DNA from: a virus
Reading direction: 5' to 3' (one strand)
Virus record (IMG/VR): IMGVR_UViG_3300046535_000814
Coordinates: 1-27,023 of that record
DNA: 27,023 nt
In this document: positions 1 to 27,023 of the stretch, piece after piece
Numbering within the stretch: position 1 is the first letter of the stretch
Layout: each line of letters opens with the position of its first letter
Made by a program: the position numbers and the translations under genes
Notes under the pieces: model-generated
Databases searched by the model: none
The model's input: the letters and a program-made list of their open reading frames with translations, nothing else
What the model was told of the DNA's origin: nothing

Positions 1-63
1 GTGGGGCACGACGAAAGGTGTCGTGCATGGGCAGTGCATGCTCGATCACGGTTGGGAGATGTC

Positions 64-252
64 GTGAGCTTGCTTCGTATCGGATCGCGAGTTCGCATCC
101 CGACCGGGGAGATCGGCACGGTGCGCCCGTGGTGGGAGACCGACAACATGATCCCCGACAGCACTCCCCACGGACTCGAGGTGGCGATCCTGATGCAAGA
201 TGGCCGCTGGGAGTTCTACCCGCCCGCACAGTTGCAGGAGGTGTCGGTGTGA
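64..252 (+). CDS. Hypothetical protein, 62 aa, small barrel-like
   Basis: I chose the GTG at 64 because GGGAG at 54-58 lies 5 nt upstream. The frame is open back to the window edge, with another GTG at position 1, so a longer protein cannot be excluded. The product opens with a basic beta-like stretch (SRVRIPTGEIGTV) and ends with a second one (LEVAILMQDGRWEFYPP). This pattern suggests a single small SH3-like barrel, but that is inference from the look of the sequence. The last four bases overlap the next gene (GTGA), so the two are probably translated together. No function can be assigned. Confidence 0.6.
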   Translation: MSLLRIGSRVRIPTGEIGTVRPWWETDNMIPDSTPHGLEVAILMQDGRWEFYPPAQLQEVSV

Positions 253-422
253 ACAACGTGCCGAAGTGTGAGTGTGGTGATCCGGCGATGTATGTCGTCA
301 CCGGGTACCACGTCGTCTACGTGTGTCCTGATGGTCTCGGCACCGCTATCGAGGTGGCGTTCGTGGATGGCGCCGAATCGGTGGACGTCAAAGAGATACC
401 CGCCCAGGAGGTATCGGTGTGA
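249..422 (+). CDS. Hypothetical Cys-containing protein, 57 aa
   Basis: The GTG start at 249 overlaps the previous stop as GTGA and has GGAGG at 237-241, 7 nt away. The protein carries CxC near its N-terminus (residues 7 and 9) and a third Cys at residue 26 in a YVCPDG context. It could be a small metal-binding or disulfide protein, but three Cys are too few to be sure. It ends in QEVSV, exactly like its upstream neighbour. The DNA around both stop/start junctions is also nearly identical (235-252 and 405-422), which suggests local duplication or a conserved translational-coupling signal. The family is not recognised. Confidence 0.6.
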   Translation: MNNVPKCECGDPAMYVVTGYHVVYVCPDGLGTAIEVAFVDGAESVDVKEIPAQEVSV

Positions 423-532
423 TCGAGAAGTGGATGTACGCCCACGCACTGCTGACCATCGCGATCCTGTTCGTGTGGTGGGTGGCCGCAGCAGCGTTCC
501 TGATCTGGTTCATCGACGAGGATTTGTACTGA
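419..532 (+). CDS. Small single-span membrane protein, 37 aa
   Basis: The GTG at 419 overlaps the preceding stop as GTGA, and GGAGG at 407-411 sits 7 nt upstream. The 37 residues comprise a short polar N-terminus (MIEKWMYAHA), about 20 hydrophobic residues (LLTIAILFVWW then AAAAFLIWF) and an acidic C-terminus (IDEDLY). This is a convincing single transmembrane helix. The charge pattern favours the basic N-terminal side in the cytoplasm, but it is weak. Small membrane proteins of this kind are common among phage accessory genes. No specific role (holin, exclusion, signalling) can be deduced. Confidence 0.6.
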   Translation: MIEKWMYAHALLTIAILFVWWVAAAAFLIWFIDEDLY

Positions 533-533
533 C

Positions 534-749
534 ATGGCACGGCGACCGTCTCGTTTTCGTGTCGTCCGTGAACCGTCAGCGAAAGAACGGCGGATTGGCC
601 GACAGTGGGTCGCTAAGACTCGCGCAGCGTTAGCCGATTCGCAACCGACACCGGAGCGGGCTGGGGGTTCTGGAGGCACGACCTCCCGGCTCGCTCCGGT
701 CCTAAAGGCAAGGCCCAGAGCAACCAACAAAGAAAGCGAGCAACAATGA
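534..749 (+). CDS. Hypothetical basic protein, 71 aa
   Basis: The ATG at 534 follows the previous stop by one base. There is no obvious ribosome binding site, so translation probably depends on reinitiation. The product is strongly basic (ARRPSRFRVVREPSAKERR at the N-terminus, KARPRATNK near the end) with a Gly/Ser/Thr-rich linker between. It looks like a nucleic-acid-associated or disordered protein, but no family is recognised. Its stop overlaps the next start as ATGA (746-749), which supports it being a real member of this operon. Confidence 0.5.
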   Translation: MARRPSRFRVVREPSAKERRIGRQWVAKTRAALADSQPTPERAGGSGGTTSRLAPVLKARPRATNKESEQQ

Positions 750-1162
750 CATCAACCGTGGATATGACGACTGCGGAACTCGTGAACAAGACGATGCAGT
801 GGCCGTACGGCTGCGAGGATGGGAAGCTCCAGTACCTCAGGGAGTGTCTCGGTATCAGCCATCCCGAAGACCTGATCGTTCAGCCGCTCACGTTGCAGGC
901 CGAGTTCCAGTACCGCAGCATGCCCGACAATTCCGGCATGCGTGAGGCCCGTTCCCGTGATGCGGTCAACTCGTTGCTTCTTCCGGGCGTCGGTCGAGTT
1001 CAATGCACGGGCGACGACGATGGGGACTGGACGACTGGCGAACTGCGGATCGACGATCCGCTGCTGTTCGTGCAGTACCTCGGCGGCATCGGTCAGATCG
1101 AGAAGGCACTGCCTGACGACTCGACGTGGATGCGTCTGAACTTCACGCTCCAGAACTCGTAG
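746..1162 (+). CDS. Hypothetical protein, 138 aa
   Basis: The ATG at 746 overlaps the upstream stop. The upstream sequence (AAGCGAGCAACA) is a weak version of the AAGGAGCAAC ribosome-site motif seen at three later genes. The protein is acidic and looks globular, with a helical N-terminal third (ELVNKTMQWPYGCEDGKL) and a beta-rich C-terminal half ending in TWMRLNFTLQNS. It contains two Cys, at about residues 23 and 34, plus one near residue 87. It is the last gene before a clear terminator at 1178-1226, so it closes the first operon in the window. No homologous family is recognised. Confidence 0.65.
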   Translation: MTSTVDMTTAELVNKTMQWPYGCEDGKLQYLRECLGISHPEDLIVQPLTLQAEFQYRSMPDNSGMREARSRDAVNSLLLPGVGRVQCTGDDDGDWTTGELRIDDPLLFVQYLGGIGQIEKALPDDSTWMRLNFTLQNS

Positions 1163-1177
1163 CTCACGCACAGTTCG

Positions 1178-1226
1178 GCCCTCTCCTGCCACGGCTCCCC
1201 TGCTCCGTGGTGGGAGGGGGCTTTTC
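1178..1226 (+). terminator. Rho-independent terminator after the first operon
   Basis: GGCCCTCTCCTGCCACGG pairs with CCGTGGTGGGAGGGGGC. The core is CCACGG/CCGTGG, followed by G-T wobbles and then CTCC/GGAG and further GC pairs. The next bases are CTTTTCTG. The position 15 nt after the stop at 1162 fits a genuine transcription end. Confidence 0.8.
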
Positions 1227-1269
1227 TGCGTTGGTGGTTGGTCCTGTCCCTGCACGCGCGTCATATGCC

Positions 1270-1298
1270 CCGCCCCCGCTCATATGTGATCGGGGCGG
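1270..1298 (+). other. GC-rich hairpin flanked by CATATG motifs
   Basis: CCGCCCC (1270-1276) can pair with GGGGCGG (1292-1298) around a 15-nt loop that contains CATATGTGATC. A second CATATG lies at 1262-1267. There is no T-run, so this is not an obvious terminator. It may be an operator region: the CAnnTGTGATC sequence recurs at about 2465 and 2528. Confidence 0.4.
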
Positions 1299-1372
1299 TC
1301 ACGCATGATCCCCGGTGGTTGGTTGGTTGGCACCCCTAGGGACCAACTCCAACCAACCTTCACGCATGATCC
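1299..1372 (+). repeat. 13-bp direct repeat flanking the first GGTTGG hairpin
   Basis: TCACGCATGATCC occurs exactly at 1299-1311 and again at 1360-1372, bracketing the GGTTGG/CCAACC inverted repeat. The arrangement resembles a target-site duplication or a pair of protein-binding sites either side of a hairpin. The other four GGTTGG copies lack such flanks. Confidence 0.7.
1317..1358 (+). repeat. GGTTGG inverted repeat, copy 1
   Basis: The left arm GGTTGGTTGGTTGG (1317-1330) pairs with CCAACTCCAACCAACC (1343-1358), with a 2-nt bulge in the right arm. The loop contains the palindrome CCCTAGGG. The left arm has four GG runs with TT spacers, so it could also form a two-tier G-quadruplex. It lies between the terminator at 1178-1226 and the start of the next operon. 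Confidence 0.85.
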
Positions 1373-1375
1373 TGG

Positions 1376-1397
1376 GCAGCGTACGGGCCTACGCTGC
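1376..1397 (+). promoter_or_regulatory. Palindromic promoter/operator element, copy A
   Basis: GCAGCGTA (1376-1383) and TACGCTGC (1390-1397) form a perfect 8-bp inverted repeat with a 6-nt centre. TACGCT at 1390-1395 fits the loose actinobacterial -10 pattern TAnnnT. A near copy (19 of 22 bases) is at 2722-2743, also upstream of an isolated gene start. No good -35 box is visible. Downstream, CCCC at 1418-1421 could pair with GGGG on either side, giving two alternative leader hairpins before the ribosome site at 1436. Confidence 0.5.
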
Positions 1398-1448
1398 ATG
1401 CATTACAATGGGGGTAGCCCCGCAGGGGGGCGACAAAGGAGCAACGAC

Positions 1449-1574
1449 ATGCGCAAGGTCAAGGTGTTTCGCAATCAACGCACGTCAGGTCGTGCGTGGT
1501 TCATGGTTTCCCATCTCCCCATCCGTCAGACACTCATCTTCGTCGGGCCGGTTCTCGTCCTGGTGCGGCCATGA
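1449..1574 (+). CDS. Hypothetical small protein, 41 aa
   Basis: The ATG at 1449 has AAGGAG at 1436-1441 within the recurring AAGGAGCAAC motif, at 7-nt spacing, so this start is well supported. The N-terminal half is basic (MRKVKVFRNQRTSGRAW). The C-terminal half is hydrophobic (TLIFVGPVLVLVRP), perhaps a short membrane-associated segment. Its stop overlaps the next ATG (ATGA, 1571-1574). It is the first gene after the promoter-like element at 1376-1397. It may mainly serve as a leader gene, since the next gene has no ribosome site of its own. No function is recognised. Confidence 0.6.
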   Translation: MRKVKVFRNQRTSGRAWFMVSHLPIRQTLIFVGPVLVLVRP

Positions 1575-1873
1575 CGGCGATCAAGGCGTTCTGCGTCAGT
1601 GGAGGTCACGCCTCCAACATCATCTGCGGTTCAACCGAGGAGGGGGCGACAACCCCCGGCGAGTGGAAGCTGGTGCGAGCCAGCATCGTGGATGGACAGT
1701 GGGTGCGTGACGAGGATTCGGCAGCGCAGATTCTCTGCTGCCCGGAGCATGTTCCGCCCGCTGCTGCACTTCCGCACGAGTGGGCGCCCCGTCCGGGTTG
1801 GTCCACCTACCTCTGCACCTACTGCCTGGCCGTTACGCCCGACCCCGCGACGTTCACGTCGCCCTGCAAGTAA
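1571..1873 (+). CDS. Hypothetical Cys/His-containing protein, 100 aa
   Basis: The start at 1571 overlaps the previous stop (ATGA). No ribosome site is visible, so coupling to the 41-aa gene is likely. The protein has five to six Cys: one near the start (FCVSG), one in NIICG, a CC pair in LCCPEHVPP, CTYC near the C-terminus and a final C. CCPEH and CTYC could form a zinc site of the CC...CxxC type, although the spacing matches no family I can name. The many Pro and Trp residues around the second half suggest a compact domain. Function unknown. Confidence 0.6.
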   Translation: MTAIKAFCVSGGHASNIICGSTEEGATTPGEWKLVRASIVDGQWVRDEDSAAQILCCPEHVPPAAALPHEWAPRPGWSTYLCTYCLAVTPDPATFTSPCK

Positions 1874-1885
1874 GGAGCAACGATC

Positions 1886-2233
1886 ATGTTCATGGTTCAC
1901 GAACTCGTCTACAGCAACTTCTTCGTCTGCTGGCCGGAGGAAGGTGTCCCAAGCGATCTCGACGAAGCACGGATGATGGACAAGTCGTTCGGCGCCGGCT
2001 CGTACATCGCGATGTGCAAGCACTACGACAGCGAACCCGATTACCCGACCGGGCGATGCCCCGATCACGCGGAGCTCGGCTGGCAGCGGGTGAAGGACTC
2101 GTACGCGACCCGAGGCCCGGACCCGTACGTCGTCGAGGTTCTCGCGTGCGGATGCCATGTGATGGGTTTCGGTCCCGGCGACGATGTTGTGGTCAAGCGT
2201 GATCCCGACCCGATCGACGTGAAGGCGGACTGA
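1886..2233 (+). CDS. Hypothetical protein, 115 aa
   Basis: The ATG at 1886 has AAGGAG at 1872-1877 in the AAGGAGCAAC motif, 8 nt upstream. The protein is acidic and aromatic-rich at the N-terminus (FMVHELVYSNFFVCW). It has Cys residues in CKHYDS, RCPDHAE and ACGCHVMGF, and the CPDH and CGCH pieces could bind metal. The C-terminus is a charged tail (VVVKRDPDPIDVKAD). It sits in an operon with the flanking small genes. I do not recognise the family. Confidence 0.65.
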   Translation: MFMVHELVYSNFFVCWPEEGVPSDLDEARMMDKSFGAGSYIAMCKHYDSEPDYPTGRCPDHAELGWQRVKDSYATRGPDPYVVEVLACGCHVMGFGPGDDVVVKRDPDPIDVKAD

Positions 2234-2385
2234 TGGCTTTCCCTGGTCCGTACGCGACGGTGTACCACAACGAGGCTGGCGAACCGATCGGCTGGTCGGA
2301 CGAATCGAGTTACGAACCTGAGTTCGACGAGTTCGATGTCGATGTCGATGACGATGACTGTGAGGACGAGGATCTGGAGGAGTAG
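2233..2385 (+). CDS. Hypothetical acidic-tailed protein, 50 aa
   Basis: The ATG at 2233 shares one base with the previous stop, and a weak GAAGGCGG lies upstream. The N-terminal half (PYATVYHNEAGEPIGWSD) looks like a short beta hairpin. The last 22 residues are almost all Asp, Glu or Val, partly encoded by repeated GATGTC codons. Acidic tails of this sort occur in DNA mimics and in small phage inhibitors, but that is only a possibility. It is the last gene before the terminator at 2403-2443. Confidence 0.6.
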   Translation: MAFPGPYATVYHNEAGEPIGWSDESSYEPEFDEFDVDVDDDDCEDEDLEE

Positions 2386-2402
2386 ATTCTCAATCGCAGA
2401 TC

Positions 2403-2443
2403 GCCCCGTCCCGAGTGTGCCACAAACACCGGACGGGGCTTTC
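2403..2443 (+). terminator. Terminator after the second operon
   Basis: GCCCCGTCC (2403-2411) pairs perfectly with GGACGGGGC (2431-2439), and GTGT/ACAC extends the pairing inside the loop. TTTCTGTT follows. It starts 17 nt after the stop at 2385. Confidence 0.8.
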
Positions 2444-2700
2444 TGTTGCGATCGCATCGACGTTCATTTGTGATCGCAGCCCTAGTGGGTCCTGGTCCTG
2501 TACCGCGTGTCATAGCGTCCCCACGATCAGGTGTGATCCTTGCGGACGCACGGATCAGGATCGTTGCGTGAGCAAGGATGGAGTGATTGCGGACGCAATA
2601 GTTGGGAATCTCCAATGATTGGGAGCGACCAAGGATTGCGTGAGCAAGGAATCGCGGTGCCAGCGCGCAAAGGGAGCAAACGGATATTCCTTCCGGGGGC
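2444..2700 (+). promoter_or_regulatory. Repeat-rich non-coding region with short direct and inverted repeats
   Basis: No gene is supported here. TTGCGGACGCA occurs twice (about 2539 and 2587). TTGCGTGAGCAAGGA occurs twice (about 2563 and 2636). The second TTGCGGACGCA copy lies inside the perfect palindrome ATTGCG-GA-CGCAAT (2586-2599). TTGC...GCAA half-palindromes occur in both GTGAGCAA copies. CAnnTGTGATC appears at about 2465 and 2528. This spacing of short related motifs upstream of a single gene looks like a multi-site operator or an initiator-binding array. Confidence 0.5.
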
Positions 2701-2721
2701 GATCCCGTAATGCGGCACGCT

Positions 2722-2743
2722 GCAGCGTACGGTGCTACGCTGT
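2722..2743 (+). promoter_or_regulatory. Palindromic promoter/operator element, copy B
   Basis: This is a near copy of the element at 1376-1397 (19 of 22 bases). CAGCGTA (2723-2729) pairs with TACGCTG (2736-2742). TACGCT is preceded by TGC, giving an extended -10 (TGnTAnnnT). A transcript starting about 7 nt downstream would begin just before the stable hairpin at 2761. A TTGACA at 2801-2806 is an alternative -35, but it has no matching -10. Confidence 0.5.
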
Positions 2744-2760
2744 ACGCAAGGCAGTAGGCG

Positions 2761-2905
2761 CCCGGCTTCGGCCGGGGAGCATCAGCCGCCGAATGGCTCC
2801 TTGACAATCTGGTCGGTAGCGACAGGCGCATTAGACGCCTGCGAACGTTGATGGCCGACCGGAGCGAGGAGCATGTCCTGCAATTCCCATGCGCCACCTA
2901 GGCGC
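2761..2905 (+). ncRNA. Highly structured 5' leader RNA (candidate)
   Basis: Three hairpin units are stacked upstream of the gene at 2922. The first is a perfect 6-bp stem with a UUCG tetraloop (CCCGGC-TTCG-GCCGGG, 2761-2776). The second is GGTCGG/CCGACC (2811-2816 and 2855-2860) enclosing CAGGCG/CGCCTG (2823-2828 and 2836-2841, 7-nt loop). The third is GCGCC/GGCGC (2891-2895 and 2901-2905), ending 5 nt before the AAGGAG. The 7-nt loop lacks a T at the position expected of an anticodon loop, so this is not a tRNA. It may stabilise or regulate the downstream message. Confidence 0.5.
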
Positions 2906-2921
2906 TACCTAAGGAGCAACC

Positions 2922-3521
2922 ATGGCAACTCGTTCAACCACTACGACGACCACTCCCGCCGCGACGGACAAGCCGAAGCGGACCCGGAAGCCGAAGACGG
3001 AAACCGCCGCTCCGGCGGTCCCGGTCGAGGTTCCCACCGGACGGGTCGTGGCCAATCCGGCCCGACCGGCCCGTCTCGGCTTCAGCTTGGCATTGCGCCA
3101 AGCGGCCGAGCAGGCTGGAGGGTGGACCGTCAAGGAAGTGTCGGACCCGTCACCGGAGATCGTTCACATCTACGCCAATCCGGCGAAAGGTGTCGCTCCG
3201 GCCGGAGGTGCCGTACTGACGCACAAGGACGGTCCGGTCATCCGGGTTTCGTTCTTCGAAACTCGTGACGGAACCTCGGATCGCCTGGATGCCGCATACC
3301 TCTGGCTTCCGGGTGCAACGTCCGGTCGGCGTGTCCAGACCGTCTATCAGGTGATGGCCACCATCATGGACGCTGGCAAGGCGGTCGCCTCCCCGGAGGC
3401 GTCCCGTAAGCGTCCGACCACGGAGGCCTCAGCGGCTCCTACAGCGGTCGAGGTTCCTGCCAGCACCGTAGCTGCGGAGGAAGCCAAGCCGAAGCGTCAG
3501 CGGACCAGGAAAGCGTCGTAG
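2922..3521 (+). CDS. Protein with basic disordered tails around a central domain, 199 aa
   Basis: The ATG at 2922 has AAGGAG at 2911-2916. Residues 1-35 are Thr/Ala/Pro/Lys-rich with KPKRTRKPK. Residues from about 150 to the end are similar, with KPKRQRTRK at the C-terminus. Between them is a globular domain of roughly 105 residues (LGFSLALRQAAEQAGGW to VYQVMATIMDAGKA). Lys-rich tails of this kind are typical of nucleoid-type DNA-binding proteins, so nucleic-acid binding is plausible but unproven. The gene forms its own transcription unit: a 536-bp structured upstream region and a strong terminator 10 nt after the stop. That layout suggests strong or specially controlled expression. Confidence 0.75.
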   Translation: MATRSTTTTTTPAATDKPKRTRKPKTETAAPAVPVEVPTGRVVANPARPARLGFSLALRQAAEQAGGWTVKEVSDPSPEIVHIYANPAKGVAPAGGAVLTHKDGPVIRVSFFETRDGTSDRLDAAYLWLPGATSGRRVQTVYQVMATIMDAGKAVASPEASRKRPTTEASAAPTAVEVPASTVAAEEAKPKRQRTRKAS

Positions 3522-3530
3522 TCCAGTAGC

Positions 3531-3573
3531 AAGGAAAGGCCCTAGGGAGCACCATCGCCCTAGGGCCTTCCTT
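3531..3573 (+). terminator. Strong terminator containing paired CCCTAGGG
   Basis: AAGGCCCTAGGG (3536-3547) pairs perfectly with CCCTAGGGCCTT (3558-3569), extended by AAGG/CCTT. The loop is 10 nt. Downstream is CCTTGTG, a weak T-tract. The arms are self-complementary around CCTAGG, the same hexamer found in the loops of GGTTGG repeat copies 1 and 4. Confidence 0.8.
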
Positions 3574-3957
3574 GTGTCCCGGAACGACTGCTCACTACAG
3601 GGAACGCACTGCCAGCACTGCCAGCAGGAGGACCGCAACCTACTCCCTCATCCTCACCATTGCACCGTACAGGGATACGGACAGTTGTGCGAGCAACAAC
3701 TCCGTCACACCATCCAGCGACTCGGGTGACGCACTCCGGCCCGACAAGGCATGATCGGCTCGTTAGAAGAGCACTCAGGACCCTCTCAGAGCATTCTGGT
3801 CGCCGCACCGACCCCCCGGTGTCCTGTACCGTCGCCCCCGATCGGGTCGCATCGCCCAGCCAGGATCGGGCGTGAGTTTGGGGTAACGGCCTGTTACTGC
3901 CTAGGGTGGTACGCTACATTGTGGCAAATGGCCACCGAGAGTGTTAGGAGATTCACT
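3574..3957 (+). promoter_or_regulatory. 384-bp non-coding region with hairpins and promoter
   Basis: No gene is supported. AGTTGT (3683-3688) pairs with ACAACT (3696-3701) around GCGAGCA, and ACGG/CCGT extends the stem beyond a bulge. GTAAC (3883-3887) and GTTAC (3893-3897) form a small inverted repeat just upstream of the candidate -10 at 3910-3915. GTGGC-AAATG-GCCAC (3921-3935) is a hairpin in the presumed leader. Short tandem CACTGCCAG copies occur near 3608-3622. The rest shows nothing I can interpret. Confidence 0.45.
3907..3915 (+). promoter_or_regulatory. Candidate extended -10 promoter (TGGTACGCT)
   Basis: TG-G-TACGCT matches an extended -10 with the TAnnnT core, the same hexamer as at 1390, 2736 and 19558. 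It lies 43 nt upstream of the ATG at 3958, after a terminator and a long non-coding stretch. No clear -35 box is present. The GTAAC/GTTAC inverted repeat just upstream could be an operator. Confidence 0.45.
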
Positions 3958-4287
3958 ATGGGTTTGCGAGAGGATCTGTTGCGTGAGGCTGCCGAGGCGG
4001 GCATGACGGACGATGAGTCGGCTAGGGCGTTCGTGACTGCCGAGGCGATCATCGTGGCGTTAGAGAAGTTGGAGTTGGCGTTCGCGGGTTTGGCGCCGCC
4101 TGCCGAAGCGATCGACATTCTCGCGACGGTCGCGCAACGAGTGTTGGACTCGGCCGACGATGGTGACACGGCCCTGACCGACTATCTGCTGCAACTGTTG
4201 GTGCTCGCGAAAACGACCGTGACGGTACATCGCGCGTTGCAGACCGAGTTCATGGCTACGCAGCCCGCAGCGGAGGGACAGGCATGA
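3958..4287 (+). CDS. Hypothetical helical protein, 109 aa
   Basis: The ATG at 3958 is supported by TTAGGAG at 3944-3950, 7 nt upstream. Longer upstream starts exist in frame but run through the promoter region and are not credible. The protein is rich in Ala, Leu and Glu and looks entirely alpha-helical (EDLLREAAEAGM, TAEAIIVALEKLELAFAGL, YLLQLLVLAKTTVTVHRAL). It ends in a short disordered tail. It heads a tightly overlapping operon that runs to about 7436. Small helical phage proteins of this kind are often regulators or inhibitors, but nothing here identifies a function. Confidence 0.7.
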   Translation: MGLREDLLREAAEAGMTDDESARAFVTAEAIIVALEKLELAFAGLAPPAEAIDILATVAQRVLDSADDGDTALTDYLLQLLVLAKTTVTVHRALQTEFMATQPAAEGQA

Positions 4288-4475
4288 GGATCAAGATTCG
4301 TGCCGAGTACATCATCGACGTGGTACCGATAGCTAGCGAACTCCATCCCGCCGAGGACGAGTCCCCCGCCGAGGTATGCGATCGGGTCCATAACGATCTG
4401 CAACTCCATGTCGCTGACAGTCTGTTCCTCCCCCGGAACGAACGTGATGTGGTACTGAACGTGATGCTCGGATGA
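4284..4475 (+). CDS. Hypothetical protein, 63 aa
   Basis: The ATG at 4284 overlaps the upstream stop (ATGA), and GGAGGGACAGG directly precedes it. The product begins and ends with beta-like segments (MRIKIRAEYIIDVV and RDVVLNVMLG) around an acidic helix (PAEDESPAEVCDRVHNDL), a beta-alpha-beta pattern for a small single-domain protein. It overlaps the next gene by 4 bases. No family is recognised. Confidence 0.65.
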   Translation: MRIKIRAEYIIDVVPIASELHPAEDESPAEVCDRVHNDLQLHVADSLFLPRNERDVVLNVMLG

Positions 4476-4780
4476 GCGAACCGACCACGTTCCCACCGAT
4501 ACTGCGTCTCGATATCGGCATGCCCGCCATCCCGTTAGACGCCTGGGATGACGACATGACCGAGTTCGTCGCGCAGATAGCTGCCGACGCTGCCCGCGAA
4601 CGCTTGCAAGAAGGCTTGGCCGAATACCGAACAGTTCAGCAGCACGAACTCGCACCCGGCTCGTGGGGAGCGCAAGCCCGCACCGAACTGACCGAGCTGC
4701 GGGAACGGAACGCTGCTCTCAGCAAACGTGTCACACGACTACTGGCCGTCATCGAAGAGATTGTTGAGCACACCACATGA
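4472..4780 (+). CDS. Hypothetical coiled-coil protein, 102 aa
   Basis: The start at 4472 overlaps the upstream stop (ATGA) and there is no strong ribosome site. The first 25 residues are Pro-rich. A helical region follows, and residues from about 70 to 99 form a coiled coil with heptad Leu/Val spacing (LTELRERNAALSKRVTRLLA, then VIEEIVE). Such short coiled-coil proteins are common next to genes like the downstream SLOG protein, but the function is unknown. Its stop overlaps the next start at 4777-4780. Confidence 0.65.
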   Translation: MSEPTTFPPILRLDIGMPAIPLDAWDDDMTEFVAQIAADAARERLQEGLAEYRTVQQHELAPGSWGAQARTELTELRERNAALSKRVTRLLAVIEEIVEHTT

Positions 4781-5430
4781 AAGTTGGTATCACCGGCACC
4801 CGGAAAGGTCCGACCGGCTTCCAGTTCACCGAACTGGTCCGGTACATCACCACCCGTCCCATCGAAGAGTTCCATCATGGCGACTGCGTAGGCGTCGATG
4901 TCGCCGCAGCCACCATCGCCCAATCGTGCGGCATTCATGTTGTCGGCCATCCACCGATTCTCACGAAAGCCCGAGCCAACTTCCGTTCCGATGAGGAACG
5001 TCCGAAACAGGATTACATCCAACGGAATCACAACATCGTGAACGCTGTCGATCTGATGCTCGTCGTGCCCGGCGAGGCACACGAACGCAGAAGGTCGGGT
5101 ACCTGGGCGACATACAGGTACGCGGTACAGCAACGTCGCGAGATTGTGCTCATCGCAACCCGACGCGTTCCCGAAGGAGGCAAACTAATGGACGCTGACA
5201 CGCTCGCGGAAATCAAACGGCGTTCCGCTCAGGCAGCACATGACGCGACTCAAGGCTACGACCTGCCCGGCTGGGCCGATGTCGACGCCCTGGTTGCTGA
5301 GGTGGAACGGCTCCGCGCTGCGCTCGACGAGATCGACCATCACACCTACGGGTGGACGTTCGGACTTGCGGCCACGATGGTCGACCGCATCCGTCTGACA
5401 GCCCGAGCCGCACTGGCGGGCAACCAATGA
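4777..5430 (+). CDS. SLOG-type nucleotide-binding protein fused to a helical C-terminal module, 217 aa
   Basis: Residues 1-137 fit the SLOG/LOG-like Rossmannoid fold. They show a glycine-rich start (GITGTRKG, residues 4-11), HGDCVGVD (34-41), GHPP (57-60), RNHNIVNAVDLMLVVPG (83-99) and RSGTWATYRYA (106-116). SLOG proteins bind nucleotides or nucleotide-derived ligands; some act on or sense signal nucleotides. The ligand here is unknown. From residue 138 the protein changes to a charged helical module with a leucine-heptad stretch (DALVAEVERLRAALDEI). That module resembles separate small phage proteins and has its own ATG and ribosome site at 5174-5190. The gene may therefore yield both a fusion and an 80-aa internal product. 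It overlaps both neighbours by 4 bases. Confidence 0.75.
   Translation: MKVGITGTRKGPTGFQFTELVRYITTRPIEEFHHGDCVGVDVAAATIAQSCGIHVVGHPPILTKARANFRSDEERPKQDYIQRNHNIVNAVDLMLVVPGEAHERRRSGTWATYRYAVQQRREIVLIATRRVPEGGKLMDADTLAEIKRRSAQAAHDATQGYDLPGWADVDALVAEVERLRAALDEIDHHTYGWTFGLAATMVDRIRLTARAALAGNQ
5174..5190 (+). promoter_or_regulatory. Internal ribosome binding site and start codon
   Basis: AAGGAGG at 5174-5180 lies 7 nt before an in-frame ATG at 5188. It is one of the best ribosome sites in the window, yet it sits inside an open gene. TAATG at 5186-5190 resembles a stop/start overlap, but its TAA is in another frame. Initiation here would give an 80-aa protein ending at 5430. Confidence 0.6.
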
Positions 5431-5825
5431 GCGCTATCCGTAAAGAACCGTGCAGTGCATGTCCGTACCGGCAAGACGTACCCAGCGGACTATGGGCACA
5501 CAACGAGTACGAGAAGCTACGTCTCTACGACGCCCCCACCGGCCAACAGCCGATCGCGGCGTTCGCATGCCATGCAACGCCCGATCATTACTGTCACGGC
5601 TGGGCTGTCGTTCACAACAGTCGCGGCCACGAACACGAACTGCTCGCGTTACGCATGCGTAGCATCCATGACGTACCTGCCGCAGCGGTACCGCTCATGT
5701 TCTCCGGTAACGATGCCGCCGATCATGGGCAAGCCGACATCGACGATCCTTCACTCGATGCGGTCCATGCCATCGACAAACTTGTGCGTAAACATCCACG
5801 CCTGAAGCAACAGGAGGCCCAATGA
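5427..5825 (+). CDS. Cys-rich protein resembling DUF6283, 132 aa
   Basis: The start at 5427 overlaps the upstream stop (ATGA). The N-terminus carries PCSACPYRQDVPSGLW followed by a KLRLYD segment. Farther on are FACHATPDHYCHGW and a helical C-terminus. The CxxCP(Y/W)R-D-P motif with later CH...C-GW spacing is what I recall for the DUF6283 family of actinobacteriophage proteins. Four Cys and several His could bind zinc or an iron-sulfur cluster. The biochemical role is not known to me. It belongs to the same overlapping operon as its neighbours. Confidence 0.65.
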   Translation: MSAIRKEPCSACPYRQDVPSGLWAHNEYEKLRLYDAPTGQQPIAAFACHATPDHYCHGWAVVHNSRGHEHELLALRMRSIHDVPAAAVPLMFSGNDAADHGQADIDDPSLDAVHAIDKLVRKHPRLKQQEAQ

Positions 5826-6046
5826 AGGGCTGGTGGAACATGCACTGCTGGAACGCACTCTCCGCAGCCCAGCAACGACAACTCATCGACCACGGCAATC
5901 TGCCCATCGGCTACCAGCCCGAAGCGCAGAACGGTTGCACCAACCCCGCCGAAGTGATGATCGAACAGCAAGGAGACAAAGCTCCCGGTCCACGGTTCTA
6001 CTGCCGCAAATGCGCCATCCTGCATCTGCGTGTAGGGCTCCGATGA
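5822..6046 (+). CDS. Hypothetical protein with C-terminal CxxC, 74 aa
   Basis: The start at 5822 overlaps the previous stop (ATGA), and an AGGAGG at 5812-5817 is close upstream. The N-terminus is aromatic (MKGWWNMHCWNAL). The middle holds NGCTNPAEV, and the end has FYCRKCAILHLRV. The single Cys plus CxxC could build a small treble-clef or ribbon-like zinc site (C...C..C), but the fourth ligand is unclear; the His near the N-terminus or in the tail is possible. No function is recognised. Confidence 0.65.
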   Translation: MKGWWNMHCWNALSAAQQRQLIDHGNLPIGYQPEAQNGCTNPAEVMIEQQGDKAPGPRFYCRKCAILHLRVGLR

Positions 6047-6291
6047 CAACCCTTCGGGCAATCATCGCAACCTGTTTCGTGGTGATCGGCTGCACGTCCG
6101 CTGGGTACGCCTGGGGACACTCCCGCAGCCACACCATCACAAAATCCGTTCCGGTTTACATCACGAAGGAGGCACCCACCACAACCACCGAACTCAAAGG
6201 ACCGTCGTACCGTTGCATCGTTGACGGCTGGCCGATCATCATGGGTATCGAACAAGCAGCCCACAATCACCAATGCGAAAGGATCAGCTAA
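6043..6291 (+). CDS. Putative lipoprotein or membrane-anchored protein, 82 aa
   Basis: The ATG at 6043 overlaps the upstream stop (ATGA). The N-terminus is MTTLRAIIATCFVVIGC followed by TSAGYAWG. Residues 14-17 (VIGC) fit a lipobox with Cys17 as the lipid-modified residue, and the hydrophobic stretch before it is short. If it is not cleaved, the segment may instead be one transmembrane anchor. The rest is a polar Thr/His/Lys stretch with two Cys (RCIVDGW and HQCERIS) that might form a disulfide outside the cell. Phage lipoproteins can block superinfection, but that role here is only a suggestion. Confidence 0.6.
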   Translation: MTTLRAIIATCFVVIGCTSAGYAWGHSRSHTITKSVPVYITKEAPTTTTELKGPSYRCIVDGWPIIMGIEQAAHNHQCERIS

Positions 6292-6563
6292 TGGATTTGG
6301 AACAACTCGCTACAGACGCGGCTGATGTGAAAACGAAAGTGGAGTACGCCATCGCGGCGCACAACTCCGGTTCGCTCACACCGACCGATCTGCACTTGGC
6401 GCTCGACGCAGCGAACCTGCTCGTCGGTACCGTCGCGCAGATGTCAGCCGAACCGCAAGGTACGCCCGTACCCGACACGGGTGAGGGTGGCAGCACCGCA
6501 GGCACCGTCCCCGCACCCGCCGACGAGACTGCCGGCGAGGATGTGGAGGACGACAAGGCATGA
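6291..6563 (+). CDS. Hypothetical protein with acidic disordered tail, 90 aa
   Basis: The ATG at 6291 shares a base with the previous stop, and GAAAGG at 6277-6282 is a modest ribosome site. Residues 1-55 are helical (DLEQLATDAADVKTKVEYAI, LHLALDAANLLVGTVAQ). Residues 56-90 are Pro/Gly/Thr/Glu-rich and strongly acidic, ending in EDVEDDKA. The stop overlaps the next start (ATGA). The family is not recognised. Confidence 0.65.
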   Translation: MDLEQLATDAADVKTKVEYAIAAHNSGSLTPTDLHLALDAANLLVGTVAQMSAEPQGTPVPDTGEGGSTAGTVPAPADETAGEDVEDDKA

Positions 6564-6973
6564 CGTTGGAAACTCCGACCCCAAAGGAACGGAAACCTGC
6601 GGGGTCGGGTTCCAACCTGCGCTACAACGCACGTCGGCGGGAACATATGCGCAAAGTGCGCGCCGATCCGAAACGTCGTGCGCTGGAACGACTCGCGGAG
6701 AACCTGCATAACGAAGTTGTCCGCGAAATGATCTTGCGGCACAAGGACGAGTACCGCACGTTGCTGAACGAGCGACGTGTCGAACACGGACTGAAACCCG
6801 TACGGTTCCGTAAGAAGCTCGCCGATCCGGCCGACGCGTTACGCACCCGGCAGAAGAAAGAGAAAGTACCGGACCCGGTACCGGAACGGCAGAAAGCATG
6901 TCCGCACAACCAAGGACTTACCAAACTCAGCTACGGAACATTCTGCAGCGAGTGCGGTAAGCGCATCAGATAA
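6560..6973 (+). CDS. Basic protein with C-terminal zinc ribbon-like motif, 137 aa
   Basis: The start at 6560 overlaps the upstream stop. The first 110 residues are very basic and helical (NARRREHMRKVRADPKRRA and similar). The C-terminus has CPHNQGLTKLSYGTFCSECG, a CxH...CxxC arrangement that would suit a small zinc-binding knuckle. Positive charge plus zinc motif suggests a DNA- or RNA-binding protein. I cannot place it in a named family. A 14-nt gap separates it from the next gene. Confidence 0.7.
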   Translation: MTLETPTPKERKPAGSGSNLRYNARRREHMRKVRADPKRRALERLAENLHNEVVREMILRHKDEYRTLLNERRVEHGLKPVRFRKKLADPADALRTRQKKEKVPDPVPERQKACPHNQGLTKLSYGTFCSECGKRIR

Positions 6974-6987
6974 GGGAGAGCATCCAA

Positions 6988-7248
6988 ATGTCCGAACCCA
7001 TCAAGCCGAGGGCTGGCAGTACCCGAGCGATTCTGCTGTCACACCTTCACTACTTCAACGAGCGCCGCACCGTCAGCGACGTGATGCGAATGCTGCGCGA
7101 CAATCACGGCAAGTACATCGGGCACAGCGGCGTACGCGCCGCGCTCGATCGCATGCAAGCCGACGGTGTGCTGCAACAGACCTACCAGTGGAAAGGCTCA
7201 ACGCTCCGGCAGCATTGGGAAGTCGCGACCGCCACGGTGACCGTGTGA
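6988..7248 (+). CDS. Winged-helix DNA-binding protein candidate, 86 aa
   Basis: The ATG at 6988 follows AAGGGAGAG at about 6972-6980. The protein reads as a helix (RAILLSHLHYFNERR), a second helix (VSDVMRMLRDNHG) and a recognition-type helix (HSGVRAALDRMQADGVLQQ). A beta wing follows (TYQWKGSTLRQHWEVA). This order and length match a winged helix-turn-helix. It could be a small regulator of the flanking operons, since it lies just upstream of the structural genes. The assignment is from pattern only. Confidence 0.65.
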   Translation: MSEPIKPRAGSTRAILLSHLHYFNERRTVSDVMRMLRDNHGKYIGHSGVRAALDRMQADGVLQQTYQWKGSTLRQHWEVATATVTV

Positions 7249-7436
7249 GCTACGTCCTCCTTGTGTCGAACTCGAACTCGCAAGCGCAAGTGTTCGGCAC
7301 CCCGACCGGACAGGCGTACACCACTGAGGAATCCGCAGTGCGCGCGTCGAAACGATTCCGGCGCAAGTTCCCGCGACTCGACGTGCTCGTGATGCCCGTC
7401 TCCGAAATCCCTACGGGGGCGCTCGTCGGTAGCTGA
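7245..7436 (+). CDS. Hypothetical protein, 63 aa
   Basis: The GTG at 7245 overlaps the upstream stop (GTGA), the usual coupling in this region. The product starts with a beta-like segment (SYVLLVSNSNSQAQVFG), then a helix (TEESAVRASKRFRRKFP), then another strand (LDVLVMPVSE). It is a compact beta-alpha-beta protein with a basic centre. It is the last gene before GGTTGG repeat copy 2, which separates it from the structural genes. No family is recognised. Confidence 0.6.
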   Translation: MSYVLLVSNSNSQAQVFGTPTGQAYTTEESAVRASKRFRRKFPRLDVLVMPVSEIPTGALVGS

Positions 7437-7449
7437 CCTGCATGGCCGA

Positions 7450-7489
7450 TGGTTGGTTGGCGGGTGGCCTAAGGTAAGCCAACCAACCA
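7450..7489 (+). repeat. GGTTGG inverted repeat, copy 2
   Basis: TGGTTGGTTGGC (7450-7461) pairs perfectly with GCCAACCAACCA (7478-7489), 12 bp, around a 16-nt loop containing GGCCTAAGG. The right side continues to 7492 with further CCAACC. It sits exactly at the switch from small accessory genes to virion genes. Confidence 0.85.
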
Positions 7490-7512
7490 ACCACGGCCTC
7501 AGGGGGTCTGAC

Positions 7513-7653
7513 ATGGGCATTCCGGCAAAAGGTCGCGGCTCGGCCAAAGGTCACGGCACCAGCACCGTCAAGAAGGGTGTCCCGCAACCGTCGAAGGGCG
7601 GCGCGTACAACCCGTCGATGGCGCGGACCAACAAGGCGAACCGCCCCCACTGA
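7513..7653 (+). CDS. Small basic Gly/Lys-rich protein, 46 aa
   Basis: The ATG at 7513 has CAGGGGGT about 8 nt upstream. The protein is short, unordered-looking and basic (GIPAKGRGSAKGHGTSTVKKG at the start, ARTNKANRPH at the end). It lies between the GGTTGG hairpin and the portal gene, where short basic proteins are sometimes seen in actinophage head modules. It may bind DNA or the capsid interior, but there is no motif to support a specific role. Confidence 0.55.
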   Translation: MGIPAKGRGSAKGHGTSTVKKGVPQPSKGGAYNPSMARTNKANRPH

Positions 7654-7654
7654 C

Positions 7655-7669
7655 CTGCCACACTGGCAG
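7655..7669 (+). other. Small hairpin before the portal gene
   Basis: CTGCCA (7655-7660) pairs with TGGCAG (7664-7669) with a 3-nt loop. There is no T-tract, so it is not a clear terminator. It lies 25 nt ahead of the portal start and may affect translation or mRNA processing. Confidence 0.35.
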
Positions 7670-7693
7670 CAACAGAACTGAGAGGGGCTGCGG

Positions 7694-9169
7694 GTGCCGA
7701 AGGACGATATCGCCTGGGCCGTCGAGTGCATCGACAAGATGCGCGACACCTACGAAACGTGCCAGGCGTACTACGACGGCGACCAGCCCCTCCTGTTCGC
7801 GACCGAGAAGTTCCGCAACGCGTTCGGGACACTGTTCACCGAGTTCTCCGACAATCTCTGCCCCACCGTCGTTGAGGCACTCTCCGACAGGCTGAAAGTC
7901 ACCGGCTGGGACGGTGACAGCGCCAAACAGGTCCAGAAGTTTTGGGACAAGTGGCGACTCGATCGGGTGCAAAGCCAAGTGCATCGCACATCCCCCATGA
8001 AAGGCGACGCGTACGTTCTCGTCTGGCCGAACAAAGACAACGAGCCGAAGTTCTGGCCGCACGAACCCGATCAGGTATGCGTCGACTACGACGACGAAGA
8101 CGACCCTTCCGTCATCCTCAAAGCCGGGAAGGTTTGGCAAGACGACGACGAACATTTCCGCTGCACGCTCTACTACGACGATCATGTCGAGAAGTACCGC
8201 ACCATCGGTCCCGAAAAAAGTGGAGCAGCACCAGCGAAGGTGTACCGCTGGACCACCATCGGCGAACTCGACAATCCGTGGGAACGCGTACCAATGTTCC
8301 ACTTCGGCAACGGTGCCGAGATCGGCTGCATGGGCGTATCACGACTGAAAGACGTGATGCCCGTACAAGACGCGCTGAACAAAAGCGTCCTCGACTTGCT
8401 CGTCGCGATGGAGTTCGTCGCGATGCCGCAGCGTTACGCGACCGGCCTGCAAGTCGAAGTAGACGAAGACACCGGCAAACCGAAAAGTCCGCCGTTCACT
8501 CCCGGCGTCGACCGTATCTGGACCGCTGCGGGCGACGTGAAGTTCGGCGAGTTCTCCCAAGCGACCCTCACGCAGTTCGTGGAAGTGCAGAACTCGCTAC
8601 GCCTCGAAATGGCACGCATCTCGGGAACGCCACCCCACTTCCTGTCGCTAGAAGACCGCATGCCGTCCGGGGAAGCGTTGAAAGTCTCCGAAGGCCGGCT
8701 CATCAAGAAGATCGAATCGTCGCAAACGACGTTCACTCCGGTATGGATCGAAATGATGGTGTTCGCAGCGTCGATCGAGTCCGCGACCATCGACCCGGAC
8801 AAAATCACGCCGATATGGGCTCCCGGCTCCCCGCACAATCCGCTGTTGGACGCCGAAACGCAGTTGGTGAAACATCAGGTCGGCGTATCGAAGAAACAGA
8901 ACCTGCGGGAGCTCGGCTACTCCGAAGAACAGATCGAGCAGATGCAAAAAGACAACGAGGAAGAGGCAGCGGCCGCAATGGCAGCACAGCCCCAACTTCT
9001 CGGTCCTGACGGGAAGCCAGTCACGCCACTCGATCCGTCAGGGAAGCCCACCGCGTTCAACCGGAACGGTGCAGCCGGTCAGCCATCGAAGGCAGCACCG
9101 CAGCAGCAGAACATGGCGATCAAGCCACCGAAACCTGTTGCCGGTCGCGGTCAGTACGCCGAGGGGTAA
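7694..9169 (+). CDS. Portal protein (SPP1 gp6-like)
   Basis: This 491-residue protein has the length and features of the SPP1 gp6-like portal family. It has a helical N-terminus (AVECIDKMRDTYETCQAYYDGDQPL cut here as typical start), a central MGVSRLKDVMPVQDALNKSV region near residue 215, MPQRYATG near 245 and MARISGTPPHFLS near 310. A disordered Gln/Pro/Ala tail follows. Portals form the dodecameric ring through which DNA enters and leaves the capsid, where terminase docks. The GTG start at 7694 has GAGAGGGG upstream. No terminase gene precedes it, which is unusual for this gene order. Confidence 0.92.
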   Translation: MPKDDIAWAVECIDKMRDTYETCQAYYDGDQPLLFATEKFRNAFGTLFTEFSDNLCPTVVEALSDRLKVTGWDGDSAKQVQKFWDKWRLDRVQSQVHRTSPMKGDAYVLVWPNKDNEPKFWPHEPDQVCVDYDDEDDPSVILKAGKVWQDDDEHFRCTLYYDDHVEKYRTIGPEKSGAAPAKVYRWTTIGELDNPWERVPMFHFGNGAEIGCMGVSRLKDVMPVQDALNKSVLDLLVAMEFVAMPQRYATGLQVEVDEDTGKPKSPPFTPGVDRIWTAAGDVKFGEFSQATLTQFVEVQNSLRLEMARISGTPPHFLSLEDRMPSGEALKVSEGRLIKKIESSQTTFTPVWIEMMVFAASIESATIDPDKITPIWAPGSPHNPLLDAETQLVKHQVGVSKKQNLRELGYSEEQIEQMQKDNEEEAAAAMAAQPQLLGPDGKPVTPLDPSGKPTAFNRNGAAGQPSKAAPQQQNMAIKPPKPVAGRGQYAEG

Positions 9170-9250
9170 CGCCCGGTATCACCTTCCGCGTCACGACGCT
9201 GTATATGCTCAGACGCCAGTGACACGTTCCCAAGGCGGAAAGGTGACAAC

Positions 9251-9847
9251 ATGGGCGCAGGCCAAGGTGCCGAAGAACTCGACGACGACGACACTGGCGA
9301 CAACGACGACACCGGAGAAGGTGGCGACGAGTTCGGTGACAGTTTCGACGCCGAACGAGCGAAGACAACGATCCTCGCGCAACGCGAAGCCGAGAAGAAA
9401 GCCCGGAAGGAACTGCGCACCGAGCGCAAAGCCCGACAGGACTTGGAAACCCGGTTGAAGCAACTCGAGGATTCAGGCAAGGAACCGGACGAGAAGCTCG
9501 CCCAGGAAGTGCAGGACTTTCGGAATCGTGCCGAGAAGGCCGAAGCCCGAGTTCGCAAGGCGACACTCCGAGAATCCGCCATCAGTGAAGCAGCCAAGCT
9601 CCGGTTCACGAACCCGGCGCTCGCGGCTCGCCTCATCGACGTGGACGAAGTTGAGTGGGACGGTGACGAACCATCCAACGTCAAGGAGTTGCTGCGCGAG
9701 GTGCTGCGCGACAATCCCTCGTTGAAAGCGCGTACATCAACCGAAGACGACGAGGACGAAGGTGCCGATGGTGGCGCCGGTCGTCGCGGACGTTCGGGAG
9801 GTGGGCGCACCATGAACGACATGATCCGGGGCGCGCTCGTCCGATAG
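9251..9847 (+). CDS. Scaffolding protein
   Basis: The ATG at 9251 has GGAAAGG at 9237-9243. The 198-aa product starts with an acidic run (EELDDDDTGDNDDTGEGGDE). A long highly charged coiled coil follows (roughly residues 38-120, rich in Ala, Arg, Glu, Lys). A C-terminal region ends in a Gly/Arg-rich segment and a short helix (MNDMIRGALVR). Composition, size and position between portal and capsid are those of a phage scaffold that organises capsid subunits during assembly and leaves before maturation. The 81-bp gap before it holds TATGCT (9204-9209), a possible weak -10. Confidence 0.88.
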   Translation: MGAGQGAEELDDDDTGDNDDTGEGGDEFGDSFDAERAKTTILAQREAEKKARKELRTERKARQDLETRLKQLEDSGKEPDEKLAQEVQDFRNRAEKAEARVRKATLRESAISEAAKLRFTNPALAARLIDVDEVEWDGDEPSNVKELLREVLRDNPSLKARTSTEDDEDEGADGGAGRRGRSGGGRTMNDMIRGALVR

Positions 9848-9882
9848 GCGCGGCGCAGCGACTACTTAGGGAGTAACAGGCG

Positions 9883-10848
9883 ATGGCCTACAACAACATC
9901 ATCAGCCGGTCGAAGGCCCAAGCCCTCATTCCCGAGGACGTGGCCGCTGACGTCATCACGAAAGTCACGCAGGAATCCGCTGCGCTGACCATGTTTCGGA
10001 AGGTGCCTGTCGCGCAGACGCAGCAACGCATCCCCGTCCTGGCGGCGCTCCCGACCGCTTACTGGCTGACCGGCGACACCGGCCAGAAGCAGACCACAGA
10101 AATCGCGTGGTCCAACAAGTACCTGAACATCGAAGAGTTGGCCTGCATCGTTCCGATTCCCGAGAACGTGCTCGACGACACCAGCTACGACGTGTGGGGC
10201 GAAGTGAAGCCGCTCGTCGTCGAAGCTATCGGTCGTGCGTTCGACGCGGCCGTGTTCTTCGGCACCAACGCTCCCGGCTCGTTTCCGACATACATTCAGT
10301 CGGCTGCGTCCGCTGCGGGCAACACGATCACCGAAGGTTCGACGCAAGCCAACGGTGGTTTCCACAACGACGTGGACCTGACACTCGCGATGATCGAAGC
10401 TGACGGTTTCGACGCGAGCGGTTTCGTTGCTGCCCGCAGCACGAAAGCGAAACTCCGTCAGGCACGCGCAACGACCGGCCAGCGTCTCGGCACCGGCGAC
10501 GACACGGCAGGTGGGGTCAGTCCCGACCTCGGGAACTATCTCGGCATGGACATCGCGTACCCGATGCGCGGCATGTTCCCAGCCGGTGGTGGTGCCGGAA
10601 CGAACGTGCGGATGTTCACCGGCGACTTCACGCAGTACGTCACCGGCATCCGTAAGGACATCAGCTACAAGCTGCTGACCGAAGCGGTCATCCAAGACAA
10701 CCTCGGCAACATCGTCTACAACCTTGCCCAGCAGGACATGGTTGCGCTCCGAGTGACTTTCCGCGCCGGGTGGCAAGTCGCGAACATCATCAACTACGAC
10801 AACACGAACGACACGACCCGGTACCCCGTCAGCACGCTGCTGTTCTGA
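9883..10848 (+). CDS. Major capsid protein (HK97 fold)
   Basis: The ATG at 9883 follows AGGGAG at about 9868. The 321 residues fit an HK97-fold capsid protein. The N-arm contains ALIPEDVAADVITKVTQESA. Then come an AYWLTGDTGQKQTTEIAWSN stretch (E-loop region), a helix around PLVVEAIGRAFDAAVFFGT and a C-terminal beta domain ending in YPVSTLLF. There is no N-terminal delta domain, which agrees with the separate scaffold gene just upstream. This protein would form the icosahedral head. Confidence in the family is high; the T number cannot be deduced. Confidence 0.93.
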   Translation: MAYNNIISRSKAQALIPEDVAADVITKVTQESAALTMFRKVPVAQTQQRIPVLAALPTAYWLTGDTGQKQTTEIAWSNKYLNIEELACIVPIPENVLDDTSYDVWGEVKPLVVEAIGRAFDAAVFFGTNAPGSFPTYIQSAASAAGNTITEGSTQANGGFHNDVDLTLAMIEADGFDASGFVAARSTKAKLRQARATTGQRLGTGDDTAGGVSPDLGNYLGMDIAYPMRGMFPAGGGAGTNVRMFTGDFTQYVTGIRKDISYKLLTEAVIQDNLGNIVYNLAQQDMVALRVTFRAGWQVANIINYDNTNDTTRYPVSTLLF

Positions 10849-10889
10849 GCGTCAGCGTCCCGACCACCCACGAGAAAAGGAACAAGGTC

Positions 10890-11861
10890 ATGGCAAAGAT
10901 TCTCTTGGCGGTTGCGCGCTGGATCACCGACAAGCTCGCAGACTCGCTCCGACCCACTCCCGCATGGGCGATGCCGTTGCCTCCGGCACGTCCTCCGGGG
11001 ACCGGCGACATGGAACGTGCAGAGGTGCCGCTCGCAGCGGTTGGTACCGCGAACGCGTCGTTGACGACGCAAGGGCCAATCTCTGATCGTGTTGCATACC
11101 TGACTGCCGCCCGTTACAACCCGAACGGTGCTGCCGCCGCGTCCGGTACGAACTTCCGAACATGGTCGGTCGTTGCGAACCTGACCCGTGCGATCACGGA
11201 CGGTTGCATCGTCGACCCGGCGAACGCGCTCGGCCCGTGGAACGTCGCGACGGTCTACACGGCAGGCAAATGGGTTGTGCTCAACAACCTGATGTACGTC
11301 TGCACGGTCGGCGTCACGGGCGGTACCGGACCCGGTTTGGATACCGGCCACTGGCAGCAGATCGCTGCTGCGGGACTGAACTTCGTCAACACGTTGTCGA
11401 CCGCGTTCGATGCGGACGATCTCGGACGGGCGATCAGCGATGCCGGCAACACGAACATTCCGGCATCGACCCGACTCGGGTTCGCTCCGATCACCGGGCA
11501 GGCACAGTCGGCAACTGCGCCGATCACGCAGCCGGTCGCAGGGGCGGGGCAAGCGATCGTCGTGTCCGGTATCGCGACAGCGTTGCCGCTCTGCGATGCG
11601 TCGGGTGCGCAGGTGGCCGGTACCGCGGTCGTTGGTCGCACAGTGACGGTCGGGTCGGTGCGTACCCTCGCATCGTTCGCGACGACAGCGGTTTCGCTCG
11701 CAGCGAACGTCGAGCAGGACCTGGTGCTGTCCGGCACCGACACGAAGATTTACCAGGGTGAAGTCATCACAGTGACTTCGGTGTTCACCGCAGCCGGTGT
11801 CGCTGACCCCGGTGGGATGATGCAGTTGGAGATGACCGCCTTCGGTGAAGGCACCGACTGA
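10890..11861 (+). CDS. Head fibre / decoration protein with CBM5/12-like module, 323 aa
   Basis: The ATG at 10890 has AAAAGGAAC about 8 nt upstream. The long frame extends further 5' but lacks a good start. After a short helix (LLAVARWITDKLAD), residues 45-110 look like a beta decoration domain. Residues about 115-160 (PWNVATVYTAGKWV, then NNLMYVCTVGV, then a Gly-rich stretch and HWQQI) match the layout of a chitin-binding-like CBM5/12 module. Residues about 165-190 contain DDLGRAISDAGNTNIPAS, related to a motif in two other virion proteins here. The C-terminal region is beta-rich. Position right after the capsid gene favours a capsid-attached fibre or decoration protein that may contact host glycans. 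Confidence 0.75.
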   Translation: MAKILLAVARWITDKLADSLRPTPAWAMPLPPARPPGTGDMERAEVPLAAVGTANASLTTQGPISDRVAYLTAARYNPNGAAAASGTNFRTWSVVANLTRAITDGCIVDPANALGPWNVATVYTAGKWVVLNNLMYVCTVGVTGGTGPGLDTGHWQQIAAAGLNFVNTLSTAFDADDLGRAISDAGNTNIPASTRLGFAPITGQAQSATAPITQPVAGAGQAIVVSGIATALPLCDASGAQVAGTAVVGRTVTVGSVRTLASFATTAVSLAANVEQDLVLSGTDTKIYQGEVITVTSVFTAAGVADPGGMMQLEMTAFGEGTD

Positions 11862-11870
11862 ACCAACGGA

Positions 11871-11916
11871 TGACCTGCCCTCGGTCGGTCGGTTGCTCCC
11901 GGCCGGGGGTCAGGTC
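11871..11916 (+). terminator. Imperfect GC stem-loop, possible terminator
   Basis: GACCTGCCCTC at about 11871 can pair imperfectly with GGGGGTCAGGTC ending at 11916, with CGGTCGG-type repeats in the loop. Repeat copy 3 follows directly. There is no T-run, so termination is uncertain. Confidence 0.35.
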
Positions 11917-11956
11917 GTTGGTTGGTATCACTGCTAGGGCAACCAACCAACCAACC
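11917..11956 (+). repeat. GGTTGG inverted repeat, copy 3
   Basis: GTTGGTTGG (11917-11925) pairs with CCAACCAAC (from 11943). The right arm runs on as CCAACCAACCAACC to 11956. Flanking GGTCAGGT and ACCTGAACC extend the stem imperfectly. The loop contains GCTAGGGC. Confidence 0.8.
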
Positions 11957-11980
11957 TGAACCGAATCAAGGAGAGCGAAC

Positions 11981-12298
11981 GTGGGAACCGAAATCCAGAC
12001 ACAAGACATTCATCCCAGCCAGGACGGTCCCGTCGCAGACCCGGACGCCGCACCGAAGATCGCAGACGAAGGCACCGGCGCAACGGTCGGTACGGGCGGC
12101 TCCGGCGACGAAGCTGCCGCGTTCGCGACCGAACACGCCAAGAGTGTCATCGCATCAGACGAAGGGTTCCTGGGTCATAATCCTGACCCCCTACCGAACG
12201 AGGCGTACACGCTCCCCGGCCAGATCGCCGCTCGCGGCGAAGTGGCGAGTTCCTCGGACGTGGACGCCGAGGCTGCGCCGGAGGGCGAAACCGCGTAA
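11981..12298 (+). CDS. Hypothetical acidic, disordered protein, 105 aa
   Basis: The GTG at 11981 has CAAGGAGAG about 7 nt upstream, so the start is well supported. The protein is Ala/Gly/Asp/Glu-rich and low in hydrophobic residues, hence probably disordered. The middle includes AAAFATEHAKSVIASDEGFL, and LGHNPDPLPNEAYTLPGQ is the most ordered part. It is followed by a strong terminator. Placed between head fibre and connector genes, it could be a small virion or assembly protein. No family is recognised. Confidence 0.65.
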   Translation: MGTEIQTQDIHPSQDGPVADPDAAPKIADEGTGATVGTGGSGDEAAAFATEHAKSVIASDEGFLGHNPDPLPNEAYTLPGQIAARGEVASSSDVDAEAAPEGETA

Positions 12299-12327
12299 GC
12301 TCGTCACGGTTGAGGGGGTTGCGAGGA

Positions 12328-12369
12328 AGGAAGGGTCGCCCGGCGATGCGGGTGGCCCTTCCTCTTTGT
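12328..12369 (+). terminator. Terminator between head and connector genes
   Basis: AGGAAGGG (12328-12335) pairs with CCCTTCCT (12356-12363), with GCCC/GGGT-type pairing inside, followed by CTTTGTG. It means the connector genes probably need their own promoter. Confidence 0.75.
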
Positions 12370-12384
12370 GTCCACGAATACTTG

Positions 12385-12397
12385 TACGGTGTAAGGC
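12385..12397 (+). promoter_or_regulatory. Candidate -10 for a leaderless transcript (TACGGT)
   Basis: TACGGT at 12385-12390 fits TAnnnT and ends 7 nt before the ATG at 12398. The only purine-rich stretch, AAGG, is too close to the ATG to act as a ribosome site. With the terminator just upstream, transcription starting at or near the A of the ATG is the simplest reading. TTGTGT at 12365 is a poor -35 at short spacing. Confidence 0.45.
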
Positions 12398-12826
12398 ATG
12401 GACCCGGTTGTCGCAGAGGCCCGCTTGAAGTCAATGGTCGCATGGTCCACGGACCCGACTCTCAGCCAAGGCGACATCACCACCCTGCTGACCGCATCCC
12501 AACGTGCGGACAGCACCGGCAAATCGCCAGGCGATGCCGGGTACGTCCCGACATACGCGCTCGATTGGGCTGCGCGCGAAGCGTGGACCTGGAAAGCAGG
12601 CTCATGCGCCGATCGTTACAGGGTCGTCGGTGACGGCACCGAACTGGAACGCAATCAGGTGTTCCAACACTGCGAACGCATGTTCACGTTGTACGACAAG
12701 CGGTATCTCTCGACTGCGGGCGCTGGTGGCGGATTCCAGAACGTACGCTCCCGTGGCGCCACACTGGAAGATCGGCTCGGGCAGTGGAGCGCGATCCCCT
12801 GGTGGTGGGAACTGAGCGGAAACTGA
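12398..12826 (+). CDS. Head-tail adaptor (connector) protein, 142 aa
   Basis: The protein shows the pattern of actinophage head-tail adaptors. A helix opens it (VVAEARLKSMVAW), followed by TDPTLSQGDITTLLTASQRA and GYVPTYALDWAAREAWTWKAG. Then come a short strand and loop, and NQVFQHCERMFTLYDKRY. These helices would pack against the portal and extend the neck. Its place upstream of the head-closure gene fits. The C-terminal piece (RLGQWSAIPWWWELSGN) is aromatic and may contact the next ring. The start appears leaderless (TACGGT 7 nt upstream, no usable ribosome site). Confidence 0.75.
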   Translation: MDPVVAEARLKSMVAWSTDPTLSQGDITTLLTASQRADSTGKSPGDAGYVPTYALDWAAREAWTWKAGSCADRYRVVGDGTELERNQVFQHCERMFTLYDKRYLSTAGAGGGFQNVRSRGATLEDRLGQWSAIPWWWELSGN

Positions 12827-12827
12827 T

Positions 12828-13109
12828 ATGCCCAACAACGACACCCCATTCGTGGAGCTCCCGCAGCCGCCGCGCTCGTTCGCGCAACCGCCGAACGAAG
12901 CGGACCTGCGTGGTAACGACTTCGCCCGGTCGGTCGGTGACGACGAATACGTGCGTGCGACCGCCTACCGGGATCACATTTTCGCGACGAGTACAGCGAA
13001 AGCGAACGCGCTCGCGAAGTTGGCCGGCGACCCGGCCGCGTACCGTTCGTTGCAGCACAAGACGTTGCCGCTCACGAAAGCCGCGCCGCCGTACCTGGAT
13101 TCCAAGTGA
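12828..13109 (+). CDS. Hypothetical neck-region protein, 93 aa
   Basis: The ATG at 12828 lies one base after the previous stop, and GCGGAAACTG is a weak upstream site. The N-terminus is Pro-rich (PFVELPQPPRSFAQPPN) and the remainder is helical (DDEYVRATAYRDHIF, AKANALAKLAGDPAAYRS). It overlaps the next gene by 4 bases. Between adaptor and head closure, a small connector-associated protein is the likeliest role, but I do not recognise a family. Confidence 0.65.
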   Translation: MPNNDTPFVELPQPPRSFAQPPNEADLRGNDFARSVGDDEYVRATAYRDHIFATSTAKANALAKLAGDPAAYRSLQHKTLPLTKAAPPYLDSK

Positions 13110-13867
13110 CACTCCAGGCCGAGATCGCAAAAGCTGCTACTGACGCTGCGGGCTTCTTGCTGCTCGACGGCAACATTCGCCGTTACGCCCAAGCCGAAGA
13201 CAGTTTCGGTGGCAGCGTCGAGTCATGGATCGCTGATCCGAGTGGCGTGAAGTTCCGCACGTTCCAACTGCTCCCAGATCAGCCGGGGCAGACCGGACTC
13301 GAGTTGCGTCCGCAGAACGATCGCATCGGCCTGACATACGACATCGGGATCACGATCCACATCAAGGATCGTGTACTCATCGGTGCCGACAACTACGAGG
13401 CGTTGTCGATCAACGAGGTCGGGGATTGGGGACTCGTCAATCATGCCGAGTGCGTGTTCGTCGATCAGCCGTACAGCGTGCTCGTCGGTGGCAACACGAC
13501 CGTTCAACCCGTTCACGGCCTCCCCGAAGACAGCTTCGACTTCTTCCGTGCCGGGCCAATGGTCCCTGGGGTCGGGCACAGCCATCGACGCATCCCCGGC
13601 AAGTGGCGTGTCCTGTATGTAGCTGTCAGCGCGAACACGGCACCGTCCGGTGGGACCGACACGTTCGACGTGCTCGTCAATGGCAACACCATCTTCACGA
13701 CCGTCCCGAAACCGTTCCTGGCTGCGGGAGTGACTCGCTCGGTATCGGCCACACCCGATATCTTCACGCTCAACGACAGCGACGACATGAAAGTCTCGAC
13801 TGTGGGGATTGCCTCCACTGCAAGTTCGGACGTGACGGTCCAAGTCGTCGCAGTTCCGCTCACCTAA
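13106..13867 (+). CDS. Head closure (stopper)-like protein with extra beta domain, 253 aa
   Basis: The GTG at 13106 overlaps the previous stop (GTGA). Residues 1-115 resemble head-closure/stopper proteins that seal the neck after packaging: a short helix, RRYAQAEDSFGGSVESW, then IGLTYDIGITIHIKDRVLIG, NYEALSINEVGDWG and a final strand. Residues about 125-253 are extra. They carry a beta-rich domain with GKWRVLYVAVSANTAPSGG, TFDVLVNGNTIFTTVP and DVTVQVVAVPLT. That domain resembles surface-exposed jelly-roll modules of phage decoration or fibre proteins. This is an unusual fusion for a neck protein and suggests that it projects from the neck. Confidence 0.65.
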   Translation: MTLQAEIAKAATDAAGFLLLDGNIRRYAQAEDSFGGSVESWIADPSGVKFRTFQLLPDQPGQTGLELRPQNDRIGLTYDIGITIHIKDRVLIGADNYEALSINEVGDWGLVNHAECVFVDQPYSVLVGGNTTVQPVHGLPEDSFDFFRAGPMVPGVGHSHRRIPGKWRVLYVAVSANTAPSGGTDTFDVLVNGNTIFTTVPKPFLAAGVTRSVSATPDIFTLNDSDDMKVSTVGIASTASSDVTVQVVAVPLT

Positions 13868-13898
13868 GCTGATTCCACTCGACGAAGGGGCAACGGCG

Positions 13899-14456
13899 AT
13901 GCCGATGCAAACATGGGTTTCGCATATCGGCGGTCCCGGCCCCGGTGTCGCTGGCACCCCACTCGCGAACAGCACGACGGAGACTGATATCTCCCCGCCC
14001 GGTCAGGGTTCAACGCCCGGCATCGTGGTTCCGGCGAACATGCTGAACTACATCGGTGCGAAGCTGCGGATCACCGCGTTCGGTGTGTTCTCCACGACCG
14101 CTACCCCGACACTGAAACTTTCGCTCTACCCGAACGCTGTCGCTGGAGCGAACGCGCTCACGACGACGGGTGCGGTCACGACCGCGAACACGGTGACGAA
14201 CGTGCCGTGGCGGCTGCACTGGGAAGGTGTCATCCGTTCGATCGGCACGGGCGGCACGATCATCGGTTCGGGGTTCTGCGTGCTCGGTACCGCAGTCGCA
14301 GCGGCGACCTTCTTGCCGATCCCGAACACGGCGATCGCGACGACAGCGATCAACACGACGCAGAACAACAACATGACGGTCGCGGCGCAGTGGGGCACCC
14401 CGTCCGCATCGAATACGATCACCTGCCACGACCTATCGGTTCTCTCGATCGCGTAG
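13899..14456 (+). CDS. Beta-rich virion protein (jelly-roll type), 185 aa
   Basis: The ATG at 13899 is preceded by GAAGGGGCAACGG, close to the AAGGAGCAAC motif. CTAAGCT about 30 nt upstream is a weak -10 candidate. The protein is dominated by Thr, Ala, Ile and Val in alternating strands. It starts with WVSHIGGPGPGV, then NYIGAKLRITAFGVFSTTATP and TLKLSLYPNAV, a WRLHWEGVIRSIG segment and a C-terminal DLSVLSIA strand. This looks like a jelly-roll decoration or fibre-head domain. It begins the structural block inserted between head-closure and tail-completion genes. A precise function cannot be given. Confidence 0.65.
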   Translation: MPMQTWVSHIGGPGPGVAGTPLANSTTETDISPPGQGSTPGIVVPANMLNYIGAKLRITAFGVFSTTATPTLKLSLYPNAVAGANALTTTGAVTTANTVTNVPWRLHWEGVIRSIGTGGTIIGSGFCVLGTAVAAATFLPIPNTAIATTAINTTQNNNMTVAAQWGTPSASNTITCHDLSVLSIA

Positions 14457-14521
14457 GCACCACGACCCTGAAATGAACGCAGAAGGCACCGCTCAATCCT
14501 GACGATCAGAGGGAGAAAGAA

Positions 14522-15046
14522 ATGGCTCGTTACTCAGCGGCAGTGGAATCTCAGGCTGCGCAGCTTGCAGGCTTGCCGGTCACCACGACGTTCAACGGCT
14601 ATTTCGCCGCGATCGTTGCGGGAGCGGCAGCGAACTTCAAGCTGCGTCGAATCATGCTCGGCGTACGCGCCGGTGCTTCGGTTCCGACCTCGCAACAGAT
14701 GACGGTGCAAGTTCACCGCCAGACTGTTCGTGTTGCCGGTACCGGCTTCTCGACGAACACGGGGACGAACCTCGATCCGCGCGGCGCACCGTCCGTCATT
14801 CAGGGCATCGACTACACGACCGCTGCAACGGCCGGTACGACAGGCCCGACGTTGACGGGTGCGATCACCGCACCGTTCTTCAAGCTGCCGTCGTTCAACA
14901 CGCAGTCAGGGTTGGACATCCCCGCCGAGTTCTTGGAAGAAGTCATGTGCGACCAGGGCACGGCGAACGGTCTCGCGTTCGTGAACGTCGGGAACGCACT
15001 CCCGGCCTCGCATCTCTTCACGCTCTCCTTGGAGTGGGAGGAATAA
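14522..15046 (+). CDS. Structural protein, beta-rich, 174 aa
   Basis: The ATG at 14522 has GAGGGAGAAAG about 7 nt upstream. The product mixes Ala/Thr/Gly-rich strands (LPVTTTFNGYFAAIVAGAAA, KLRRIMLGVRAGAS, MTVQVHRQTVRVAGT) and ends in HLFTLSLEWEE. Many proteins of this look in tailed phages are virion components with a single jelly-roll domain. It is in the block between neck and tail genes, so neck or head decoration is a reasonable guess. I do not recognise the family. Confidence 0.65.
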   Translation: MARYSAAVESQAAQLAGLPVTTTFNGYFAAIVAGAAANFKLRRIMLGVRAGASVPTSQQMTVQVHRQTVRVAGTGFSTNTGTNLDPRGAPSVIQGIDYTTAATAGTTGPTLTGAITAPFFKLPSFNTQSGLDIPAEFLEEVMCDQGTANGLAFVNVGNALPASHLFTLSLEWEE

Positions 15047-15065
15047 GCGCGGCTGAACCGATCGA

Positions 15066-15102
15066 GGGCTGGCGGTTAGGGTCTGGCCCCGACCGTCAGC
15101 CC
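15066..15102 (+). other. 11-bp stem-loop between structural genes
   Basis: GGGCTGGCGGT (15066-15076) pairs with ACCGTCAGCCC (15092-15102) with one G-T wobble and a 15-nt loop. The following bases (TTAGTCGTT) are only mildly T-rich. It may be an inefficient terminator or a processing site ahead of the gene at 15125. Confidence 0.5.
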
Positions 15103-15124
15103 TTAGTCGTTACAGGAGGCCGTG

Positions 15125-15622
15125 ATGGGGGCATTCCCCAAAGAGACGAATGTAGGGCTCGGCACGATCATCCTGTACGCCAAGCTCGCGAAGACGCAGC
15201 CGACCGGCTTCGCGAACGCGGCCTTGCAATGGATTCTCATCAAGAACGCTGGCATCGAATCGCCCGACATTCTCGCCCGGTACGCGACCACAGCGGCGCT
15301 ACTCGCTGGTGCGAGCGACGAAGCCGGATTCACCGGCTATGGCCGACTGACTGTCTCGACCGGCAACATCACCTTGACGGTCGACAACGCGCTCGACACG
15401 TCGACGCTCACTGTCGCCACGAACCCGACATGGACGCCGGCTGCGGCCGAGTTGGAAGCAGCGATCATGTTGCATTTCAACCCGGATACCACCGCAGGCA
15501 CCAACGACGCGGTGTGCATTCCACTGTTCATAGATGCGTGTCCGGGCACCACCGATGCTGGCGGTTCGCCGTTCACGTATTCGATCCCGACGACCGGCCT
15601 CTCGACATGCGCGATGGGATGA
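15125..15622 (+). CDS. Structural protein, 165 aa
   Basis: I chose the ATG at 15125 because AGGAGG (15114-15119) is 5 nt upstream; a GTG at 15122 would be too close. The protein looks beta-rich. It has TIILYAKLAKTQPTGFANAA, LQWILIKNAGIESPDILARY, a strand pair (NITLTVDNALDTSTLTVAT) and a C-terminal SPFTYSIPTTGLST. It sits directly before the hydrolase gene with a 3-nt gap, so the two are probably co-translated. A virion role is likely from context, but no family is recognised. Confidence 0.65.
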   Translation: MGAFPKETNVGLGTIILYAKLAKTQPTGFANAALQWILIKNAGIESPDILARYATTAALLAGASDEAGFTGYGRLTVSTGNITLTVDNALDTSTLTVATNPTWTPAAAELEAAIMLHFNPDTTAGTNDAVCIPLFIDACPGTTDAGGSPFTYSIPTTGLSTCAMG

Positions 15623-15625
15623 TCC

Positions 15626-16762
15626 GTGCCCGGCAAGCGGTACTTGCTTCCAAATGGTGACACTGATCTCACCCGTCACGAAGGTCCGCTCAGTGCGCGC
15701 CGTGATCTGTGGCGTTACCTGACCGGGGCTGCGGGAGATACGAGCAGCGGTCTGCTCTCCTGGGATTTGGTGAAGAAGTTCGATGTCGTGGCAGGCACGC
15801 TGCCCGGACAAATCGGCGGCATCACGACCTACACGACAGCCACTTCCACGACGGGCTATAAGCGCACCGTCGAGCTGGGAGGAACGGGCGACAAGTGGAC
15901 GGCACTGTCGATCTTGCCGCCCGGTCTCGACAATCGTGTACCGACCCCACACATCGTGTTCTTGCACGGCGCGCAAGCCGACGAAGATAACGGCATCTTC
16001 GGCGGCGGCTTCACTGCGCATACTGGCCCGATGGCAATGGTCGACGACTGGCTCGATCGCGGGTGGGGTGTCATCTCCTTGCGTGAAGGTTCCGCAGCCG
16101 GTGGTGGCGCATCCTCAGACTTGTGGGCGAACAACGCGTGCCGGATGGCGATGGTCGACGTACTGAACGCTTACGTTGCCTTGTTCCGTCAGCACGATCA
16201 TGGGATGCCGGTGTACGGCGAGTCGATGGGCGGCATGATGGCCGTCAACTTGGCGGTGCAAGCGAAACTGACGGGAGCGTTCAACCTGTCGTCGTTGGTG
16301 CTGATCGACCCGGCGATCAACGCGCAGTACGTCTACTCGATCTACGGACCTCACCCGGCTTTCCACCCGCTCGGTGATGCGTTCGCTGCGGCGTACGGAC
16401 TGACCGCATTGGCGAGCAGCGCCGCTGCGCTGGCATGGGTGCCGGACGCGACGTGGGCCACGAAAGTCGAGACGGGTAACGGTGCGGGCAGTGGTCCCGG
16501 TCACGATCCGATGACGGTCGGCGTGTCGGACATCATCGCAACGCCATACCACGGACGGATGCCCATGTACGTTCTGCACTCGTCGTCGGATGCGGTAGTC
16601 GACGAAGGCCCGAACGGTCAGTCGTTCGCAACGCATCTTCGTGCGAACGGTTGGACTGCTACCGATCTCACGGAAGTGTCAACCAACCGTGGACACCTTG
16701 ATCCGGCTCACTTCATTCCGTCAACGCAGACTGGTTTCATGCTGACCTGGCTGGCGGCATGA
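15626..16762 (+). CDS. Virion-associated alpha/beta hydrolase (esterase-like), 378 aa
   Basis: The GTG at 15626 starts 3 nt after the previous stop. Residues about 110-378 form an alpha/beta hydrolase. They show FLHG (oxyanion region, His114-Gly115), the nucleophile elbow GESMGG with Ser200, LHSSSDAVVD with Asp322, and NRGHLDPAHF with His357. Order and spacing suit a complete Ser-Asp-His triad. The first ~100 residues (starting PGKRYLLPNGD) are a separate region that could anchor it to the particle. There is no signal peptide. An esterase or deacetylase acting on host surface polymers during adsorption is the most likely use. A LysB-type lysis role is less likely given its place among structural genes. 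It overlaps the next gene by 4 bases. Confidence 0.8.
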   Translation: MPGKRYLLPNGDTDLTRHEGPLSARRDLWRYLTGAAGDTSSGLLSWDLVKKFDVVAGTLPGQIGGITTYTTATSTTGYKRTVELGGTGDKWTALSILPPGLDNRVPTPHIVFLHGAQADEDNGIFGGGFTAHTGPMAMVDDWLDRGWGVISLREGSAAGGGASSDLWANNACRMAMVDVLNAYVALFRQHDHGMPVYGESMGGMMAVNLAVQAKLTGAFNLSSLVLIDPAINAQYVYSIYGPHPAFHPLGDAFAAAYGLTALASSAAALAWVPDATWATKVETGNGAGSGPGHDPMTVGVSDIIATPYHGRMPMYVLHSSSDAVVDEGPNGQSFATHLRANGWTATDLTEVSTNRGHLDPAHFIPSTQTGFMLTWLAA

Positions 16763-19500
16763 CGGATGACGTACGGCAACCTCGACGCTGGAAATATCTG
16801 CCGCGGTCACGTCGCGGGCGGATAATCGCACCGCCGTTCACACGATTCGCTTCGGTTGCTCAGGCGGCTTCTCCGGGCAATACGAGCAACCCGTCCGGGG
16901 TGCCTGTCACTGCGAACGCGCTCGCGATCGTTTACCTGTTCTCCGACGTTGACACGGCGCCGTACTTTTTCCTGCACGCCGGTCCCGGCACGGTCACCAC
17001 CCAAGATGGCGAAACGATCGCCGCGAACAGCGACGGCGGCTACCTGTACGGCGACGGCGCAGCCCGTGTCGACGGAAGCTGCACAACGAACTCGACCGTC
17101 TTCGTCGGGAACGCTGCGGCAGTAGCGACCGACGTTGGCCGGAAAGTGACCGGCACCAACATTCCGGCAGGCGCGTACGTCGTGTCGGTGAGTGCCGGTG
17201 TTTCGTGGACCCTGAACACGGCCGCGACAGGTACCGCATCGGGTCTCACGATGACGTCGACCAGCATCGGCCCCGACAAGGCGATCGCGCTGACCGGCCA
17301 GCACGTCTACCGCTGGTCCGTCTACATCGACGCAGTAAGCGCCGCAACAACACTGACTGTCACCGCCAGTTCGACGCTCGGCCCGAACAGCCGACGCATG
17401 CAAATCAAGATCGTCACGCCCGGTATCGGGAAGTCGATCCCCCGCGCACGCATCGGACGCCTCACCTACGACCCGGCCAACATCACCGGCTGGACTGCGG
17501 GCTCCGGCGATCAGACATTCAGCGGCATCCCATCGAAAACACTCGAGACGCTGTACGAGATCGCCGCGAACATCGGTTCGTCCGGTCCGACCGTCACCGC
17601 GGTCATCGCTGCCGATGAGACCGCCCAAATACCCGTCAACACGATGCAGGGCACCGGCACCTACCACTCGTTCTCCGGGCTGTATGGGCCGAGTGCAGGA
17701 CCGTCAACGGCCGCTATTCACTCGTCAGGTTTGTGGGGCACACCGAACGGGGTGATGCTCGGCGTCTACCTCGTCGACTCACCGCCCGGCATTCCTGGTA
17801 CCGGCACCCATGAGATCGACCGCCCGCACGGCGCGAACACCATTCACGGTTCGCCGGCTCGCGAGTTCGACACCCCGCAGATGGGCGACTATCTCGTCGT
17901 TCCGGGCGAGACACACCTGCAAGGCCCGACACCAGGACGGGCGTACTGGCTCGTCGCATTGACCATCGACGTGATGTTCCTCGACAGCGCCGACGCGGGC
18001 GACGTTCGGTTTGAGCTACGGCAAGGCGGGAGGGTGCTGTTCCAGTCGTCGTGGACGGCGCTGACGGGAACGCTCACCACACTGTCGCTTGCCACTGTCG
18101 GCACGGTCACCGATCCGAACAATCTGCGCGCCCATTGGGATTGGCGTCGCCTGACCGCGAATCATCTACGACCGCATATCGCGAATGTCCAACTTCAGTT
18201 CGAATATCCGGTACGCGAGTTCGACCGACCGCACGGCACGTCACCAGGACCGGCACCGAACACCGTCACGCAGCGAGGCACACGTCGACTGCGCGCACTG
18301 CCACGCTCGCGGCGCGGACGTTCGTATCCCATCGTTCCGGCACAGTTGAGTCCGCCGTACCCGTTCGTTGAACGAGTGCAGCCCCGCCAACTGCGCGGGT
18401 TGACACGGCAGCGTCGTGGACGTTCATTCACGGTCACACCGCCGCAACTGAATCCGCCGTACCCGTTCGTTGAACGAGTGTTGCCCCGACGTTTGCGCGG
18501 GCTGCGGTTCCGTCGTGCGAAGTTCAACGAGGTCGTTCCCGTACAACTCCAGCCGCTGCCCCCGGTCACCGAGATCGCACAGTCACGCCGGTTGCGTGGA
18601 ATGCGTGTACGTCGCGCGAAGCTGAACGAAGTCATTCCCGACCAGCTAGCTCCGGTGCAATATCAGCCGCAACCGCGACGGGTGCGGGGAATGCGTGTCC
18701 GTCGCGGGAAGTCGAACGAGGTTGTCCCGCCGCAACTGAATCCGCCGTACCCGTTCTCCGAACTGACGCAACCGCGACGTGTTCGTGGGATGCGCGTACG
18801 TCGAGGACGACTGATCGAAGTGGTTCCGGCGCAAGAGACCGGGATTCCGAACCCTGCGTTCACTACGAGTGTCGTGCAGCCCCGACGTCTTCGTGCGATG
18901 CGGGTACGTCGCGGCCGACTGTACGAACTGGTTCCCGCCCAACAGAATCCGCCGTACCCGTTCTCGGAGACCGCGCAGCCGCATCGTTTGCGCGGCCTGT
19001 TCCGGCAACGTCGAGGGAAGCTGTACGAAGTCGTTCCTGCACAACTGAACCCTCCGTTCCCGTTCTCCGAACTGGTGCAGCCACGACGCGTTCGACTGAT
19101 GCGTGTACGTCGCAGCAAGCTCAACGAAGTCATCCCCGACCAGCAGGCACCTACCCCGAATCCGCCGTACACCACGAACGTCACGCAACCCCGCCAGCTT
19201 CGGGGCATGGCCCGCCAACGTCGCGGTCAAGCGTTCACGGTCACACCGCCGCAACTGAATCCGCCGTACCCGTTCAACCTGTCGCAGCAGTCGCGGCATC
19301 GGTACTGGATACTGCGCCGCAGCAGGCAAGCGAGAGTCGTACCGCCGCAGTTGAATCCTCCGATCGTGCTCGTCACTCGGCAGCCGCGACGGTTGCGTGG
19401 CCTGTTCCGTTGGCGCAAACGGTTCAATCAGGTCACACCGCCGCAAGAGATTCAGCCCACCCTTCCCAACGACTGGGAGACAGGGCCGTTCCCGTTCTAA
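16759..19500 (+). CDS. Virion protein with beta-rich body and 12 C-terminal Arg/Pro-rich repeats, 913 aa
   Basis: The start at 16759 overlaps the hydrolase stop (ATGA). Residues 6-27 (QPRRWKYLPRSRRG plus a short tail) form one isolated repeat unit. Residues about 30-500 are beta-rich and include ATDVGRKVTGTNIPAG near residue 125, a module shared with two other proteins here. Further domains carry WRRLTANHLRPHI and similar strands. From residue 505 to the end are 12 tandem units of about 28-37 residues. Each follows QPRR-L-RG-(L/M)-x-R-x-RRG-x, then V(V/I/T)PxQ, then (L)NPPYPF. The segment is extremely basic and Pro-rich. A structural role near the neck or head is inferred from context; a polyvalent binding or packing role is possible. 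Confidence 0.75.
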   Translation: MTDDVRQPRRWKYLPRSRRGRIIAPPFTRFASVAQAASPGNTSNPSGVPVTANALAIVYLFSDVDTAPYFFLHAGPGTVTTQDGETIAANSDGGYLYGDGAARVDGSCTTNSTVFVGNAAAVATDVGRKVTGTNIPAGAYVVSVSAGVSWTLNTAATGTASGLTMTSTSIGPDKAIALTGQHVYRWSVYIDAVSAATTLTVTASSTLGPNSRRMQIKIVTPGIGKSIPRARIGRLTYDPANITGWTAGSGDQTFSGIPSKTLETLYEIAANIGSSGPTVTAVIAADETAQIPVNTMQGTGTYHSFSGLYGPSAGPSTAAIHSSGLWGTPNGVMLGVYLVDSPPGIPGTGTHEIDRPHGANTIHGSPAREFDTPQMGDYLVVPGETHLQGPTPGRAYWLVALTIDVMFLDSADAGDVRFELRQGGRVLFQSSWTALTGTLTTLSLATVGTVTDPNNLRAHWDWRRLTANHLRPHIANVQLQFEYPVREFDRPHGTSPGPAPNTVTQRGTRRLRALPRSRRGRSYPIVPAQLSPPYPFVERVQPRQLRGLTRQRRGRSFTVTPPQLNPPYPFVERVLPRRLRGLRFRRAKFNEVVPVQLQPLPPVTEIAQSRRLRGMRVRRAKLNEVIPDQLAPVQYQPQPRRVRGMRVRRGKSNEVVPPQLNPPYPFSELTQPRRVRGMRVRRGRLIEVVPAQETGIPNPAFTTSVVQPRRLRAMRVRRGRLYELVPAQQNPPYPFSETAQPHRLRGLFRQRRGKLYEVVPAQLNPPFPFSELVQPRRVRLMRVRRSKLNEVIPDQQAPTPNPPYTTNVTQPRQLRGMARQRRGQAFTVTPPQLNPPYPFNLSQQSRHRYWILRRSRQARVVPPQLNPPIVLVTRQPRRLRGLFRWRKRFNQVTPPQEIQPTLPNDWETGPFPF
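18271..19497 (+). repeat. Twelve-unit coding repeat (Arg/Pro-rich)
   Basis: This is the DNA encoding the 12 repeats. Recurrent codon blocks encode QPRRLRG, RVRRGK, VVPAQ and NPPYPF; the NPPYPF-type segment is near-identical in several units while others diverge. Units vary in length from about 28 to 37 codons. This indicates old duplications plus some recent exchange rather than a simple microsatellite. Confidence 0.9.
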
Positions 19501-19501
19501 A

Positions 19502-19545
19502 GGTTGGTTGGTGGGCCTACCTAGGGGGCCAACCAACCAACCAAC
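19502..19545 (+). repeat. GGTTGG inverted repeat, copy 4
   Basis: GGTTGGTTGG (19502-19511) pairs with CCAACCAACC at 19529-19538; the right arm continues to 19545. The 17-nt loop contains GGCCTACCTAGGGG. It begins one base after the stop of the repeat-protein gene. Confidence 0.85.
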
Positions 19546-19557
19546 AGCGACCAGCGG

Positions 19558-19569
19558 TACGCTCTGCGC
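19558..19569 (+). promoter_or_regulatory. Candidate -10 for a leaderless transcript (TACGCT)
   Basis: TACGCT at 19558-19563 ends 6 nt before the ATG at 19570. No ribosome site precedes that ATG. This is the same hexamer as at 1390, 2736 and 3910, and the same geometry as at 12385. It implies transcription starting at or next to the start codon, directly after repeat copy 4. Confidence 0.5.
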
Positions 19570-19968
19570 ATGACGGTAGTTATTACGGCCGATTGGAACA
19601 GCCAAATCCGGCAGTACCTCGGATCGCTCGATCAGGTAGTCAAGGTCGGCACGTTGGCCGCTGCCGAGAGCATCGCCGAAATAGCGCGCGACCTTGTGCA
19701 GAAAGACACCGGCTCGCTACACGACACCATCGACGTAGAGCAGACACCCCTCGGTGTCAGCATCAACGCCGGCAACACGACAGGCGGATACCGAGGCGGT
19801 TCGTTCCTCAATGAGCGCGCTGCGGGAACCCCCGTCGATTACGCACTCGACCAGGAGTACGGCCTGGCCGGGGTGGCGCACCCGTACATGACTCCGGCTG
19901 CGGAACAGGGCAGTTCGCTCGTAGAAACGATTGTCGGTGAAGCCATCCGCGAGGTATCGGGCGGGTGA
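19570..19968 (+). CDS. Tail completion / HK97 gp10-like protein, 132 aa
   Basis: The protein shows the HK97 gp10 family layout. There is an N-terminal helix-rich region (AAAESIAEIARDLVQKDTGSL) with the typical DTGSLHDTI step. A strand region follows (LGVSINAGNTTGGY), then VDYALDQEYG and HPYMTPAAEQ, and a C-terminal helix. These proteins sit at the head-tail interface and complete the neck or tail top. The next gene, a tail terminator, overlaps by 4 bases, as usual for this pair. The start at 19570 has no ribosome site and appears leaderless. Confidence 0.82.
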   Translation: MTVVITADWNSQIRQYLGSLDQVVKVGTLAAAESIAEIARDLVQKDTGSLHDTIDVEQTPLGVSINAGNTTGGYRGGSFLNERAAGTPVDYALDQEYGLAGVAHPYMTPAAEQGSSLVETIVGEAIREVSGG

Positions 19969-20402
19969 GCACTGGCGACGAGGAACTGATCGCTGCAGCA
20001 TGGATGACCGGCTGTCTGGAGAGCGACAGTGCCCTGATGGGTGCGCTGGGTTCGACGCGAGTGTGGGACGGTCCAGCACCGGATGGCACCGTGTACCCGA
20101 TCCTTCGTATCGACTCGATGAGTCCTGGCGCGCAGATCGTTCGTGGGGTCGGAACCGTCGAAGTGATGACGAATCAACTGTGGCTGGTGCGGGCCGTGGA
20201 TCAGGGAGCCACGTTCGCGCGACTCCAGATACCCGTACAGCGCATTCAGGCGCTGCTGCACGGTGTCACGGGCCTGACGGTCACCGGAGGTACGATCGAG
20301 GCGTGCGTGCGTGAGAACGCGTTCCGCCAGCAAATCGTCGATGGGGGCCGGGAGTTCCGTCACCTCGGCAGCATTTTCCGAATCCTCGTACAAGGCTCAT
20401 AG
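19965..20402 (+). CDS. Tail terminator protein, 145 aa
   Basis: The GTG at 19965 overlaps the upstream stop (GTGA), with a GGGCGGGTG context. The product has an N-terminal helix (DEELIAAAWMTGCLESDSALMG), a DGPAPDGTVYPILRI strand region and a helix (FARLQIPVQRIQALLHGV). A final strand follows (FRHLGSIFRILVQG). This pattern and the position between gp10-like and major tail genes fit tail terminators, which cap the tail tube at its head-facing end. Sequence identity in this group is low, so the call depends partly on context. Confidence 0.75.
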   Translation: MSTGDEELIAAAWMTGCLESDSALMGALGSTRVWDGPAPDGTVYPILRIDSMSPGAQIVRGVGTVEVMTNQLWLVRAVDQGATFARLQIPVQRIQALLHGVTGLTVTGGTIEACVRENAFRQQIVDGGREFRHLGSIFRILVQGS

Positions 20403-20414
20403 GGGGCTACCGAA

Positions 20415-21662
20415 ATGGCAGAACGCTCCGCAGTAACGCAGGTCATCCAGGTGGGGATCGAAACCACTGTCGGTACGTCTGTTGCCGCGATGAAGCGCAT
20501 GGCAGCAATGGACATCGAGACGAAGATCGAAACCACCACCGATATGTTCCGGCCTGCGGGCTTCAAGTTCTCGACGGTCACGTCGGAGAACAAGGAGTGG
20601 ACGACAGGTTCGATCAAGGGGCAGCCGACGTACAGCGAGATCGTCTGGCCGTTGTCGTCGGTCATCGTGACGCCTGCGGCGCCGACCGAGTTCCTCGACA
20701 CTGCGATCCACACCGGCGTCTGGAAATGGATTTTTGAGCCGAACTCGACAACGCCCGACACGCTCAACACCTGGACGGTTGAGCAAGGTTCGTCGGTGCG
20801 TGCGCAGAAGTTCACGAACGGAATCGTCACCGACTTCAACTTGAACATCACGCGCGACAAGGCCGAGATGACCGGCAAGATGGTCGGTCAGTTGTTCACT
20901 GACGCGATCACATTGACGACCACGCGTGCCGACGCGGCAGCGAGTGCAACGTCGGGTAGCCCGACCGTGAACGACGCGGCCGCACTCCCGTCCGACGTGG
21001 GCAAGACCGTCACCGGCACGCAAGCGCCAGCGAACGCGATCATCGACAGCGTTGTCCCTGGTGTCAGTTTCCATATGGCGACCGTCGTGAACGGTGTCGT
21101 CACGGCAGCGAACGCACTTGGTACCGGCACGTTCACCGCGACGATCGGTGCGCCGCCGCAGATGCCGCTCATTCCGATCACGGCCGAGCAATGCACCGTC
21201 TACTTCGATCCGACGAGCGCCGCGTTGGGCACCACGAAACTCTCGCGCCTGTTCGACTTCAAGTTCGCGCTGACAGGACGTACCGGCCCGTTCTGGGTGG
21301 TGGACGCTTCCCTACCGTCGTTCGCGGGCACGACCGAGCTGGCCCCGAAGACGAACGTGAAAGTCACTGTCGAAGCCGACGCGAACGGTATGGCGCTCCT
21401 TCCGCTGCTGCGTTCAGGTACGACGTACTTCATGCGCCTGCTTGCGCAAGGTGCGACGCTTTACAGCGTCGGTGTCTACTCGGCCGGTGCAGCGTTGAAG
21501 TATCAGTACCAGCAGGACATGGCCGTGCAGGTGACAGCAGCGGGCGCGGTGCAGGACCACGAAGGCATCTATGCCATCGAGTTCGACCTGGAAGTGGTCC
21601 ACGACCCGACGTGGGGCAAGGCGATTCACATCGAGGTGCAGAACCGACAGTTCGGTTTCTGA
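20415..21662 (+). CDS. Major tail (tube) protein with inserted domain, 415 aa
   Basis: The ATG at 20415 follows AGGGGGCTAC. The protein has the features of siphophage tube proteins: VIQVGIETTVGTSVAAMKRM at the start, SENKEWTTGSIKGQPTYSEI, a DFNLNITRDKAEMTGKMVG strand set and a C-terminal half with CTVYFDP and FDFKFALTGRTGPFWVVD. Between about residues 179 and 245 lies an extra domain with LPSDVGKTVTGTQAPANAI. Its motif matches one in the repeat protein at 16759 and weakly one in the head fibre. The insert would be displayed on the tube surface, probably as a surface ornament. Confidence 0.85.
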   Translation: MAERSAVTQVIQVGIETTVGTSVAAMKRMAAMDIETKIETTTDMFRPAGFKFSTVTSENKEWTTGSIKGQPTYSEIVWPLSSVIVTPAAPTEFLDTAIHTGVWKWIFEPNSTTPDTLNTWTVEQGSSVRAQKFTNGIVTDFNLNITRDKAEMTGKMVGQLFTDAITLTTTRADAAASATSGSPTVNDAAALPSDVGKTVTGTQAPANAIIDSVVPGVSFHMATVVNGVVTAANALGTGTFTATIGAPPQMPLIPITAEQCTVYFDPTSAALGTTKLSRLFDFKFALTGRTGPFWVVDASLPSFAGTTELAPKTNVKVTVEADANGMALLPLLRSGTTYFMRLLAQGATLYSVGVYSAGAALKYQYQQDMAVQVTAAGAVQDHEGIYAIEFDLEVVHDPTWGKAIHIEVQNRQFGF

Positions 21663-21713
21663 CGCTCGCACTCCGGTAGCGTTAGCTCACTACCCTGAGC
21701 GACCGGAGGAATC
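21663..21713 (+). other. Nested hairpins between tube and chaperone genes
   Basis: GGTAG (21675-21679) pairs with CTACC (21690-21694). CGCTC (21663-21667) pairs with GAGCG (21697-21701) around it. GGAGG before the ATG at 21714 serves the next gene. The hairpin may attenuate transcription after the highly expressed tube gene. Confidence 0.4.
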
Positions 21714-22082
21714 ATGGGCCTGAGCCTGAAAGACCTGCAACGTGACCAGCGCACGTTGGAAGTTTCGATCGGTGTCGGTGTCGACGAGAACGGCGGCGAT
21801 CTGACCGAACTGTTGACGTTGGTGTACCGCCCGAGCGCGTACACGGGCCGCACCGAACGGGAACTGAACGAACTGCTGAAAGGCGATTGGAAGTCGCTGT
21901 TCGGTCTGGAGTTCGTGCGGCAGCTCGTCATCGAGTGGGACTTGCAAGGCGAAGACGGCGAGGTCTTCCCGCTCGCGATCGGTGACGACAATACGCCCGG
22001 CCTGCAAGACCTTCCGGCACCGTTCATCGGTGAGGTCATCACGGCGGTCGCGAACGACTTGGGAAAAGTCCGAGCACGTTAG
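21714..22082 (+). CDS. Tail assembly chaperone, upstream frame (gpG-like), 122 aa
   Basis: The ATG at 21714 has CGGAGG at about 21703-21708. The protein is acidic and helical toward the end, with TLEVSIGVGVDENGGDL, then RTERELNELLKGDW and LQGEDGEVFPLAIGDD. Position immediately upstream of the tape measure gene and the slippery site near its 3' end identify it as the first tail assembly chaperone. These proteins bind the tape measure during tail assembly. Most translation would stop at 22082, giving the short form. Confidence 0.85.
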   Translation: MGLSLKDLQRDQRTLEVSIGVGVDENGGDLTELLTLVYRPSAYTGRTERELNELLKGDWKSLFGLEFVRQLVIEWDLQGEDGEVFPLAIGDDNTPGLQDLPAPFIGEVITAVANDLGKVRAR

Positions 22083-22318
22083 GGCGGTTCCTCAGCCGGG
22101 ACGGTATGGGCGAGTTCATGCCCGACTGGTATCCGCTGTTTGAGTCCGCAGCCGTCTTGCGGTGCCCGCCGTGGGAGCTTGCCGGATTCGCGTATGAGAA
22201 CGCTGCGGAGGCGTGTATCTGCTGGCAGTGGTGGGCGCTCGATTACAAGACCGAAACTGAACGTGCGGGCATGAAGCGCAATCAGGCGATGGTCGCTGGG
22301 TTCGGTGTCCCCGGATAA
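21714..22318 (+). CDS. Tail assembly chaperone frameshift product (gpGT-like), 201 aa
   Basis: The slippery heptamer GGGAAAA at 22061-22067 is in the right phase (G GGA AAA) for a -1 slip. After slipping, the new frame runs AGT CCG AGC and on through RFLSRDGMGEFMPDW to a stop at 22318. The distal part (PPWELAGFAYENAAEA) resembles gpT-type extensions. Joined as 21714..22067 and 22067..22318 it gives 201 residues. The downstream frame alone has a weak ATG at 22106 without a ribosome site, which favours production by frameshifting. Confidence 0.85.
22061..22067 (+). other. Programmed -1 frameshift slippery site (GGGAAAA)
   Basis: The heptamer has the X XXY YYZ form with X=G, Y=A and Z=A, read as GGA AAA in the zero frame. 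It lies 12 nt before the zero-frame stop codon. The frame reached by slipping is open from before this site to 22318. Confidence 0.85.
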
Positions 22319-22326
22319 CCTTTGTC

Positions 22327-22376
22327 GAGGTTGGTTGGTTGGGGTATCCACCCGCCCTTCCCAACCAACCAACCTC
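22327..22376 (+). repeat. GGTTGG inverted repeat, copy 5 (17-bp perfect stem)
   Basis: GAGGTTGGTTGGTTGGG (22327-22343) pairs perfectly with CCCAACCAACCAACCTC (22360-22376). The 16-nt loop is Cys-codon-free C-rich sequence (GTATCCACCCGCCCTT). It lies between the chaperone stop and the tape measure start and is the strongest hairpin of the family. The left arm also contains four GG runs. Confidence 0.92.
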
Positions 22377-22390
22377 ACTCGGGAGAAGCG

Positions 22391-25300
22391 ATGCCGCTGA
22401 CGGTTGCGCAACTCAACATCATGGTTGAGGCCAACACGACGGCAGCGCAGCAGGCGCTCGCGCAGATCAACGCGCAGTTCCAGCAGCTTGCGCAGAACGC
22501 GACGAGTAGCGCCACCACCGAAGCGCAGGGGCAGGAGCAGGTCGTTGCCGCCCTCCAAGACGTGATGGGGGCGATCTCGTCGACGACGATGGCGGTACGC
22601 AACCTGGGGGCGACAACGACCGCGGTAGCGCAGGAGGAACAGGCAGCGAATCAGGCTGTCGCTTCTTCGATGGTCGGGATGGGCAGTGTCGGTTCCGGTG
22701 CGCTCATGTCGATCAACCAGGCGATGGTTGCGTCCGGGCAGTCCATCGGCCCGCTGAACGCCGGCGTGATGATGATCGCTACGAACTTGCGGCTGATTCC
22801 ACCAGCGGCAAACGCGGCGCAGGGTGCGATCATGGGCCTGTCGGTTGCGCTGTCGGCGGTTGGCATTCTCGCGGCTGCGGTGGGTGCTCCTGCCCAGCAG
22901 GGACTCCAACAGTTGCAGAACGAGTTCAACAACGTCGGAGCGTCGGTACACGACTATCAGGACAAGCTCAACTCTGCTGTCGATCAGGCTGCGAAGTTCG
23001 GTCGTACCCAAGATCAGGTGTACCAGTCGCTCGCGATTCTCACCCGTGGTTTGAAAGACCCGGAGTTGGCGTTGGAACGCTTCGGCCTGGTGCAAGACCT
23101 CGCAGCAGTGAAAGGCGAGTCGCTGTCGGCTGCGGCGAACGATGTGGTCCGAGCGTTTGAGGGTTACGGACGTGGCCTGAAACAACTCGGTATCGACATG
23201 GTGTTCACGCATAACGCGCAAGCCGGTCTCGATTCCGCGAACCGGGCGTTGCAGAACTCGACCGATCAGGTAGCCGCAGCGCAGCAACGTCTCAACGATG
23301 CGGTCCAACGGCAGAACGACCGTATGGCGCAAGCGGCACTGGCGACAGATCAGGTCGCAGCAGCACAACAGCGGCTGAACGATGCGAACACCAGCTACGC
23401 CGAACTGTTGTTGCGTATCTCGGCCGAAGACAGGGTGCCGAAGATTTCTGCGACAACGCAGGCGCTCGACAATCTCGCGTCATCAACACAACGGTTGAGC
23501 GACATCGAGGCTCGGTACGCAGCGCAGGACGAAGCGCCATCGTTGACGCATCGGGCGCAAGCGATCGACAGTGTACGAGTCGCGCAGCAGCGACTGCTCG
23601 ACGTGCAGGCCCGTGTCCGTGATGCGATGACGCTCACGGCTGTCGATCACGACGCTGCCGCCCAAGCTGCTGATCGGGTTGCGGAAGCGGAAGAACGGTT
23701 GGCGCTCGCGAGCGGGGGTGGAATCATCGCTGCGCAGAACGCGTTGCGGGCCGCGATCTCGCAGCAACGTCAAGAACTCGACCGGCTTCACGCGAAGGAA
23801 CAGGAAAGCATCTCGCAGAAGCAGGAGCTCGCCAAAGCGAACCAGGATTTGGCGGTAGCGCAAGCCAAGGTCGTGACCGCCACCCAGCAGGATCGTGCCG
23901 ACGCTGACACGAAGGCACTCGACCGTTCGCTCGCAATGCGCGATGCGCAGAATGCGATCACGCGTGCCGTGCAGAACTTGTCCGAGGCGAGGAAGAAAGA
24001 TGCTGCCGAAGGAATCTTGGCGCAGATCACCCGCACCGAGCAGTTGCGTTCAGCGACCAATCAGGTACGCAACTCGGTGGAAGCTCTCGCCCAAGCTCGA
24101 CGCAGCACGGAATCGCGTGCCATCGGTGGCGCTGCTGGTGGAATCTCGGTGGCTGCTGCGGAACGCTCGTTGGAGCATGCGAAGAAGGTGCAGGCCGAAG
24201 CCCTCGCGCACGTCAAGGACGCGAGAGAGAAACTAGAAGTGCAACTGCATCAGGGTGTTACCGCGATGGACAAGATGGCGGCAGCGACTCACGGTGCGGC
24301 GGGGGCAGCGGCGCAAGGATGGTCGGGTGCGTTGAACTCGATCAAGGCCCATTTCGTGAACTTCCTGGCCGACTTCGGTAACAGCGGTGGTCGGTTCCTG
24401 ACGTTCGCGTTGCCGTTGTTCTTCGTCGCGAAACAACTGTCAGGACTGTTCGGTGGTGCTGCCGGAGCGGCAGGGGCGGCGGGTGGAGCAGCCGAGGAAG
24501 GTGGACTCGCTGCTGCTGTGGCCTCTACGGGCGAAGCGGCCGGGATTGCATTCGCACCCATAGCAGCGATCGTTGGCCTGGTCGCTGCTGCGGGTCTCAT
24601 CATCTACGAGGCGTACCAGCATGTGAAACCGTTCCGCGACATCGTGGATGCTCTCGGTCGCGACATCGGCGGATTCTTCAGCGGCGCGATCCACAAGGTC
24701 ACCGGCTTCCTGCACACACACAAGCAGGAATGGCACGATCTCGGCAAAGAGGTCAGCGCAGCGTGGGGATTCATCGAGCCGGTACTGCAAGGACTCGCGA
24801 ATCTCGCGCTCCACATCCTGGGACCGGCGTTCACTGCCGCGACCGCGATCATCAAACTCGCGTTCGACATCATCAAGGGCATCGTGTCAACGGCGCTCGA
24901 CATCATCCTCGGAGTGGTCGGTGTGTTCGTCGACCTCATCACCGGGAACTGGGGTCAGGCATGGGATGACATCAAGACCATGCTGTCTAACGTGCTCGAT
25001 GATCTTTGGACGATGATTACCAGCACTCTCGGCGACATCCGCGACTTCATGTGGAACGCAGGCAAGTTCATGCTCGGTGCGCTCGCTGACGGTCTGACCG
25101 CAGCGTGGCACCTCGTTGGCGACTGGTTCATCGACTTGCCGAACAAGATTTGGGATGGGCTCCAATGGTTGTGGAGCAACGCCGGGACGTTCGCGACGGC
25201 TGGTTGGAACATGATGGTCGCGCTCGTTGGTGGGTTGATAGACCAACTCGGGCCGGGTATCTGGACGTTCTTCACCGACACGTTGCCGAACGCGATTTGG

Positions 25301-25819
25301 GATGCAGTCAAGTGGCTGTGGGATAACACGGACGGCGCGATGCTGTCGATTGGCAAGAACCTCGTGATCGGTATATGGAACGGTCTCGCGTCGATGGGGG
25401 GCTGGCTGTACGACAAGATCAGCGGCTGGGCCAGCGATGTCGTCGATTGGATCGGCAGCGGCTTCGGCATCTTCTCCCCATCGAAGATCACGCAGTACCA
25501 CGGGCAGATGCTCGTCGAAGGGTTGGCGTTGGGTCTCGACTCCCACACCCACAAGGCGATCACTGCGGTACGAAATATGACCTCTGCAGTAGGCAATGAA
25601 CTGTCGAGCGGCGGCAAGAAGTTGAACGTCGGAATCGGTGGCTTCGGTGGGGTCGGGACTGGCATACCTCACGGGCCTACCCTCGTGACCATGCACGTCA
25701 ACGTGGAAGGCAACGTGTGGGCGACGAAAGACTTGGCTTCTGCGCTGCGCGACGAGTTCAACAAGCGCAACAAGACGAGCGGTAGCTCATTCCTGGTAGC
25801 TGACGGGCAGCGTCCGTGA
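22391..25819 (+). CDS. Tape measure protein, 1142 aa
   Basis: The ATG at 22391 has GGGAGAA at 22381-22387; the frame also runs upstream through the GGTTGG hairpin, but that part is not credible as protein. Residues 1-285 are Ala/Gln-rich helices. Residues about 285-455 hold degenerate coiled-coil repeats; TDQVAAAQQRLNDA occurs twice, exactly 28 residues apart. Hydrophobic segments lie near residues 667 (RFLTFALPLFFVAKQ) and 718 (AFAPIAAIVGLVAAAGLII). The C-terminal region is Trp-rich, with FSPSK near residue 1028, typical of siphophage tape measures. At the rule-of-thumb 0.15 nm per residue, the tail would be about 170 nm long. The gene overlaps the next by 4 bases. Confidence 0.93.
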   Translation: MPLTVAQLNIMVEANTTAAQQALAQINAQFQQLAQNATSSATTEAQGQEQVVAALQDVMGAISSTTMAVRNLGATTTAVAQEEQAANQAVASSMVGMGSVGSGALMSINQAMVASGQSIGPLNAGVMMIATNLRLIPPAANAAQGAIMGLSVALSAVGILAAAVGAPAQQGLQQLQNEFNNVGASVHDYQDKLNSAVDQAAKFGRTQDQVYQSLAILTRGLKDPELALERFGLVQDLAAVKGESLSAAANDVVRAFEGYGRGLKQLGIDMVFTHNAQAGLDSANRALQNSTDQVAAAQQRLNDAVQRQNDRMAQAALATDQVAAAQQRLNDANTSYAELLLRISAEDRVPKISATTQALDNLASSTQRLSDIEARYAAQDEAPSLTHRAQAIDSVRVAQQRLLDVQARVRDAMTLTAVDHDAAAQAADRVAEAEERLALASGGGIIAAQNALRAAISQQRQELDRLHAKEQESISQKQELAKANQDLAVAQAKVVTATQQDRADADTKALDRSLAMRDAQNAITRAVQNLSEARKKDAAEGILAQITRTEQLRSATNQVRNSVEALAQARRSTESRAIGGAAGGISVAAAERSLEHAKKVQAEALAHVKDAREKLEVQLHQGVTAMDKMAAATHGAAGAAAQGWSGALNSIKAHFVNFLADFGNSGGRFLTFALPLFFVAKQLSGLFGGAAGAAGAAGGAAEEGGLAAAVASTGEAAGIAFAPIAAIVGLVAAAGLIIYEAYQHVKPFRDIVDALGRDIGGFFSGAIHKVTGFLHTHKQEWHDLGKEVSAAWGFIEPVLQGLANLALHILGPAFTAATAIIKLAFDIIKGIVSTALDIILGVVGVFVDLITGNWGQAWDDIKTMLSNVLDDLWTMITSTLGDIRDFMWNAGKFMLGALADGLTAAWHLVGDWFIDLPNKIWDGLQWLWSNAGTFATAGWNMMVALVGGLIDQLGPGIWTFFTDTLPNAIWDAVKWLWDNTDGAMLSIGKNLVIGIWNGLASMGGWLYDKISGWASDVVDWIGSGFGIFSPSKITQYHGQMLVEGLALGLDSHTHKAITAVRNMTSAVGNELSSGGKKLNVGIGGFGGVGTGIPHGPTLVTMHVNVEGNVWATKDLASALRDEFNKRNKTSGSSFLVADGQRP

Positions 25820-27023
25820 CACAAATCGCTCCGCAACCGTTCGGTGTTCCCGGCTTCAAACCGTTCCTGCAAGACGTACGACTGCCGACCGTTCCGCCGC
25901 CCCCGCTCTCGACCGGCCCAACGAAAGCGACATGGCGTGCCGTGCTGCGGGTCGGTCTGCAATCAGCCCCAACCGCCGACCCGCAAACGCTGTCTGACCT
26001 GACGCGGTACATCCGCGACGATGGCGGGCTGCGCATGAGTCGTGGACGGCAGGAAGACACACAACGATTCGACTCGGGCACGTTCACCTGCGCGTTGAGC
26101 AACCCTCTCGGTCGGTTCGATCCGGCGATAGACCCGAATGTGAAAGCCGAGAAGTTCGTTCAGTACCTGTTGGAGTATCCGTGGTTCCGGGAGTCGGGTC
26201 AGCCGGGCATCGTCCCTGACGGCGGGTTCGATAATCCGGCGTTGCCGAACTGGCATATCTCCAACGGTGGGGCCGGTGTAGACGCATCCGTGAACGACGT
26301 GTTCTACGATTCGCGTGGCCAGGCAGTCATATTTCTGGCTTTGAGTTCGGCTGGTGGTGGGCTGATATGCGATGCGTTCCCGGTGACGGCGGGGAAGTCG
26401 TATGCCGGTTCGGTACGCACGGTCCAAGCGTTGTCGAGTTTCACGACCGCCCGCCGCGCCACGGTGACCGTTCGGTTCTGGGCGAACAGCAACGGAACGG
26501 GCGCGAACCTACTGACCGGCATCTACAACTCCGATCCGATCTCGGCGTACAGCACTACGTTCCATAACGACAGCGGCTGGGTGCGTATCGGTATCGGCCC
26601 AATCATCGCCCCGCTGGGGGCGCAGTCAGCGACTATTGCATTGGAGTACGACAGCAGCGTCTCGGGGGAGCTGTACTACTGGGATTCGTGCATCTTCGAT
26701 GAGGCAGCGTTTCAGGGGATCGTCCCGCAGTGGTCGGGGTACGCGGACGATTGGGCGCGCGATCAGAACGTGGGCGATTCGATCTGCACGCTGAACGCAA
26801 CCGACGGATTCAAAGTGTTGGGCTACCCGACCTTGAACTCCAAGCTGTACTCGGACTTCATTCGTTCGACGCTCCCGACGCATTACTTCCGACTGTCAGA
26901 ACATGGCACCAACAACATCCCGACGAAGTTCGTCGATTCGATCACCGGCAACAACGAAGCGCACTCGACTATCGACGCTGGCGTCGGGCCGCTCTACAAC
27001 GTGCCGGGCGCAGCGATCACCGA
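25816..27023 (+). CDS. Minor tail protein, modular, 3' end outside window
   Basis: The GTG at 25816 overlaps the tape measure stop (GTGA), and the frame stays open to the last base, giving 402 residues here. Residues 1-125 resemble siphophage tail-tip proteins, with LTRYIRDDGGLRMSRGRQE and FTCALSNPLGRFDP. Residues about 137-300 (DGGFDNPALPNWHISNGG onward) look like a CBM4/9-type jelly-roll carbohydrate module, ending near ELYYWDSCIFDEA. After a linker, PTHYFRLSEHGTNN and DSITGNNEA look like the start of a LamG/ConA-like domain. It is likely a tail-tip protein that binds host cell-wall glycans. Confidence 0.82.
   Translation, partial: MTQIAPQPFGVPGFKPFLQDVRLPTVPPPPLSTGPTKATWRAVLRVGLQSAPTADPQTLSDLTRYIRDDGGLRMSRGRQEDTQRFDSGTFTCALSNPLGRFDPAIDPNVKAEKFVQYLLEYPWFRESGQPGIVPDGGFDNPALPNWHISNGGAGVDASVNDVFYDSRGQAVIFLALSSAGGGLICDAFPVTAGKSYAGSVRTVQALSSFTTARRATVTVRFWANSNGTGANLLTGIYNSDPISAYSTTFHNDSGWVRIGIGPIIAPLGAQSATIALEYDSSVSGELYYWDSCIFDEAAFQGIVPQWSGYADDWARDQNVGDSICTLNATDGFKVLGYPTLNSKLYSDFIRSTLPTHYFRLSEHGTNNIPTKFVDSITGNNEAHSTIDAGVGPLYNVPGAAIT

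Follow-up and report, generated by a model that had tools for sequence, protein, structure and literature searches.

Head fibers, neck whiskers and fibritins are elongated accessory proteins located around the phage head and neck, and the cell-wall-binding repeats that lysins and surface proteins contain fold into modules covered by Pfam families. Adhesins with Ig-like domains have been reported in gut phages (PMC13370021). In this work we describe a protein with a long array of Arg/Pro-rich repeats, the repeat-scaffold protein (RPT), whose repeat family is widespread in dozens of uncultured viral contigs, occurs in four Actinomycete genomes and is uncatalogued. Its repeats were undescribed in the open-license literature that we searched.

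RPT is encoded in IMGVR_UViG_3300046535_000814, a record of an uncultured virus, of which we analyzed a stretch of 27,023 nucleotides (hereafter, the window). The host belongs to the soil bacteria and the virus is an actinophage. The window has a siphophage-type structural block with the gene order portal, capsid, connectors, cassette, neck, major tail protein and tape measure. The portal (from position 7694), capsid (from 9883) and neck (from 19570) genes were identified by searches of Pfam and PHROGs, and the tape measure gene (22322-25819), which is separate from that of RPT, by a search of PHROGs; the roles of the scaffold (from 9251), connectors (12398 onward), terminator (from 19965) and major tail protein (from 20415) were assigned based on gene order and homologs. 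The cassette containing RPT is situated between the connectors and the neck, and the structural-gene setting proposed in the initial annotation is borne out.

The cassette genes and the hydrolase gene beside RPT lie on the + strand. They encode gp13899 (185 aa, 13899..14456), the second protein of the cassette; its partner and marker gp14522 (174 aa, 14522..15046), a predicted jelly roll; a protein of ~165 aa without assignment (15125..15622); a putative alpha/beta hydrolase with a GESMGG motif (15626..16762), whose Pfam scores were just under the cut-off; and RPT itself (913 aa, 16759..19500). The ATG start codon of RPT overlaps the stop codon of the hydrolase gene (ATGA). No homolog of the hydrolase was found in the other loci fetched during the first synteny comparison. 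The hydrolase may be a surface esterase. The pI of RPT is 11.5, as opposed to the mostly acidic values of its structural neighbors (capsid 4.8, portal 4.9, major tail protein 5.0 and neck 4.3).

Twelve Arg/Pro-rich units fill the last 407 residues of the 913-aa open frame (residues 507-913; 18277..19497, + strand), which confirms the C-terminal array noted initially. The units start at residues 507, 541, 575, 608, 638, 671, 707, 740, 774, 810, 844 and 875, have diverged from one another, comprise 30-39 residues each and have the consensus QPRRLRGM-RxRRG(R/K)xxEVVPxQLNPPYPF. The description of the array as strongly basic and Pro-rich also holds, based on the composition of residues 491-913 (Arg 18.2%, Pro 15.8%, Lys 1.4%) and their net charge of +64. 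The array is not a chance product, since a profile made from 81 units of other viruses only scored RPT at 162.5 bits, relative to a maximum of 8.7 bits in 2000 array shuffles. Between units the median dN was 0.42 versus a dS of 1.22, and half of the codon pairs that were identical at the amino acid level had differing codons. As dN is lower than dS and the divergence is mainly synonymous, we conclude that the units are old and have been kept for their protein sequence. At the DNA level the array was invisible to Tandem Repeats Finder. RPT had no match in Pfam, PHROGs or NCBIfam, consistent with the earlier view of a repeat without a known domain, and the best match of the unit profile in the PDB, ribosomal protein S12 (E 0.43), was not significant.

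A single additional unit is present near the N-terminus, at residues 6-27 (RQPRRWKYLPRSRRGRIIAPPF; 16774..16839, + strand), as had been annotated, and it has the N-terminal signature of the family, MxRRW..PRxRRGR. The generic unit profile gave this unit only 3.8 bits; when the profile was built from the start sequences of relatives, the RPT N-terminus scored 16.4 bits versus a maximum of 13.9 bits in ~5000 shuffles. The initial annotation had taken the N-terminal copy as a sign that the unit can work alone. However, the proteins of six relatives (L158, L163, L162, L105, L106, and L170) have a similar start that runs into the array without a break, and we therefore regard the copy as the first unit of the family and do not favor a stand-alone N-terminal peptide. 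This first unit likely serves for docking or as a start element.

In RPT the first unit (unit 0) is parted from units 1-12 by an inserted region (residues 31-500; 16849..18258, + strand), which had no match in Pfam or PHROGs. Inside the insert is a small domain (residues ~103-200; 17065..17358, + strand), of which residues 103-200 are 37% identical to the stretch 20925-21236 of the putative major tail protein (E 8e-6), and therefore one small domain is common to two structural proteins of this phage. The same residues also resemble genes that in related phages follow closely on the capsid gene, and there is a weak match (E 0.004) to 8eci, a structurally characterized decoration protein. The window has another gene, distinct from RPT, directly after its capsid gene. 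As only ~100 of the 913 residues match, we did not assign RPT as a capsid decoration protein of the 8eci type, and the 8eci-like domain was not seen with other arrays in our set. The insert also contains the short motif E(I/F)D(R/T)P(H/Q)(G/M) three times (residues 352-358, 369-375, and 487-493).

Relatives of RPT were not recovered when viral contigs were scanned directly with RPT or with the unit alignment. The first relatives (L089, L084 and the contig of L085, L094, and L097) were obtained from viral contigs with a DNA pattern for P-[AP]-Q-x-N-P-P-[YF]-P, and in two of these, L084 and L097, a homolog of gp14522 is encoded immediately upstream of the array. A scan of viral contigs with gp14522 identified 64 viral loci; where the downstream sequence is long enough, most bear an Arg/Pro array. 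Together with four bacterial loci these make up a set of 68 gp14522 loci, for which 80 capsid-selected loci served as controls. Strict matches to the array profile were found in 24/68 gp14522 loci versus 0/80 controls, noting that some gp14522 loci are near-duplicates of one virus and the counts do not represent independent events. Many further arrays have diverged beyond the reach of the profile and are recognizable by eye. A looser composition screen was positive in 45 of 51 gp14522 loci versus 24 of 62 controls and is not specific when used alone; its matches in the controls were mostly shorter and lower scoring. No array was present downstream of gp14522 in L102, L108 and L125-L127. Synteny around capsid relatives was rejected as a route to arrays, as none of those 80 loci had a strict match.

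The bacterial homologs of gp14522 are from Acrocarpospora catenulata H8750, whose locus is L162, from a Micromonosporaceae metagenome-assembled genome and from two further Actinomycete genomes, chosen among those of the class and family to which A. catenulata belongs; two of the four were found in a scan of bacterial genome contigs and two in genome searches. An array adjoins gp14522 in all four of these loci, and gp13899 occurs in many, though not all, cassettes. When 50,697 cultured-phage records were searched by tblastn there was no match to RPT or the arrays, which low-complexity masking may hide, and likewise none to gp14522, which is not of low complexity. The capsid gene of the window had 1,143 matches in cultured-phage records. 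Among the relatives, an array may have anywhere between a few units and about 20, and the spacing and sequence of the units are strongly variable; because of this variation in number and spacing, the role as a ruler that had been considered for the array is not favored. The C-termini of six relatives (L141, L147, L146, L149, L156, and L157) have a second short repeat of the TTRPGSGTTARPNTGTT type, which is absent from RPT, and such a repeat closes many arrays.

The cassette is most often located just after the capsid genes. In the prophage-like L170, for example, the order is terminase, portal, protease, capsid, cassette, head-tail adaptor, tail and tape measure. It is found before the terminase in L097 and between the tail-tip and lysin genes in L162. 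The gp14522 proteins of the window and L097 are 73% identical despite the fact that no similarity was detectable between the head genes of L097 and the window, and we therefore read the cassette as having been exchanged horizontally. On these sequence comparisons, the two genes appear to move as a cassette between unrelated phages. In the bacterial locus L163 the region between the capsid and the cassette (2429-5772) has, by eye, methyltransferase-, FAD oxidoreductase- and glycosyltransferase-like genes, a gene content which suggests that the capsid-cassette gap is an insertion hot spot.

Several of the relatives carry recognizable domains along with their arrays. The plan of the L131 protein is as in the window, with a Laminin_G_3 domain inserted between the first unit(s) and the remaining array. 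The array protein of L097 has a Spherulin4 domain, and in L119 an array, a Gly_rich_2 domain and a minor-tail-protein region are all in one ORF. Glycan-binding or enzymatic domains are thus present in the polypeptide or operon of the Laminin_G_3, Spherulin4 and Gly_rich_2 relatives; the counterpart in the window itself is only the sub-threshold hydrolase in the adjoining gene. In L101, L146 and others there is, by eye, an N-terminal beta-rich region beside the array. The arrays of L158, L163, and L105 have no recognized cargo, and therefore display cannot be the sole function of the array. We consider that sugar-binding or sugar-cutting domains are probably carried on the surface of the virus particle.

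Structure predictions were made for gp14522 and for part of the array. The model of gp14522 is an all-beta domain of the jelly-roll type (pLDDT 87.5, pTM 0.85); its best matches in a fold search were uncharacterized phage proteins, and it is called a "jelly roll" because its weak PDB matches are to viral capsid proteins of that fold. An AlphaFold2 monomer model of three array units had no secondary structure (pLDDT 61.5, pTM 0.13), having been made from a shallow alignment of ten rows. Within that constraint the model agrees with the initial suggestion of an extended array, as opposed to a globular one, in that it fits an extended chain without proving one.

The gene block is closed by a hairpin located directly 3' of the RPT stop codon (19502..19542, no strand assigned). 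This is one of five hairpins in the window formed by GGTTGGTTGG and its complement, the others being at 1317-1358, 7451-7492, ~11917-11956 and 22329-22374. There are 15 matches in the window versus 0.06 expected, and the hairpins are apparently located at the joints between gene blocks. The three that were folded are stable (z -2.7 to -4.8), the hairpins have no obvious T run, and they were found in none of the 167 other loci fetched. They are possibly processing, termination or regulatory sites of the phage.

Based on these data, we judge it somewhat more probable than the converse that RPT serves actinophage particles as a modular scaffold on their surface, with glycan-active cargo, with gp14522 as its dock and with a mobile cassette encoding it. 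A non-globular, strongly cationic chain of ~33-residue units would carry folded cargo domains, seated between units or N-terminal to the array, that would recognize or degrade surface glycans. The gp14522 protein would anchor RPT to the virion, for most phages near the head and neck, although the shifting position of the cassette fits attachment to either the head or the tail, and the Arg clusters would probably provide multivalent electrostatic binding. The data above document the repeats and their age, the pairing of the two genes, where the cassettes lie, how varied the cargo is and, for four loci, the host. We infer that RPT is present in virions, that gp14522 has this docking role and that the array has a ligand, for which anionic polymers of the Actinomycete host wall and the acidic particle surface would be the main candidates. 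More tentatively, the jelly-roll dock and Arg/Pro scaffold could together be a hitherto undescribed mobile module that serves uncultured actinophages as a platform for exchangeable display; the repeat would then be a module of a new kind that binds polyelectrolytes, namely the anionic polymers of Actinomycete walls.

A possible, albeit rather doubtful, alternative to the surface scaffold is that the Arg clusters stick RPT along the acidic capsid or tail as a polyelectrolyte strap that anchors it to the virion, and that only the cargo touches the host. The acidity of the structural proteins relative to the pI of RPT, the decoration-like domain in the insert and the usual position of the cassette right behind the capsid genes are all consistent with such a strap. 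It is less readily reconciled with unit numbers that range from a few to about 20, with the strong sequence variability and with the cargo-free arrays, which a mere anchor does not explain, and to our knowledge most phage capsids are acidic yet have no such straps. The Arg-rich, Lys-poor composition could also indicate that the array binds nucleic acid, for instance in the manner of a protamine that is packaged, or ejected, together with the genome, and the sole PDB profile match, although not significant (E 0.43), was to ribosomal protein S12. However, we consider this role unlikely because of the cargo domains, as the arrays are fused to lectin-like, glycosidase-like and Gly-rich tail domains; in addition, non-specific DNA binding does not require Pro-rich spacers in which P-x-Q and NPPYPF-like motifs are conserved.

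Cationic repeats could equally bind wall polymers if RPT were a late factor outside the virion, that is, a secreted or lysis-stage protein acting on the wall or membrane, and the cassette of L162 is near an endolysin-like gene. The position of the cassette among capsid, connector or tail genes in most of the loci that could be placed, and the presence of the L119 array inside a minor-tail-like ORF, make this very unlikely. Lastly, the wrong frames of GC-rich phage genes are likewise Arg/Pro rich, and the loose composition screen was positive in more than a third of its control loci, as would be expected if the RPT frame were a compositional by-product of GC-rich DNA that encodes no selected protein. 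That reading is already contradicted by the long open frame, by dN values well under dS between units, by a profile score far over those of the shuffles and by the occurrence of similar arrays in distant viruses when the controls had no strict match, and we assign it a negligible probability.

The RPT family represents a blind spot in annotation, as it is widespread in uncultured viral contigs yet missed by cultured-phage records and the main family libraries. If RPT is a scaffold for surface display, host- or matrix-binding domains could be swapped without a change of the tail tip. The copies in bacterial genomes (Acrocarpospora, Micromonosporaceae, and two more) make the question open to experiment.

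Among described systems, the surface adhesins of phages (Ig-like, BACON or lectin, on the head or tail) are likewise modular and have glycan-recognition or adhesive domains encoded in the structural region. Relative to these adhesins, the cassette described here differs in that the Arg/Pro repeat chain and its jelly-roll partner gene are constant and the adhesive domains vary. The decoration protein 8eci is similar to a stretch of ~100 residues of the RPT insert, but the matching domain is a minor part of RPT and the similarity is weak. Head fibers, neck whiskers and fibritins are found near the usual position of the cassette, at the head-neck; unlike these, the array is Arg/Pro rich and its monomer model has no coiled coil or beta-helix. 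The cell-wall-binding repeats are tandem modules too and could similarly give avidity for wall polymers, whereas the units of RPT, rich in Arg and Pro, have no counterpart in Pfam. Modular phage adhesins are already known; the repeat unit of RPT itself is new to the family libraries.
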